NCBI RefSeq assembly: GCF_025353885.1
Contig: NZ_JANXNX010000071.1
Coordinates: forward strand, 1-62,462
Source of the DNA: Sphingomonas sp.
GTDB taxonomy: Bacteria; Pseudomonadota; Alphaproteobacteria; Sphingomonadales; Sphingomonadaceae
Reading direction: 5' to 3'
Length of the DNA stretch: 62,462 nucleotides
Shown here: piece by piece, positions 1 to 62,462 of the stretch
How positions within the stretch are numbered: the stretch's first letter is position 1
How the letters are laid out: every line of letters starts with the position of its first letter
The notes under the pieces: model-generated
Database searches by the model: none
The model's input: the letters and a program-made list of their open reading frames with translations, nothing else
What the model was told of the DNA's origin: nothing
Made by a program: the position numbers and the translations under genes

Positions 1-1
1 G

Positions 2-727
2 GCGGTGAGTTTGGCGGACAAGTTGGATAGCTTGGCTGGGTTTTATGCGATCGGTGAAAAGCCAACCGGCTCCAAAGACCCGTTTGCACTTCGGCGGGCA
101 GCGCTTGGGATCGTAGCGCTTATTGAAAAGAACGGTCTTAGATATTCGGTTTCTGAAATTCTAAGGGTAGCTGATCGCCCATTCGCAGAAAGCGATGCCG
201 GATCAAGCGCGTCATTCAATCAATTGCTCGATTTCACTATCGATCGCCTAAAAGTCCAACAACGCGAAGCCGGTGTTCGCCACGACCTTATCGATTCCAT
301 ATTTGCCCTAGGAACCGAAGACGACCTCTTCCGCCTTCTCGCGCGCGTCAAAGCTCTGCAAGCCTTCATAACCACGGCAGAAGGCGCAAACCTACTCTCG
401 GGCTATAAACGCGCGTCCAACATCCTGAAGAAAGAAACTTTCAGCACCGACGTAACGCTGCTGTCCTACACCCCCGAACCCGCCGAAAAGGCGCTCATCG
501 ACGCGCTCGATTCGGCGGAGCCTCTGGCGACCGCTGCCATCGCGCGCGAAGACTTCGAAGGCGCGATGTCGGCTCTTGCCAGCCTGCGCGGCCCCATCGA
601 TGCGTTCTTTGAATCCGTTACGGTCAATGACCCACAGCTCCAAAAGCGCGCCGCGCGACTTGCCCTGCTGGCGCGCATGCGCGACGCCGTCCACCGCGTC
701 GCCGACTTTTCAAAGATTGACGGGTGA
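2..727 (+). CDS. glyS: Glycine--tRNA ligase beta subunit, C-terminal part
   Basis: The frame is open from the left edge, so only about the last 241 residues are present. The beta subunit of the bacterial alpha2-beta2 glycyl-tRNA synthetase binds the tRNA, and the alpha subunit (glyQ) carries the aminoacylation site. The visible part fits the helical C-terminal region that ends in a DALR-like anticodon-binding domain, including the characteristic stretch GEKPTGSKDPFALRRAALGI near its start. ppdK follows 61 bases downstream on the same strand, an arrangement known from other alphaproteobacteria. The upstream start lies outside the window. Confidence 0.94.
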   Translation, partial: AVSLADKLDSLAGFYAIGEKPTGSKDPFALRRAALGIVALIEKNGLRYSVSEILRVADRPFAESDAGSSASFNQLLDFTIDRLKVQQREAGVRHDLIDSIFALGTEDDLFRLLARVKALQAFITTAEGANLLSGYKRASNILKKETFSTDVTLLSYTPEPAEKALIDALDSAEPLATAAIAREDFEGAMSALASLRGPIDAFFESVTVNDPQLQKRAARLALLARMRDAVHRVADFSKIDG

Positions 728-788
728 TGGAAACTTTATTGCTCATCCACTGCGATTTCTGCGACTCTAAGCCCAGTAAGGACTTGCC

Positions 789-3429
<2,641 letters not shown>

Positions 3430-3437
<8 letters not shown>

Positions 3438-3669
3438 GGCGGTGTATGGTGCGGTCCTCGACAGGTGGAATGCGCGTGTCGCTGACCATGCCATGCTGCT
3501 GGAGATGCGCGTCATAGTCCCGGCGTAGCGCCAGATGACCGTCGCGTTCGTCTTCATAGGCGCGACGCCATTTGCCGCCGCCTGATCGGCTCATCAGTCC
3601 GAGCAGCCAGCCTGCCACCAGCACCAGGACCACGACAGCCCATTGGTTGGTCGTGAAAGGGGTCATCAT
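3430..3669 (-). CDS. Small single-pass membrane protein of unknown function
   Basis: The protein has 79 residues. One hydrophobic helix at about residues 9-26 (WAVVVLVLVAGWLLGLM) is followed by a basic and then mixed-charge soluble tail, which suggests a membrane-anchored protein with a cytoplasmic tail. No family was recognised. A strong ribosome site (GGAGGAG) lies just before the first of two consecutive ATG codons, which favours a real gene. It converges on ppdK with an 8-base overlap and lies downstream of the Tad operon on the same strand, 67 bases past tadC, so it could be read through from that operon. Confidence 0.62.
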
Positions 3670-3736
3670 GGTTCTCCTCCGTTATGAAAGGATAAACTGT
3701 CGATGACCCCGGTCGTTCCGCCGCGCCCGTAATGGG

Positions 3737-4735
3737 TTATTTCTGGATGAAGTTGTCCGAGATTGCGCAGGCTGCTGGTCCGAGAATGACGACGAACAAC
3801 ACTGGCAGGATGAACATGATCAGTGGAATGGTCATAATCGCAGGTAAGCGTGCCGCCTTTTCTTCAGCGCGCATCATGCGCTCGTTGCGGAACTCAGCGG
3901 AGAGCACCCGCAACGCGGAGGCCAGCGGCGTGCCGTATTTCTCGGTCTGGATCATCGTGGTCACGACGCCCTTCATGGCATCGAGCGGAACGCGGGATGC
4001 CAGATTGTCGAACGCCGCGCGACGGTCGGTCAGGAAACTCAGTTCGATCGCGGTCAATGCGAATTCATCACCCAGTTCGGGATAGGCGCGACCCAGTTCC
4101 TTGGCGACACGGCCGAAGGCTGCGTCGACGGTCAGGCCCGCTTCGGCGCAGATCACCAGCAGGTCGAGCGCGTCGGGCAATCCCTTGCGGATCGCGGCAG
4201 TGCGCTTGTTGACCAGGTTGTTCACATAAAGATCGGGGCCCTTGTAGCTCAGGATCAAGGCACCAGCGACAATCCCGTAGCGCTTCAGCGGGCTCCACAA
4301 CGGAAATCCGCCAAGCGCATAGACATAGACGATCATGAAGCCACCAAAGACGATCGGCAGGACCATGCGCGCAAAAATCACCGCAATCGCCATGTCCTTC
4401 GAACGGATACCCGCCTGCATCAGCTTGACCTGGGCCGATTTCACCTGAGTGTCCTGCAGCACTTTCAATGACGAGAGGAACGACCGCATCCGGTCGGTCG
4501 TCTCGTTCTTTTGCGTCAGTTTTGCCCGGCGGCGCGATGTTGATGCGACGATGCCAGCCTTTAGCTGTTCACGCCGCTCGGTGAGCGCCTTGACGCGCTT
4601 CTGCATCGGGTCGCGGACGGTGGTCGCGGCATAGACGGCGAGTATCATCGCGAACGTGGCAACCGCGGCGAGGATCGTCGCCACCCAAAGGACGTCGATA
4701 CCCATGAAGGTCACAGCGGGCATGGTCGGGTTCAT
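3737..4735 (-). CDS. tadC: Tad pilus inner-membrane platform protein TadC (type II secretion F family)
   Basis: The protein has 332 residues, usual for TadC. In Tad/Flp pilus systems TadB and TadC form the inner-membrane platform that couples the assembly ATPase to pilin polymerisation. A hydrophobic N-terminus is followed by a region rich in charged residues, a pair of membrane segments near residues 115-155, the T2SSF helical domain (KGLPDALDLLVICAEAGLTV, then LGDEFALTAIELSF) and a C-terminal hydrophobic hairpin (LIMFILPVLFVVILGPAAC). It is the last gene of the operon and starts 16 bases after the tadB stop. No tadD-type TPR gene follows. Confidence 0.93.
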   Translation of the reverse strand: MNPTMPAVTFMGIDVLWVATILAAVATFAMILAVYAATTVRDPMQKRVKALTERREQLKAGIVASTSRRRAKLTQKNETTDRMRSFLSSLKVLQDTQVKSAQVKLMQAGIRSKDMAIAVIFARMVLPIVFGGFMIVYVYALGGFPLWSPLKRYGIVAGALILSYKGPDLYVNNLVNKRTAAIRKGLPDALDLLVICAEAGLTVDAAFGRVAKELGRAYPELGDEFALTAIELSFLTDRRAAFDNLASRVPLDAMKGVVTTMIQTEKYGTPLASALRVLSAEFRNERMMRAEEKAARLPAIMTIPLIMFILPVLFVVILGPAACAISDNFIQK

Positions 4736-4751
4736 CGCTTGGTGCCCTCGG

Positions 4752-5726
4752 TCAAATTTCGAAGCTGATCATTTTGGACATGATGAATGCGCCGATGCTC
4801 ATCCACACGAGTCCACCGGCACCGATGGTCGTCAGTCGGGTGTCGGTAAAGAAGCCACCCATGTACATTGGGTTGATCGAATAGATCAGGCCGAAAACGA
4901 TGAAGGGTAGCGCGCCGATGATATAGGCCGAAGCCTTTGATTCCGAAGACATTGCCCGGATCTTCAGCTTCATCTGGGCACGCGTGCGCAAAACGGTGGC
5001 AAGGTTCGACAGCGTCTCGGCCAGATTACCACCGGTCTCGCGCTGGATCGTCAGGCTGATGCAGAAGAATTGAAATTCGGGCGTGCCCAACCGGTCGGCG
5101 GTTTCCTGCATCGCCGCATCCATCGTCCGACCGATCTTGATCTTGTCGCTGACGTTGCGAAACTCGACGCCAACAGGACCAGGGACTTCCGATGCAACCA
5201 CGCCCAGCGTTTCCGAAATCGGCAGGCCCGAACGCAATCCGCGAACGAGCAATTCGATGGCATCGGGAAATCGCTTGTTGAACAGGCCAACGCGCTTCTT
5301 GATTAGGTGGCCAACCGCAATGTGCGGAAATAGCAGTCCGCCAAACGCGCCGACGAACAGGCACAGGAATATCGGCATTCCCTTGATCTTCAGGAGCGTA
5401 GCGATGATTAGCATGATGACGACGCCAGCAGTCAGATATTTGCCCGGCGTCCAGTTCTTGCCGGTCATGTCCAGTCGCTTTTTCAACTGCGCCGGGTTTG
5501 GCAGCAGCCGGGTCGCGATACCGTCCATCTTGGTTGCACGGGTTGCTTGGATGCGACGCATCTGCGCCTCCACCACAGCCCCCGTTGAGTTGGTGTGGCG
5601 GTCGCGCATGTTGTTCAGCCGTCGAGCTTGAATTTTCTGGCCGTTCGGGCCCGAGAAGGCGAAAAAAACCAGCAGCAGTATCGCAAGCGCGCTGCCCGCA
5701 AACATCAGGAGCTGCAGGATATCCAT
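4752..5726 (-). CDS. tadB: Tad pilus inner-membrane platform protein TadB (type II secretion F family)
   Basis: The protein has 324 residues. It starts with a membrane helix (MDILQLLMFAGSALAILLLV), then a basic linker, two more membrane helices (around ILKIKGMPIFLCLFVGAFGG), the T2SSF core (FPDAIELLVRGLRSGLPISE, then RETGGNLAETLSNLATVLRT) and a C-terminal membrane hairpin. The ATG at 5726 was chosen because it lies 2 bases after the cpaE stop. The frame is open further upstream, but only as an antisense-free shadow of cpaE. In most Tad loci the ATPase gene cpaF/tadA sits between cpaE and tadB, and it is absent here. Confidence 0.94.
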   Translation of the reverse strand: MDILQLLMFAGSALAILLLVFFAFSGPNGQKIQARRLNNMRDRHTNSTGAVVEAQMRRIQATRATKMDGIATRLLPNPAQLKKRLDMTGKNWTPGKYLTAGVVIMLIIATLLKIKGMPIFLCLFVGAFGGLLFPHIAVGHLIKKRVGLFNKRFPDAIELLVRGLRSGLPISETLGVVASEVPGPVGVEFRNVSDKIKIGRTMDAAMQETADRLGTPEFQFFCISLTIQRETGGNLAETLSNLATVLRTRAQMKLKIRAMSSESKASAYIIGALPFIVFGLIYSINPMYMGGFFTDTRLTTIGAGGLVWMSIGAFIMSKMISFEI

Positions 5727-5728
5727 GA

Positions 5729-7030
5729 TTATGCGGCCTTTTGCTTGGACTTCTTGGGCAACATCGAGGTGATTCCGCTGATCTTGCCAAGCAGCGACGA
5801 CTTCCGACTGGGTTTTCCGTCGGTTGTCGCAGCGGTCAGTGCCGCTTCCTCGACCGTCGCGATCAGGCGATTGGCAATCTCGAGCAGCACGGTTGCCAAC
5901 CTGGTGCCCTTGCCCACCTCGGAAACCGTCTTGCCGAGCTTGGCCGCCTGCGTAGCGACCTTCATGTCGAGCGGCACGATATAGTCGAGCTTGCGTTCGA
6001 TCGATGCCTCGAAATCCTTGCGGCTGATTTCGCCTGGCCCTGTCGTCGCAACCTTGTTTGCAACAACCAATATGCTCGATTGTGAGGCATTGGTCTTGAG
6101 CCATGACAAGATGCGAATGACGTCGCGGGCCGAAGCCAGCGTCAGTTCGGTGGTGATGACGGTCGCCTGAACGTCGCTCATCAAGTGCGGGTGCTGGACC
6201 AGCATGCCACGCGGCAGGTCGATGATCGTGCATTCGAACGCCGTGCGCAATTCTTCCTGAAGCTGGAAGAAGGCTGCACCGTCGGTCATCATCGGCTGGT
6301 TGATCGGTGCTTCGGCGGACAGCACGGCCAGCTTTTCATTGGCCTTTACCATCGCGCGTTCGATAAACAGTCCGTCGATGCGGCTTGGGTTTTCGATCGC
6401 ATCGGTCAGCCCGCGCCCGGGTTCCAGGTCGAGCGTGAGCGCGCCGGTTCCGAAATGAACGTCCAGATCGAGCAATGCAGTCGAACGCTGGACCTTTTCA
6501 CCCAGCAGCCAGGCGATTGAAGTCGCGACGGTCGAGGCACCGGCGCCGCCCCGGGCACCGATGACGGCGGCCATGACGTGCGGGCGTTCGGCGCTGGCAT
6601 CGACCTGCTTGGGCGCATTGAAGACAGTCTGTGCGTGGGCAAAAGCTTCACGCAGTTGGTCGGCGCTGAATGGCTTCAGGAGATAATCCTGGATGCCGCT
6701 GGCTACCAGGTCGCGATAAAGGCGCACGTCGTTGACTTGGCCCGCCGCAATGACGACGGTGCCGGGTTCGCAAACTTCGGCCAGCGCGTTGATATCATTC
6801 AGCGGGTCGCCGCTTTCGGACAGGTCGACGAACAGAATTTGCGGGCTGGCCGAGACCGACAACGACTGGACAGCATTGCGCAGTCCACCCTTGTTGACCT
6901 TGTCGGGAGCCCAGCCGAGTTCAACGACAACCGGACGGATCTGCTCGGCTGTCAATTCGTCGCAGACGAACGCGGTAAACGGTTCGCGCAGGGCGCCGCC
7001 GTTACGCGCAGGAGACCAGGGTGCGTTCAT
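5729..7030 (-). CDS. cpaE: Pilus assembly protein CpaE (MinD/ParA-like ATPase with receiver-like domain)
   Basis: The protein has 433 residues. CpaE/TadZ localises the Tad pilus machine at the pole. The N-terminal part (about 1-140) resembles a response-regulator receiver fold. From about residue 155 comes a MinD-like ATPase with the atypical Walker A GARGGAGASTVATSIAWLLG, which lacks the signature lysines, as is common in CpaE. A Walker A-prime-like stretch LLDLDVHFGTGALTLDLEP follows. The start overlaps the cpaD stop by one base (TGATG) and has a GGAGG site just upstream. The C-terminal tail is basic (KKSKQKAA). The family and gene order make the call secure. Confidence 0.95.
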   Translation of the reverse strand: MNAPWSPARNGGALREPFTAFVCDELTAEQIRPVVVELGWAPDKVNKGGLRNAVQSLSVSASPQILFVDLSESGDPLNDINALAEVCEPGTVVIAAGQVNDVRLYRDLVASGIQDYLLKPFSADQLREAFAHAQTVFNAPKQVDASAERPHVMAAVIGARGGAGASTVATSIAWLLGEKVQRSTALLDLDVHFGTGALTLDLEPGRGLTDAIENPSRIDGLFIERAMVKANEKLAVLSAEAPINQPMMTDGAAFFQLQEELRTAFECTIIDLPRGMLVQHPHLMSDVQATVITTELTLASARDVIRILSWLKTNASQSSILVVANKVATTGPGEISRKDFEASIERKLDYIVPLDMKVATQAAKLGKTVSEVGKGTRLATVLLEIANRLIATVEEAALTAATTDGKPSRKSSLLGKISGITSMLPKKSKQKAA

Positions 7031-7668
7031 CAGTTACCTCCGCCATTCTTGGTCGATTCTTTGGTCAGCCCGGCGGTCCCGGTCGTCGGTGCCAGGCGAT
7101 AAGCCTTGATCGCCTTGGTCGAGGTCCAGGCATCAACGGTTTGTTCGCCATCGCGGCCAGCCAGTAGATCATGCGGATCGGCAACCATCGCGGCCAGGTT
7201 GGAATTGATGGCGCAACCGTAATTCGATGCCTGCTTGCCGGTGAACTGCGGTTGCGACAGGCGGCCGAAGTCCGGGCAATGCGGGACTGATGCCGTCATG
7301 CGGCTGACGATGACGCGAATGGCTCCGGGGGGAATGCTGCCCTCGGTGACCGGCGCGCGCTCTTCGACCAGCAGGCCATAGCGGGCGGTTACATTAGCCA
7401 CCGCCTGGCGCGCGTAACGGTCGCCGTCGAGGGCATCGACCGAGATGCGGTCGCCGAACCGGAGCTTGATCGACTGGAACCAGCCGTCGAGCCGGTCGGC
7501 ATCGCGCATGGCAAGCTGGTCGCTGCCAGGTGCGGATACGTCGAAGACATAGTCGGTGCGACTGACGACCGGCTGATGCACCGATTCCAGGCCACTGGTA
7601 GCGTCGGTCGCACAGGCCGATAGCGAGATACCGCAGGCAATGAGCGCGAGTACAGGAAGTTTACGCAT
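7030..7668 (-). CDS. cpaD: Pilus assembly lipoprotein CpaD
   Basis: The protein has 212 residues from the chosen ATG. A lipoprotein signal peptide is visible: MRKLPVLALIACGISLSAC with lipobox LSAC. It is therefore probably anchored to the outer membrane, where CpaD-family proteins assist the CpaC secretin. The rest matches the CpaD family (DYVFDVSAPGSDQL, conserved PHCPDF). The ATG at 7668 was chosen because a GGAG lies 9 bases upstream. In-frame alternatives are ATG at 7677, which abuts the GGAG directly, and TTG at 7695, which would overlap the cpaC stop. It lies between cpaC and cpaE in the usual order. Confidence 0.92.
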   Translation of the reverse strand: MRKLPVLALIACGISLSACATDATSGLESVHQPVVSRTDYVFDVSAPGSDQLAMRDADRLDGWFQSIKLRFGDRISVDALDGDRYARQAVANVTARYGLLVEERAPVTEGSIPPGAIRVIVSRMTASVPHCPDFGRLSQPQFTGKQASNYGCAINSNLAAMVADPHDLLAGRDGEQTVDAWTSTKAIKAYRLAPTTGTAGLTKESTKNGGGN

Positions 7669-7691
7669 GGTTTTCATCTCCGTATCTCGGG

Positions 7692-9374
7692 TCAATTGCC
7701 GCTGAAGCCGGGCGTGGGGGCAGCCTTGGCAGGAGCAGACCTGGTGGCAGCGGGACGTCGACTGCCGGTTGCGGCCTGCGGCGCGTAGGCCGATGGGCTG
7801 ATCCCGCCCGTCGATGGTGCAGGAACCGTTACCGGTGGGGCCATCGTCGGTTTCGGGCGTTCGCCGCCCGACCGGCCGCTGAAGTCCTGGCCGAGCAGGA
7901 AATTCTGCAGGTCGGTCGGGTTTTTCAGTCCGTCCGTGGGCAGGTGAATGTCACCGGCCGAGACCGGCTTGACCAGATAAGGCGTCACGATGATCATTAG
8001 TTCGGTCTGGGCGCGACGATAGCTGGTTGAACGAAACAATGCTCCCAGGACCGGCACATCGCCCAGGCCCGGAGCCTTCTGGATCGAGTTGGCATTGTTA
8101 TTCTGCAACAGGCCACCAATCATGAAGCTCTGACCCGAACCCAGCTCGACAGTGGTTTCCGTCCGGCGAGTCGTGATCGCCGGGACCGTGAAACCGTTCA
8201 AAGTGACCGATCCTTCGGTCGACAGCTGCGAAACTTCGGGACGGACGCGCATCGAAATGCGGCCATCGGCAAGAACCGTTGGCGTGAACGACAGGCTTAC
8301 GCCGTATTGCTTATATTCGATCGTAACCTGGCCGAGCGTTTGTGAGACCGGGATCGGAAACTCGCCGCCTGCAAGAAAGCTGGCAGTTTCGCCCGACACT
8401 GCGGTCAGATTGGGTTCGGCGAGCATCGTGACGAGGCCATCGGTTTCGGCAAGATCGATTGCGGTGCCGACGTCAACGCCGAAAAGTTTCCCCAGGAAAC
8501 CAAGTGACGTTGTGCCCGCGCCAAGGCCGAGCTTGGCGAAATCCCCAACGGTGCCGCCTTGTGTAATGAACCGACCCGTCACCGGATCGAATGGCAGCTT
8601 CAGCGAACCGGCAGGCAGGCCGTATAGCGACGATGCGTCCAACTGGGGCAGGGCGGTAGTGCTGGCGTTGCCGATCGTGCCAAACCCACGGCCCTGGGCA
8701 ATACCGACGTTGAAGCCGCCCGTCGTGTCGCGTGTGATCAGGTTGACGCCGATCTGCTTGGCCAGCGAGCGGCTGACTTCGGCGATCTTGACCTGCAGAT
8801 TGACCTGCAGCGGGGTTGCGGTGCGCAGTCGGCTGACGACCTCGACCTTGTCACCCAGGAAAGCCTTGACCAGACGCTCGGCCTCGGCCCCGTCTTCCGG
8901 CGCGGCCACAACGCCGGTGAGCAGCACGAGGCCGTTCATTGAGGTCGCGCGGATCGAGCCATCGGGCATCGCCAGCCGCAACATCTGATCGAGCGAATTC
9001 GCATTTTCGCCAACCCGGATGTTGGCGGAGAAAACGACGATACCTGCCTTGTTCTTGGCATAGACACTGGCCTCGCCCGCGGTCTTGCCAAAGATGTGAA
9101 TCTGGCGGGCCGAACTGACATAAACGTCGGCGACACCTGCGTTCGACGTCCATACGTCGCTGACGCTAGCGGGAAGATTGTAGAGCTCGCCGCGACCGAC
9201 TGACAGGACGATTTCACGCGAAGGACGCTGGGCACCCTGTGGCAGCGAGACCGATGCTGTCCGGACACCGCGCTTGGGAGCGGCAACCGATGGTGCCGAA
9301 GTCGCAAAGACGGCGGCAAGAGTCACGATTGAACTGGCGACGCGACACTGGCGAATGAAGAACTTGCGATCCAT
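7692..9374 (-). CDS. cpaC: Pilus secretin CpaC (RcpA), outer-membrane channel
   Basis: The protein has 560 residues. A signal peptide (about 1-32, ending near SAPSVAAPK) is followed by the pilus-and-flagellum N-terminal domain (about 50-120, GRGELYNLPASVSDVWTSN), a BON-like segment, and the secretin domain in the second half. The secretin signature includes VTMLAEPNLTAVSGETASFL and ELGSGQSFMIGGLLQNN. CpaC oligomerises into the outer-membrane pore for the Tad pilus. The C-terminal 75 residues are rich in Pro, Ser and Ala and probably disordered. An AGGAGG lies 8 bases before the ATG, and the start is one base past the cpaB stop. Confidence 0.96.
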   Translation of the reverse strand: MDRKFFIRQCRVASSIVTLAAVFATSAPSVAAPKRGVRTASVSLPQGAQRPSREIVLSVGRGELYNLPASVSDVWTSNAGVADVYVSSARQIHIFGKTAGEASVYAKNKAGIVVFSANIRVGENANSLDQMLRLAMPDGSIRATSMNGLVLLTGVVAAPEDGAEAERLVKAFLGDKVEVVSRLRTATPLQVNLQVKIAEVSRSLAKQIGVNLITRDTTGGFNVGIAQGRGFGTIGNASTTALPQLDASSLYGLPAGSLKLPFDPVTGRFITQGGTVGDFAKLGLGAGTTSLGFLGKLFGVDVGTAIDLAETDGLVTMLAEPNLTAVSGETASFLAGGEFPIPVSQTLGQVTIEYKQYGVSLSFTPTVLADGRISMRVRPEVSQLSTEGSVTLNGFTVPAITTRRTETTVELGSGQSFMIGGLLQNNNANSIQKAPGLGDVPVLGALFRSTSYRRAQTELMIIVTPYLVKPVSAGDIHLPTDGLKNPTDLQNFLLGQDFSGRSGGERPKPTMAPPVTVPAPSTGGISPSAYAPQAATGSRRPAATRSAPAKAAPTPGFSGN

Positions 9375-9375
9375 C

Positions 9376-10389
9376 TTAATTTCCTCCTACCGGCGCGTCA
9401 GTCACGGTATTGCCGCGGGCGACGTGGACCACTGGCCCAACCGGTTTGTCAAAATTGCTCCCCGAGCTCGTCGTTGGCGCGGGACTTGGCAAAGAGGGGG
9501 CCTGCGTCGGCACGGTCTTGCGCTGGAAGCGCGAGACGTCGGCACCGGTGACGTATGTGGAATTGGTATCGATCGGACGGGAGGCGATCTCGACCAAGAA
9601 GCGCTTGTCCTTCGGGTCGGTCCCGGCGGGCACCCTGACGGCACCCGACGCAATCGCGGCATCCAGGTCGGACGTGTTGTCGGCAATCGACCGCAACGAA
9701 AGCGAAACCTGACCGATGCTTTGTGCAACCTGGATTTTCTCGCCGATGCGTGGCGTGACTTCCAAAGTGACGGTGGCGAACGTCTTGACTTCCTTTTTGC
9801 CCTTGTCGTCTTCGGGGACGGTGCGCTGGTCGGTTGCGAGAACGCGGATATTACGGACGAAAGTTTCCGAAGCGCGCAAAGGTGGTCCGCCCGAGCCGCT
9901 GCCGCTCCCGCCATCAACTGTCTGCGTAAGCACCAGGTCGACCCGATCGCCCGGGAAGACAAAACCCGCGACGCCCGCCGATGCCGATACCGACACCGTC
10001 ACAGCGCGCATGCCGGGTCCGAGTGCTGCCGCCAGGAAGCCGCGGTCGCCGGGTCGAACGGTCGACCCTTGCGTTAGTGGCTGGCCCGCCGAGATCTGGG
10101 CGCGAACGACTGTGCCGGTGAGCGAGTTGGCATCGGCAGTGCCCTTCAGGTAATAGGCGTTCTGGATCAGATCCTTCGGCCAGGGCTGAAAGCGGAAACT
10201 GTCCGGCTCGATGATCGTGCCGATCGGTAGGGCCCGTGTCGCGACCAGAACCTCGGGTCCGGTCGATACGACCGTCACCGCTTGCGCCACAGGAGCAGTA
10301 CCGCGCCCGAACATGTTTTTCGCCATGACTGCGGTAATCGCTGCGATAAGCAGGGCTCCGACGAGTAGAGCGATCTTTTTAGGTTCCAT
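9376..10389 (-). CDS. cpaB: Flp pilus assembly protein CpaB (RcpC)
   Basis: The protein has 337 residues from the ATG at 10389. An N-terminal membrane anchor (KKIALLVGALLIAAITAVMA) is followed by an SAF domain (about 45-110, EVLVATRALPIGTIIEPDSF) and the RcpC/CpaB domain (PGMRAVTVSVSASAGVAGFV and GDRVDLVLTQTVDGG). CpaB is a periplasmic partner of the secretin. The C-terminal region is low complexity (Pro, Ser, Thr). An upstream in-frame TTG exists at 10398, but AAGGAGG lies 11 bases before the ATG and only 2 before the TTG, so the ATG was preferred. It is the second gene of the operon. Confidence 0.94.
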   Translation of the reverse strand: MEPKKIALLVGALLIAAITAVMAKNMFGRGTAPVAQAVTVVSTGPEVLVATRALPIGTIIEPDSFRFQPWPKDLIQNAYYLKGTADANSLTGTVVRAQISAGQPLTQGSTVRPGDRGFLAAALGPGMRAVTVSVSASAGVAGFVFPGDRVDLVLTQTVDGGSGSGSGGPPLRASETFVRNIRVLATDQRTVPEDDKGKKEVKTFATVTLEVTPRIGEKIQVAQSIGQVSLSLRSIADNTSDLDAAIASGAVRVPAGTDPKDKRFLVEIASRPIDTNSTYVTGADVSRFQRKTVPTQAPSLPSPAPTTSSGSNFDKPVGPVVHVARGNTVTDAPVGGN

Positions 10390-10445
10390 GTCGGGCAACG
10401 CCTCCTTGCGTTGTGCGGGTGTTCGAGCCTCGTTATTCGAGGAAA

Positions 10446-10453
10446 ATGGTTAA
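10446..10453 (-). promoter_or_regulatory. CtrA-like half-site in the cpaA-cpaB junction
   Basis: The minus strand reads TTAACCAT, the short CtrA-binding motif described in alphaproteobacteria. It overlaps the cpaA stop codon and lies 57 bases before the cpaB start. Pilus genes are CtrA targets in Caulobacter, so the position is suggestive. An 8-base match can occur by chance. Confidence 0.25.
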
Positions 10454-10905
10454 GATATCGTTTGGGAGATTTCCCAGAGGGCGGCGAAGGCGATTGCAAT
10501 TCCATAAGGAATTTCAGGACGTCCTTCCGACTTCTGAATCTTGTGGCGGATCAGCATTGCGACCGTGAGCAAGCCGCCGAGGATCGCCATCACTGTCAGC
10601 AGATTGAAAAACTGGATCGGCGTGAACCACAATGCCAGCGCCGTGATCATCTTGACGTCCCCGCCGCCCATCGCACCGAGCGCGAACATCCCCGCAAAGA
10701 TCGCAAAGGTGATCACCGCCTGCGCGAATACGATGGCGACGTCGGGCCACAGGTCATAACCGTTCAACAGCCACCAGAGCGGCGCCCCGACTGCTATGGC
10801 AAGGTTTAGCCAGTTCGAGATCGTGCGTGTGCGCCAGTCGCCGATTGCCGCAATGACCAGCACGACTGCCAGCGCGGTCAGCAAAATGATATGAAGTGTG
10901 CCCAT
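10450..10905 (-). CDS. cpaA: Tad-type prepilin peptidase CpaA (A24 family)
   Basis: The protein has 151 residues and is a short A24 peptidase without the methylase domain of PilD. It would cleave the leader of Flp-type prepilins at the inner-membrane face. The two catalytic aspartates are visible: D23 in GDWRTRTISN and D83 in GGGDVKM. The remainder is hydrophobic, with about five to six membrane helices. A GAGGG site lies 7 bases before the ATG. It is the first gene of the Tad operon and diverges from a hydrolase gene at 10954, with only 48 bases between the two starts. The usual flp pilin gene is not next to it. TTAACCCT in the leader resembles a CtrA half-site. Confidence 0.94.
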   Translation of the reverse strand: MGTLHIILLTALAVVLVIAAIGDWRTRTISNWLNLAIAVGAPLWWLLNGYDLWPDVAIVFAQAVITFAIFAGMFALGAMGGGDVKMITALALWFTPIQFFNLLTVMAILGGLLTVAMLIRHKIQKSEGRPEIPYGIAIAFAALWEISQTIS

Positions 10906-10953
10906 TCATTAACCCTCTAGACGGAGGGCGTTGCCAAACCGTAACCGTCGCCG

Positions 10954-11886
10954 ATGATTTTCGATCGCCGCCGGATTCCCGCTGACGCCAGCATCACAAT
11001 GACACCGGGCAGGGACGGCTGGCCGCTTCGGACCTATTTTCAGCCCGCGCGGGGAACGGTGTGCGGATCGATCCTCTGGCTCGGCGGTCGGGGTGATATA
11101 TTCGAAAAATATCTTGAGAGCTTCGATGCGTGGACGCAAGCCGGTCGCTCGGTCACCAGCTTCGACTGGCGCGGGCAGGGGGGATCGGGGCGCCTTGGCA
11201 TCAATCCCCGCATCGGGCACGTCGACGACTTCGCGACCTGGATCGACGACCTCGCCGCGTTCTACGACGACTGGCGGCTGCGCACCCCGGGTCCGCATTT
11301 TGTCTTCGGCCATTCGATGGGCGGACACCTGCTCCTGCGCGCACTTTCCGAACGGTGTATCGATCCCGTTGCCGCTGTGTTGTCGGCACCGATGCTTGGT
11401 TTCGAAAGTGGTCCAATACCATTCGCCATGGCTGCCGCGATGGCGAGGCTGCTTGCCCGTGTCACGACAAGTCGGAACGCCGCCTGGAAAAGCAATGAGA
11501 AGCCCTCGCTACCCGGTGCATCGCGGCAGGACTATCTGACGCATGACCCGGATCGCTATGCTGATGAACTGTGGTGGAAACAGCAAAACCCGGAGCTTGT
11601 CCTGGGACCGCCAAGCTGGTCATGGCTTGCCGCCGCCTTCCGCTCGATTGCTGGATTGCGACAACCCGACGCTGTCGAGCACATTGCGGTGCCGATCCTC
11701 ATCCTGGGCACAGACGGCGACCAGCTCGTTAGCCCAAGCGCAATCAGGGCATTCGCCGCGCGGCTGACCGATGCGAAGCTCGTCATGCTGGGCAAGGATG
11801 CCGCGCATGAGATACTCCGCGAACGCGACGGCCCACGCAATTGCATGCTGGCCGCAATCGCCGAATTCCTGGACGGTCGCACGTGA
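10954..11886 (+). CDS. Alpha/beta hydrolase, lysophospholipase/monoacylglycerol lipase-like
   Basis: The protein has 310 residues in the Hydrolase_4 (serine aminopeptidase S33-like) group. The catalytic triad can be traced: nucleophile Ser in GHSMGG (about residue 122), Asp in ILGTDGDQLV (about 257), and His in KDAAHEIL (about 287). The early motif SFDWRGQGGSG is typical of monoglyceride lipases such as PldB/YjfP relatives. The exact substrate cannot be read from sequence. An in-frame stop lies 12 bases upstream, so the ATG at 10954 is the first possible one. No ribosome site is visible, and the transcript may be leaderless. Its stop overlaps the next gene by 4 bases (GTGA). Confidence 0.85.
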   Translation: MIFDRRRIPADASITMTPGRDGWPLRTYFQPARGTVCGSILWLGGRGDIFEKYLESFDAWTQAGRSVTSFDWRGQGGSGRLGINPRIGHVDDFATWIDDLAAFYDDWRLRTPGPHFVFGHSMGGHLLLRALSERCIDPVAAVLSAPMLGFESGPIPFAMAAAMARLLARVTTSRNAAWKSNEKPSLPGASRQDYLTHDPDRYADELWWKQQNPELVLGPPSWSWLAAAFRSIAGLRQPDAVEHIAVPILILGTDGDQLVSPSAIRAFAARLTDAKLVMLGKDAAHEILRERDGPRNCMLAAIAEFLDGRT

Positions 11887-12989
11887 AATATGATTTCGCC
11901 GTGATCGGAGCCGGAATCGCCGGTGCCAGCCTGGCTGCCGAACTCGCGCCGCACGGTTCGGTCGTCCTGCTGGAGGCGGAGGCGCACGCCGGATATCATT
12001 CGACCAGCCGGTCGGCGGCGCTGTGGCATGAAACGCTGGGCGGACCCCTGATCCAGCCGCTTACGACGGCATCGTTTCCAGCACTGAACGACGGTGGCTT
12101 TTTGAAGGCACGTGGTTCGCTCAGTGTTGCCGATGTCGAGCATCTTGATTTGCTCGATCAAATGGCTGGCGACTTTGCCGGCACCGTGGCGCTCCAGCCA
12201 ATGACTCGCGAGGAGATCCGCGTGCGGGTGCCGCGCGCCAGGCCGGTCCTTGCCGCCGGGCTGCTGGAACCAAGCTGTGCCGATATCGATGTCGCCGCGC
12301 TTCATGCCGCCGTGCTCGGCGGCTTTCACCGGGCGGGCGGCATTTTGGAAACCGACTTTCGGGTCGATGCCGTCACGACGTGGGCAAAGGGCTGGCGCAT
12401 CGCTGCCGGCGCACGATCGATCGAGGCGGAGATCGTCGTGAACGCCGCCGGAGCATGGGCCGACGTTATCGCCGGGCTCGCGGGAGCGCGGCCGCTCAGC
12501 CTGATGCCATGCCGCCGCACGATTGCCCAGGTCCGGGTCGATGGCAGCGATGTGCCCGCCGACCTGCCAATGGTAACCGACATTGCCGGCTCCTATTACT
12601 TCAAGGCGGAGGGCCCCGATCGCCTGTGGCTGTGTCCGCAGGACGAAACGCTCGTCGAACCGGGCGATGCGGCACCCGAAGAGATCGATGTCGCAATCGC
12701 CATCGATCGTTTCGAACGCGTAACAGAATGGAAGGTGTTGGCGGTTGAACGCAAATGGGCCGGGCTGCGCACCTTCGCACCCGACCGGCTGCCAATTTAC
12801 GGATTCGACCGGAGCGTTCCCGGACTTTTCTGGTGCGCGGGACAGGGCGGCGTGGGCATCCAGACATCTCCGGCGGCAGCGCGGCTATGCGCGAAGCTGC
12901 TCCTCGGGGTTCCCTCGGAGATCGACCCGACCCCATTTTCACCGAGACGGTCGGCAATTAGTATTGGCGTCGGTACTGAAACGGGTTAG
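11883..12989 (+). CDS. FAD-dependent oxidoreductase of the DAO family
   Basis: The protein has 368 residues. The N-terminal Rossmann motif DFAVIGAGIAGASLAAELA with a following acidic residue (LLEAEAHAGYHSTSRSAA) marks a DAO/glycine-oxidase-type flavoprotein. A C-terminal flavin-contact segment (FWCAGQGGVGIQTSPAAARL) is also typical. Relatives oxidise amino acids or 2-hydroxy acids, and the substrate here is unknown. The GTG at 11883 was chosen because it overlaps the hydrolase stop (GTGA) and puts the Rossmann fold at residue 5. This implies translational coupling with the upstream lipase-like gene. Confidence 0.85.
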   Translation: MKYDFAVIGAGIAGASLAAELAPHGSVVLLEAEAHAGYHSTSRSAALWHETLGGPLIQPLTTASFPALNDGGFLKARGSLSVADVEHLDLLDQMAGDFAGTVALQPMTREEIRVRVPRARPVLAAGLLEPSCADIDVAALHAAVLGGFHRAGGILETDFRVDAVTTWAKGWRIAAGARSIEAEIVVNAAGAWADVIAGLAGARPLSLMPCRRTIAQVRVDGSDVPADLPMVTDIAGSYYFKAEGPDRLWLCPQDETLVEPGDAAPEEIDVAIAIDRFERVTEWKVLAVERKWAGLRTFAPDRLPIYGFDRSVPGLFWCAGQGGVGIQTSPAAARLCAKLLLGVPSEIDPTPFSPRRSAISIGVGTETG

Positions 12990-13032
12990 CCTTTGCCCCG
13001 ACGTTCTGAACAACTCTGAGACGGAGACAAAC

Positions 13033-13203
13033 ATGGCACACAAGTTCGTGATCGAGCAGAACAAGGCTGGTGAGTATGTCGCCAAGTTCAAGTATAATGC
13101 GGAAACGATTTTCTGGACCGAAGGCTATGCATCGAAAGCCGGTGCCAAGAATGCCATTGAATCGATGAAGAAAAACGGTCCGGTCGCTGAAACCGAGGAC
13201 TGA
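13033..13203 (+). CDS. DUF1508 (YegP-like) protein, single domain
   Basis: The protein has 56 residues with the YegP/DUF1508 pattern: a beta strand (HKFVIEQNKAGEYVAKFKYN), then SKAGAKNAIESMKKN. E. coli YegP has two such repeats, while this one has a single repeat. The function of the family is not established. A GGAG lies 7 bases before the ATG. It is convergent with rnhA, with only 3 bases between the stops, and no terminator separates them. Confidence 0.85.
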   Translation: MAHKFVIEQNKAGEYVAKFKYNAETIFWTEGYASKAGAKNAIESMKKNGPVAETED

Positions 13204-13206
13204 TCC

Positions 13207-13680
13207 CTAGCTTCGCGATGCGTCGATAGCGGCGTCGCTCGCCAATTTATCGGCGCGCTCATTGTCAGCGTGACCCGCATGGCCTTTGACCCAGATCCAT
13301 TCGATCCGGTGGGGCTTTGTAGCGGCCAGCAACGACTGCCAGAGTTCGGCATTCTTGACCGGCTTGCGGTCAGCGGTTCGCCAGCCGTTTTTCTGCCAGC
13401 CGTGAATCCATTTGGTCAGGCCGTCCATGACATAGCGGCTGTCGGTCGAAAGCCTGACCCGACACGGCTGCGTTAAGGCGTTGAGTGCCTCGATCGCCGC
13501 TGTCATTTCCATGCGGTTGTTCGTGGTCAGCCTCTCTCCGCCAGCAAGTTCGCGCTCGCGCTGGCCCGACCGAATGATTGCGCCCCAGCCACCAGGGCCC
13601 GGATTGCCCTTGCAAGCGCCATCGGTGGCAATCTCGACGTTCGGCATTTCGGCAGCGGTCGGAACAATCTTATCAGTCAT
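13207..13680 (-). CDS. rnhA: Ribonuclease HI
   Basis: The protein has 157 residues. RNase HI cleaves the RNA strand of RNA-DNA hybrids during replication and R-loop removal. All four catalytic acids are present: D20 ([14 protein letters not shown]), E58 (NNRMEMTAA), D80 (STDSRYV) and D144 (ERADKLA), with the flexible histidine at 134 in VKGHAGH. The start at 13680 overlaps the thrB stop by 8 bases. A second possible ATG at residue 12 ([10 protein letters not shown]) would still give a complete fold. It is the last gene of ispH-thrB-rnhA, an order seen in related alphaproteobacteria. Confidence 0.96.
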
Positions 13681-14626
13681 GACCGGCGTAATGGTCGAGA
13701 CGTCGCAGGAAAGCGAGCGGGTCCTTGCGCGTTACCAGCGCATCTGCGGGCGTATTCAGCCAGTCCCATGCCCGCGTCAGCATGAACCGTAGGCAGGCAC
13801 CCCGCGCCAACGCCGGGAAGGCGGCGCGTTCGGCGTCCGACAGTCCAAAAACTGCCTCGTATCCGTCGATGATCGCATCGCCGATCTCGGCTTGGTAGTC
13901 AGTCCCGTCGTCGCCAAAACTCCAAGCGGCGTGGGTAACGGCAACGTCCCAGGCGCGCACTTCGGTGCAGGCGAAATAGAAATCGATAAGCCCGCCGACC
14001 TCGTTCCCGCGCATCAGTACGTTGTCGGGGAACAAGTCGGCATGAACGACCGCGCTGGGCAGGTGCGTCGGCCAGGCACTATCGAGCCAGTCGAGTTCGG
14101 CCTGCACCCGCGCGCCGAGGGCGGGCGCGATGCGATTCAGATCGTCACCACATCTGGCGGCCAGTTCATGCCATCCGACAGGCCCCATCGTATTGGGCCG
14201 CTGCGGCGTAAAATCGGCCAGGGCCGCGTGCATCTGTCCCAATGCCGCACCGGTCGCGCGCGCCTGGACCGGTGTTGGATGGCTGACGGAGACCCCTGTA
14301 AGGAATTCAATCAGGCAGCCGGGGCGTCCGGCAACCCGTTGCAGTTGCGCGCCTTCGCGGTCGCGGATGGCGCGCGGTACGGGCAACCCCTTGTCCGCCA
14401 GATGATCGAGGAGCGCGAAGAAAAATGGCAGGTCCGCGGCATCCACCCGCTTTTCATACAAGGTCAGGATGAACCGCGCGCCATCGTTGCCGCCGCTTGT
14501 GTCGATCAGGAAATTGCTGTTCTCGACACCCTCGGCAATGCCCTTGGCAGACCCCAGCGTGCCGACATCGTAACGCAGCAGCAACGCTGTCATTTCCTCG
14601 GCGGAGACATGCGTGTAAACCGCCAT
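13673..14626 (-). CDS. thrB: Homoserine kinase (APH-fold, ThrB type II)
   Basis: The protein has 317 residues. It phosphorylates homoserine in threonine synthesis. It belongs to the aminoglycoside-phosphotransferase-like form of ThrB found in proteobacteria, not the GHMP form. Visible motifs are [15 protein letters not shown] (nucleotide loop), the Brenner motif [13 protein letters not shown] with catalytic Asp and Asn, and [18 protein letters not shown] (metal-binding Asp). It starts immediately after the ispH stop with no intergenic base and overlaps rnhA by 8 bases. Confidence 0.95.
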
Positions 14627-15568
14627 TCAGGCGGCGAGACCGCGCGGCAGTTTGAACTCGATCGTCTCGACGGCGGCTTCGACAACCGATTCGGTGATCG
14701 CAAAGCGCTCGGACAGCTTGGCAACAACCTCCCGAACAAGGATTTCCGGGGCAGACGCGCCCGCCGTGAGCCCCAGCGATCGGGGCGTGCCAAGCCAGGC
14801 AAAGTCGATATCGGCCGCCCGCTCGATCAGGCGCGCCGGCACGCCGTTCCGTTCGGCGACCTCCACCAGGCGCAGCGAATTTGACGAATTCGGCGCGCCG
14901 ATCACCAGCATGATGTCACACTGGCCCGACATGCGCTTGACGGCCTCCTGCCGGTTCGAAGTTGCGTAACAAATGTCTTCGCCGCGCGGGGCGTGGACTT
15001 GGGGGAAGCGCGCCTTCAGGGCAGCGACGATCTGGGCCGTGTCATCGACCGAAAGTGTCGTTTGGGTCAGGAATGCCAGTTGCGTCGCATCGGTGACGGC
15101 AAGCGCGGCGACGTCGTCGAGCGTTTCGACGAGCGTCATCTGTCCATCGGGAACCTGACCGAAAGTGCCGATCACTTCGGGATGGCCCCGGTGTCCGATG
15201 AACAGGATATGCTTGCCCGATGCGACCAGGCGTTCTGCTTGCCGGTGAACCTTCGATACCAGCGGGCAGGTGGCGTCGAAATACTCCAGCCCCCGTGCGT
15301 CGGCATCGGCAGGAACCGATTTCGGGACACCATGCGCTGAAAAAACGACAGGTGCACCGTCAGGAACCTCGTCCAGTTCCTCGACAAAGATCGCACCCTT
15401 GGCCTTCAGGCTCTCAACGACGTAGCGATTATGGACGATTTCGTGACGGACATAGATCGGGCTCCCGTATTTTTCGATGGCCAATTCCACGATCCTGATG
15501 GCCCGATCGACCCCGGCGCAGAAACCGCGGGGCGCAGCGATGATGAGTTCGAGGGCAGGAAGCGTCAT
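14627..15568 (-). CDS. ispH: 4-hydroxy-3-methylbut-2-enyl diphosphate reductase
   Basis: The protein has 313 residues. This is the last enzyme of the MEP isoprenoid pathway, reducing HMBPP to IPP and DMAPP with a 4Fe-4S cluster. The three cluster cysteines are C17 (PRGFCAGV), C101 ([13 protein letters not shown]) and C200 ([11 protein letters not shown]). The frame is open for a further 375 bases upstream, but homology begins at [19 protein letters not shown], so the ATG at 15568 was chosen. It heads the ispH-thrB-rnhA operon and diverges from a lipoprotein gene about 105 bases away. Confidence 0.96.
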
Positions 15569-15674
15569 GATGCCGCCGCCATACGCGATTGCTTGCGCAC
15601 GCGAAACCCGGTTCCTATGAGGGGGGTATCGATATCCGAAGTTCCACGACCCCGGTCCAAAGGTGTGCGTTTCC

Positions 15675-16319
15675 TTGACGAAAAATCTGGCTTCCGTTGG
15701 CATTATCACCGCTCTCGCCCTCCTTGGCGCATGCGCCAAGACTGGTGAAATCGATTCTTCCGGCGGGATTACGGCCGCGCGGTCGGCTTGCCCAGCCGTT
15801 GCAATCCCCGCCAGCACGGGTGATGTCACACTGTTCAATCCGGTTAACAGCCGCGACGCCCGCGCGATCGACGTTGTCGCCAGCATCACCAATTTGCGCG
15901 ACACCTGCGCCGATGTCGGCAGCGACGTATCCGCCGCCGCCACGTTCGAAGTGCAGGCGCGCCGGACAAGTTCGGTTGGTGCCCGCGATGTTGTGCTGCC
16001 CTATTTCGTCACCATCGTGCGCGGCGGTGATACCGTCGTGGCCAAGCGTTTAAGCCGCGTCGCGCTGCACTTCAACGAAGGACAACTCCGCACCACAGCC
16101 TCGGCAACGGGCGGTGCGCTGATCGATCGCGCGTCGGCGACACTGCCCCAGGATGTTCAGGACAAGCTGCAGCGCAAGCGCAAGGCCGCCGACGCCGATG
16201 CCTCAATCGACCCGCTGTCGCAGCCGGATGTGCGTGCGGCCGTGGCGCGGGTGAGCTTTGAAGCGCTGATCGGGTTTCAGCTGACCCCCGAACAGCTCCA
16301 GTACAACGTCACGCGCTAA
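15675..16319 (+). CDS. Putative lipoprotein, unknown function
   Basis: The protein has 214 residues from TTG at 15675. The N-terminus [17 protein letters not shown] ends in a lipobox (LGAC), so export and lipid anchoring are likely. The rest is soluble and beta-rich ([31 protein letters not shown]) and then helical. I recognise no named family. The TTG was preferred because AAAGGTG lies 9 bases upstream. A GTG at 15663 in the same frame is possible. Hairpins and the glycine riboswitch follow directly, so it could be cotranscribed only up to that point. Confidence 0.72.
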
Positions 16320-16341
16320 AGGCGGTTGACGCGAATCGAAC

Positions 16342-16360
16342 GGGCAAGCATTGCTTGCCC
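16342..16360 (+). terminator. Perfect 8-bp hairpin after the lipoprotein gene
   Basis: GGGCAAGC and GCTTGCCC flank the loop ATT, 23 bases past the stop. No T-run follows, so it is not a classical intrinsic terminator. It could stabilise the 3' end of the lipoprotein mRNA or be part of the glycine-riboswitch leader. Confidence 0.45.
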
Positions 16361-16366
16361 TGTCGT

Positions 16367-16384
16367 CCAAAGGGAAACCTTTGG
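16367..16384 (+). other. Hairpin with GAAA tetraloop just before the glycine riboswitch
   Basis: CCAAAGG and CCTTTGG pair perfectly around a GAAA (GNRA) loop. It ends about 10 bases before the first aptamer. GNRA loops often dock in tertiary contacts, but no role is established here. Confidence 0.5.
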
Positions 16385-16389
16385 GTGGC

Positions 16390-16577
16390 CGTGCGGGAGA
16401 GTGGCCGACCGTTGACCCGGTGCAGTCACGCCGAAGGAGCAACCACCCCGGAATCTCTCAGGCACCCGGACCGCGCGGACCAAGACAACTCTGGAAAGCG
16501 TTCCTGTAACAAGCAGGGACCACCGAAGGTGTAAGCTGGTTCGCCAGCGAAAGCTCTCAGGTTTCCGTGACAGAGGG
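16390..16577 (+). promoter_or_regulatory. Tandem glycine riboswitch upstream of gcvT
   Basis: Two aptamers of the glycine riboswitch class lie in tandem. The first contains GGGAGAG, then CGCCGAAGGAGCAA, then AATCTCTCAGGCACC, and closes near GACAACTCTGG. The second contains CACCGAAGGTGTAAGC, then GAAAGCTCTCAGG, and closes at GACAGAGGGGG. These core boxes match the known consensus, and the gcv operon for glycine catabolism follows directly, the usual target of an ON switch. The end of the second aptamer is about 63 bases before the chosen gcvT start and 6 bases before an alternative ATG at 16583. A TTGACG at 16326 could be the -35 box, but no clear -10 is seen. Confidence 0.93.
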
Positions 16578-16639
16578 GGTCGATGAAGTGGCTGGAAGGC
16601 CGCGCATTGGCCGTCCATCCGTCCCGTGGAGACCAGCCG

Positions 16640-17749
16640 TTGAGCGAAGATTACGAAATCCCGATCGAACCGCTCCCGCTCGACGCCTGGCATCGGGCAA
16701 GGGGTGCGCGCATGGTCGAGTTCGCGGGCTACCACATGCCGATCCAGTATGAAGGCATCATCGCCGAACATCTGTGGACGCGTGAGAATGCCGGGCTGTT
16801 TGATGTCAGCCACATGGGGCAATTGCTAATTTCCGGAGACGGTGCGGCAGCGGCACTGGAGGCCATCCTGCCGAGCGACATCATCGGGCTTGCGACTAAC
16901 AAGATGCGCTATTCGCTGCTGTTGGATCAGGACGGCGGGATCCTCGACGACTTGATGGTCAGTACACGCGAAGAGGGTATCTACTTGGTGGTCAACGGCG
17001 CGGTAAAGCACGAGGACATCGGCCACCTCCGCGAATTCCTGCCCGACGAAATCACCATGAACCACATGGAAGACCATGCCCTGCTGGCGTTGCAGGGGCC
17101 CACAGCCGTTGATGCCCTGTCGCGGGTTGTTCCGGGCGTTGAAAACCTGTTCTTCATGGACTGCGGCGTCTTTGGTGATTTGTGGATCAGCCGTTCGGGC
17201 TACACCGGCGAGGACGGTTTCGAAATATCGGTTCCTGCCGACCGAGTCGAAGCGCTCGCCACCGAACTTTGCGACCAGCCCGAGGTGAAGCCGATTGGTT
17301 TAGGTGCGCGCGACTCGCTTCGGCTGGAGGCGGGCCTGCCGCTCTATGGCCACGATCTCGATCCCGCCACCGATCCCGTCAGTGCGGGCCTGACGTTCGC
17401 TATCCAGAAGCGCCGCCGTGAACAGGGCGGTTTTCCGGGTGCTGAAACTATCCGCCGGCACCTGTCCGAAGGTGCGCCGACCAAGCGGGTCGGCCTGGAC
17501 GTCGCCGGTCGCCAATCCGCCCGCGAAGGGGCCGATATCTACGCCGGGGACACGCTCGTCGGAAAGGTCACCTCAGGCGGATTTTCGCCCAGCCTGCAAT
17601 ACCCGATTGCAATGGGTTATGTCAGCGCGGCCCTCTCAGAACCCGGCACGCAGCTCGAAATCGACGTCCGCGGCAAGCGCCTGTCGGCCACCGTCGCACC
17701 GATGCCGTTTGTACCCCACCGCTACCACCGCAAGGAAGTCCGCAAATGA
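16640..17749 (+). CDS. gcvT: Glycine cleavage system T protein (aminomethyltransferase)
   Basis: The protein has 369 residues. It takes the aminomethyl group from the lipoyl arm of GcvH, releases ammonia and forms 5,10-methylene-tetrahydrofolate. Visible motifs are the N-terminal [26 protein letters not shown], the folate region [10 protein letters not shown] and [20 protein letters not shown]. The TTG at 16640 was chosen because GGAG lies 8 bases upstream and the protein then starts about 20 residues before the conserved region, as in relatives. An ATG at 16583, preceded by GAGGGGG at the very end of the riboswitch, would add 19 residues and is the main alternative. The stop overlaps gcvH by 4 bases. 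Confidence 0.95.
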
Positions 17750-18123
17750 ACCGATATTTCACGACCGACCATGAATGGATCGACGTCGCCGCCGATGGCG
17801 AAACTGCGACGGTCGGCATCACCGACTATGCCCAGGGACAGCTTGGCGACATTGTGTTCGTCGAGGTTCCGGCTTCTGGAACGCGCATCGACAAGGGCGG
17901 CGAGGCTGCGGTTGTTGAATCGGTGAAGGCGGCATCGGATGTTTATGCACCTGTCTCGGGCACCATCAGCGAAGGCAATCCCGCGCTTGAGGGCGATCCG
18001 TCATTGGTCAACAGCGCTGCGGAGACAGACGGTTGGTTCTTCACCATCGTTCTGAACGACACGAGCGAACTGGACGGTTTGATGGACGAAGCCGCTTACA
18101 AAGCCTTTGTCGCGGGACTTTAA
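17746..18123 (+). CDS. gcvH: Glycine cleavage system H protein
   Basis: The protein has 125 residues, standard length. This lipoyl carrier shuttles the aminomethyl group between the P, T and L proteins. The lipoylation lysine is K61 in [19 protein letters not shown]. The N-terminal strand [10 protein letters not shown] and the motif [17 protein letters not shown] are typical. It overlaps the gcvT stop as ATGA, which implies translational coupling, and gcvPA starts 3 bases after its stop. Confidence 0.98.
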
Positions 18124-18126
18124 TTC

Positions 18127-19485
18127 ATGCGCTACCTGCCCCTAACCGTCTCCGACCGGAGCGCGATGCTCGCCACCATCGGCGCATCGACTATCGACGA
18201 CCTGTTCATCGATGTCCCCGAGTCCGCGCGCCTTGCCGGACCGATGGCGGGTCTGCCTCTTCACGCGCCCGAACTCGCGGTTGATCGCCACCTGTCCGCA
18301 TTGGCGCGCAAGAACCGTGCAGCAGGCGACGGCCCGTTCTTCCTCGGCTGCGGCGCGTACAAGCACCACGTTCCCGCGAGCGTCGATCATCTGATCCAGC
18401 GCGGCGAGTTCCTGACCGCTTACACTCCGTACCAGCCCGAAATCGCGCAAGGCACGTTGCAGGTCTTGTTCGAATTCCAGACACAGGTCGCCCGTCTGTT
18501 CGGCACCGACGTCGCTAACGCATCGATGTACGACGGCTCGACTGCTTGCTGGGAAGCCATTGTTATGGCGCGCCGTATCACGAAACGCGGCAAGGCGATC
18601 CTGTCCTCCGGCCTCCACCCCCATTATGTGAGCGTTGCGCAGACGATGGCGCGTTTCACCGGCGATGTGCTCGACACCGCGGTTCCTGCGCTGGTCGCCG
18701 AAACCGACACTGCCCGCCTGATCGACCTGATCGACGCCGAAACATCATGCGTCGTCGTCCAATACCCTGACATTCTCGGCCGGATCGACGATCTTTCAGC
18801 TCTGGTAGAAAAAGCGCACGTTAACGGCGCGTTGCTGATCGCCGTTGTGACCGAACCCGTCGCGTTGGGCGCGATCACTTCACCTGGAGAGATGGGCGCT
18901 GACATCGTCGTCGGTGAAGGCCAGTCGCTTGGCGTCGGCCTGCAATTCGGTGGCCCCTATGTCGGTCTGTTCGGCTGCAAGGACAAATACGTCCGCCAGA
19001 TGCCCGGTCGCCTGTGTGGAGAGACCGTCGATGCTGAGGGCAAACGCGGCTTCGTCCTGACCCTGTCGACGCGCGAACAGCATATCCGCCGTGAGAAGGC
19101 GACGTCAAATATCTGTACGAACTCAGGGCTTTGCGCGCTGGCGTTCTCGATCCACATGACCCTGCTCGGTGAACGCGGCTTGCGTGAATTGGCGGCTCTG
19201 AACCATGAACTTGCCTGCATCGCCGCCGACCGGCTGGCGCAAATCCCCGGCGTTCGCGTGGTCAATGACAGCTTCTTCAACGAATTCACCATCGCATTGC
19301 CACAGGAAGCCCGCCCCATCGTCCGCGCGCTGGCCGATGCCGGAGTCCTGGCCGGTGTCTCACTCGGTCGCCTTTATCCGGGGGTCGAAAGCCTGAAGAA
19401 CGGGCTTGTCGTCGCTGTCACCGAAACAACCACGGTCGAGGATATTGAAGCCCTTGCCACCGCCCTGACAGGAGCGCTCGCATGA
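18127..19485 (+). CDS. gcvPA: Glycine dehydrogenase (decarboxylating) subunit 1
   Basis: The protein has 452 residues and is the N-terminal half of the P protein in its split form. Together with GcvPB it decarboxylates glycine and loads the lipoyl arm of GcvH. Typical segments are [55 protein letters not shown] and the C-terminal [17 protein letters not shown]. The PLP lysine is not in this subunit. It overlaps gcvPB by 4 bases (ATGA). Confidence 0.97.
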
Positions 19486-21041
19486 ATATCAACCAGAGCG
19501 GCTGGCGTCCCGAGACGCCGATGTCGGACACAAGCGAAGCCACCCAAACCTTCACCGGCAACCGCGCGTTAATGCTCGACGAAGCCTTGATCTTCGAGAT
19601 CGGCGATCAACACACGACCGGCGTGGATTTTTCAGAGCGAGCAGGAGAATATCGATCCCGCCTCGGCACCCTCGCACGCAAAACTCCCATCAACCTCCCC
19701 GGCCTGTCCGAACCGGAAACCATCCGTCATTACACCCGCCTGTCGCGCCAGAATTACGGCATCGACCTCGGTTTTTTCCCGCTCGGTAGCTGCACGATGA
19801 AGCACAACCCGCGCCTGAACGAAAAAATGGCGCGGCTCCCGGGTTTTGCCGACATCCACCCGTTGCAGCCGGTCGATACCGTGCAGGGCGCGCTCGAACT
19901 AATCGACCAGCTTGCCCATTGGCTGAAGACGCTGACCGGCATGCCTGCCGTCGCCATGTCGCCAAAGGCGGGCGCGCACGGTGAACTTTGCGGCATTCTC
20001 GCGATCCGTGCCGCCCTCGAAGCCCGCGGCGACGCGCGGTCAGTCGTCCTGGTGCCCACCAGCGCGCACGGCACCAACCCCGCGACCGCCGCCTTTGCCG
20101 GTTACGCGGTCGAGGATATCCCGGCGAACCCCGATGGCCGCGTCGATGCGGCAGCCCTGAAAGCGCGCCTCGGCTCCGACGTCGCCTGTGTGATGATCAC
20201 TAACCCGAATACCTGCGGGCTGTTCGAACGCGAATTGAAGGACATTGCCGACGCCGTCCACGCGGCGGGCGCGTTCGTTTATTGCGACGGCGCGAACTTC
20301 AACGCCATCGTCGGTCGCGTGCGGCCCGGCGACCTCGGCGTCGATGCCATGCACATCAACCTGCACAAGACATTCTCAACGCCCCACGGCGGCGGTGGTC
20401 CGGGTTCGGGTCCGGTGGTCTTCTCCGCCGCGCTCGCCCCCTACGCGCCGCTGCCGTTCGTCGATAAGGAGGGCGACCAGTTCGTTCTGGTCGAAGAGGA
20501 AACCGCTGGCGACCACCACGCCGGATCGTTCGGTCGCATGGTCGCCTTCCACGGCCAGATGGGCATGTTTACCCGCGCACTGACCTATATCCTCAGCCAC
20601 GGCGCGGACGGGTTGCGCCAGGTCGCGGAGGACGCGGTGCTGAACGCGAACTATATTCTCCGCAGCCTGGAGGGGACGCTCGACGCGCCGTTCGCACATA
20701 CCGGACCGTGTATGCACGAGGCAATCTTCTCGGACAGCGGTATGGCCGATGGCTTCAACACCATCGACATTGCCAAGGGCCTGATCGACGAAGGCTTCCA
20801 TCCGATGACGGTCTATTTCCCGCTCGTCGTCCACGGGGCGATGCTGATCGAACCGACCGAAACCGAATCCAAAGCCGCGCTCGACCAGTTCATCGGCGCG
20901 CTGCGTTCGGTCGCCGAACGGGCGAGGGCAGGGGACCCGACGTTGAAGACGGCTCCGCACTTCGCGCCACGGCGGCGACTGGACGAGACGCTGGCGGCAA
21001 GGAAGCCGGTGCTGGTTTGGAAGGAGGCAACGGTAAGTTAG
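19482..21041 (+). CDS. gcvPB: Glycine dehydrogenase (decarboxylating) subunit 2
   Basis: The protein has 519 residues and is the C-terminal, PLP-binding half of the split P protein. The Schiff-base lysine is about K296 in [16 protein letters not shown], and [19 protein letters not shown]-type and [17 protein letters not shown] segments are conserved. The first ATG overlaps the gcvPA stop. Another ATG 16 residues later is possible, because the first residues are not conserved. This ends the gcvTHPAPB operon; the L protein (lpd) is not in the window. Confidence 0.97.
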
Positions 21042-21064
21042 GAATGCACTGTTAATCTGACATC

Positions 21065-21418
21065 ATGTCTCGCAACTACCCTAAATTCACACAGGCTCAG
21101 CGTGAACGAGGGCCATATTTTCAGGGGCAGAGAACCCTCAGCACGTCGTCAACAGGATTTGCAGTTGTCGTCTTCTTGCTCGCAGGTGTCACGTTCAGTG
21201 GAATTTTCTTTAGCGACAGAGTTCCCGGATTGAATACATCAGCCGTACAATTTTCGCGAAGCTTCGATAGAGATCATGCTCCATTGCCTGGTGCATCGTA
21301 TTCAGGTTGTAACGACGCTCGTGCGGACGGAGTTGCACCGATTTATTCCGATGAGCCTGGCTACCGCTCGGATATGGATGGCGATGGGGATGGTATCGCG
21401 TGTGAACCTCATCGCTGA
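21065..21418 (+). CDS. Membrane-anchored protein with Excalibur calcium-binding domain
   Basis: The protein has 117 residues. One membrane helix at about residues 31-49 ([19 protein letters not shown]) is followed by a short linker and a C-terminal Excalibur domain. That domain has Cys at about 82, DARADG, then a calcium-loop-like [12 protein letters not shown] with the second Cys. Excalibur domains sit at the surface side of membranes or on secreted nucleases, so the domain is probably periplasmic. The gene is visibly richer in A+T than its neighbours, a hint of later acquisition. It lies between gcvPB and dcd and is probably its own unit. Confidence 0.83.
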
Positions 21419-21491
21419 TTGGACGGTCATTGTCGGCCCACCTAGCCGCAGCCCCAGAATCAAGGCAAAGCACCCGTCTGATGGGGAAATT

Positions 21492-22046
21492 ATGACTATC
21501 CAATCCGACCGCTGGATCCGCGAGCAGGCCACCACCAACGGCATGATCGAGCCGTTTACGGAGAGCCAGCGCCGCGACGGCTGCATTTCCTATGGCCTGT
21601 CGTCCTATGGCTATGACGCGCGCGTGGCCGATGAGTTCAAGATTTTTACCAACGTCGATTCGGCGATCGTGGACCCGAAGAACTTCGATCCGGTGAGCTT
21701 CGTCGATCGAAAGACCGACGTCTGCATCATCCCGCCGAACAGTTTTGTCCTCGCCCGCACCGTCGAATATTTCCGCGTGCCCCGCGACGTGCTCGTCATC
21801 TGCCTCGGCAAATCGACCTATGCGCGTTGTGGCATCATTGTGAACGTGACCCCGCTGGAACCGGAGTGGGAGGGTCATGTTACTCTCGAATTCTCCAACA
21901 CCACGCCGCTCCCCGCCAAGATCTACGCCAACGAAGGCGCGTGCCAGTTCCTGTTCCTGAAGGGGAATGAGCCCTGCGAAGTCAGCTATGCCGACCGTGC
22001 GGGCAAATATATGGGCCAGCGCGGGGTGACGCTTCCCAAAGTCTAG
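21492..22046 (+). CDS. dcd: dCTP deaminase
   Basis: The protein has 184 residues. It deaminates dCTP to dUTP, supplying dTMP synthesis. Conserved parts are the N-terminal [25 protein letters not shown], the catalytic region [32 protein letters not shown] and the C-terminal [13 protein letters not shown]. The frame is open upstream to 21276, but homology starts at the ATG at 21492, preceded by GGGGA. It converges on rnr: the two stop codons overlap in the palindrome CTAG at 22043-22046. Confidence 0.97.
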
Positions 22047-24229
22047 CGTTTCCGGCCTCCCTTATGCGGTATCCCCTTGGGCCGCCCACGGTGCATCGTC
22101 GTAATCCGCCCCTTCTGCTGCCGCGGCGCGGACCCACCCTCCGGCAACTCGAACCGCAAAGCCCCGCTGATCGGATTAGCCTCCGCAAGCCGCAGTTGCA
22201 GCTTCATTCCCGGCGCATATTTCACGCCCGAAACATCGCCCTCCAGCGTCTTCGCGCCCTCGTCGAACCGGAAATAATCATTCCCCAGCGTCGACACCGG
22301 CACCAGCCCATCGCCGCCGATCCCGTCGACAGTCGCGAAAAACCCGAAGTTCGACACGCCCGTTATCCGCGCGTCGACGACCTCGCCGATCCGCGTCGAC
22401 AGATGGGCGGCAACGTACCGATCCACCGTCTCACGCTCGGCCAGCATGGCCCGCCGCTCGGCCTGGCTGATCGCCTCCCCCAGCACGGTCATCCGCTGCG
22501 CCTCGTCTTCGGTCAGCCCGCCGTCGCCCAGGCCGAAACTGTGCACCAGCCCGCGATGCACGATCAGGTCGGCATAGCGCCGGATCGGTGAGGTGAAATG
22601 CGCGTAGCTGCCCAGTGACAGGCCGAAATGCCCATGATTGTCCGGCCCGTAATAAGCCTGCGTCTGCGTCCGCAGCACCTGCTCCATGATCTGCGGGCGC
22701 TGCTCCGGGTCGGTTACGCGCTCCAGCAATCGGTTGAACACCGCCGGCGTCACGACCTGACCAAGCGCAAAACTCACCCCGAACGTCGCGAGATAATCCT
22801 TCAGCGCGACCAGTTTCTCACGGCCCGGAACCTCATGCACGCGGTACATCACGGGCGACTTCTTGGCTTCCAGCGCCTTGGCTGCCGCGACATTGGCCGC
22901 GATCATGAAATCCTCGATCAGCCGGTGCGCGTCCAGCCTGTCGCGCACCGCGATGCTGACGATCTGGCCCTTTTCATCGAGCACCACGCGTCGTTCCGGC
23001 AGGTCGAGCGCCAAAGGCTCGCGCTCGTCGCGCGCCTTGGCCAACAAGCCCCAAGCCGACCACAGATGTTGCAGATGTTCGGGCGCGTCGCCCCCGTCGA
23101 TGGCAGCCTGCGCGTCCTCATAGGCAATGTTCGCTGCCACCCGGATCACGGCCCGCGTAAACCGCCACGCGGTCACCTTGCCCTTGGCATCGATCGTTAA
23201 ATGACACGCGAGCGCGGCGCGATCCTGCCCCTGTTTCAGCGAACAAATATCCGCCGACAGTTCTTCGGGAAGCATCGGCACGACGCGGTCGGGGAAGTAC
23301 ACACTGTTCCCGCGTTTTTTCGCCTCACGGTCGAGCAACGATCCGGGCCGAACGTAAAACGACACATCAGCGATCGCGACGATCGCGTCGTAGCCGCCCT
23401 TGTCATTCGGGGCCGCCCACACCGCATCGTCGTGGTCGCGCGCATCGGCCGGATCGATGGCCACGATCGGCAGGTCGCGCAGATCCTCGCGGTCGCCGAG
23501 CTTGGTCTTCGACACCCGGTGCGCCTCTGCCAGCATATCATCGGTGAAATGATCGGGGATGCCATGTTTGTGGATCGCGATGAGGCTGAATGCCTTGGGC
23601 GCAAACGGATCGCCCAGAATTTCCGACACCCGCGCCACGATCTTCGGTGGACGGCCGCCCTTTTCACACAGTACCAGATCACCATCGACCGCATCGCCGA
23701 TGTCCGAAATCAGGGTGTCGTTGCGCTCGCGCTTGTCGACGGGTTTCAGATAATACCGGTCACCCTCCTTGCGGACAACGCCGAGCAGCATCTCCTCCGA
23801 CTTGGCGAGCTTTTTCATCGGATGCACGACATGGCCCCCGCCGCGTTCTTCGGTGCGCCCGAGAAAGCGATCGCCAATCGCCATCGCGCCCGCCTTGCTC
23901 CGCTCGATCACCCGCACGCGCGGGGGGACCACGCCATCGGCCTGCCAGTTTTCGGGCACCGACAGGACGGTATCGCCGTCTATGTCGACGACGCGAAACA
24001 CCGTGACCTTCGGCAATCCGCCCATTTTATGGAAAGCCCGCCCCGGTGCGCTGTCGATCAGACCCTCGTCCGCCATGTCTTTCAACAAGGCTTTCAGAGC
24101 GATTTTCTCCGAGCCTTTCAGCCCGAAAGCGCGAGCTATCTCGCGCTTGCCCGCTGCTGTTTCGGTTGTGGTGATGAAATTCAAAATCTGGTCGCGCGTG
24201 GGCAGGCCGGGCTCGATGGGTTTGTGCAT
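22043..24229 (-). CDS. rnr: Ribonuclease R
   Basis: The protein has 728 residues. It is a processive 3'-to-5' exoribonuclease that degrades structured RNA. Order of parts: an N-terminal winged-helix-like region (about 10-70), cold-shock domains, and the RNB catalytic domain with [15 protein letters not shown], whose aspartates bind metal, and [19 protein letters not shown]. An S1 domain follows (about 610-695, [21 protein letters not shown]), then a basic tail ([14 protein letters not shown]). The ATG at 24229 ([14 protein letters not shown]) was chosen because the upstream extension is not RNase-like. It diverges from glpD with 46 bases between the starts. Confidence 0.95.
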
Positions 24230-24275
24230 CGGGTTACGATAGGGGCTAGGCGGGGTCAGGCCAAACGGTAAAGCG

Positions 24276-25799
24276 TTGGGCGTGGTGTTCGATCTCCTTA
24301 TCATCGGTGGCGGCATCAACGGCACCGCGATCGCGCGAGAGGCGGCGCTGAACGGCCTGTCGGTGATGCTGGTCGAACGCGACGACCTTGCCAGCCATAC
24401 GTCATCGGCCTCGACCAAGCTGATCCACGGCGGGCTGAGGTATCTGGAATATTACGAATTCGGGCTGGTGCGAGAGGCTCTGCAGGAACGCGAGCGGATG
24501 TTGAGAGTGGCGCCGCATCTCATCTATCCGATGCACTTTGTATTGCCACATGAAAACGCGGTGCGACCATGGTGGCTCGTGCGTCTGGGGCTGCTGCTTT
24601 ACGACAATATCGGCGGGCCGATCACCTTGCCGCATTCACGATCCTTGCGAAAAAGTGACGTTAACTATCTGCAACCGTTGAGGCGACCGAGCAGGGGGTT
24701 TGTTTATTCGGACGCCTGGGTGGATGATGCGCGGCTGGTCGTGCTGAACGCGATCGACGCCGCGCGGCATGGTGCAATGATTGTCACTCAAACCGCGATG
24801 CTCTCGGCAAGACGTGCCGCAAACATGTGGGAAGCCACGCTGTCCGATGGCCGCACGGTGCAAGCCAGCACGATGATCAACGCCGCCGGGCCATGGGTAG
24901 CGCAAGCCCTTGCCCTGACCGGAGCCAACACCAGTAGCGGGGTGCGACTGATCAAGGGCAGCCACATCGTCGTCCCCAAGATTTTCGATGGCGACCAGGC
25001 CTATATGTTGCAACAGCCCGACAAGCGCGTGGTTTTCGCTATTGCCTATGCCAATGACACCACTCTGATCGGCACGACCGACATTCCTGTCGAACGGCCC
25101 GAAGATGCGCAGACGACGCCTGATGAAATTGATTATCTCTGCCAAGCCGCCAATCATTTTTTCGTGAAACAGATCAACCCCGACGACGTGGTGCGAACGT
25201 TTTCCGGCGTCCGTCCGCTTTATGATGATGGCGCAAGCGAAGCCAAGGCCGTGACCCGCGACTATGTGCTGGAACTCGACACGGCGGGCGCACCCTTGCT
25301 GTCGGTGTTCGGCGGCAAGATCACGACCGCGCGGCATCTGGCCGAGGAAGCTGTTGGCAAACTGGCCCATGCTGTCGGCTGGCAAGTTTCCCGCGTCACG
25401 CGCAACGCCGCATTTCCCGGTGGCGATATCGGCGCATTCGCGCCCTTTCTTGCCGAAATCCGCGTCCGCTACCGCTTCCTTGGTGAAGCGCGCTCCTTGC
25501 GTATGGCGCGCGCCTATGGCTCGATGCTAGTCGATATGATCGGCGCGTCGGTCAAGCAAGCAACCGACTTGGGCGAAGACTTCGGGGCGGGGCTGACCCA
25601 GGTTGAGGTCGACTGGATGGTCAGCCATGAATGGGCGCACTCGGTCGAGGACGTGATCTGGCGGCGCAGCAAATTGGGGTTAGCGATGACGGAGGCGCAA
25701 ATCGCCCGGCTTGCAAACTATCTGGTGGAGAAAAACAGTGAAATATCTGCTTGCGGTCGATCAGGGGACCACGTCGTCGCGGGCGATCCTGTTCGATAG
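24276..25799 (+). CDS. glpD: Glycerol-3-phosphate dehydrogenase (FAD, aerobic type)
   Basis: The protein has 507 residues. It oxidises glycerol 3-phosphate to dihydroxyacetone phosphate and passes electrons to quinone at the inner membrane. The FAD motif LLIIGGGINGTAIAREAAL is at the N-terminus, followed by STKLIHGGLRYLEYYEFGLV and VFGGKITTARHLAE. The frame begins at TTG 24276, with GTG codons at 24282 and 24285 as alternatives. The C-terminal 20 residues (from NSEISACG) are coded entirely within the glpK start region, a 62-base overlap, and do not look conserved. They may be a read-through tail or the product of a lost stop. Confidence 0.93.
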   Translation: MGVVFDLLIIGGGINGTAIAREAALNGLSVMLVERDDLASHTSSASTKLIHGGLRYLEYYEFGLVREALQERERMLRVAPHLIYPMHFVLPHENAVRPWWLVRLGLLLYDNIGGPITLPHSRSLRKSDVNYLQPLRRPSRGFVYSDAWVDDARLVVLNAIDAARHGAMIVTQTAMLSARRAANMWEATLSDGRTVQASTMINAAGPWVAQALALTGANTSSGVRLIKGSHIVVPKIFDGDQAYMLQQPDKRVVFAIAYANDTTLIGTTDIPVERPEDAQTTPDEIDYLCQAANHFFVKQINPDDVVRTFSGVRPLYDDGASEAKAVTRDYVLELDTAGAPLLSVFGGKITTARHLAEEAVGKLAHAVGWQVSRVTRNAAFPGGDIGAFAPFLAEIRVRYRFLGEARSLRMARAYGSMLVDMIGASVKQATDLGEDFGAGLTQVEVDWMVSHEWAHSVEDVIWRRSKLGLAMTEAQIARLANYLVEKNSEISACGRSGDHVVAGDPVR

Positions 25800-27201
25800 C
25801 AACGCCAAACCCGTTGCTACCGCGCAAGAGGAGTTTCCCCAGCATTACCCGCAATCCGGTTGGGTCGAACATGATGCCGAGGAAATCTGGGCGTCAACAC
25901 TGCGGGTCATGAAACAGGCGATGGCGACGGCCAATCCGTCGGCCATCGGCATTACCAACCAGCGCGAAACGGTGGTAATCTGGGACCGTGCATCGGGCAG
26001 GCCGATCCACAATGCCATCGTCTGGCAAGACCGCAGGACAGCGGATTACTGTTTGGCGTTGGCGGCCGATGGCGTGGAGCCGGAAGTTCAGGCGAAGACC
26101 GGACTGCTGCTCGATCCCTATTTCTCGGCAAGCAAGATCAAGTGGTTGCTGGACACAATTCCCGGCGCGCGTGAACAGGCGGACAGGGGCGCACTGGCGG
26201 TCGGCACGATCGACACGTTCCTGCTGTGGCGGCTGACCGGGGGCCGGGTTCATGCCACCGACTGGACGAATGCCGCGCGAACGATGCTGTATGACATTCA
26301 CCATCGCCAGTGGGATGATGCGCTGTTGCGACTGTTTGACATTCCGCCCGGGTTATTGCCCGAAGTCTGCCCGAATACGCACGATTTCGGCGAAACCGAC
26401 TCGGCGCTGTTTGGTCGCGCAATTCCCATTGCCGGCATGGCGGGCGACCAGCAGGCGGCGCTGGTCGGGCAGGCGTGCTTCACGCAGGGAATGGTAAAAT
26501 CGACCTATGGAACGGGCTGTTTCATGCTGATGAATACTGGTACGCAAGCCGTAGCATCGTCCGCCCGGCTGCTGACGACGCCAGCATATGATATCGCCGG
26601 TGACCGTGCCTATGCACTCGAAGGGTCGATCTTTGTCGCCGGTGCGGCAGTGAGGTGGCTGCGTGACAAGATCGGCCTGATCGAGACATCGGAGGCGACC
26701 GATGCTATCGCGCGGTCCGCCCGCGATGCTCATGGTATCGTCGTGATCCCGGCTTTCGTTGGACTGGGGGCGCCGCATTGGCGACCCGACCTGCGCGGCA
26801 GCATTCACGGCGTCACACTCGACACGACGGCTGCCGACTTGGTGCGGGCGACGCTCGAAAGCATTGCTTTCCAAACGCGCGACCTGACCGATGCGATGGC
26901 AGCGGACGGATCGACCCGTCTCCCCACGATCAGGATCGATGGTGGCATGGCGAAAAACGACTGGTTCGCGCAATTCCTGGCCGATATATTGGAAACGCCG
27001 GTCGAGCGGCCCGCAAGCCATGAGACGACCGCGCTGGGCGCCGCGGTGCTAGCGGGCATCACTACCGGGGTCATCGCCGACAAGGCCGAGTTTGCCGCGA
27101 AATGGCAAAGCGATGCACGGTTCGAGGTGACCATGCCCGACGATCAGCGCGCGCGTCACCTAGGCGAATGGCAGAGCGCCCTGCAGCGGGCTTTACGCTG
27201 A
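25738..27201 (+). CDS. glpK: Glycerol kinase
   Basis: The protein has 487 residues. It phosphorylates glycerol with ATP to give glycerol 3-phosphate, the substrate of the upstream GlpD. FGGY-kinase hallmarks are AVDQGTTSSRAILFD, GITNQRETVVIWDR, WQDRRT, DWTNAARTMLYDI and KSTYGTGCFMLMNTG. The GTG at 25738 was chosen because GGAG lies 7 bases upstream and the phosphate-1 loop then starts at residue 6. It overlaps the glpD frame by 62 bases. No glpF facilitator or regulator gene is adjacent. Confidence 0.97.
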   Translation: MKYLLAVDQGTTSSRAILFDSNAKPVATAQEEFPQHYPQSGWVEHDAEEIWASTLRVMKQAMATANPSAIGITNQRETVVIWDRASGRPIHNAIVWQDRRTADYCLALAADGVEPEVQAKTGLLLDPYFSASKIKWLLDTIPGAREQADRGALAVGTIDTFLLWRLTGGRVHATDWTNAARTMLYDIHHRQWDDALLRLFDIPPGLLPEVCPNTHDFGETDSALFGRAIPIAGMAGDQQAALVGQACFTQGMVKSTYGTGCFMLMNTGTQAVASSARLLTTPAYDIAGDRAYALEGSIFVAGAAVRWLRDKIGLIETSEATDAIARSARDAHGIVVIPAFVGLGAPHWRPDLRGSIHGVTLDTTAADLVRATLESIAFQTRDLTDAMAADGSTRLPTIRIDGGMAKNDWFAQFLADILETPVERPASHETTALGAAVLAGITTGVIADKAEFAAKWQSDARFEVTMPDDQRARHLGEWQSALQRALR

Positions 27202-27241
27202 CGCCCCTGCCGAGTGGACAGGACCGCCAGCGCCTCGTTCT

Positions 27242-30157
27242 TTAGAAAATCGATGCCAGTTTCACCTTGGCACCCACGAACAGATAGCGACCGAGCGCGC
27301 TCTGTGGATAGCTTGACTCGCCGAGGTCGGGCCCACGATCGGTGAAATTGTTCACGCCACCATAGATCTGGAATCGGTCGCCGACGTCATAGCTGGCGTA
27401 GATGTCATGCTGCCAGAAATCGCGATAATAGATGTATTTTGGATCGACCAGGTTCGGATTCCCCGCAACCGCGTCCGCCGAATAGCGTCGTGTCCTGTCA
27501 TACCAGTTCAGCCCATAGGTAAGGGTAAAGCCGTGATAAGCCCAGGTAACATCGACGTTTGCCTGGAACTTCGGTGAAAACTGGGTGTCGCGATCGTTGG
27601 TGATCGGAGCTCCTGGAGTGCCGATGAACTTCAACGAATGCAGATAGTTACCCACTGCCTTAATGTTGAAGGTTCCAATGTCGCTTTGTGGCTTGAACAG
27701 ATAGTTGACGTTCAGGTCGAGCCCGCTCGTTGAATAGCTGGCGACATTTTGGGGCTGCACCGAAAACCCGACGATTTTGCCGGGCTGCGATCCACCATTG
27801 TTTCGTGTAATAGCGGCGCAGAAAACGTTGTTAATTGATGCCTGATCGACGCAGAGGTCCGCCAGTTCTTGTGCAGACACCGTGCTGATCGCGTTTTTCA
27901 GGCGAAGGTCGTACCAATCGGCAGAAATATTCAGGCCGGGCAGGAATCGGGGCTGGAGCACGATGCCTGCCGTCCAGGTTTTTGCCTTTTCCTGGGCAAG
28001 GTTACGGTTTCCACTAGCTGTTCCGGGGATATTCGACGAATTGGTATCGAGGAAGGTTGCTGGGTTGGCACCGAGACTGGTCAACAATACGGCACAATTG
28101 GCAGGTCGCGAAGCCTTGCCCAAATTGATCGTAGCAGGATCGCATGGATCATTAATAAAACCGAAGGTTTGGCTCGCGCCGCCGAACAATTCACCGATAT
28201 TTGGTGCGCGAACTGCTTGCGAGTAGGTGCCTCGAATGCTGATGTCACGAATTGGCGCGTATTGGCCGTCAACCTTCCACGTCGTAGTTCTTCCGATCGT
28301 TGAGTAATCGGAAAAACGTATGGCCGCACCAAACTCCAAATTCTGCGCAAACCGCACGTTCCGAAGCAACGGTGCATTCAATTCTGCATAGGCTTCTTTA
28401 ACGTCGTACGAACCTTTTTCCACAGAAAGCTTGTTGGAAAAGACCAGGCCCTGCTGTGCGAGAGGATCGGGAACATAATTACTCTTTTCCTTACGGTACT
28501 CTGCCCCCAAAGCGAACCCGATCGGGCCGCCGGGCAGCGAGAACAGGTCGCGGAAATCGCCGCTGATCGAGCCTGAAACAACTTGCTGTTCAATGGTTGC
28601 GCGATTTGTTGTATCGACACTGATGAATTGACGGGCCGCCGCACTCGATTGGCCTTCCCCGAACAAGTTCAGCGGTACACACTGGCCGGGAGTGAAGGTG
28701 GAACCGTTAACAGCGCGCGTCGTGAATGGCTGGTTATACTGGTAGCCCGGCGTGAAATTGATCCTGCAATCGATCAGGCCGGTGTTTGGATTAACCGCAG
28801 CGTCGAGCGCCGCGAGAAACCGATCGTTATATTGGTCGCCGATATAGTGATTTGTGACTTTGGTGCGGCCGTAGACATATGACAATTCATAATGAAAGCT
28901 CGGGGAGATTTCGCCTTTGGCGCCGACGACCCCGCGTATCGTTTCACGGGTGATGTCCTCACCACGACGACCGAGATCGAAGTTATCACGGTTGAGGAGG
29001 AATCCGCCGTTCGTAGCAGCCTGGCCTTGCAGGTTAGTTGGGATGTAAGCGTTGTCAGGCTCGACGAAGAGATAATAATCGAAGGTCGGCTGGCCGATCG
29101 AAAACGATTTGTTGTGGGCATATTTGCCCTCTGCAAACAGTGTCAGCTTGTCGCTGACATCGAAGTGAGCGATGGCGTTTATGACGTTACGACGAATTTG
29201 CGGGAGCAGATCGCTGCCGTAGTCGGACGCCAGCGTGCCCGATCCACCCTGTTGAAAGGCCGAGGGTACGGAAAGGCCGGGATCCCACGGATTTCCCCGT
29301 CCGTCATATTCAGGAAGGCCATCGAAATTGAAATCGAGTGCGCCAATACGTGAGCTGTCATAGTAACGCACGTTGTTCAAAGGTACGCGACTAAAGCCGG
29401 TAGCGTATGGAGTGCGATAAAACCCGACCGCTTGCGTACCCGACAGATAATCCCGATCCGAAGCCAATAAGCGATCGTCCTCGCCATGTTCGAAAGCCAA
29501 GGCGAAATTGCCTCGCTTGTCGGCAAAGTTCTTGCCGATCGTCAGTGCGCCGAAGCGGTTGCCGCCATCGCCGCGCGAAGAAATGCCGGCTTGCCCCCGC
29601 GCCGAAATGCCGTCGAAGTTTTTCTTCAACACGAAATTGACCACGCCACTGACTGCGTCGGCACCATAGACAGCCGACGCGCCCCCGGTCAGCACGTCTA
29701 TGCGCTCGACCAGGTCCGTGGGGATCGTGTTGATATCGACCGACGCCGAGCCCGGATCACCCGAGACGTGGCGACGTCCGTCGACCAGAACCAGCGTCCG
29801 CTGCGTCCCGAAATTGCGCAGGTTTAACAAGTTGATCCCGGTCGTGCCGATGCCTGCGTTGGCACCGGCATTGTCGGCGGACGTCGAGGAGCCGAGTAGC
29901 GCAGGATAACCTGCCAAGAAATTCGTAAGGTTGGTCTGGCCGGACGACTGGATGGTGTCAGCTCCCAGCGAGACCACGGGGCTGGGCGCATCATATTCAG
30001 GACGCGGAATGCGCGTTCCGGTGACAATGATAGTGGCTTCGGACGTGTCGCCATTTTGCGCGGCTTGCGGACCTTGTTGAGCGAAAGCAGGAAATGACAT
30101 CGTCGCAGACACGAATAATGTGGTTGCGAGCAACCGGTCTGAAAGCTTATTTGACAC
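27242..30157 (-). CDS. TonB-dependent receptor (large, substrate unknown)
   Basis: The protein has 971 residues. A signal peptide (about 1-26, cleavage near AFAQQ) is followed by a TonB-box-like TIIVTGTRI, the plug domain (about 50-170, LVDGRRHVSGDPGSASVDIN and DAVSGVVNFVLKKNF) and a 22-strand barrel ending in aromatic VGAKVKLASIF. It would import a large nutrient across the outer membrane with TonB energy. The closest recognisable style is the receptor class abundant in sphingomonads and Caulobacter, often for saccharides or peptides, but the substrate cannot be told. The start is GTG at 30157, since no in-frame ATG is close upstream. The leader holds a strong hairpin. Confidence 0.92.
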   Translation of the reverse strand: MSNKLSDRLLATTLFVSATMSFPAFAQQGPQAAQNGDTSEATIIVTGTRIPRPEYDAPSPVVSLGADTIQSSGQTNLTNFLAGYPALLGSSTSADNAGANAGIGTTGINLLNLRNFGTQRTLVLVDGRRHVSGDPGSASVDINTIPTDLVERIDVLTGGASAVYGADAVSGVVNFVLKKNFDGISARGQAGISSRGDGGNRFGALTIGKNFADKRGNFALAFEHGEDDRLLASDRDYLSGTQAVGFYRTPYATGFSRVPLNNVRYYDSSRIGALDFNFDGLPEYDGRGNPWDPGLSVPSAFQQGGSGTLASDYGSDLLPQIRRNVINAIAHFDVSDKLTLFAEGKYAHNKSFSIGQPTFDYYLFVEPDNAYIPTNLQGQAATNGGFLLNRDNFDLGRRGEDITRETIRGVVGAKGEISPSFHYELSYVYGRTKVTNHYIGDQYNDRFLAALDAAVNPNTGLIDCRINFTPGYQYNQPFTTRAVNGSTFTPGQCVPLNLFGEGQSSAAARQFISVDTTNRATIEQQVVSGSISGDFRDLFSLPGGPIGFALGAEYRKEKSNYVPDPLAQQGLVFSNKLSVEKGSYDVKEAYAELNAPLLRNVRFAQNLEFGAAIRFSDYSTIGRTTTWKVDGQYAPIRDISIRGTYSQAVRAPNIGELFGGASQTFGFINDPCDPATINLGKASRPANCAVLLTSLGANPATFLDTNSSNIPGTASGNRNLAQEKAKTWTAGIVLQPRFLPGLNISADWYDLRLKNAISTVSAQELADLCVDQASINNVFCAAITRNNGGSQPGKIVGFSVQPQNVASYSTSGLDLNVNYLFKPQSDIGTFNIKAVGNYLHSLKFIGTPGAPITNDRDTQFSPKFQANVDVTWAYHGFTLTYGLNWYDRTRRYSADAVAGNPNLVDPKYIYYRDFWQHDIYASYDVGDRFQIYGGVNNFTDRGPDLGESSYPQSALGRYLFVGAKVKLASIF

Positions 30158-30179
30158 TCGACCATCCCATTTTTGTTAA

Positions 30180-30204
30180 GCAGGGCTGATGAGTCAGACC
30201 CTGC
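30180..30204 (-). other. Hairpin in the 5' leader of the TonB-receptor mRNA
   Basis: GCAGGG pairs with CCCTGC, and inside it CTGA pairs with TCAG around the loop TGAG, with a single bulged base. It ends 23 bases before the GTG start of the receptor at 30157. It has no T-run, so a role in mRNA stability or translation control is more likely than termination. Confidence 0.5.
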
Positions 30205-30300
30205 TGAGGTAGGAGGCTATCAAAGATTTCTTAAAGTGCGAGTTACACAATCACCGTTATTTCATTTTTACAAACTAATTGTGACAATAATATCACCACC
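30205..30300 (-). promoter_or_regulatory. A+T-rich promoter region of the TonB receptor
   Basis: This stretch between the proS stop and the receptor leader is clearly richer in A+T than its surroundings. On the minus strand TTGTCA is followed after 17 bases by TGAAAT, a plausible but imperfect -35/-10 pair. No palindromic operator stands out. Confidence 0.3.
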
Positions 30301-31827
30301 TCAATACGTCCGGCCGATCAAGACATGCTCGACCGCTGGCTCTCCCGTGAACACACACGCCCCCGTTGGTGCCGACGCGCCAACCGGCGTGTTGCGAACG
30401 GTCAGCTTTAACGCCTTCAACTTCGCAGCCACGGCGTTCAGCGCGGGACCTGTCGGACGCGACCAGTCGGCCTCGACCCAGCCAATCACCCTGTCCTCGC
30501 CACCGGTAAAGTGCGCCTCGATGGCTGCCCAGTCATCCACCCGGACAATCGCTGCGTCGCGTCGCGCCTGGGCTTCGGCGAACAGCCCGGCCTGGATATC
30601 CTCGATCATCCCGACCACCTGCGCCACGAACGCCGCACGCGGCAGCACCGCACTCGCCAGCTTCCCCGCCGCGTCGTACAGCCGGTCGCGACGTACCAGC
30701 GACACGTTTTGCCCGGCGACATCACGCCCGCCGACCTCGACGATCAGCGGCGCGCCCTTTTTCACCCAGGCCCACCGCTTGCCTTTACCCGCCTTGGCAT
30801 CGACATGAACACGCAACGGCTCGCCCAAAGCCGACAGCTTCAGCAACTCCACCCGCAACGCGCGCGCATAATCCAGCACGGCCTCGTCCTCGGGCACTTC
30901 GCGCAGCATCGGCACGATGACGATCTGGTGCGGTGCGACGGCGGGGGGCAGCCGCAGCCCGTCGTCGTCGCCGTGGACCATGATCAAGCCGCCGATCATC
31001 CGTGTCGAGACGCCCCAGCTCGTCGTCCAGGCATGGGCGAACTCGCCATCCTTGTCCTGGAACCGAATGTTCTGCGCCTTGGCGAAGTTCTGGCCGAGGA
31101 AGTGCGATGTGCCCGCCTGCAACGCCTTGCCATCCTGCATCATCGCCTCGATGCTATAGGTCGCCTCGGCCCCCGGAAACCGTTCATGCTCGGGCTTTTC
31201 TCCCGCAATGACCGGCATCGCCAGACAGGTTTCGGCGAACTCGCGATAAACCTCGAGCATCTTCAGCGTTTCCTCGACGGCGTCGTCGCGTGTGGCATGG
31301 GCGGTATGCCCTTCTTGCCACAGGAATTCGCTGGTCCGCAGGAACATCCGCGTCCGCATTTCCCAGCGGACGACGTTGGCCCACTGGTTGATCAGGACCG
31401 GCAGGTCGCGCCACGACTGCACCCAGCGTGCCATCGCCGTCCCGATCACTGTTTCGGAGGTTGGGCGCACGATGAGTGGCTCCTCCAGCTTCGCCGCAGG
31501 GTCGGGCATCAGCCCACCCTTGCCGTCGGCGATCAGCCGATGATGCGTGACGACCGCCATTTCTTTGGCAAAACCGTCGACATGGCTGGCCTCTGTCTCG
31601 AAGTAGGAAAGCGGGATGAAGATCGGGAAATAGCAATTCTCGTGCCCGGTTTCCTTGATCCGCTGATCGAGCAGTTTCTGGATGCGTTCCCAGATGCCAT
31701 AGCCCCAAGGCCTGATGACCATGCAACCGCGCACACCCGAATCCTCCGCCATGTCGGCCTCGGAAATGACAGCTTGATACCAGGCGGCGAAATCGGCTTG
31801 GCGCGTGACGTTAAGGGCGTGTTTCAT
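30301..31827 (-). CDS. proS: Proline--tRNA ligase, archaeal/eukaryotic-like form
   Basis: The protein has 508 residues and is a class II synthetase charging tRNA-Pro. The sequence follows the shorter archaeal/eukaryotic-like ProRS with the extra C-terminal domain, not the E. coli form with an inserted editing domain. Motif 1 region: DSGVRGCMVIRPWGYGIWER. Motif 2: MRTRMFLRTSEFLWQEGHTAH. Motif 3: a WGVSTRMIGGLIMVHGDDDG segment. It ends in a tyrosine (IGRTY), typical of this form. It reads on the same strand as the receptor, 143 bases upstream of it. Confidence 0.95.
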   Translation of the reverse strand: MKHALNVTRQADFAAWYQAVISEADMAEDSGVRGCMVIRPWGYGIWERIQKLLDQRIKETGHENCYFPIFIPLSYFETEASHVDGFAKEMAVVTHHRLIADGKGGLMPDPAAKLEEPLIVRPTSETVIGTAMARWVQSWRDLPVLINQWANVVRWEMRTRMFLRTSEFLWQEGHTAHATRDDAVEETLKMLEVYREFAETCLAMPVIAGEKPEHERFPGAEATYSIEAMMQDGKALQAGTSHFLGQNFAKAQNIRFQDKDGEFAHAWTTSWGVSTRMIGGLIMVHGDDDGLRLPPAVAPHQIVIVPMLREVPEDEAVLDYARALRVELLKLSALGEPLRVHVDAKAGKGKRWAWVKKGAPLIVEVGGRDVAGQNVSLVRRDRLYDAAGKLASAVLPRAAFVAQVVGMIEDIQAGLFAEAQARRDAAIVRVDDWAAIEAHFTGGEDRVIGWVEADWSRPTGPALNAVAAKLKALKLTVRNTPVGASAPTGACVFTGEPAVEHVLIGRTY

Positions 31828-31892
31828 GGCAAAACGTCTTTGCGGAGGTGACGGGGCTTGTCCAGCCTCGTGGCGTCTCTAGAGCAGGCGCG

Positions 31893-32801
31893 ATGACCCG
31901 AGACAGCGCAGACCGGCCCATTGCGGCCATAGGAATGCGGCTGGCTGCTACGATATGCCTGACGATCATGTTTGCGCTCGGCAAACTGGCGTCAGAGCGC
32001 GGCGTCAATCTGATCGAGCTGCTGTTCTTTCGCCAGTTCGTGATGATCCTGCCCGTCGTCGTCATCGCGGCCATGGGGCCGGGCCTGGTAACGCTGAAGA
32101 CTGCCCGGCCGGGCGCGCACCTTCGCCGCGGTGCCGCCGGCTTGTCCGGCATGGCGCTGAACTTTGCCACGATTGGCCTGCTCCCACTGGCTGAGGCGCA
32201 GACGGTGTGGTTCACGACACCGTTGTTTGCGACGATGCTCGGTGCCTGGTGGCTCCGCGAATATGTCGGCCCGCATCGCTGGGGGGCCGTCGCGCTGGGG
32301 TTCGTTGGCGTCCTGATCGTGGTCCACCCGCAGACGGGGTTGCTCCACCCGCTCGGCACGGCAATCGGGCTGGCCGCCGCGTTCATGGTGGCGGTGACGT
32401 CGATCCTGATCCGCCAGATCGGCAGTACAGAGGGCCCGCTGACGACCGTGTTCTGGTTCGGCACGACAAGCGCGCTCGCGCTGTCGCTGACGTTGCCTTG
32501 GGCGCTTCAGCATCATGATCCACAGACATGGGCGTTGCTGATCGGGGTCGGGCTGACGGGGAGTTTCGGCCAGATTGCGCTGACGTCGTCGCTGCGGCTT
32601 GCGCCGGTCTCTGTGGTGGCCCCGGTCGATTATGCCAGCCTGTTCTGGACGGCTGCGCTAGGCGCGTGGCTGTTCGGCGAATGGCCGACGGTATGGACAT
32701 GGGTTGGCGCGCCGTTGATCATCGGCAGCGGCCTCTACATCGTCTGGCGCGAACGCAAGCTCCGGCGGATCGCGCTTGCAGCGGCTGCGCTCGCGGCATA
32801 G
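31893..32801 (+). CDS. EamA/DMT-family transporter
   Basis: The protein has 302 residues with about ten hydrophobic helices in two EamA repeats (about 15-150 and 165-295). The first repeat starts IAAIGMRLAATICLTIMFALGK, and the second has a WFGTTSALALSLTLPWAL-like segment and ends GSGLYIVWRERKLRR. DMT transporters of this size export or import amino acids, nucleotides or other small metabolites; the substrate is unknown. The ATG at 31893 was chosen over an upstream in-frame codon at 31848 because the extra 15 residues are not membrane-like. It diverges from proS. Confidence 0.85.
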   Translation: MTRDSADRPIAAIGMRLAATICLTIMFALGKLASERGVNLIELLFFRQFVMILPVVVIAAMGPGLVTLKTARPGAHLRRGAAGLSGMALNFATIGLLPLAEAQTVWFTTPLFATMLGAWWLREYVGPHRWGAVALGFVGVLIVVHPQTGLLHPLGTAIGLAAAFMVAVTSILIRQIGSTEGPLTTVFWFGTTSALALSLTLPWALQHHDPQTWALLIGVGLTGSFGQIALTSSLRLAPVSVVAPVDYASLFWTAALGAWLFGEWPTVWTWVGAPLIIGSGLYIVWRERKLRRIALAAAALAA

Positions 32802-32836
32802 CCTCCGGCGCAATAATATATCGCAGGAGATTCGCA

Positions 32837-34711
32837 TTGGCCGATTTCATTATGACTCCCAACCGCCGCACGATCATCGCCGGTGGCACCGCCGCGGTCG
32901 GGCTGGCGGCACTGCCTGCCGTTGCAACGACGATGAAGCAGGTGCCGCGGTCCAAATTCAGAGGCGTGCTGGATACCATCGCCGACAAGGTACTCAGTTT
33001 CTCTCCCGAAACAGCAACCAGCCTCGGCGTCGATGTCGGCCCACGCGCGGGGCTGCGTGCCAGGCTGTCCGACCAGTCACCGGCCGGAAATGCCGCGTTC
33101 GCATCGGCCACCGACGCGATGATGGCACAGGTCCACACTGTCGATCGCAAAACTCTGTCACCCGCCGACCAGCTACGCTGGGATACGGTGCACTACGCCC
33201 TCGATCGCGCCAAGGAGGCCAAGCCGTTCTTCTATGCCAGCGCTGCGCAGGGGTTTTTCGGCGGCACCTCCCCTTATGTTGTCAGCCAGCAGAATGGCCA
33301 ACTTACAAGCACGCCCGAGTTTCTCGATTCGCAGCACCCGATAAACTCGGCCAGCGATGCGGAGGCCTATCTGTCGCGCGTCGCCGCGTTCGCCCGTGCG
33401 CTCGATGACGAGACCGCGCAGATCAAGGACAATGCCGACCGGGGCGTGATGCCGCCCGATTTCATTGCAGCCAACGTCATCGGCCAGATCAAGGGGTTCC
33501 GCGCTACGCCGCCTGCTGAACAGAAACTGGTGACATCGATCGCGAGCCGGACCGCGGCCAAGAATATTCCCGGCGACTGGCGGGCGCGTGCGCAGAAGAT
33601 GGTCGAAAGCCTGGTCTATCCGGCCGTCGATCGCCAGCTCGCGGGCTTTACCGAAGCCACCAGAAAGGCGCCGCACGATGCGGGCGTCCAGCGGCTTCCC
33701 GGCGGTGACGATTACTATCGGTGGGCTCTGCGATTGGGCACCACAACCGAAACTTCGGCGGCCGAAATCCATGCCTTGGGCCTGGCACAGAATGCCGAGT
33801 TGAAGGCGCGGATCGACGCACTCCTGAAAAAGCAGGGCATGACCAAGGGCTCGGTCGGCGAACGCGTGCAGGCGCTGAACAAGGATCCCCGCCAGCTTTA
33901 TGCCGACAATGACGCGGGCCGGGCGCAGCTGATCGCATTTCTGAACGACAAGATCGCAGCCGTTCGCCCTCTGATGCCCAAGCTGTCGCATCTCGGCCTG
34001 AAGGCGGACGTCACCGTCAAGCGCGTTCCCGCCGATATTCAGGACGGCGCGGCGCTCGGCTATATGAACTTCGCCTCGCTCGATGGGAAACGCCCGGCGA
34101 TTTACTACGTCAATCTGAAGTCCACGACGCTCTGGCCGAAATACCAACTTGCCACCCTGACCGCGCACGAGGGGATACCGGGGCACACTTGGCAGGGTGC
34201 CTATCTGGCCGAACACCACAGCGAAATCCCGCTGATCTCATCGCTGATTGGCTTCAACGCCTTTGTCGAGGGGTGGGCGCTGTATGCCGAACAATTGGTC
34301 GACGAAGCCGGGCTCTATGCCAACGACCCGTTCAGCGAGATCGGATATTTACAGGCTCAGCAGTTCCGTGCGTGCCGCCTGGTGGCCGACACCGGGCTTC
34401 ATTCGATGCGCTGGACCCGCGAGCAGACTGTCAAATTCCTGATGGAGGAAACCGGCAAGGGCCAGGGCGCAATGACCAGTGAGACCGACCGGTATTGCGC
34501 GTCACCCGGACAAGCCTGCGGGTATAAGATGGGCCATAACGAAATCCTGCGCCTGCGTGTACAGGCGATGGCGACGCTGGGGCCACGGTTCGACTTGGCC
34601 GGGTATAACGACGCTCTGGTCAAAACCGGCGGCGTGCCCCTGGCGCTGCTGCCAACGGCGGTCGATGCCTATGTGAAGTTGAAGTCCAGGTCGGCGGGTC
34701 CAAAGGCATAG
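32837..34711 (+). CDS. DUF885 protein, probable Tat-exported metallopeptidase-like
   Basis: The protein has 624 residues. The N-terminus NRRTIIAGGTAAVGLAALPAVA has twin arginines and a hydrophobic stretch, like a Tat signal. The DUF885 core has LTAHEGIPGHTWQGAYLAEH with an HEGIPGH zinc-like motif (about residue 443) and FVEGWALYAEQL. The family is thought to be peptidase-like, but its substrate is unknown. The TTG at 32837 was chosen because AGGAG lies 7 bases upstream; the ATG at 32852 would be 22 bases from it. The last 43 bases overlap cdd on the other strand. Confidence 0.86.
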   Translation: MADFIMTPNRRTIIAGGTAAVGLAALPAVATTMKQVPRSKFRGVLDTIADKVLSFSPETATSLGVDVGPRAGLRARLSDQSPAGNAAFASATDAMMAQVHTVDRKTLSPADQLRWDTVHYALDRAKEAKPFFYASAAQGFFGGTSPYVVSQQNGQLTSTPEFLDSQHPINSASDAEAYLSRVAAFARALDDETAQIKDNADRGVMPPDFIAANVIGQIKGFRATPPAEQKLVTSIASRTAAKNIPGDWRARAQKMVESLVYPAVDRQLAGFTEATRKAPHDAGVQRLPGGDDYYRWALRLGTTTETSAAEIHALGLAQNAELKARIDALLKKQGMTKGSVGERVQALNKDPRQLYADNDAGRAQLIAFLNDKIAAVRPLMPKLSHLGLKADVTVKRVPADIQDGAALGYMNFASLDGKRPAIYYVNLKSTTLWPKYQLATLTAHEGIPGHTWQGAYLAEHHSEIPLISSLIGFNAFVEGWALYAEQLVDEAGLYANDPFSEIGYLQAQQFRACRLVADTGLHSMRWTREQTVKFLMEETGKGQGAMTSETDRYCASPGQACGYKMGHNEILRLRVQAMATLGPRFDLAGYNDALVKTGGVPLALLPTAVDAYVKLKSRSAGPKA

Positions 34712-35100
34712 GGCAGGAGTTCCGACAGGCGGTGCGTTTCCATGGCGGACGCATCGCCCGAACTGCAATATATGGTGATATCCCGACCGCTAAGCTGCGC
34801 CGCCTCGTTCAGCATCTGGCGGCAGCGACCGCAGGGGCGCACAATCGCGGCGCCGTTCGGGACACCGCCGATGACCGCGATCTCGACGACTTTCCTTAAA
34901 TTGCCGTCGCAATTCGCCTTGGCCAGCGCGACCGTTTCAGCACAGAGCGACAGGCCGTAGCTGGCGTTTTCGAAGTTGGTGCCGGTGACAACGCTGCCAT
35001 CGTCGAGCAGCAAAGCCGCGCCGACCGCAAAGCGGGAATAGGGCGCATGGGCATGGACGGCGGCGTCGCGGGCCATCGCGATGAGTTGCTCGGGTGTCAT
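34669..35100 (-). CDS. cdd: Cytidine deaminase
   Basis: The protein has 143 residues. It deaminates cytidine and deoxycytidine in pyrimidine salvage. The zinc site is complete: C53 and the catalytic Glu in LCAETVALA, then C90 and C93 in VRPCGRCRQML. The substrate loop FENASYGLS is conserved. It is convergent with the DUF885 gene and overlaps it by 43 bases. It begins one base after the UPF0262 stop, so the two are probably cotranscribed. Confidence 0.97.
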   Translation of the reverse strand: MTPEQLIAMARDAAVHAHAPYSRFAVGAALLLDDGSVVTGTNFENASYGLSLCAETVALAKANCDGNLRKVVEIAVIGGVPNGAAIVRPCGRCRQMLNEAAQLSGRDITIYCSSGDASAMETHRLSELLPYAFGPADLDFNFT

Positions 35101-35101
35101 C

Positions 35102-35584
35102 CTACCCCTTGATATGCAGCACGCAGATCAGCGTAAACAGTCGGCGCGCGGTTTCGAAGTCCACCTCGATCTTGCCCTCCAGCTTTTCCTTCAGCATCTC
35201 GGCTGCCTCGTTGTGGACCCCGCGACGGGCCATGTCGATCGTCTCGATCTGTGCGGGCGACGACTGTTTTACCGCCTGGAAATAACTGTCGCAGATCGCG
35301 AAATACTCGCGGATCGGTCGCCGAAATCGCGCCATGCCGAGGATGATCGCCTCTAGCGCGGTGCCGTCCTCACGCGCGATCTCCATGCCGAGCCGCCCCT
35401 CTTCGACCGATAGTTTCAGCCGGTAGGGACCTGCATAGCCGTCGGCGTGCGCGCGCAGCGGGCGGAACAGATTACCCTCCAGCAGGTCGAAGATTGCGAT
35501 CCGGCGTTCTTGCTCGATATCGCCCGAACGCCAGGCGATCGTCTTTTCGTCGAGCTGAATGTCGATAATGCGCGGGTCGGCCAT
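35102..35584 (-). CDS. UPF0262 family protein
   Basis: The protein has 160 residues. It matches UPF0262, a conserved alphaproteobacterial family of unknown function. The pattern is IIDIQLDEKTIAWRSGDIEQ, ERRIAIFDLLEGN, FRRPIREYFAICDSYFQAVK and, near the end, DMARRGVHNEAAEMLKEKL. It is soluble with no signal peptide. The frame is open upstream to 35950, but the conserved start is the ATG at 35584. cdd follows directly, and dnaB diverges 128 bases away. Confidence 0.9.
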   Translation of the reverse strand: MADPRIIDIQLDEKTIAWRSGDIEQERRIAIFDLLEGNLFRPLRAHADGYAGPYRLKLSVEEGRLGMEIAREDGTALEAIILGMARFRRPIREYFAICDSYFQAVKQSSPAQIETIDMARRGVHNEAAEMLKEKLEGKIEVDFETARRLFTLICVLHIKG

Positions 35585-35712
35585 GGCCGCCTTTACGGGC
35601 AAGCGGCTCGGCAAATCAATCGATGCAGCTTTGTCGGACGTGATCGCACTATGCTGGGGATAACTGCGAAACCGCGCTTGGAGCCTGCCGCTGGGGCGCG
35701 CATGAGTGTGGC

Positions 35713-37203
35713 ATGGCTGATCCGATCCGACTCGTTCCCACGCCCCCTCCCGCTGGCGGCGGCCCCGAGCTGCCCCATAATGTGGAGGCGGAGGCGGCGT
35801 TGCTGGGCGCGTTGATGATCGACAATCGCATTGCGGAGGATGTGCAGGGGCGGTTGCGTCCCGAACATTTCTTCGAGCCGGTTCATGGTCGTGTGTACGA
35901 GGCAATCCTGCGCCAGATCGATCGCAACATGATCGCCAATCCGGTGACATTGCGCCCCATGTTCGAAGCCGATGAGACGATGCGCGAACTTGGTGGCCCC
36001 GCCTATCTGGCGCAACTGACCGGCAACAGCGCCGCCATCATCGGTGCCCGCGATTTTGCGACGCAGGTCTATGACCTCGCCCTGTTGCGCGCGCTGGTCA
36101 CCGTCGGGCGCGAGATGGTCGATGGCGCGCTCGACACGTCAGAGGAGATCAATCCCAAAGGCCAGATCGAAGCCGCCGAAGTTGCGCTGTACCGGGTGGC
36201 CGAGGAAGGCGGCGGCGAAGGTAGTGTAAAGACGTTCGGGCAGGCGATGAAAGTCGCGGTCGAAATGGCTGAAAAGGCACTTAATTCGGGCGGGGGCCTG
36301 TCGGGTATCACGACCGGATTGCAGACCGTGAATGCGAAGATCGGTGGCCTGCATCACTCCGACCTGCTGATCCTTGCCGGTCGTCCCGGCATGGGCAAGA
36401 CCGCGCTTGCAACCAACATTGCCTTCAACACCGCGCAACGCTGGGTGCAGGACGAGAACGACGGTATTCCGCCGGAGAAATCGATTGGTGCCAAGGTCGC
36501 CTTTTTCAGTTTGGAAATGTCGTCCGACCAGTTGGCGACGCGTATCCTTGCCGAAAACTCCGGGTTGAGTTCCGAAGCGTTGCGAATGGGCAAGATCGGC
36601 CAGTCCGATTTCCGCAACCTCGCACGCGCCGCCGCCGAACTTGAGACGCTACCGCTGTTTATCGACGACACGCCCGGCCTGACGATCGCTGCGCTGCGGA
36701 CCCGCGCGCGCCGGTTGAAACGGCGGCATGGCATCGGCCTGATTGTGGTCGATTACCTCCAGTTGTTGCAGGGGTCGGGGCGGTCGTCGAACGACAATCG
36801 CGTCCAGGAAATCTCCGAAATTTCGCGCGGGCTAAAGACGCTGGCCAAGGAACTGAATGTCCCAGTGCTGGCGCTGTCGCAATTGAGCCGTGCGGTCGAA
36901 CAGCGCGAGGACAAGCGACCCCAGCTTTCCGATCTTCGCGAGTCGGGATCGATCGAGCAGGACGCTGACATCGTTCTGTTCGTGTACCGCGAAGAATATT
37001 ACCACGGCCACCGCGAACCCGCCGACCATGACAGCGACGCCCATCGTGCGTGGTTTGCCGAAGGGGAAAAGATTTTCGGAACCGCCGAAATGATCGTCGC
37101 CAAGCAGCGCCACGGCTCGACGGGCAAGGTCAATCTCAAGTTCGAAGCCAAGATTACCAAGTTTAGCGACCTGGCCGACCCGGCGTATTACGGGTCGAAT
37201 TAA
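35713..37203 (+). CDS. dnaB: Replicative DNA helicase
   Basis: The protein has 496 residues, full length and without an intein. It is the hexameric 5'-to-3' helicase of the replication fork. The N-terminal helical domain starts near LPHNVEAEAALLGALMIDNR. The RecA-like core has Walker A ILAGRPGMGKTALATN (about residues 218-230), Walker B GLIVVDYLQLLQG, the arginine-finger region VQEISEISRGLKTLAKELNV and LRESGSIEQDADIVLFVYR. The ATG is at 35713. It converges with cysH, 28 bases away. Confidence 0.98.
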   Translation: MADPIRLVPTPPPAGGGPELPHNVEAEAALLGALMIDNRIAEDVQGRLRPEHFFEPVHGRVYEAILRQIDRNMIANPVTLRPMFEADETMRELGGPAYLAQLTGNSAAIIGARDFATQVYDLALLRALVTVGREMVDGALDTSEEINPKGQIEAAEVALYRVAEEGGGEGSVKTFGQAMKVAVEMAEKALNSGGGLSGITTGLQTVNAKIGGLHHSDLLILAGRPGMGKTALATNIAFNTAQRWVQDENDGIPPEKSIGAKVAFFSLEMSSDQLATRILAENSGLSSEALRMGKIGQSDFRNLARAAAELETLPLFIDDTPGLTIAALRTRARRLKRRHGIGLIVVDYLQLLQGSGRSSNDNRVQEISEISRGLKTLAKELNVPVLALSQLSRAVEQREDKRPQLSDLRESGSIEQDADIVLFVYREEYYHGHREPADHDSDAHRAWFAEGEKIFGTAEMIVAKQRHGSTGKVNLKFEAKITKFSDLADPAYYGSN

Positions 37204-37231
37204 GCCATAACAGGAGCGATTGGCGCTTAGC

Positions 37232-37984
37232 TCAAAAAATCGGGTCATCCACTTCGGGCGTGTGGATGCCGCATTCGACCTTGTCCCACCCGCGCCAGCG
37301 ACCCGCACGGGGGTCTTCGCCGACCTGGACCTTCGACGTGCAGGGCGCGCAACCGATCGACAAATACCCCTGTGCCTCCAACGGGTGACGCGGCAGCTTA
37401 TGCTCATCGAAATAGGCGTCCAGCCGCGCCTTGTTCCAATCGGCGAGCGGATTGATCTTCAGCCGGCCTTCATCGGCCTCGAAGCGGGGCAGGGCGGTGC
37501 GCGTCCCCGACTGAAACCCCTTGCGGCCCGAAATCCACGCATCGAAACCGTTCAGCGCACGCCGCAGCGGTTCAACCTTGCGCAGGTCGCAGCAGCCATC
37601 GGGATCATAGTTCCACCGCAGTCCGGTCGCATCCTTCTGCGCCAGCAGATACGGGTCGGGCCGATAGACGCGCATGTCCACGAACCCCAGCCGTTCGGCC
37701 AGCTCGTCGCGATAGGCCAGCGTCTCGCCGAACATTTTCTGAGTGTTGACAAAGATCAGCGGCACGGTCCGGTCGATCTGCGCGACCATGTGGAGCAGCA
37801 CCGCGCTTTCGGCACCAAACGACGATACCAGCGCGATGTCCTCGAACGGCTTTTCGGCAAAGACACCGCGCAACATCTCGGTTGTCTCGACACCCGCCCA
37901 GCGTTCATCCATCGCGCGCGCCGTTTCGGGCGTGAACCTGGGAGCGGTGTCGATGACATCGATTTGGCGGACAGCCTTAGCCAT
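37232..37984 (-). CDS. cysH: Adenylyl-sulfate (APS) reductase, CysH family
   Basis: The protein has 250 residues. It reduces activated sulfate to sulfite. The presence of a CC pair (DGCCDLRKVEPLRRAL) plus a CxxC pair (SIGCAPCTSKV), which hold a 4Fe-4S cluster, marks the APS-type reductase, not the PAPS-type of E. coli. The catalytic ECGIH is near the C-terminus, and the P-loop-like FGAESAVLLHM is near residue 57. The ATG at 37984 overlaps the DUF934 stop by 8 bases. It is the last gene of the sulfate operon. Confidence 0.95.
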   Translation of the reverse strand: MAKAVRQIDVIDTAPRFTPETARAMDERWAGVETTEMLRGVFAEKPFEDIALVSSFGAESAVLLHMVAQIDRTVPLIFVNTQKMFGETLAYRDELAERLGFVDMRVYRPDPYLLAQKDATGLRWNYDPDGCCDLRKVEPLRRALNGFDAWISGRKGFQSGTRTALPRFEADEGRLKINPLADWNKARLDAYFDEHKLPRHPLEAQGYLSIGCAPCTSKVQVGEDPRAGRWRGWDKVECGIHTPEVDDPIF

Positions 37985-38420
37985 GACGTATTTTCCAGAC
38001 CGGCGTCCGGCCGTCGGCGGCGCGCTGATAAACCTGTGGATAGCGCGAAAGGACCGTGGCGACGACGGTCGGGTCCAATGGCTTTGCGGGCGCAAAACTG
38101 TCGAACCCGCAGCGTCGCATATAGGCGATCTGATCGACCAGAACGTCGCCCTCGGCCCGCAATTCCCCGACATAGCCGGCCTCACGCAAGATTCGGGCGG
38201 TCGAATAGCCCCGGCCATCGCGGAACGTCGGAAAGGCGACCTCGACCAACGCGACGCGGTCCAGAAAGGGCAACAGGTCGCGGACGTCCTCACCCGGCAC
38301 GACGCGGACGGCGTTGGCATTCGACTGGTCGGCAATGAATGCGGCCAGCGTCACTGGCGGTTCGTCTTGCGCCTGATCATCGCGGAAGCGTGGCCACTGG
38401 CCTTGCGCCGAATTATCCAT
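37977..38420 (-). CDS. DUF934 protein of the sulfite-reductase operon
   Basis: The protein has 147 residues. It has the DUF934 pattern VEVAFPTFRDGRGYSTARIL and ELRAEGDVLVDQIAYMRRCG. The family is regularly coded between sulfite reductase and cysH in alphaproteobacteria and pseudomonads, and a role in sulfite reduction, perhaps electron transfer or maturation, is inferred only from that context. It overlaps cysI by 8 bases and cysH by 8 bases. Confidence 0.92.
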   Translation of the reverse strand: MDNSAQGQWPRFRDDQAQDEPPVTLAAFIADQSNANAVRVVPGEDVRDLLPFLDRVALVEVAFPTFRDGRGYSTARILREAGYVGELRAEGDVLVDQIAYMRRCGFDSFAPAKPLDPTVVATVLSRYPQVYQRAADGRTPVWKIRHG

Positions 38421-40044
38421 AGATCGCCTCCTTGAACGGTTCCATGCCCACGCGGCGATAGGTGTCGATGAAGCGCTCGCCGTCGGTACGCACCGCGACA
38501 TATTTGTCGGTCACGCGCTCGACGGCATCGACGATCCCGTCCTCGGAAAAGCCCGGGCCGGTGATCTTGCCGATCGACACGTCCTCGGCACCCGATCCAC
38601 CCAGCGACAGCTGATAATTCTCGACGCCTTTCCGATCGACACCCAGGATGCCGATATGCCCGGCATGGTGATGCCCGCAGGCGTTGATGCAGCCCGAAAT
38701 CTTCAGCTTCAGCTCGCCCAGGTCACGCTGGCGCTCCATATTGGCAAAGCGGGTCTGGATTTTCTGCGCCACCGGTATCGATCGCGCGTTGGCCAGGCTG
38801 CAATAATCCAGCCCCGGGCAGGCGATGATGTCGCTGACCAGGTCGAGGTTCGCCGTCGCCAGGTCGGCGGCGACCAGCGCCTGCCACACGGCATACAGAT
38901 CGCGCTTGGCGACATGGGGCAAGACGATGTTCTGCGCGTGGGTCACACGCAATTCGTCGAAGCCATATTGCTCGGCAATCGCGGCCATCGCGTCGATCTG
39001 GTCCGCCGATGCATCGCCCGGGATACCGCCGATCGGCTTCAGGCTGATGTTGGCGATCGCATAGCCCGGCTGTTTGTGCTTGGCGACATTCTGCGACACC
39101 CAGACACGAAAGCCCGGGTCGGCCTGTTCGATATCATCGGGCAGCCCGACCTCGAACGCAGGCGGCGCAAAGAATGCCGCCACGCGGTCGAACTCGGCCT
39201 TTGGCGGGTCGAGGCCAAGCGTCTTGACGTGCGCGAATTCCACATCGACCTGGCGGCGATACTCGTCGGCACCGATCTCGTGAATCAGGATCTTGATGCG
39301 CGCCTTATAGATATTGTCGCGTCTCCCGTGGCGATTATAGACGCGCAGACAGGCCTCGACATAGCTCAGCAGGTCGTCGGCCACCACGAAGTCGCAGATT
39401 TCGGGCGCGATCATCGGCGTCCGGCCCATGCCGCCACCGACGAAGACCCGCCCACCAAGCACACCATCGCGCGTCGTCAATTCGATGCCGATGTCGTGCA
39501 GGCGCATCGCCGCCCGATCCTCGCTGCTCGCGACCACGGCAATCTTGAACTTGCGTGGCAGGTAACTGAATTCAGGGTGGAAACTGCTCCACTGGCGCAG
39601 CACCTCGGCCCAAACGCGCGGGTCGGTGACCTCGTCCGCCGCAGCACCGGCATATTGGTCCGAACTGATGTTGCGAATGCAATTTCCGCTGGTCTGGATC
39701 GCGTGCATCTCGACCGTCGCCAGATCGGCGAGGATGTCGGGCGTCTCGTCCAGCTTGATCCAGTTATACTGGATGTTCTGGCGGGTCGTGAAATGCCCGT
39801 AACCGCGGTCGTACTTGCGCGCGATATGGCCCAGCATCCGCATCTGCCGCCCGTCGAGCGTCCCATAAGGCACCGCAACGCGCAGCATATAGGCATGGAG
39901 TTGCAGGTACAGGCCATTCATCAACCGCAGCGGCTTGAACTGGTCCTCGGTGATGTCACCGGCAATCCGACGCGCCACCTGATCGCGAAAATCCGCCACG
40001 CGGGCATCGACGAGCGCCTGGTCGTAAGTGTCGTATTTGTACAT
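38413..40044 (-). CDS. cysI: Sulfite (nitrite/sulfite) reductase hemoprotein
   Basis: The protein has 543 residues. It performs six-electron reduction of sulfite to sulfide at a coupled siroheme-4Fe-4S centre. The four cluster cysteines are in CPGLDYCSLA and ISGCINACGHHHAG. The two ferredoxin-like repeats (RNISSDQYAGAAADEV and the second half) are present. No cysJ flavoprotein is nearby, so a ferredoxin or other donor is likely. It starts in a one-base overlap with the DUF2849 stop (TGATG). Confidence 0.95.
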   Translation of the reverse strand: MYKYDTYDQALVDARVADFRDQVARRIAGDITEDQFKPLRLMNGLYLQLHAYMLRVAVPYGTLDGRQMRMLGHIARKYDRGYGHFTTRQNIQYNWIKLDETPDILADLATVEMHAIQTSGNCIRNISSDQYAGAAADEVTDPRVWAEVLRQWSSFHPEFSYLPRKFKIAVVASSEDRAAMRLHDIGIELTTRDGVLGGRVFVGGGMGRTPMIAPEICDFVVADDLLSYVEACLRVYNRHGRRDNIYKARIKILIHEIGADEYRRQVDVEFAHVKTLGLDPPKAEFDRVAAFFAPPAFEVGLPDDIEQADPGFRVWVSQNVAKHKQPGYAIANISLKPIGGIPGDASADQIDAMAAIAEQYGFDELRVTHAQNIVLPHVAKRDLYAVWQALVAADLATANLDLVSDIIACPGLDYCSLANARSIPVAQKIQTRFANMERQRDLGELKLKISGCINACGHHHAGHIGILGVDRKGVENYQLSLGGSGAEDVSIGKITGPGFSEDGIVDAVERVTDKYVAVRTDGERFIDTYRRVGMEPFKEAIYG

Positions 40045-40340
40045 CAGATTATCCAGGATCCGGCGGTTGGGTCGGCGGGTTTCAGGGTCAGGTCGGGACG
40101 CACCGTGGGCCCAAGTGCGCGCACACGATCCTTGATATGGGCTGGGCGCGGCCCTTCCGAAGTGGCCACCGCTTCGATGATATAACCAGCGTTAACGCGA
40201 CGTGCGTCTTCCTCCGCCGACAGGATCGCGGCACCGTCTTCACCAACATCGCCCGCCTCCTCGACATGGCGCGACCAGCCAGTGCCGGTCCACCAGATTA
40301 CGTCGCCGGTCTTTAGGTCATTGCCGGTCACCAACTTCAT
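40044..40340 (-). CDS. DUF2849 protein of the sulfite-reductase operon
   Basis: The protein has 98 residues. It begins MKLVTGNDLKTGDVIWWTG and has the DUF2849 features WSRHVEEAGDVG and EEDARRVNAGYIIEAV. The family is almost always found upstream of sulfite reductase in alphaproteobacteria. Its role is not known. The ATG at 40340 overlaps the cobA stop by one base. An in-frame TTG one codon earlier was not used. Confidence 0.92.
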   Translation of the reverse strand: MKLVTGNDLKTGDVIWWTGTGWSRHVEEAGDVGEDGAAILSAEEDARRVNAGYIIEAVATSEGPRPAHIKDRVRALGPTVRPDLTLKPADPTAGSWII

Positions 40341-41137
40341 CAAACTTCAGTCCCCATCGTTTCTGCCTGAGCCGCAAAGGCCGCCAGCTTGTTCGTCGCA
40401 TCCGACAGCATCACGACCTCGCCGATCACCAGGATCGCCGGGCTGATGACCTGCTCGCGCTCGACCAGATCGCCCAGATCGGCAAGCAGCGTCCGCATCG
40501 CACGCGATCCAGGCAATGTCCCGCGCTCCAGCACCGCCACCGCGATTCCGGGAGAAACACCCTCCAGCATCAGCTTGTCGGCAATCGCCCGCGCGCAGGT
40601 CACGCCCATATAGATGACCAGGGTCCGACCGTGCCCCGCCAGACCCGCCCAGCTCTGTTCCGCCAGGTCCTTGCAGGTGCCCGCCACAAAGCTGACCGCG
40701 CTCGACCAGTCGCGATGGGTCAGCGGCAGCATTGCTTCGGCGGCGCAACCCAATGCCGCCGATACGCCGGGAATAACCTCGACCCGCAGGCCAGCGGCGC
40801 GGACCGCCTCGACCTCCTCGCCGCCCCGCCCGAATACGAACGGGTCGCCACCCTTCAGCCGCACGACGATCGCACCGGTCTTTACGTGGGCGACGATCAG
40901 CGCGTTGATTGCGTCCTGTGGCAGGGTATGGCGGTCGCGCTTCTTGGCAACGCTGATGCGCTGGGCATCGGGGCGGACATGATCGAAAACGCGTTCGTCG
41001 ATCAGGCCGTCATGGACGACGACATCGGCCTCGTTCAGCGCGGCGACGGCCTTCATGGTCAGCAGGCCGGGATCGCCCGGGCCAGCACCGACAAGGATGA
41101 CGCGCCCACGCGCTTCGGGATCGAGGAGGGAAACCAT
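40340..41137 (-). CDS. cobA: Uroporphyrinogen-III C-methyltransferase (siroheme branch)
   Basis: The protein has 265 residues. It methylates uroporphyrinogen III to precorrin-2, the start of siroheme, the cofactor of the sulfite reductase coded downstream. Hallmarks are VILVGAGPGDPGLLTMKA, LKGGDPFVFGRGGEE and VVHDGLI. It is the stand-alone methylase; the oxidase/ferrochelatase part of CysG is not in the window. It heads the cobA-DUF2849-cysI-DUF934-cysH operon. Confidence 0.95.
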   Translation of the reverse strand: MVSLLDPEARGRVILVGAGPGDPGLLTMKAVAALNEADVVVHDGLIDERVFDHVRPDAQRISVAKKRDRHTLPQDAINALIVAHVKTGAIVVRLKGGDPFVFGRGGEEVEAVRAAGLRVEVIPGVSAALGCAAEAMLPLTHRDWSSAVSFVAGTCKDLAEQSWAGLAGHGRTLVIYMGVTCARAIADKLMLEGVSPGIAVAVLERGTLPGSRAMRTLLADLGDLVEREQVISPAILVIGEVVMLSDATNKLAAFAAQAETMGTEV

Positions 41138-41220
41138 GGACTGAACATGGCCCCGCGCGTGGGGAACCTCAACCCAGCGATTGTTGTGCGTGTGTTAGCG
41201 CAGCTTTGGCGCTCTGTCGC

Positions 41221-42633
41221 CTATGCCTCGCGCAGTCCGATGTTGATCGACCCGCGCGCGTTTTCCTCTTCGGCGGACGCGACCGGGTAGGCACAATAAT
41301 CGGCGGCGTAATAGGCACTTGGCCGATGATTACCCGACAGGCCGATCCCACCGAAAGGGGCCCGCGATGACGCCCCGTTGGTCGGCTTGTTCCAGTTGAC
41401 GATCCCCGCGCGCGCATTGGCCCAGAACTGATCGTAGAGTTCGGGGCTGCCCCCGATCAGCGATGCTGCCAGTCCGAAGCGCGTGTTGTTGGCCTCTGCC
41501 AGCGCCGCGTCGAAATCAGAAACACGGATGACCTGCAGCAGCGGGCCGAACAGCTCCATGTCGGGGCGGTCGGCAATATCGGTCACGTCGATCATCGCTG
41601 GCGTCAGGAAGGGGCGCCCGGCAATCGGGCGCTCCATCTGCATCATGGGACGACCACCCTTCATCAGCAGCGCGAGGAAGCTTTCCTGCAATCCGTCGGC
41701 GGCTTCATTGTCGATCACCGGACCCATGAACGGGGCAGGGCTGCTGTGCGGCTCACCAACGATCAGCCGGGCCGAGATCCGCTTGATCTGTTCGAGGAGG
41801 GGTTCGTGAAACCCGTCGCGGACGATCAACCGGCGGGCGGCGGTGCAGCGTTGGCCTGCACTCAGAAAAGCTGACTGCACGACGATGGTCGCGGCGGCAT
41901 ACAGGTCGGGCGCGTCCCAGACGATGATCGGGTTGTTGCCGCCCATTTCCAGCGCCAGCATCTTCTGCGGGGAATCGGCAAACTGGCGGTTCAGGATCAG
42001 GCCGGTCTGCGCCGATCCGGTAAACAGCAACCCGTCGATCTCGGGATGCGCGCCCAGCGCCTTGCCCTCGGCCGGACCGCCGACGACCAGGCGGATGACC
42101 CCGGTCGGTATTCCCGCCAGATGGAAACATTCGACCAGCATCCGGCCTGTCGCAACGGTCTTTTCCGACGGCTTGAACACCACGGTATTGCCCGCGATCA
42201 GTGCGGGCACGATGTGACCGTTGGGTAAGTGCGCGGGGAAATTATACGGCCCCAGCACCGCAAGCACGCCGTGCGACTTGTGCCGCAGCGCCTGACGACC
42301 GTTCATCTCGCCATCGACACGGCGTTGCGCCGTGCGTTCGTTGTAGGCGTCCGACGAAATCTCGACCTTGGCGATGACCGATTCGATCTCGGTCTTGGCC
42401 TCCCACAATGGCTTGCCGGTCTCGCGCGCGATCAGGTCGGAGAATGCCGCGCCTTTGCTGCGCACGACGTTGGCAAAGCGCCGCAACAATTCGACGCGGA
42501 CGGCCACGGGCTTCGATGCCCATTCTGGCCAGGCCGCGCGGGCATAGCCCACCTCATCATCGACATTGCTGACCGGACCGCGCCACACGACGGCACCGGT
42601 CGCGGGTTCGGTCGATACGATTTCGGTACTCAT
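41221..42633 (-). CDS. astD: N-succinylglutamate 5-semialdehyde dehydrogenase
   Basis: The protein has 470 residues and is an aldehyde dehydrogenase of the AST arginine-catabolic pathway, converting succinylglutamate semialdehyde to succinylglutamate with NAD. It has the AstD-like N-terminus and GPYNFPAHLPNGHIVPALIAGN. The catalytic Glu is in LALEMGGNNPI and the catalytic Cys in SAGQRCTAARRL. The other ast genes (A, B, C, E) are not in the window. It overlaps selO by 4 bases, an unusual partner. Confidence 0.92.
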   Translation of the reverse strand: MSTEIVSTEPATGAVVWRGPVSNVDDEVGYARAAWPEWASKPVAVRVELLRRFANVVRSKGAAFSDLIARETGKPLWEAKTEIESVIAKVEISSDAYNERTAQRRVDGEMNGRQALRHKSHGVLAVLGPYNFPAHLPNGHIVPALIAGNTVVFKPSEKTVATGRMLVECFHLAGIPTGVIRLVVGGPAEGKALGAHPEIDGLLFTGSAQTGLILNRQFADSPQKMLALEMGGNNPIIVWDAPDLYAAATIVVQSAFLSAGQRCTAARRLIVRDGFHEPLLEQIKRISARLIVGEPHSSPAPFMGPVIDNEAADGLQESFLALLMKGGRPMMQMERPIAGRPFLTPAMIDVTDIADRPDMELFGPLLQVIRVSDFDAALAEANNTRFGLAASLIGGSPELYDQFWANARAGIVNWNKPTNGASSRAPFGGIGLSGNHRPSAYYAADYCAYPVASAEEENARGSINIGLREA

Positions 42634-44039
42634 ACCATGTCTTTAGCGCGTCGAGAGCGATTTGCCAGCGCCGCACCCATCCGGCGAATGGCGACGGCTT
42701 TCGCGTCCAGCGGCGACCAGTCGTCGCCATCGGCAATCGGTTGCCAGATCGCCTCGACCTCCTCGATCGCCATGCCGCACGGGGCCGCATCGGACCAATA
42801 ATGGTCGGCCAGGTCGAGCGCCGATGCAAAGGGAGCCACAGCGTCGCGAAAGGCGGCGAAATGATCGGCGGCATAGTCACCATGTCCCGCGCGCAGATCG
42901 CCGCCCGCCCAGTCGAAAAAGAAACGGTCGATGTTGACCCGGCTGGCAATCAGTCCAGCCTCCATCGCCTGCACCAGCCCGATATTTTCATCGTCATCGC
43001 GCGCGGCCACGCCCAGCCGCCACAGCATCGCGGCGACCAGCGCGGTGCGATAGGCGGGGGCAAAACCATCGACCGCCGCCGCCAGCGGTTCTACTTCGGC
43101 AATCGTATTCAGCGCGATCGCCAGTTGCACGACGTTCCAGTGGATCGCTTCTGCCTGGCGCCCGAACGCATAGAGACCGGCTGAATCGAAATAGGCTGCG
43201 GTGAAACCGGGATCAAAGGTTTGCGCGAACCGCCACGGCCCGTAATCGAAACTTTCCGCGGTGATGTTGATGTTGTCGGTGTTCAGCACGCCATGGACGA
43301 ACCCCGCCGCCATATAGCTTGCCGCCAGCCGCGCCGCTTTCCCGGCCACCAGCGCCAGCAGGCGGGCAGGGGCGTCCGCGCCCGCATCCTCGCCATAATA
43401 ATGTTTCAGCGCATAAGCGACCAGCCGGTGCAGCGCGTCGTGCTGGCCCAGCGTGGCCAGTCGCTGGAAACTGCCGATGCGGATATGCCCGTGGCTCAGG
43501 CGCACCATCACCGCAGACCGGGTCGGCGATGGCTCGTCGCCCCGATGCAGTTCCAGCCCCGTCTCGATCAGCGAGAACGTCCGCGACGTCTCGACCCCCA
43601 GCGCCTCCAGCATTTCGGTCGCCAGGATTTCGCGCACGCCACCTTTCAGGGTCAGCCCGCCGTCACCGAACCGACTATAGGGCGTCGTCCCCGACCCCTT
43701 GGTGCCGAGGTCCATGATCCGCCCCGCACCGTCGCGCATCTGGGCAAACAGGAATCCGCGACCGTCGCCGATGTCGGGGTTGTAGTTGCGAAACTGGTGG
43801 CCGTGATAGCGCAGCGCCAGTGGCTCGGGCAGGCTCCCGGTGAGCGGCTCGAACCGCCCGAAATGCGCGATCCATTCGCTGTCGCTGAGGCCAGCCAGTC
43901 CGACCGTGGCGGCGGCCATGTCGTTGCGCCAGCGCACGATATGTTCGGGAAATTCGGCGGCGCGAACCGGATCGCCGATAAACTCTGCGATCTCTGTGAT
44001 GATATGTTCAGGGTGGAAAGCTTGCGCTGGGTCGGCCAT
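42630..44039 (-). CDS. selO: Protein adenylyltransferase SelO (YdiU family)
   Basis: The protein has 469 residues. SelO has a pseudokinase fold that transfers AMP to Ser, Thr or Tyr of target proteins, in E. coli linked to redox stress. Conserved segments are ALRYHGHQFRNYNPDIGDGR, LGTKGSGTTPYSRFGDGGL, LKGGVREILATEM, and VLNTDNINITAESFDYGPW containing metal-binding Asn and Asp. No selenocysteine is coded. The ATG at 44039 was chosen over TTG at 44078, because the latter abuts the divergent gene. It overlaps astD. Confidence 0.94.
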   Translation of the reverse strand: MADPAQAFHPEHIITEIAEFIGDPVRAAEFPEHIVRWRNDMAAATVGLAGLSDSEWIAHFGRFEPLTGSLPEPLALRYHGHQFRNYNPDIGDGRGFLFAQMRDGAGRIMDLGTKGSGTTPYSRFGDGGLTLKGGVREILATEMLEALGVETSRTFSLIETGLELHRGDEPSPTRSAVMVRLSHGHIRIGSFQRLATLGQHDALHRLVAYALKHYYGEDAGADAPARLLALVAGKAARLAASYMAAGFVHGVLNTDNINITAESFDYGPWRFAQTFDPGFTAAYFDSAGLYAFGRQAEAIHWNVVQLAIALNTIAEVEPLAAAVDGFAPAYRTALVAAMLWRLGVAARDDDENIGLVQAMEAGLIASRVNIDRFFFDWAGGDLRAGHGDYAADHFAAFRDAVAPFASALDLADHYWSDAAPCGMAIEEVEAIWQPIADGDDWSPLDAKAVAIRRMGAALANRSRRAKDMV

Positions 44040-44077
44040 GACACCGGTATGGCCGCTTTGGGTCGGGGCAATCAACA

Positions 44078-44956
44078 ATGACTTTTACGGGGACATTTAC
44101 AGACGGTTATTGGTGGTCGAACGACAGCCTGCGCCTCCACTATCGCGATTATGCCGGTCCATCGGAGGCTGCCGCGAACCGGCCCGTCGTCATCTGCCTG
44201 CCCGGACTAACCCGCAACGCGCGCGATTTCGATGGGCTTGCCGAACGGCTTGCCGGACAGTGGCGCGTGCTGGCGGTCGAGTTTCGGGGCCGCGGCGAAA
44301 GTGCCTATGCCAAGGACGCGATGACTTATGTCCCGCTGACCTATGTTCAGGACGTCGAGGCTTTGCTGACCGCCCTCGGTCTCACGCGTGTCATCCTGAT
44401 CGGCACGTCGCTGGGCGGCATCGTCGCGATGATCCTGGCGTCGATGGATCGCGAACGGATTGCGGGCGTCGTCCTGAACGACATCGGCCCGGTGATCGAG
44501 CCGCGCGGGCTGGAACGGATTCGCGGCTATGTCGGCCGGACCGGGCCGTGGCCGACCTGGCTCCATGCCGCGCGCTGGCTGGCCGAAAACAACGCGACGT
44601 CCTATCCGAATTATGGAATGCCCGACTGGCTGGTGATGGCCAAGCGACTGTTCCGGCTGACGTCCGCCGGGCGGATCGTGGCCGACTATGACAAAAAGAT
44701 TTCCGAACCATTCCGTCTTGCCGGGGGCGAAGCGGGGCAGGACCTGTGGCCTGTCATCGCGGGCATGGCGACCATCCCCACGCTCATCATCCACGGCGCA
44801 TTGTCCGATGTTTTGAGCGAGGCAACGACGCAGGCGATGGTTGCCCGGATGCCACTGGCCAAATATGTCGATGTCGCAGGCGTGGGCCATGCCCCCACGC
44901 TCGACGAACCCGAAGCCGGGGCCGCGATCGACACTTTCCTGTCCCCGCTCGCCTGA
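44078..44956 (+). CDS. Alpha/beta hydrolase, unknown substrate
   Basis: The protein has 292 residues with an alpha/beta-hydrolase fold: oxyanion region VICLPGLTRNARDFDGLA, nucleophile Ser in LIGTSLGGIVAM (about residue 111), and His in GVGHAPTLDEPEA near the end. Relatives include esterases and proline-iminopeptidase-like enzymes, but the substrate is not clear. The ATG lies 38 bases from the selO start on the other strand. Its stop overlaps the next start by one base (TGATG), so it is translated together with the glycosyltransferase. Confidence 0.85.
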   Translation: MTFTGTFTDGYWWSNDSLRLHYRDYAGPSEAAANRPVVICLPGLTRNARDFDGLAERLAGQWRVLAVEFRGRGESAYAKDAMTYVPLTYVQDVEALLTALGLTRVILIGTSLGGIVAMILASMDRERIAGVVLNDIGPVIEPRGLERIRGYVGRTGPWPTWLHAARWLAENNATSYPNYGMPDWLVMAKRLFRLTSAGRIVADYDKKISEPFRLAGGEAGQDLWPVIAGMATIPTLIIHGALSDVLSEATTQAMVARMPLAKYVDVAGVGHAPTLDEPEAGAAIDTFLSPLA

Positions 44957-46047
44957 TGCGCAGAATTCTTCATTGCCACTCGACCTTCGACGCGGGTGGC
45001 AAGGAGGCGCGCGCGGTGCGCCTGATGAACGCGTTCGGCGACCAGTTCGATCATGTGATCCTGACCGCGACGCCCGGTGCGCTGGGCGCGCGCACCCTGA
45101 TCGATCCCGGTGTCCGTGCCGATTTCCCAACCGATGCCCCGTCGCTGATCGGCAAGCCCGGCCCCCGCCGCTACCACCGTCTGGCCGACTATATGCGCGG
45201 ATTCGATCTGATCCTGACGTATAATTGGGGCGCGATGGACGCCGTCATGGCGCACCGCGTGTTCGACAATTTGCCTCCGCTGATCCACCATGAAGACGGT
45301 TTCAACGCCGATGAAGCGGTCCGCCTGAAGACCCGCCGCAATTTTTTCCGCCGCCTCGCGCTACCGACCGCCCGCGCGCTGGTCGTGCCCTCGCAGACTT
45401 TGGAAGCCGTGGCGCGGGGCGTGTGGCACATCACGCCCGTCCGGATTGCCAATGGCATCGACGTGGCGGCCTATGCGCGCCCGACCGTCGCGATTCCCGG
45501 CCTTGCGCGATTGCCCGGAGAGATTGTCGTCGGCACGCTCGCGGGGTTGCGCCCGGTCAAGAATTTGCTCCGTCTCGTCCGCGCTGCCGCTACTATTCCC
45601 AATGTCCGTCTCGTCATCGTGGGGGAGGGGCCGGAACGCGCCGCCATCCTTGCCGAAGCGGCGCGCACCGGCATGGCCGACCGTCTCGTCCTGCCGGGGT
45701 TCATGCCGCGCCCGCACGACTATATCGGCCATTTCGACCTGTTCGCCCTGTCCTCCGACAGCGAACAATTCCCGATCTCGCTGATCGAGGCGATGGCGGC
45801 GGGCCTGCCCTGCCTGGCGACCGACGTCGGCGATGTCGCGACCATCGTGGCCACTGCCAACCGTCACTTTGTCATGCCTGCCGAAGACAGGGCTTTCGCA
45901 GCGGGGCTGGCCGCCTTGTGCGGCGACGCCGCAATCCGGCGGTTGCTTGGCGAGGCGAACCGGGCCAAGGCGCTCGCGGAATATGATGAGCGGATCATGA
46001 TCGGGCGCTATCGCATGCTTTATGAAGCCGCATTTCGCGATTCTTGA
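44956..46047 (+). CDS. Glycosyltransferase family 4-like protein
   Basis: The protein has 363 residues and the GT-B fold. The N-terminus RILHCHSTFDAGGKEARAVR carries a glycine-rich acceptor-side loop, and the C-terminal half has VGTLAGLRPVKNLLRLVRAA and RLVIVGEGPERAAI. The nucleotide-sugar motif is SDSEQFPISLIEAMAAGLPC. It probably adds a sugar to a lipid or polysaccharide precursor at the inner membrane. No other surface-polysaccharide genes are adjacent. Confidence 0.87.
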   Translation: MRRILHCHSTFDAGGKEARAVRLMNAFGDQFDHVILTATPGALGARTLIDPGVRADFPTDAPSLIGKPGPRRYHRLADYMRGFDLILTYNWGAMDAVMAHRVFDNLPPLIHHEDGFNADEAVRLKTRRNFFRRLALPTARALVVPSQTLEAVARGVWHITPVRIANGIDVAAYARPTVAIPGLARLPGEIVVGTLAGLRPVKNLLRLVRAAATIPNVRLVIVGEGPERAAILAEAARTGMADRLVLPGFMPRPHDYIGHFDLFALSSDSEQFPISLIEAMAAGLPCLATDVGDVATIVATANRHFVMPAEDRAFAAGLAALCGDAAIRRLLGEANRAKALAEYDERIMIGRYRMLYEAAFRDS

Positions 46048-46102
46048 AGCAATTACACATCGGTCTTCGTATATGTGGATGCGGTGCATTAGGAGCTGAA
46101 GT

Positions 46103-47506
46103 TTGTTCAAGGGTGTAAAGCCGATCGTTTACCGCGGTCGCGAAGTCTGGCCGTTGATCGAGGGTGGCAAGGGCGTTTCGGCGACCAACCACATGAGTTC
46201 GGGCGCATGGGCGCAGGCGGGCGGCATCGGCACGGTCAGCGCGGTCAACGCCGACAGCTACGATCCGACCGGCAAGATCGTGCCGCAGGTTTATTCGGCG
46301 CGCACCCGCGTCGAACGCCACCAGGAATTGATCCAATATGCCATCGACGGGGCCGTCGAACAGGTCAAGCTGGCTTATGATATGTCGTCGGGCAAGGGCG
46401 CGATCAACATCAACGTGCTGTGGGAAATGGGCGGCGCACAACCGATCCTCCATGGCGTTCTGGAACGGACCAAGGGCATGGTTGCCGGCGTGACCTGCGG
46501 TGCCGGAATGCCCTATAAACTCAGCGAGATCGCCTCATCCTACGGGGTCTCCTATCTGCCGATCGTCAGCTCTGCCCGCGCGTTTCGCGCGCTGTGGAAG
46601 CGCGCCTATTCAAAGGCTGCGGAGTATCTGTCGGCGGTCGTCTATGAGGATCCCTGGCTGGCGGGCGGCCACAATGGCCTGTCGAATGCCGAAGACCCCA
46701 AAAAGCCCGAGGACCCCTATCCACGCGTGAAGGCACTTCGCGACACCATGCGAGAGGGGGGCATATCCGACGAAACGCCCATCGTCATGGCGGGCGGGGT
46801 GTGGGCGCTGAAGGACTGGAACGACTGGCTCGACAATCCCGAGCTTGGCCAGATCGCCTTTCAATTCGGCACGCGCCCGCTGCTCACGCAGGAAAGCCCG
46901 ATCCCGCAAGGGTGGAAGGACCGGCTGATGACGCTGGAGGAGGGCGACATCCTGCTTCACCGCTTTTCACCCACCGGCTTTTATTCAAGCGCGGTCCGCA
47001 ACCCGTTCCTGCGCAACCTGGAACACCGCAGCGAGCGCCAGATCGCCTTCTCCGGCGAATCGGTCGGCGACCACACGCACCAGCTTGACGTTGGTGTGAA
47101 GGGCAAGCATTTCTGGGTCACGCGTGGCGACCTGATGCGCGCCCGCGAATGGTATGGTCTGGGCTATACCGACGCATTGAAGACCCCCGACAACACGCTG
47201 GTTTTCGTCACCCCCGCCGAAAAGGCCGCGATCCGCAAGGACCAGGCAGATTGCATGGGGTGCCTCTCTCACTGCGGTTTCTCGGCGTGGAAGGACCATG
47301 ACGACTGGTCGACCGGCTACCTCGCCGATCCGCGCTCCTTCTGTATCCAGAAGACGTTGCAGGACATCGCCCACGGCGGCCCGGTCGAGGAAAACCTGAT
47401 GTTCGCGGGGCATTCCGCGTTCCGGTTCAAACGTGATCCGTTCTATTCAAACGGGTTCGTGCCGACGGTGAAGCAGCTTGTCGACCGCATCCTGACCGGG
47501 GACTGA
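46103..47506 (+). CDS. NAD(P)H-dependent flavin oxidoreductase, nitronate monooxygenase-like
   Basis: The protein has 467 residues and an FMN TIM-barrel of the nitronate-monooxygenase/enoyl reductase FabK type. Visible are GKGVSATNHMSSGAWAQAGG, VAGVTCGAGMPYKL, GGHNGLSN with the putative catalytic His, and PIVMAGGVWALKDW. The C-terminal about 100 residues hold cysteines (CMGCLSHCGFSAW) not found in classical nitronate monooxygenases, possibly a metal or iron-sulfur site. The start is TTG at 46103, with AGGAG 7 bases upstream. Confidence 0.82.
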   Translation: MFKGVKPIVYRGREVWPLIEGGKGVSATNHMSSGAWAQAGGIGTVSAVNADSYDPTGKIVPQVYSARTRVERHQELIQYAIDGAVEQVKLAYDMSSGKGAININVLWEMGGAQPILHGVLERTKGMVAGVTCGAGMPYKLSEIASSYGVSYLPIVSSARAFRALWKRAYSKAAEYLSAVVYEDPWLAGGHNGLSNAEDPKKPEDPYPRVKALRDTMREGGISDETPIVMAGGVWALKDWNDWLDNPELGQIAFQFGTRPLLTQESPIPQGWKDRLMTLEEGDILLHRFSPTGFYSSAVRNPFLRNLEHRSERQIAFSGESVGDHTHQLDVGVKGKHFWVTRGDLMRAREWYGLGYTDALKTPDNTLVFVTPAEKAAIRKDQADCMGCLSHCGFSAWKDHDDWSTGYLADPRSFCIQKTLQDIAHGGPVEENLMFAGHSAFRFKRDPFYSNGFVPTVKQLVDRILTGD

Positions 47507-47573
47507 CGCTCGGTCTGTTGCCTCACGGCCACAGTCCTCCAGATTGTGCGGCACTGCACCATGACGGCTGCCT

Positions 47574-47593
47574 TAAGTCACCAAATTGACTTA
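47574..47593. promoter_or_regulatory. Palindrome upstream of the second TonB receptor
   Basis: TAAGTCA and TGACTTA form a perfect 7-bp inverted repeat around CCAAAT, 133 bases before the receptor start. Its size and symmetry fit a dimeric regulator's operator. No regulator gene is adjacent, so the binding protein is unknown. Confidence 0.4.
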
Positions 47594-47725
47594 TTCGTCC
47601 CCTAGCCGCGCCGCCAGCAGGATGAGAAAGTCGGATCGGGCAGCACCCGCATTCCCCCTTTGCCACCACCGCTGACACGTCATTTCGCGTCGCTTGCGGG
47701 CGTCGCAACACATCTGGGGATTTCC

Positions 47726-50014
47726 ATGTCGAGAACATCAGTTACCCGTCCGGCTTCGTTTCTGGCCGTAGCGCTTGTTGCCTTGTCGACGGCTAATGCC
47801 GCGCACGCACAGGACGCTGTCCCGGCTCCCGAAGCATCGGACACCACGCTCGGTGACATCGTGGTGACGGCCGAACGGCGTTCCGAAAATCTGCAAAAGG
47901 TGCCGATCTCGGTCGGTGTCGTGGCCGGCGACCAGCTTCGCAGCTTCCAGGCGGGCGGCGACGACATTCTCGCGCTGTCGGGCCGCGTTCCCGGGCTTTA
48001 TGCCGAAACCACGACCGGCCGCATCTTTCCGCGCTTTTATATCCGTGGCCTTGGCAACGTCGATTTCTACCTCGGCGCATCGCAGCCGGTGTCGATCATC
48101 CAGGACGATGTCGTGCTGGAACACGTCGTCCTGAAATCCAATCCCGTCTTTGACATGGCCCAGGTCGAAGTGTTGCGCGGACCACAGGGTTCGCTGTTCG
48201 GGCGCAACACGACGGCAGGCATCATCAAGTTCGACAGCATCAGGCCCAGCCAGCAATGGGGCGGCCGTGCGTCGGCTTCCTATGGCAGCTACAACACCGC
48301 CACCTTCGACGGCGGTTTCGGCGGTCCCATCGTCGAGGACAAACTGTCGTTTCGCATCTCGGGGCTGTATCAGCACCGCGACGACTGGGTCGACAACACC
48401 TACACCGGCGTCAGCCAGGACGGCACCGTCGCTCCCCGCAAGAACGCGCTCGGCGGCTTCACCGACCGGAACGTCCGCGTCCAGCTGTTGCTGACGCCCA
48501 ATGAACAGCTGTCCATGCTGACCTCGTTCCACGCGCGCGATTATGACGGCACGTCGACGATCTTTCACCGGGCCGCACTGAAAAAGGGTTCGAACGACAT
48601 CTCGGCCGAACCCCGCGACAGTATTGCGTTGGACGAAGGCAACGACAATCCGCAGTCGTACAAAACCTATGGTGCATCGGAAAAGATCGCCTTCGATTTC
48701 GGGCCGGTCACGCTGACCTCGATCTCTGCCTATGAAACGACCAAGGGGTTCAGCCGGGGCGATACCGACGGTGGTGCCGCGAGCAATTTCGGAGGCACCG
48801 GTTTTGGCCAGTCGCAGGGCAACATTCGCGATCTCGACCAGCTCACGCAGGAAGTTCGCCTGTCGAGCAACGGTGACACCCGTTTCAAATATCAGGTCGG
48901 CGCGATGTATTTCGATCAGCACGACCGCACTGAATTCTACCAGCGCACCTATTTCCTGACGACCGCCGCGAACAACCCGAACAACTTCGTCCGGCTGCGC
49001 GACATCAACACCAGCTGGGCGTTCTTCGGACAGGCCAGCCTGGAGGTCGTGCCCGGCCTGACGATCACCGCCGGTGGCCGTTATACCAAGGACACCAAGA
49101 AGACCCGGCTGGTAAAGGCCGTCGGCGAGCCCGCGGGTGGCCCGTTCGCCGACCGTCCGTTCGTGCGCCTGTCGGACAAGCAGCCCAGCTGGGACGTCAG
49201 TGCCTTGTACGAACTGTCGCCAGAGGTGAGCCTGTATGCCCGCGTCGCGCGCGGCTTTCGCGGACCGACGATCCAGGGCCGTTCGGCGGTGTTCAACGCG
49301 CCGTTCTCGACCGCCAATTCGGAAACCATCGTGTCGTATGAAGGCGGCATCAAGACCAATCTGTTCGACAACCGGGTGCGCTTCAACCTCTCGGGCTTTG
49401 GCTACCGCGTCAAGAACATCCAGCTGAACGGCAACGATACCAATGGCAACGGCGTCCTGTTCAACGCCGCCAAGGCCGATGCCTATGGACTGGAGGCCGA
49501 ACTCGACACCCGGCCAATTCCGAACCTGACGTTGTCGGCGGGCCTCAGCCTGTTGCATACAGAAATCAAGGATCCGAACGCACTGGCGCAGGTGTGCCAG
49601 CTGAACGGCGTCGTCGTCTGCACCGTGCAGAACCCGACCGTCGCCATCGGCACCAACAATTTCGCGCGTATCGACGGCAACCCGCTGCCCAATGCTCCGA
49701 AATACACCGCCAACATCTCGGCGCGCTACGACGTGCCGCTGGGCAATGGCAGCGCGATCTTCGCGGCAACCGACTGGAACATCCAGGGTTATACCAACTT
49801 CGTCCTGTACCGCACTGCCGAGTTCAACTCGAAGGGCGATTTCGAAGGCGGGCTGAAAATCGGCTACACCGCCGCAGAAGGCAAATACGAGATCGCGGCC
49901 TTCGCGCGCAACATCACCAAGGAAAAGAACCTGAAGGGCGTCATCGAGAATTACATGGCCGCAGTCTTCAACGAACCACGCATCATCGGGGTGTCGATCT
50001 CCGGCAAGATGTGA
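47726..50014 (+). CDS. TonB-dependent receptor
   Basis: The protein has 762 residues. A signal peptide (about 1-29, cleavage near AAHAQ) is followed by a TonB-box-like DIVVTAERR, the plug (about 45-155, with VEVLRGPQGSLFGRNTTAGI) and a beta-barrel ending RIIGVSISGKM. Sequence style matches the FecA/FyuA-like receptors expanded in sphingomonads; the ligand is unknown. The ATG at 47726 has GGGGA upstream. The frame is open further 5', but there is no signal peptide there. The stop is followed by a strong hairpin. Confidence 0.92.
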   Translation: MSRTSVTRPASFLAVALVALSTANAAHAQDAVPAPEASDTTLGDIVVTAERRSENLQKVPISVGVVAGDQLRSFQAGGDDILALSGRVPGLYAETTTGRIFPRFYIRGLGNVDFYLGASQPVSIIQDDVVLEHVVLKSNPVFDMAQVEVLRGPQGSLFGRNTTAGIIKFDSIRPSQQWGGRASASYGSYNTATFDGGFGGPIVEDKLSFRISGLYQHRDDWVDNTYTGVSQDGTVAPRKNALGGFTDRNVRVQLLLTPNEQLSMLTSFHARDYDGTSTIFHRAALKKGSNDISAEPRDSIALDEGNDNPQSYKTYGASEKIAFDFGPVTLTSISAYETTKGFSRGDTDGGAASNFGGTGFGQSQGNIRDLDQLTQEVRLSSNGDTRFKYQVGAMYFDQHDRTEFYQRTYFLTTAANNPNNFVRLRDINTSWAFFGQASLEVVPGLTITAGGRYTKDTKKTRLVKAVGEPAGGPFADRPFVRLSDKQPSWDVSALYELSPEVSLYARVARGFRGPTIQGRSAVFNAPFSTANSETIVSYEGGIKTNLFDNRVRFNLSGFGYRVKNIQLNGNDTNGNGVLFNAAKADAYGLEAELDTRPIPNLTLSAGLSLLHTEIKDPNALAQVCQLNGVVVCTVQNPTVAIGTNNFARIDGNPLPNAPKYTANISARYDVPLGNGSAIFAATDWNIQGYTNFVLYRTAEFNSKGDFEGGLKIGYTAAEGKYEIAAFARNITKEKNLKGVIENYMAAVFNEPRIIGVSISGKM

Positions 50015-50022
50015 TCCTGGGA

Positions 50023-50050
50023 CCGGTGCGGGGTATTCGCCCCGCTCCGG
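50023..50050 (+). terminator. GC-rich hairpin after the TonB receptor
   Basis: CCGG plus GCGGGG pairs with CCCCGC plus CCGG across one T-T mismatch around the loop TATTCG, 8 bases after the stop. No T-run follows, so it is terminator-like only in stem strength, and it may instead protect the 3' end. Confidence 0.5.
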
Positions 50051-50081
50051 CCCCGCTTGAAATCAGGACCCGATCAATAAC

Positions 50082-50179
50082 CCGTCACCCCGGCGCAGGC
50101 CGGGGCCTCTACGGATTTCCGATAGGGCGGTTAACTACCCAACAGCCGTATAGCCCCCCGGCCTACGCCGGGGTGACGG
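50082..50179. repeat. REP-like inverted pair
   Basis: A 24-base unit, itself a hairpin (CCCCGGC/GCCGGGG stem), occurs at 50082-50105 and, inverted with one mismatch, at 50156-50179. The two face each other across 50 bases between two convergent genes. This is the layout of REP/BIME elements common in intergenic DNA. Copy number elsewhere in the genome is not visible here. Confidence 0.75.
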
Positions 50180-50186
50180 CCCCCCC

Positions 50187-51434
50187 CTATTCAAACCTAC
50201 CAGCCACCCGCATCGGCGCGATCATCGACACCATCAGCGCCGCGATGGCGGTCACGACCGCGCTCCACAGGATAACGACCAGCACGCCCACCCCTTGCGC
50301 CACCGTCTGCGTCAACAGGCCGACGCCTTCATCAAAGCCGGGGCCTCCGAAAATCGGCGATACGAACAGGGGAAAGGCGACCGCGCCGACAATGCCGCCG
50401 CACCCGCTCGCAACAAAGGCGCTGGCGGTTGTCCCGACATTCAACTGACGCACCAGCACCGATCCGGCCCATGCGGCCAATGCTCCGCCCACGCCCAGCG
50501 CCATCGCGCCCGCCGGTCCGACAAATGCCGCGCCAGTGCTGATCGCCGCCAGTCCGGCGATGGCGGCCGTCGCCACCCCGTCGTCTCCGCCCGGACTTTC
50601 TCGCCAGCGCGCGATTGCAAAGCCCACCAGTACCGCTGCGCTGGCCGCCAACAGCCCATTCAGCATCGCGGTCGCGGCATCGTCACCGCCGCCGAACGCC
50701 GCGCCACCCAGAATGCCGATCCAGCCCACCAAAGTCAGCGCCAGCCCGGCGTGTCGCAGCGCCGGGACCGCGCCCGCGCCCGTGACCGTTACCGTGACCG
50801 CCTCCGCTGCGTCGTCGTCGATCCCGCCGCGTCCGATCAACAGCGCCGCCACCAGTGTCGCCGTGCCCGCTGCGACCTGCACGACCAGCCCGCCACCGAA
50901 ATCCAGCACGCCCAGGTCGCTGAGCCACCCGCCGCCCCAGATCCAGTGAGCGACGGGGGCATAGACGATCAGGCTCCAGACCGCGACGAAGCCGCCCAGC
51001 CAGCCGATCCGTGCGCGATGGGCGATCGATGAAACCATAATCCCGACCGCAAACAGGGCGACGGTCAGTTGATACAGGGCAAAAACAATGTCCGAAATGG
51101 TCAGGTCGGCGTGCATTTCGGCCATGTTCGCCAGCATCGCATTGTCGGCACCACCGATGATCGAGCCGCCCTCGCTGAACGCAAGACTATAGCCGAGGGC
51201 CGCGAAGACGAGCGTCGCAATCGCCGCCGACAGCACTATCGCGGGGCCGTGTACGCCGTCGCGACGACCATGCAACAGCGCGAGGCCGGGCAGGGCGGCA
51301 ATCAGTCCCAATGCAGAGGCTGCCAGCACCCACGCGCTGTCGCCGCTGTCGGCCACCACGATCGGCTGGGCCTGCGCCACAGTCGCCAATGAAATGCCGA
51401 GCGTCGTCAGCGCGTAACGGGAAAGTGTGGTCAT
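50187..51434 (-). CDS. Amt/MEP/Rh-family membrane protein lacking the twin histidines
   Basis: The protein has 415 residues. A signal-like N-terminus (SRYALTTLGISLATVAQAQP) precedes eleven or so membrane helices of the ammonium-channel fold: VYAPVAHWIWGGGWL, LDFGGGLVV and CGGIVGAVAFPLF. In AmtB two pore histidines (168 and 318) are essential. By alignment of these motifs the first is Gln186 and the second Ser343 here. D178 of the DF-GG motif is kept. It may therefore conduct or sense something else, or be a sensor-type homologue. The ATG at 51434 was preferred; ATG at 51452 is possible. No glnK is adjacent. Confidence 0.82.
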   Translation of the reverse strand: MTTLSRYALTTLGISLATVAQAQPIVVADSGDSAWVLAASALGLIAALPGLALLHGRRDGVHGPAIVLSAAIATLVFAALGYSLAFSEGGSIIGGADNAMLANMAEMHADLTISDIVFALYQLTVALFAVGIMVSSIAHRARIGWLGGFVAVWSLIVYAPVAHWIWGGGWLSDLGVLDFGGGLVVQVAAGTATLVAALLIGRGGIDDDAAEAVTVTVTGAGAVPALRHAGLALTLVGWIGILGGAAFGGGDDAATAMLNGLLAASAAVLVGFAIARWRESPGGDDGVATAAIAGLAAISTGAAFVGPAGAMALGVGGALAAWAGSVLVRQLNVGTTASAFVASGCGGIVGAVAFPLFVSPIFGGPGFDEGVGLLTQTVAQGVGVLVVILWSAVVTAIAALMVSMIAPMRVAGRFE

Positions 51435-51536
51435 CGTGACCAACCTAAACATGGCGGGTTAAGGCTTCAACTACGGCAATCGATCGGGTGCCAGGTCGGG
51501 GCAATTGACGCGGGCGGTCCGACACGCCAATCGATC

Positions 51537-52013
51537 ATGATGCGCTTCACTTTCACCGCCATCATCCTTGCCGCGCTCGTCATGCCGGGCGCGGCCCTCG
51601 CCGAACGAAAGCTCCCCTATTGGGCGTCGATCAGCGCGGGAAAAGCCCGGATGCGAAGCGGTCCCGGTCGTCAATTTCCCGCAACCTGGATGTATCAGCG
51701 TGTCGGATTGCCGGTAAAAGTGCTCGAAATCTATCCGAACTGGCGAAAAATTGAGGATCCTGACGGCACTACCGGGTGGGTTCAGGGCAATTTGTTGAGC
51801 GACAATCGCACCGCGATCGTCATGGGCGGTATCCACGAGATGCGTGGCGCGGCCGATGCCTCGGCCCCGGTGGTCTGGCGCGCCGAACCCGGCGTCGTCG
51901 GCGCGCTGACGCAATGTGACCGGGGCTGGTGCCTGTTCGACGTAAAGGGCCGCACCGGCTATATTGAAATCGCCCATATCTGGGGAGCAAAGCCCGACGA
52001 ACGTCTGCCGTGA
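51537..52013 (+). CDS. Exported SH3-domain protein
   Basis: The protein has 158 residues. A signal peptide (MRFTFTAIILAALVMPGAALA) is followed by two bacterial SH3-like segments, KARMRSGPGRQFPATWMYQR with VQGNLLSDNRTAIV, then HEMRGAADASAPVVWRAEPG with DVKGRTGYIEIAHIWG. Such periplasmic domains often bind peptidoglycan or other proteins. It overlaps the prepilin peptidase gene by 4 bases. Confidence 0.87.
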   Translation: MMRFTFTAIILAALVMPGAALAERKLPYWASISAGKARMRSGPGRQFPATWMYQRVGLPVKVLEIYPNWRKIEDPDGTTGWVQGNLLSDNRTAIVMGGIHEMRGAADASAPVVWRAEPGVVGALTQCDRGWCLFDVKGRTGYIEIAHIWGAKPDERLP

Positions 52014-52750
52014 GTGGGCCGATTTGGTGGGTGCTGGCTGGAACCGCGCTGGGCGCGATCCTCGGCAGTTTCATCGCGACGCTGGTGATCCGCTGGCCGC
52101 AGGGGCGGGGGACCGGGGGGCGTTCGGCTTGCGACGGCTGTGCCGTTCGCCTTCGCTGGTTCGAACTGGTGCCGCTGGCCAGTTTCCTGCTCCAGCGCGG
52201 AAAATGCCGGCACTGCGGTGCCCGAATTGCGCCCGACCATTTCTGGATCGAAGCCGTCTGTGTCGTGGTCGGCGGTGTCGCCCTCGCAGTCGCGCCGGGG
52301 TGGGAGGGGATGGCCGGTGCGTGCTTTGGTTGGATATTGGTGGCGCTGGCCGCGCTTGATCTCCGCCATTTCTGGCTCCCCGACCGCCTGACGCTGGCGC
52401 TGGCGGCAACCGGAGTTGCGGGCGGCGCGATCGGTTTTGATCCACCACTCTCCGATCGCCTGGTCGGCGGCCTCGCGGGGTTCGCGACCCTCTCCATAAT
52501 TGCGTGGAGTTACAAACGGTTACGCGGACAACAGGGGATGGGGGCGGGTGACCCGAAACTGCTGGGCGCAATCGGATTGTGGCTCGGCTGGCAGGTGATG
52601 CCCTTTGTCCTGCTCGGTGCCAGCATTTTGGGTATAAACTTGGTGGTCTACCAACTACTGCGCAAACGCATCGTCACCAGCCAGACCCGCTTGCCACTCG
52701 GCGCGCTGATGGCGGTCGCGGCCTTTCCGATCTGGGTCTTCAGCCGCTGA
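52010..52750 (+). CDS. pilD: Prepilin leader peptidase/N-methyltransferase (PilD/GspO type)
   Basis: The protein has 246 residues. The N-terminal zinc/methylase-side domain has two CxxC pairs (C41/C44 and C66/C69), and the A24 peptidase core has the two aspartates in LAALDLRHFWLPDRLTLAL and GAGDPKLLGAIGLWLG. It cleaves and may N-methylate type II secretion or type IV prepilins. It is distinct from the short cpaA product at 10.5 kb. The GTG start overlaps the SH3 gene stop (GTGA). The convergent eda overlaps its end by 11 bases. Confidence 0.93.
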   Translation: MSGPIWWVLAGTALGAILGSFIATLVIRWPQGRGTGGRSACDGCAVRLRWFELVPLASFLLQRGKCRHCGARIAPDHFWIEAVCVVVGGVALAVAPGWEGMAGACFGWILVALAALDLRHFWLPDRLTLALAATGVAGGAIGFDPPLSDRLVGGLAGFATLSIIAWSYKRLRGQQGMGAGDPKLLGAIGLWLGWQVMPFVLLGASILGINLVVYQLLRKRIVTSQTRLPLGALMAVAAFPIWVFSR

Positions 52751-53354
52751 CCAATGCCGCGGCTGCCCGCGCATTGGCTTCGATCGTCGTCACGTCGAGC
52801 GGTCCCTTCGGAACGATCCAGCTGCCCCCAACGCACAGCACCGCCGCCTCCGCCAGCCACTCGGGCGCCGTCGCCAAAGTGATGCCGCCGGTGGGGCAAA
52901 AACGCACGTTGCCGAACGGTGCCGCCAGCGCGCGCAATGCCGGAAGCCCACCCGCCGCCATCGCTGGAAATAGCTTGAACCGGGTCAGCCCCATGTCGAG
53001 CCCGCGCATCAGGTCGCCCGCATTCGCGACGCCGGGCAGGAACGGCACGCCGCTCGCCACCGCCGCGCGGCCCAGCGACTCGGTCAGGCCTGGACTGACG
53101 ATGAATTTCGCCCCGGCATTGATCGCTGCCTCGAGGTCGGTCGGGTTCAGGACGGTCCCCGCCCCGACGATCGCGCCCGCGACCGACGACATCGCGGCAA
53201 TGACATCAAGCGCCGCCGGAGTGCGCAGCGTCACCTCCAGCACCCGGACCCCGCCCGCGACCAGCGCCTCGGCAATCGGGCGCGCTTGCGCCACGTCGTC
53301 GATGACGAGCACCGGGACAACCGGCCCATCGCGCATGATGGCTTCAACGTTCAT
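52740..53354 (-). CDS. eda: KDPG aldolase
   Basis: The protein has 204 residues. It splits 2-keto-3-deoxy-6-phosphogluconate into pyruvate and glyceraldehyde 3-phosphate. Visible are VPVLVIDDVAQARPIAEALV, the Glu-containing GGVRVLEVTLRTPAALDVI, GAGTVLNPTDLEAAINAGAK with the Schiff-base lysine in AKFIVSPG, and the phosphate-binding FCPTGGITLATAPEWLA. It is the last gene of zwf-edd-glk-eda and overlaps glk by 4 bases. Confidence 0.97.
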   Translation of the reverse strand: MNVEAIMRDGPVVPVLVIDDVAQARPIAEALVAGGVRVLEVTLRTPAALDVIAAMSSVAGAIVGAGTVLNPTDLEAAINAGAKFIVSPGLTESLGRAAVASGVPFLPGVANAGDLMRGLDMGLTRFKLFPAMAAGGLPALRALAAPFGNVRFCPTGGITLATAPEWLAEAAVLCVGGSWIVPKGPLDVTTIEANARAAAALVSG

Positions 53355-54321
53355 CGGCTATGCTCCATTGCAAAGGCGGCGGCAGCGCCGAACAGCCCGG
53401 GTTGGTCGAGGGTGATCAGCTTAACGGGAATCCCCGCCATCATCGCCTGAAACCGGCCCTTTGCCACGAACCGTTCGGCAAAACCCGACGCAGGCAGATG
53501 TCCCGCAATGCGGGCACCGACTCCTCCCGCGATCACCACCGCATTTGCCCCGTGCGCCAGCGCCAGATCGCCCGCGACCGAGCCAAGTGCCATGCAGAAG
53601 CGGTCCAGTGCTGCGACGGCAAGACTGTCTGTGCCATCAAGTGCCGCTGTCCACAACGCCTTGTCGTCTTGGGCAAAGGGCGCTCGTTTTTCGATTTGGC
53701 CCAGCGCGTCGTGGATGTGCCTCAGCCCCGGACCCGACACGATCCGCTCGGTCGAGACGCGGCGCAGCTTCGCGCGTAATTCGCTAACCAGCTCGTCCTC
53801 GAAATGGTCGATAGGGGCAAAGTCGAGGTGCCCACCCTCGGTCGGGCCGACGTGATAGCGATCCTTGGTCCGCAAGACATATGCGACGCCCAATCCGGTT
53901 CCTGGGCCGACGACCGTCGTCGTTCCCAGTTCCGGCAGCGGCACGTCGGGGCCGCACAAATGGCTAAAACTGCCCGCTGACGCCTGCCCGACCGCATGAC
54001 CGACGGCAGCGAAATCGTTGACGAGCGTGAAACTGTCGACGTTCAGGCGCGCCTCGATCAGCGATGGGCGGACGGTCCAGTGACTGTTGGTCAGTTGCAG
54101 CACGTCGCCCTCAACCGGCCCCGCAAATGCGATGCCTGCCGCCCGGGGGAGGGGATGCGGGATGGTTTCGCCAAAAGCCTCCCATGCGGTCTGGAAACTG
54201 GCAAATTCTGCGGTCTTGAATGTGACTGTCGAGCCCAGATCAATGACCCTGCCATCCGCCGCTTCTGCCAGGGCAAATCGCGCGTGGGTTCCACCGATGT
54301 CGACCGCGACGATCTGCATCG

Positions 54322-54325
<4 letters not shown>
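53351..54325 (-). CDS. glk: Glucokinase
   Basis: The protein has 324 residues. It phosphorylates glucose to glucose 6-phosphate, feeding Zwf. Hallmarks of the proteobacterial glucokinase are [15 protein letters not shown] (phosphate loop), [16 protein letters not shown] (catalytic Asp in NDF), [13 protein letters not shown] and EGGHLDFAP with a glucose-binding Glu. It starts in a 4-base overlap with the edd stop (ATGA). Confidence 0.96.
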
Positions 54326-56125
<1,800 letters not shown>

Positions 56126-56133
<8 letters not shown>

Positions 56134-57577
56134 GCCAGCTTGCTCCGTCGCGTTCAATCATGCCCATTGCCGCCGACGGACCCCAGCTTCCCGCGGTATA
56201 GGGCTTGGCCATGATACCGGCCGCGTCCCATGCCTTGTGAATCGAATCGACCCAGGTCCATGCTGCTTCGATCTCGTCGCGACGCACGAACAAGGTGGTG
56301 TCGCCCTCCAATAAGTCCAGTAGCAACCGCTCATAGGCAACCCGCCGCCGTTTTCCGGCAAAGGTGGCGGCAAGGCTGACGTCGAGCCCGACATTGGTGA
56401 GTTCGATCCCACCCCGGTCGAGCCCCGGCTCCTTGGTCATGATCTGCAGCCCGATGCCCTCGTGCGGTTGCAGCCGGATGACGAGGGCATTGGGTTCGAG
56501 CCCATTGCCGCGCGTTGCAAAGATCGAGTGGGGAACCGGCCGGAACTGGATCAGGATTTCGGAATGGCGCGTCGGCAATCGCTTGCCCGTCCGCAGATAG
56601 AACGGAACGCCACGCCAGCGCCAGTTGTCCAGATGCGCTTTTACCGCGACAAAGGTCTCGGTGTTGGACTTGCCGCCCAGCTCGTCGGCATACCCCTGTA
56701 CGGGCTGCCCGTCGATCGCGCCCGATGTGTACTGGCCCTTCACGCTGAGCAGCGCCGCTTCGGAGTTGCTCAGGGGCCGCAGCGAGCGCAGCACCTTTAC
56801 CTTTTCGTCGCGCACGGCCGTCGCTGTGTAACTTGCAGGCGGTTCCATCGCGACCAGCGCTAGCAGCTGCAGCATGTGGTTCTGGACCATATCCGCCAGC
56901 GCTCCGACGCCGTCGTAATAGGAAACGCGCCCCTCCAGTCCGACCGTTTCAGCAACGGTAATCTGAACATGTTCGATTGAGGCAGCGTTCCACAATGGTT
57001 CGAACATCGTATTGCCAAACCGCAAGACCAACAGGTTCTGCACTGTTTCCTTGCCAAGATAGTGATCGACACGAAAGATATTCTCCTCGTCAAACGCATG
57101 ACCGACCGCTGCGTTGACTTCGCGACTTGAAATCAGGTCGTGACCAATGGGCTTTTCCATCGCGACGCGCGTTGCCGGGCCCGTCAGGCCGACCGTTTCA
57201 AGCCCGGCGACTACGGGCGCAAACAACGCTGGCGGTGTCGAGAGATAGAAGGCAATACCGCCGTCCTTGAAGGCGGCGGCCATCTCGGCGAGCTTTTGAA
57301 AGTCATCGGCATTGTCGCTGGAGACCGCACAATAGTCGATCCGCGCGATGAAGGTCGCGACTTTTTCGGCGTCGTATAGTTCGAGCGGCTTCAACGATGT
57401 TTCGACCTGGGCCCGAAAAGCCGCGGTATCGACCTTCGATCGTGCCGAACCGATGATCCTGAAACTTTCGGGCAGCAAGCCATCGCACGAAAGGTTGTAA
57501 AGCGACGGAAACAGCATCCGTTGTGCTAGGTCGCCAGTGGCCCCGAACAGTACGAATGTTTCGAACGATCGTGACAT
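56126..57577 (-). CDS. zwf: Glucose-6-phosphate 1-dehydrogenase
   Basis: The protein has 483 residues. It oxidises glucose 6-phosphate with NAD(P), the entry to the Entner-Doudoroff route. The Rossmann motif is [19 protein letters not shown], the active site is [22 protein letters not shown] with catalytic His-Asp, and the C-terminal region has [16 protein letters not shown]. The ATG at 57577 has AAGGAG 11 bases upstream. It heads the operon zwf-edd-glk-eda. An insertion sequence ends 170 bases upstream, near where its promoter should lie. Confidence 0.96.
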
Positions 57578-57750
57578 GCGGCGTAATGCTCCTTGAGGAA
57601 TCACCCGGTGTTTAGCCGCGCGGGGGAGCGATGCAAGCGACCGTAACGGAAATTGAATGGATTGTGGTCGAAGCGTGTTCGCGAGTTCGAGTACGGCAAG
57701 GACGAGCGGCTGTCTGGCGGGTAGCGCGGATTGCCACCCAAGAAGACTAG

Positions 57751-59155
57751 CATTACAGTTGCGCCTTTGATTGAACTCTGAATCAATGTGTGTCCATGGT
57801 ATGGAGGCTGTGGATGACGGGTGCATCGATCGAAACGACATTGGAGCTTTGGGCATCGTCGCTGCGAGACGTGAAGTCGCGGATGCGGGGATTGTTCACG
57901 CAGGAGCGGGTTGCGGCGTCGGCGGGTCTTTTTTTGGACGGGCTGCTGGGGGACGAGCGGCGCAAGACGGGCTGGATGCGTGCCGAGGCGGCGGGCGATC
58001 CCGGGCCGTGGCGTCAGCAGGCCATTCTCGGGCGGGGGCGTTGGGACGCGGAGGCGCTGCGCGATATCGCCCGCGATTATGCGCTGGAGACGCTGACGGA
58101 TGAAGATGCGGTGCTGGTCATCGACGAGACCGGCTTTCTGAAGCAGGGCAAGGCGTCATGCGGCGTGAACCGGCAATATACCGGTTCGGCAGGCAAGATC
58201 ACGAACTGCCAGATCGGGGTGTTCGCGGCCTATGTGTCGCGCCATGGCCATGCGTTCATCGATCGTGCGCTGTATCTGCCCAAGAGTTGGACGAACGACC
58301 CGGTGCGCATGAAGCGGGCACATGTTCCCGCCGGGACGGCGTTTGCGACCAAGCCAGAGCTCGCGGTGACGATGATCGAGCGGGCGATCACGGCAAAGGC
58401 GCCGTTCAGCTGGGTGGCGGCCGACAGCGTCTACGGCGTCGGCGCGATCGAACAGGCCCTGCGACGTGCGGGGAAGGGCTATGTGCTCGGGGTCAACTCC
58501 AACCATCACTTCGCCTCCTGGGGCGTGATCCCACCGGTTGCCGGTACTGCCGAAGGCATCGCAAAAAGCCTTGAGCCCGGGGCCTGGCAGCGGCTGTCGG
58601 CGGGTGAAGGCACCAAGGGCGCAAGGCTTTATGACTGGGCCTATTGCCCACTCGCCGATCTCGATGCGGCCGAATATGACGCACAGCGATCGGGACTGTG
58701 GACCCGCGGCCTGCTGATCCGTCGCACGATCGCGGACGGCGATCTTGCCTTCTTCTCGACCTGGTGCCCGCAAGGCACGACGATCGAAGCCCTTGTCCTG
58801 GTCGAGGGGCGCCGCTGGGCGATCGAGGACAGCTTCGAGACCACCAAGAACGAACTCGGCCTCGATCACAACGAAACCCGCTCCTGGCATGGCTGGAATC
58901 GCCATGTCTCGCTCGTCATGCTCGCCTTTGCGATGATGGCAACCATCCGCCACAAAGCGAACATGACGCCCCCAAAAACAGTCTGGCGGCTTCGGCTCTG
59001 ATCCGCTGGTCGGTTCAGGAAATCCGCCGCATCGCCATCCGTCTCGCTCAGCGCCGTATCCAACCAGCGCACATCATCGCATGGTTGTTGTGGCGAAGGG
59101 CACATCAGGCCGAAGCCAGACACGCTCACCTCAAATCAAAACAGCAACTGTAATG
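57751..59155 (+). mobile_element. IS701-family insertion sequence
   Basis: A 1405-bp element. Its ends are imperfect inverted repeats of 22 bases with 19 matches, beginning CATTACAGTTGC at both ends, flanked by the 4-base duplication CTAG (57747-57750 and 59156-59159). A CTAG/YTAR target of 4 bases is what the IS701 family makes. It encodes one transposase, whose last part is in a different frame. It lies between zwf and an IS5 remnant. Confidence 0.92.
57814..59153 (+). pseudogene. IS701-family transposase, frame broken near the 3' end
   Basis: The DDE residues are present: Asp in VLVIDETGFLKQG, Asp in FSWVAADSVYGVG and Glu in WAIEDSFETTKNELGLD. The ATG at 57814 has GGAGG 6 bases upstream. 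The starting frame ends at 59001 (395 residues, tail KTVWRLRL), while the conserved C-terminal part (NSLAASALIRWSVQ to KSKQQL) continues in the -1 frame to 59153. The switch sits at a C-run/A-run (58969-58978), where C CCA AAA is an in-frame -1 slippery heptamer. It could be a programmed -1 shift giving 446 residues, or a lost base in the A-run. Confidence 0.8.
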
Positions 59156-59159
59156 CTAG

Positions 59160-59821
59160 GTCGTGAACCCATAAACAGGATTCCCAAAGCGTCGTCGATC
59201 TGATTCAGGGTTTCGGCATGAGCCGTTATGATCTGACAGATTTCGAGTGGCGCGTGATCGCGCCGTTGTTGCCGAACAAGCCGCGAGTGGTGCCGAGGGT
59301 CGATGACCGGCGGGTGCTGAACGGCATCTTCTGGGTGTTGCGCTCGGGTGCGCCGTGGCGCGACCTGCCCGAACGCTATGGGCCGAGGACGACGTGCTAC
59401 AACCGGTTTGTCCGTTGGCGGCGAGCGGGCGTGTGGGACCGGCTGATGGACGCGATCACCGAGGCTTACGACGGCGACATCCAGATGATCGACAGCACTT
59501 CCATTCGGGCGCACCAGCAGGCTGCGACCCTAAAAAGGGGGGTCGAGATCATTGTCTCGGTCGCTCCCGAGGCGGCCTCACGACCAAGATCCACGCGATC
59601 GTCGATCGGCAAGGCCTGCCGATCCGCCTCGGCCTGAGCGCGGGGCAAGCGCACGACGCGCCTGCCGTGCTGGCGCTGCTCGACCGGCTCGATCCGCGCA
59701 CCATCGTGCTTGCTGACAAGGCCTATGACGGCAACGCCGTCCGCAAGCTCGCCGACAACTTCCTCGCCATGGTCAAGCTCGCCTCAATGCGGCTGTGGTT
59801 GCGCGCTTATGAGTCTACGGC
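59160..59821 (+). mobile_element. IS5-family (IS427-group-like) remnant with internal deletion
   Basis: The ends GTCGTGAACCCATAAAC and, inverted, GCCGTAGACTCATAAGC match at 12 of 17 positions and are flanked by CTAG (59156-59159 and 59822-59825). At 662 bp it is shorter than intact members of about 800-870 bp. The left flanking CTAG is shared with the IS701 element, so the two insertions abut. Confidence 0.8.
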
Positions 59822-59825
59822 CTAG
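59218..59825 (+). pseudogene. IS5-family transposase remnant
   Basis: The first frame (59218-59637) starts MSRYDLTDFEWRVIAPLLP and holds the first catalytic Asp in MIDSTSIRAHQQAAT. The second frame (-1), entered near an A-run/G-run at 59532-59542, continues DHCLGRSRGGLTTKIHAIVD, then VLADKAYDGNAVRKLADNFLAMVKL and ends YESTA. Two frames joined by a -1 shift are normal in this group. Between KAYDGNAVRKL and ADNFLAM the usual segment with the catalytic Glu is missing, so it cannot be active. The stop TAG lies in the flanking CTAG. Confidence 0.85.
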
Positions 59826-59836
59826 ATTCTGTAGAC

Positions 59837-59864
59837 AAAAAAACCGCGGCGAGCCGCGGTTTTT
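59837..59864. terminator. Bidirectional intrinsic terminator
   Basis: CCGCGG pairs with CCGCGG around the loop CGAG, preceded by seven A and followed by five T on the plus strand. On the minus strand the stem is followed by seven T, the stronger direction. It lies 52 bases beyond the stop of the 27-codon ORF on the minus strand and just right of the IS5 remnant, and can end transcription from either side. Confidence 0.9.
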
Positions 59865-59872
59865 CTTTCAGC

Positions 59873-59896
59873 GGTTACAGATTTCTCCCTGTAACC
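59873..59896 (-). other. 8-bp inverted repeat before the terminator
   Basis: GGTTACAG and CTGTAACC pair perfectly around ATTTCTCC. It lies between the stop of the 27-codon ORF and the terminator, so the transcript would end in two stacked hairpins, as in stable small RNAs. Confidence 0.6.
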
Positions 59897-59915
59897 TTCT
59901 GTTTATTCGGAGGCT

Positions 59916-59999
59916 TCAGCCGCCACCAGCACCCAGACCACGTGTGCAACCAAGAAAGTCCCAAAAACCGCGTACAGGTTTGATGTTCTGCTTCTTCAT
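59916..59999 (-). CDS. Candidate 27-residue peptide, unknown function
   Basis: The ORF reads MKKQNIKPVRGFWDFLGC then TRGLGAGGG. It has a basic N-terminus, an aromatic centre (FWDF), a single Cys and a glycine-rich end. The ribosome site AAGGGA lies 7 bases before the ATG. A hairpin and an intrinsic terminator follow within 80 bases. It could be a real micropeptide, the coding part of a dual-function small RNA, or merely part of the 3' region of the upstream EAL gene. I know no family for it. No processing or export genes are adjacent. Confidence 0.4.
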   Translation of the reverse strand: MKKQNIKPVRGFWDFLGCTRGLGAGGG

Positions 60000-60055
60000 G
60001 ATCAGATCCCTTTTCATCGAAGCGCTGCCGAAGGCACGACTCCGTAACAAAGTTC

Positions 60056-60063
60056 TTAACCAT
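60056..60063. promoter_or_regulatory. CtrA-like half-site upstream of the 27-codon ORF
   Basis: TTAACCAT on the plus strand lies 57 bases upstream of the ORF start. A second, weaker arrangement, TTAG-N7-TTAA, is at 60075-60089. TATAAT on the minus strand (60089-60094) could be a -10 box but has no good -35. All are short matches. Confidence 0.25.
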
Positions 60064-60085
60064 AAGGAACGTGGTTAGCAAACCG

Positions 60086-62401
60086 TTAATTATAAGCGGT
60101 ACGGGATTCCTTTGCGCGAAGTAAAAGCCTCGCCAAAGACGAAAACCGCATCGGGCGACCGATCAGATAGCCCTGGGCCTGGTCGCAACCCATTGCGGCG
60201 AGGGCATTAAGTGTCTCGATAGTCTCGACGCCCTCGGCAACTACTTGGCGATTCAGCTGGTGAGCGAGTTGCACTGTAGAATTGACCATCAGGCGATCGC
60301 TGTTGTTGCGATCGATCAGCGACACGAAGCTCTTGTCGATCTTGATCTCAGTCGCCGGTATTTTTTTCAGGTAGTCGAGCGTCGAAAAGCCGGTGCCATA
60401 GTCGTCGATCGAAATCTTGATCCCGGCGGCGCGCAACTCATTCAGCAGGTTCACGGCATTGCCGTTGTTGGCGATGGCTGCCGATTCGGTGACTTCCAGA
60501 GTCAGCAACGATGGATGAAGTCCGAGGTCGTCGAGGTGGTCGGATATCATGTCGGCCAGATAAGGGCTTTCCAGAAGTCCTGCGGAAAGATTGACGGCGA
60601 TATTGAACGGAATGCCGCGCGTGTTGATCGCGACCGCGGCCCGCACGGCGCTGTTGAGGACATGGAGCGTCAGTTTTTCAATGCGGCCATGCTGTTCGGC
60701 GACCGGGATGAACTCGTCGGGACTGATTTCGCCCTTTTCCGGATGCGACCATCTGACCAGCGCTTCGGCTCCGACGATCCGGCGTGTCGGGATGTCGAGC
60801 TTCGGCTGGTAGGCAACCCAGATCTCACCGTTATCGATAGCCTCGTCGAGGCGCCCGAGCAGAGCCAGTTTCCATTCGGCATTCTTCAGCTTTTCAGGGT
60901 CATAACCTTTCCATTTCTGGCCGTCTGCGGCGGCTTCATCAGCCGCAACCAGCGCGCTTCCGATGCGATTTGCGCTAGAACGCTTGAACCCAGAGTCGAT
61001 ACCGAATGTCACCGCAAGATCGATCTTGCGATCGGCGATTACAACGGGCGTCGAGAGTAATGCATGAAGGCCGCCGAGCTGGTCATTGAAGCTTGATCCC
61101 CGGATATCGCTAGCCAACCAGGCAAAAATGCCTTCGTCACCCTGATACAGGTCAGAGTTACCGACGCCGAGGCCGAAGCGCCGGACGATCTGTTCGACCA
61201 GCACACGTTCCATCACAAGGTCGAGACTCGAGCTGATTTCCGCGAAATTCCGAATGCGCGCGACAATCAGGGACTTCCCCTCAGGTGGCGCGCTTTGCCG
61301 CAAGGCATTCAAGTTCGGCAGACCCGATAAGGCATGGGTCATGCCCCCCTTCAGGCGGATCCGCCTCCGGGCCGCCGCTACAAGTACTATCGTAAGCATG
61401 ACTGCCGCGGGAATGACATCAACGAAGACGAGATTCATCTCGAGAATTAAAGGTAAAACTACGATCATCAGGATGGGCATCGTCACCGCAGCCAGCTTAA
61501 GCTTCTTCTTCTCCGAAAATAGAAAAGCGAGACAGCAGCCGAATGTCGCGAGGCACATCCACAGCGGATTGATCTCGACCGGAATACCCCGTTTTAAAGT
61601 TTCTGCCGACAGAACATGACCATATACACCTGCCACCCGCCCCTGGCCGGGAAGGTTGTAAGTATCGTTGAGATCGGCCGAGATTGCCCCGATCATCACG
61701 TCCTTGCCGCGAAAGCGGGAGCTCGGGATGACGTTTTTGAGGATGTCGACTGCGGAAAAGGTAGGCACCGAGCTGACGAGGATAGAATTGTCAATCGGGA
61801 ACGACTCCGCGCCGTCACCAGTGACGCCTGCCATAACACTGGCCATTGAGGGGTAATTAACTCCATCGAATGTTCGGGAGAAATGCATTCTCCACAGTTC
61901 GTCGGCAAAGTTCATTTGTCCGCTGATGTTGGCAAGCCGAATGTCGTGCCCGAGCTGCGGTGACGGGATCACTGCCTTGAACACTGTGGTCGACGGACCA
62001 TAATCCAGCCGAATGGGCAGAATAATCTTTGATGGAGTGCGGTGGAACGCCTGGCTCAGGGCGAGGTCGTCGACTGGATTTGTCTTTCCGGTGAAGTTGA
62101 GATCGAACAGAATTCGCCGCGCACCGCCGGTGTTTAGGTTGTTAACTATTTGCGCCACGTCGCGCCTGCGCCATGGCCAACGACCCAGCTCATGAATGCT
62201 CTTTTCGTCGAGGCCGACAACGACAATGTCCCCGCTCGCCTGAGTGGGGTGAAGCACGTTACGTGCACTGCGCAACAGGTTCTCGACCGGCTCACCGAAG
62301 CCGGTGACGCTAAAGATCACCCCGACGGCCGCAGCCCAGATGAGGGTCTTGCGCCAGGGATTTGCCGTCTTTTCACTCTTCCGCCGCAGGGCAGGCCACA
62401 T
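60086..62401 (-). CDS. CHASE2 sensor - degenerate GGDEF - EAL cyclic-di-GMP phosphodiesterase
   Basis: The protein has 771 residues. An N-terminal membrane helix is followed by a CHASE2 periplasmic sensor (about 45-290, IVVVGLDEKSIHELGRWPWR) and three membrane helices (about 290-365). Next is a GGDEF domain whose signature reads YQGDEGIFAW, so diguanylate cyclase activity is probably lost or altered. The complete-looking EAL domain has AEALVRW, FNIAVNLSAG, LTLEVTESAAI, IDDYGTGFSTLDYLKKIPA, IKIDKSFV and VAEGVET. It probably degrades cyclic di-GMP in response to a periplasmic signal. The start is ATG at 62401. Confidence 0.93.
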   Translation of the reverse strand: MWPALRRKSEKTANPWRKTLIWAAAVGVIFSVTGFGEPVENLLRSARNVLHPTQASGDIVVVGLDEKSIHELGRWPWRRRDVAQIVNNLNTGGARRILFDLNFTGKTNPVDDLALSQAFHRTPSKIILPIRLDYGPSTTVFKAVIPSPQLGHDIRLANISGQMNFADELWRMHFSRTFDGVNYPSMASVMAGVTGDGAESFPIDNSILVSSVPTFSAVDILKNVIPSSRFRGKDVMIGAISADLNDTYNLPGQGRVAGVYGHVLSAETLKRGIPVEINPLWMCLATFGCCLAFLFSEKKKLKLAAVTMPILMIVVLPLILEMNLVFVDVIPAAVMLTIVLVAAARRRIRLKGGMTHALSGLPNLNALRQSAPPEGKSLIVARIRNFAEISSSLDLVMERVLVEQIVRRFGLGVGNSDLYQGDEGIFAWLASDIRGSSFNDQLGGLHALLSTPVVIADRKIDLAVTFGIDSGFKRSSANRIGSALVAADEAAADGQKWKGYDPEKLKNAEWKLALLGRLDEAIDNGEIWVAYQPKLDIPTRRIVGAEALVRWSHPEKGEISPDEFIPVAEQHGRIEKLTLHVLNSAVRAAVAINTRGIPFNIAVNLSAGLLESPYLADMISDHLDDLGLHPSLLTLEVTESAAIANNGNAVNLLNELRAAGIKISIDDYGTGFSTLDYLKKIPATEIKIDKSFVSLIDRNNSDRLMVNSTVQLAHQLNRQVVAEGVETIETLNALAAMGCDQAQGYLIGRPMRFSSLARLLLRAKESRTAYN

Positions 62402-62462
62402 GGTTTGCGCTCGCTTTCGCGCCTTTGTGGCACCGAAAGGTTAGCAAACCGGAAACCATCGC

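Follow-up and report, generated by a model that had tools for sequence, protein, structure and literature searches.

Small regulatory membrane proteins of bacteria such as MgtS, KdpF, SgrT and AcrZ act unprocessed and tune a neighbouring or partner protein. For most CHASE2 and degenerate GGDEF domains, no input has been identified to our knowledge. In streptococci, ComS can act intracellularly without processing, export or import (PMC6211226). In Sinorhizobium meliloti, the CHASE2 sensors CyaD1, CyaD2 and CyaK have a cAMP/cGMP output, and the signal is the plant protein uL2, perceived via the outer membrane protein NsrA (PMC13001267).

Here, we analyzed a locus in a 62,462-nucleotide stretch of Sphingomonas sp. 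DNA (assembly GCF_025353885.1, contig NZ_JANXNX010000071.1), hereafter the window. We propose that positions 59999–59916 (minus strand) encode a true micropeptide, one of a new family, and that its gene is paired in a two-gene cassette with the CHASE2-EAL cyclic di-GMP (c-di-GMP) phosphodiesterase gene that lies upstream.

Micropeptide gene behind a CHASE2-EAL gene

The original prediction, made from the sequence alone, consisted of an ATG preceded by AAGGGA with a 7-nt spacer, 27 codons and a stop codon, followed by an 8-bp perfect hairpin and a strong terminator. The reading frame and its ribosome site were all recovered in position on the minus strand, and after the stop codon, the hairpin (59896–59873) was confirmed by scanning and folding and the terminator (59862–59837) by folding. 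The features of the locus are as follows.

60086–62401, minus strand: partner gene of 771 codons, type A, encoding a CHASE2-transmembrane-degenerate GGDEF-EAL protein (Pfam, residues, tree)
60053–60081, minus strand: promoter-like element TTGCTA-N17-TAAGAA with TAACC/GGTTAA half-sites (sequence, single occurrence in its own genome, relatives), missed by the sigma-70 scanner
60007–60012, minus strand: Shine-Dalgarno-like AAGGGA, 7-nt spacer to the ATG (sequence)
59916–59999, minus strand: micropeptide gene, 27 codons and stop (ATG 59999–59997, TGA 59918–59916)
59873–59896, minus strand: 8-bp perfect hairpin 3′ of the stop codon (scanner, where it is listed on the plus strand, and folding)
59837–59862, minus strand: intrinsic terminator with a AAACCGCGG stem, a 4-nt loop and a T-run (folding)

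The 27 codons encode MKKQNIKPVRGFWDFLGCTRGLGAGGG. An alternative in-frame ATG at 60017 would give 33 codons, and comparison with alignable relatives points to 59999 as the start. The CHASE2-EAL gene lies on the same strand and ends 86 nt upstream of the micro-ORF. The transcript 60045–59833 folded more stably than all 200 of its shuffled versions (z = −3.40). The terminator was detected by folding and not by the simple scanner, which listed neither it nor any sigma-70 promoter (rule: 9 of 12 consensus matches). The 8-bp hairpin was absent, by eye, 3′ of the peptide gene of one relative (genome G027). A TATAAT-like box, also part of the original prediction, is indeed present at 60094–60089, but it is made up of the two final EAL codons (TAT AAT) and did not appear, by eye, to be kept in relatives.

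Other features of the window were recorded. An insertion element (59157–59825, plus strand), which we take to be IS5-like, stands directly behind the terminator and leaves the micropeptide unit intact. Its transposase ORF is split over two frames (59218–59637 and 59355–59825), and its ends carry the imperfect repeats CTAGGTCGTGAACCCATAAAC and CTAGGCCGTAGACTCATAAGC, with CTAG at both. A second ORF of 403 codons (57790–59001, plus strand), presumably transposase-like, adjoins it. The sole Rfam match of the window at the gathering score was a glycine riboswitch (RF00504, 59.3 bits) at 16384–16483 on the plus strand, away from the micropeptide unit.

Distribution and sequences of the peptide

The window peptide was searched against 59 genomes, 13 of which gave a match at E ≤ 1. 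The true relatives besides the window itself were found in G027 (E = 0.00136) and, with weak E-values, in G007 and G003 (locus L040), and all three peptides traced back to a CHASE2-EAL gene. Ten of the 15 rows (L003, L005–L008, L010–L013 and L015), as well as L014 in the window, were judged to be chance matches, partly from their sequence and partly from E-values ≥0.1. Later searches were therefore anchored on the enzyme.

At an E-value of 1e-60, the enzyme was found in at least 90 of 199 family genomes and at 104 or more places; these counts are lower bounds, as only the best few candidates per genome were scored. The peptide stood behind 70 of the 104 family-genome places. An order-level draw of 296 genomes yielded 53 further enzyme places that were used, 47 of them with the peptide. 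Among the matches listed, the full-length enzyme was confined to the family of the window, the place in another family (G266) being partial (residues 376–760).

A micro-ORF on the same strand was found behind the CHASE2-EAL gene at 117 of the 157 loci examined (117 of 142 genomes), and among these loci, no genome with the peptide had two. The micro-ORF begins at a median of 70 nt behind the enzyme stop (48–373 nt) and occupies the three frames relative to the enzyme at 44, 42 and 31 loci; as all three occur, it is no read-through extension of the enzyme.

The peptides are 10–41 codons long, 30 of the 117 having at most 12, and 116 of the 117 sequences are distinct. They share a core, [FI]-W-x-W-[LIF]-[FLM]-G, and examples are MKNQKSRPVRGFWDWLFGGSGGAAGGKG, MKKRPPVKGFWSWLFGGGWSNAGSGG, MSIWDYLFGGRWGSGGSKG, MWNFWEWLMGK, MFRSIWDWIFDN and MFDFWNWLFR. 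The pattern x-phi-W-x-[WYFIL] fits 103 peptides. In this subset, the residue before the Trp is F or I in 94 and the residue after it is D or E in 61; Trp is also the second aromatic residue in 87, and G occupies the eighth place in 72.

The other 14 depart from the core. Peptides with a departed core stand in the right place at L095, L097, L165, L166, L190 and L229 (e.g., MWDWALNWFERWV, MKKWPWAGWNW, MFWRFFHDVFGRR and MWYILFRRFL). They are still rich in aromatic residues, so that aromatic character, and not the exact motif, may be the conserved feature. In a scan of named genomes, 80 of 594 stretches were kept and five of the 80 were inspected downstream; the micro-ORF was present in two, an uncultured Sphingomonadaceae bacterium (L227), where the core is present, and Novosphingobium fuchskuhlense (L229), whose peptide departs from it.

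Partner enzyme and its clades

The window enzyme matched the Pfam EAL (2.8e-70) and CHASE2 (1.7e-27) domains. GDEG replaces GGDEF near residue 421, and the catalytic E-N-E-DD-K-E-Q residues are present. A tree of 110 enzymes contained a 15-member clade without the peptide (type B), and the peptide was found with 92 of the 95 others (type A); the peptide label needed four changes on this tree versus 16.9 when shuffled, and none of the 500 shuffles needed so few. All 95 type A and all 15 type B enzymes retained their EAL catalytic residues, except for the EAL triplet, which was intact in 93 of 95 and 14 of 15, respectively. Judging from its residues, the partner meets the catalytic requirements of an active EAL c-di-GMP phosphodiesterase, its activity itself being inferred.

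In a larger tree of 134 rows, the peptide accompanied 95 of the 98 type A enzymes and none of the 32 enzymes of type B. Twenty-two peptide-less rows initially had no full enzyme sequence. Of the 19 that were placed in the tree, 16 fell in the peptide-less clade and three (L341, L342 and L351) in a small clade beside type A, while L116, L117 and L119, with partial EAL matches, were left out. A single gain of the peptide is likely but not firm, since this tree was rooted on one gammaproteobacterial sequence, the branch of the 98 rows had a support of only 0.41, and the midpoint-rooted tree of 110 enzymes nests type B within type A. The window genome has one gene of each type (L016 and L185), its second copy belonging to the sister clade without the peptide.

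Three type A loci were exceptions: no peptide was found at L026; a transposase-like ORF (by eye) takes the place of the peptide at L044, where an in-frame stop interrupts the enzyme gene; and at L191, a GTG ORF without Trp, MIDLIAIALGSRRGS, stands in its place and was counted as lacking. At L044 (G151), the enzyme and the peptide may be decaying together. One in-frame stop was also seen in the enzyme of G349. A metagenome bin titled Candidatus Sulfopaludibacter (L228) carries a CHASE2-EAL gene of the peptide-less clade, possibly on a mis-binned contig.

Besides the enzyme, no ORF family was common to more than three of 20 neighbourhoods of ~14 kb (ORFs of at least 90 codons, picked by length), and the next ORF of at least 90 codons was convergent at 14 of the 20 loci. 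The retention of a tiny gene behind one enzyme across the family points to a very small peptide as a working partner of that enzyme, and we consider a functional coupling of the two to be highly probable.

Coding potential and selection

A strict rule (Shine-Dalgarno-like site, ATG, 8–50 codons and [FILWY]-W-[DENSGKRQTA]-[WYF]) was met at 76 of 95 type A loci and at 0 of 15 type B loci. It was met at none of the 95 on the opposite strand or in the 450–800 nt region, and 20 rounds of dinucleotide shuffles gave a mean of 0.05 and a maximum of 1. With a wider expression and inspection, 92 of 95 type A loci were included, L097, L118, L124, L143, L157 and L166 being entered by hand.

Purifying selection was apparent in 23 disjoint pairs (pS 0.464, pN 0.215; pS > pN in 22 of 23), where codon position 3 accounted for 190 of 395 changes. 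The pairs were aligned as protein and hand-picked from the tree, which introduces a slight bias toward a coding signal. The pair L125/L131 differs by seven synonymous changes and no others. The computational part of the frame check thus came out as a gene would require: start, stop, ribosome site and core residues are conserved in relatives, and synonymous changes are commoner than opportunity predicts.

A chance ORF was rejected in view of the controls of the strict rule, the conservation of residues and the synonymous bias. As far as sequence can tell, the micro-ORF of the window is almost certainly a real coding gene; its translation is inferred, in the absence of expression or ribosome data.

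Expression signals

The upstream element that is kept is TTGCTAACC (60081–60073), and the −10-like TAAGAA (60058–60053) lies 17 nt after TTGCTA. The pattern TTGCTAACC-N8..16-GGTTAA-N20..50-ATG has a single occurrence in the window genome. Among the 117 loci, TTAACC/GGTTAA was present within 110 nt before the ATG at 95 (versus 5.7 in shuffles and 2 of 15 type B loci) and TTTACAAA upstream of the ATG at 40 (versus 0.2 in shuffles and 0 of 15 type B loci). The fuller −35/−10 pattern with 16–18 nt spacing fitted only 23 of the 117 (versus 0.9 in shuffles), and the promoter reading therefore rests partly on inspection by eye. Only L018 showed, by eye, the full spacing of half-sites in the CtrA consensus. 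That a CtrA-like regulator or a leader hairpin controls the gene is an inference, with no data on dependence.

A rule-based search detected a Shine-Dalgarno-like site in 116 of the 117 relatives, and a terminator-like structure followed the peptide ORF within 150 nt at 103 of 117 loci, versus 3 of 15 behind type B genes. A terminator between the enzyme and peptide genes was found at only 10 of 117 loci, so that read-through from the enzyme gene is not excluded. The micropeptide had been predicted to be independent; its own upstream element and terminator fit this description, which is nevertheless incomplete, as it leaves out the coupling to the CHASE2-EAL gene upstream, previously taken only as a source of read-through.

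The leader can cover the Shine-Dalgarno site with at least six Watson-Crick pairs at 26 of 116 loci (3.1 expected) and with at least eight at seven loci (0.2 expected). This excess is weak once G-U pairs are allowed, and the window leader, which forms only five pairs with the site, is not a clear case. The idea of a dual-function RNA is neither shown nor excluded.

At the level of sequence, a conserved coding frame, a link to one enzyme clade, absence from the sister clade and a frequent upstream element and terminator can be regarded as established.

Copies elsewhere and previous descriptions

Two pattern searches of 199 family genomes gave 27 matches (19 + 8), 18 of which are in-frame ORFs of up to 45 codons. 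Fifteen of these lie at known enzyme loci, and another (L218), at a contig edge, is identical in sequence to L202, which comes from the same genome. L206 and L217, considered as orphan copies, lie away from the enzyme and were judged to be chance. No convincing copy of the peptide away from the enzyme was found in the 199 genomes with these patterns, which detect only part of the family. A class-wide control of 190 genomes, counted regardless of neighbours, gave ten pattern matches, two of them in-frame ORFs of up to 45 codons (L331 and L332).

The enzyme was unmatched in plasmids at an E-value of 1e-70, and 24 phage records had partial EAL matches, none covering 80%. The window peptide, the only member scanned, matched no Pfam or NCBIfam family at an E-value of 1. 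No description of the peptide was found in the literature, where coverage was short on most subscription papers and preprints. A survey covering the c-di-GMP genes of five alphaproteobacterial orders, including Sphingomonadales, contains neither "CHASE2" nor "small protein" in its main text (PMC9756655). To the extent searched, the peptide family is undescribed.

Proposed site of action of the peptide

We propose that the peptide would be made probably from its own short transcript, possibly also via read-through from the enzyme gene, and would remain intracellular (by eye, it has no signal peptide, and no conserved exporter is nearby). Its Trp-rich amphipathic core would then set the phosphodiesterase activity by acting on the adjacent enzyme, the likeliest site being the degenerate GGDEF domain together with the linker between GGDEF and EAL. 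That the peptide acts directly, in the cytoplasm, on the GGDEF-EAL part of the adjacent enzyme is a tentative reading, to which we give slightly less than even weight. Physical binding, its site (around D461, R479 and W510), membrane contact and the direction of the effect are inferred, with no expression, binding or mutant data.

At 50–55% EAL identity, the CHASE2 identity was 31% in type A versus 50% in type B, and the GGDEF-like identity was 38% versus 28%. The shift had the same direction in all five EAL-identity bins, with little difference in the transmembrane part; the domain identities derive from non-independent pairs. W510 was present in 95 of 98 type A versus 6 of 31 type B enzymes, R479 in 85 of 98 versus at most 2 of 31, and D461 in 95 of 98 versus 18 of 31, these residues having been chosen after a search for differences between the two types. 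This shift in constraint fits a cytoplasmic partner of the GGDEF-like region together with a relaxed sensor. In an AlphaFold2 model of a read-through pseudo-fusion (L229, 27-row alignment), the peptide was left unplaced (pLDDT about 41–45).

The same shift also fits a CHASE2 receptor diversifying alongside its ligand, and the main rival to action in the cytoplasm is that the peptide is a pheromone, leaving the cytoplasm to be sensed by the extracytoplasmic CHASE2 domain in a form of short-peptide signalling into c-di-GMP. The far greater variability of the type A CHASE2 at equal EAL identity is what a diversifying receptor would give, though relaxed constraint explains it equally well, and the near absence of repeated peptide sequences also favours a pheromone. 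Co-divergence with the peptide, as partial correlation given EAL, was 0.31 for CHASE2 and 0.29 for the GGDEF-like region over 43 disjoint pairs, but over all pairs CHASE2 adds nothing (0.04, with 0.28 for the GGDEF-like region); the two tests disagree and do not settle the site of action. There is a precedent for a CHASE2 domain responding to a protein signal in the S. meliloti cyclases (PMC13001267). However, inspection by eye revealed no signal peptide, and 20 neighbourhoods of ~14 kb shared neither an exporter nor a peptidase, the rest of the genome being outside this search. We regard a pheromone as unlikely.

It is similarly doubtful that the peptide acts on another target, for instance the surface of the membrane or the machinery of division or of the cell poles, its adjacency to the enzyme reflecting shared regulation. 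Membrane-surface peptides typically have Trp-rich amphipathic cores, and the gene's own upstream element and terminator would permit separate expression. This reading has to contend with the absence of the peptide behind the sister clade (0 of 32) and with the lack of a convincing copy away from the enzyme in the pattern searches of 199 genomes.

A small RNA or 3′-end RNA, with a short ORF that is incidental or merely protects the transcript, would account for the stable fold and for the pairing of the leader with the Shine-Dalgarno site beyond chance, but it is very improbable given that residues are conserved with synonymous change and that the sequence outside the ORF is, by eye, dissimilar between distant loci. 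An attenuator leader peptide for a downstream gene, similar in outline in that a short ORF precedes a hairpin and terminator, is hardly credible when the next ORF is mostly convergent, no downstream family recurs in more than three of 20 loci and an insertion element stands downstream in the window. A precursor of a modified peptide (RiPP) was rejected, as the 20 loci share no maturase or other neighbour.

Comparison with known systems

If the peptide acts on the adjacent enzyme, the family-wide cassette would make an unprocessed peptide, in some cases only 10–12 residues long and among the shortest conserved genes known, the encoded ligand of a c-di-GMP enzyme; control would have moved from the periplasmic CHASE2 to the cytoplasmic GGDEF-like domain, or CHASE2 would diversify to read a species-specific signal. 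We consider the case for this wider view to be evenly balanced. With a peptide partner encoded next to the enzyme, in a single copy per genome, the input of this group of enzymes becomes open to a direct test.

Like CyaD1, CyaD2 and CyaK of S. meliloti, the partner carries a CHASE2 sensor on a nucleotide second-messenger enzyme; unlike the window cassette, these have no micropeptide gene mentioned in the part of the report that is available (PMC13001267). The domain order and the intact EAL catalytic residues recall the GGDEF-EAL phosphodiesterases with a degenerate GGDEF domain (NCBIfam DibA and DosP models), but the window enzyme differs by its CHASE2 domain and scores far short of the curated cut-offs of all named NCBIfam models examined.

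In the streptococcal ComS/XIP-ComR and SHP-Rgg systems, a very short, partly Trp-rich peptide acts on a partner encoded alongside, as would be the case here. However, their partner is a cytosolic transcription factor, whereas here it would be a membrane-bound c-di-GMP phosphodiesterase on which the action of the peptide is unproven.

MgtS, KdpF, SgrT and AcrZ are longer than the present peptides, 30 of which, unlike these proteins, have no more than 12 residues and are therefore too short to span a membrane. Gene callers usually apply length limits above 12 codons, and conserved genes of the size of these 30 may therefore be widely overlooked.
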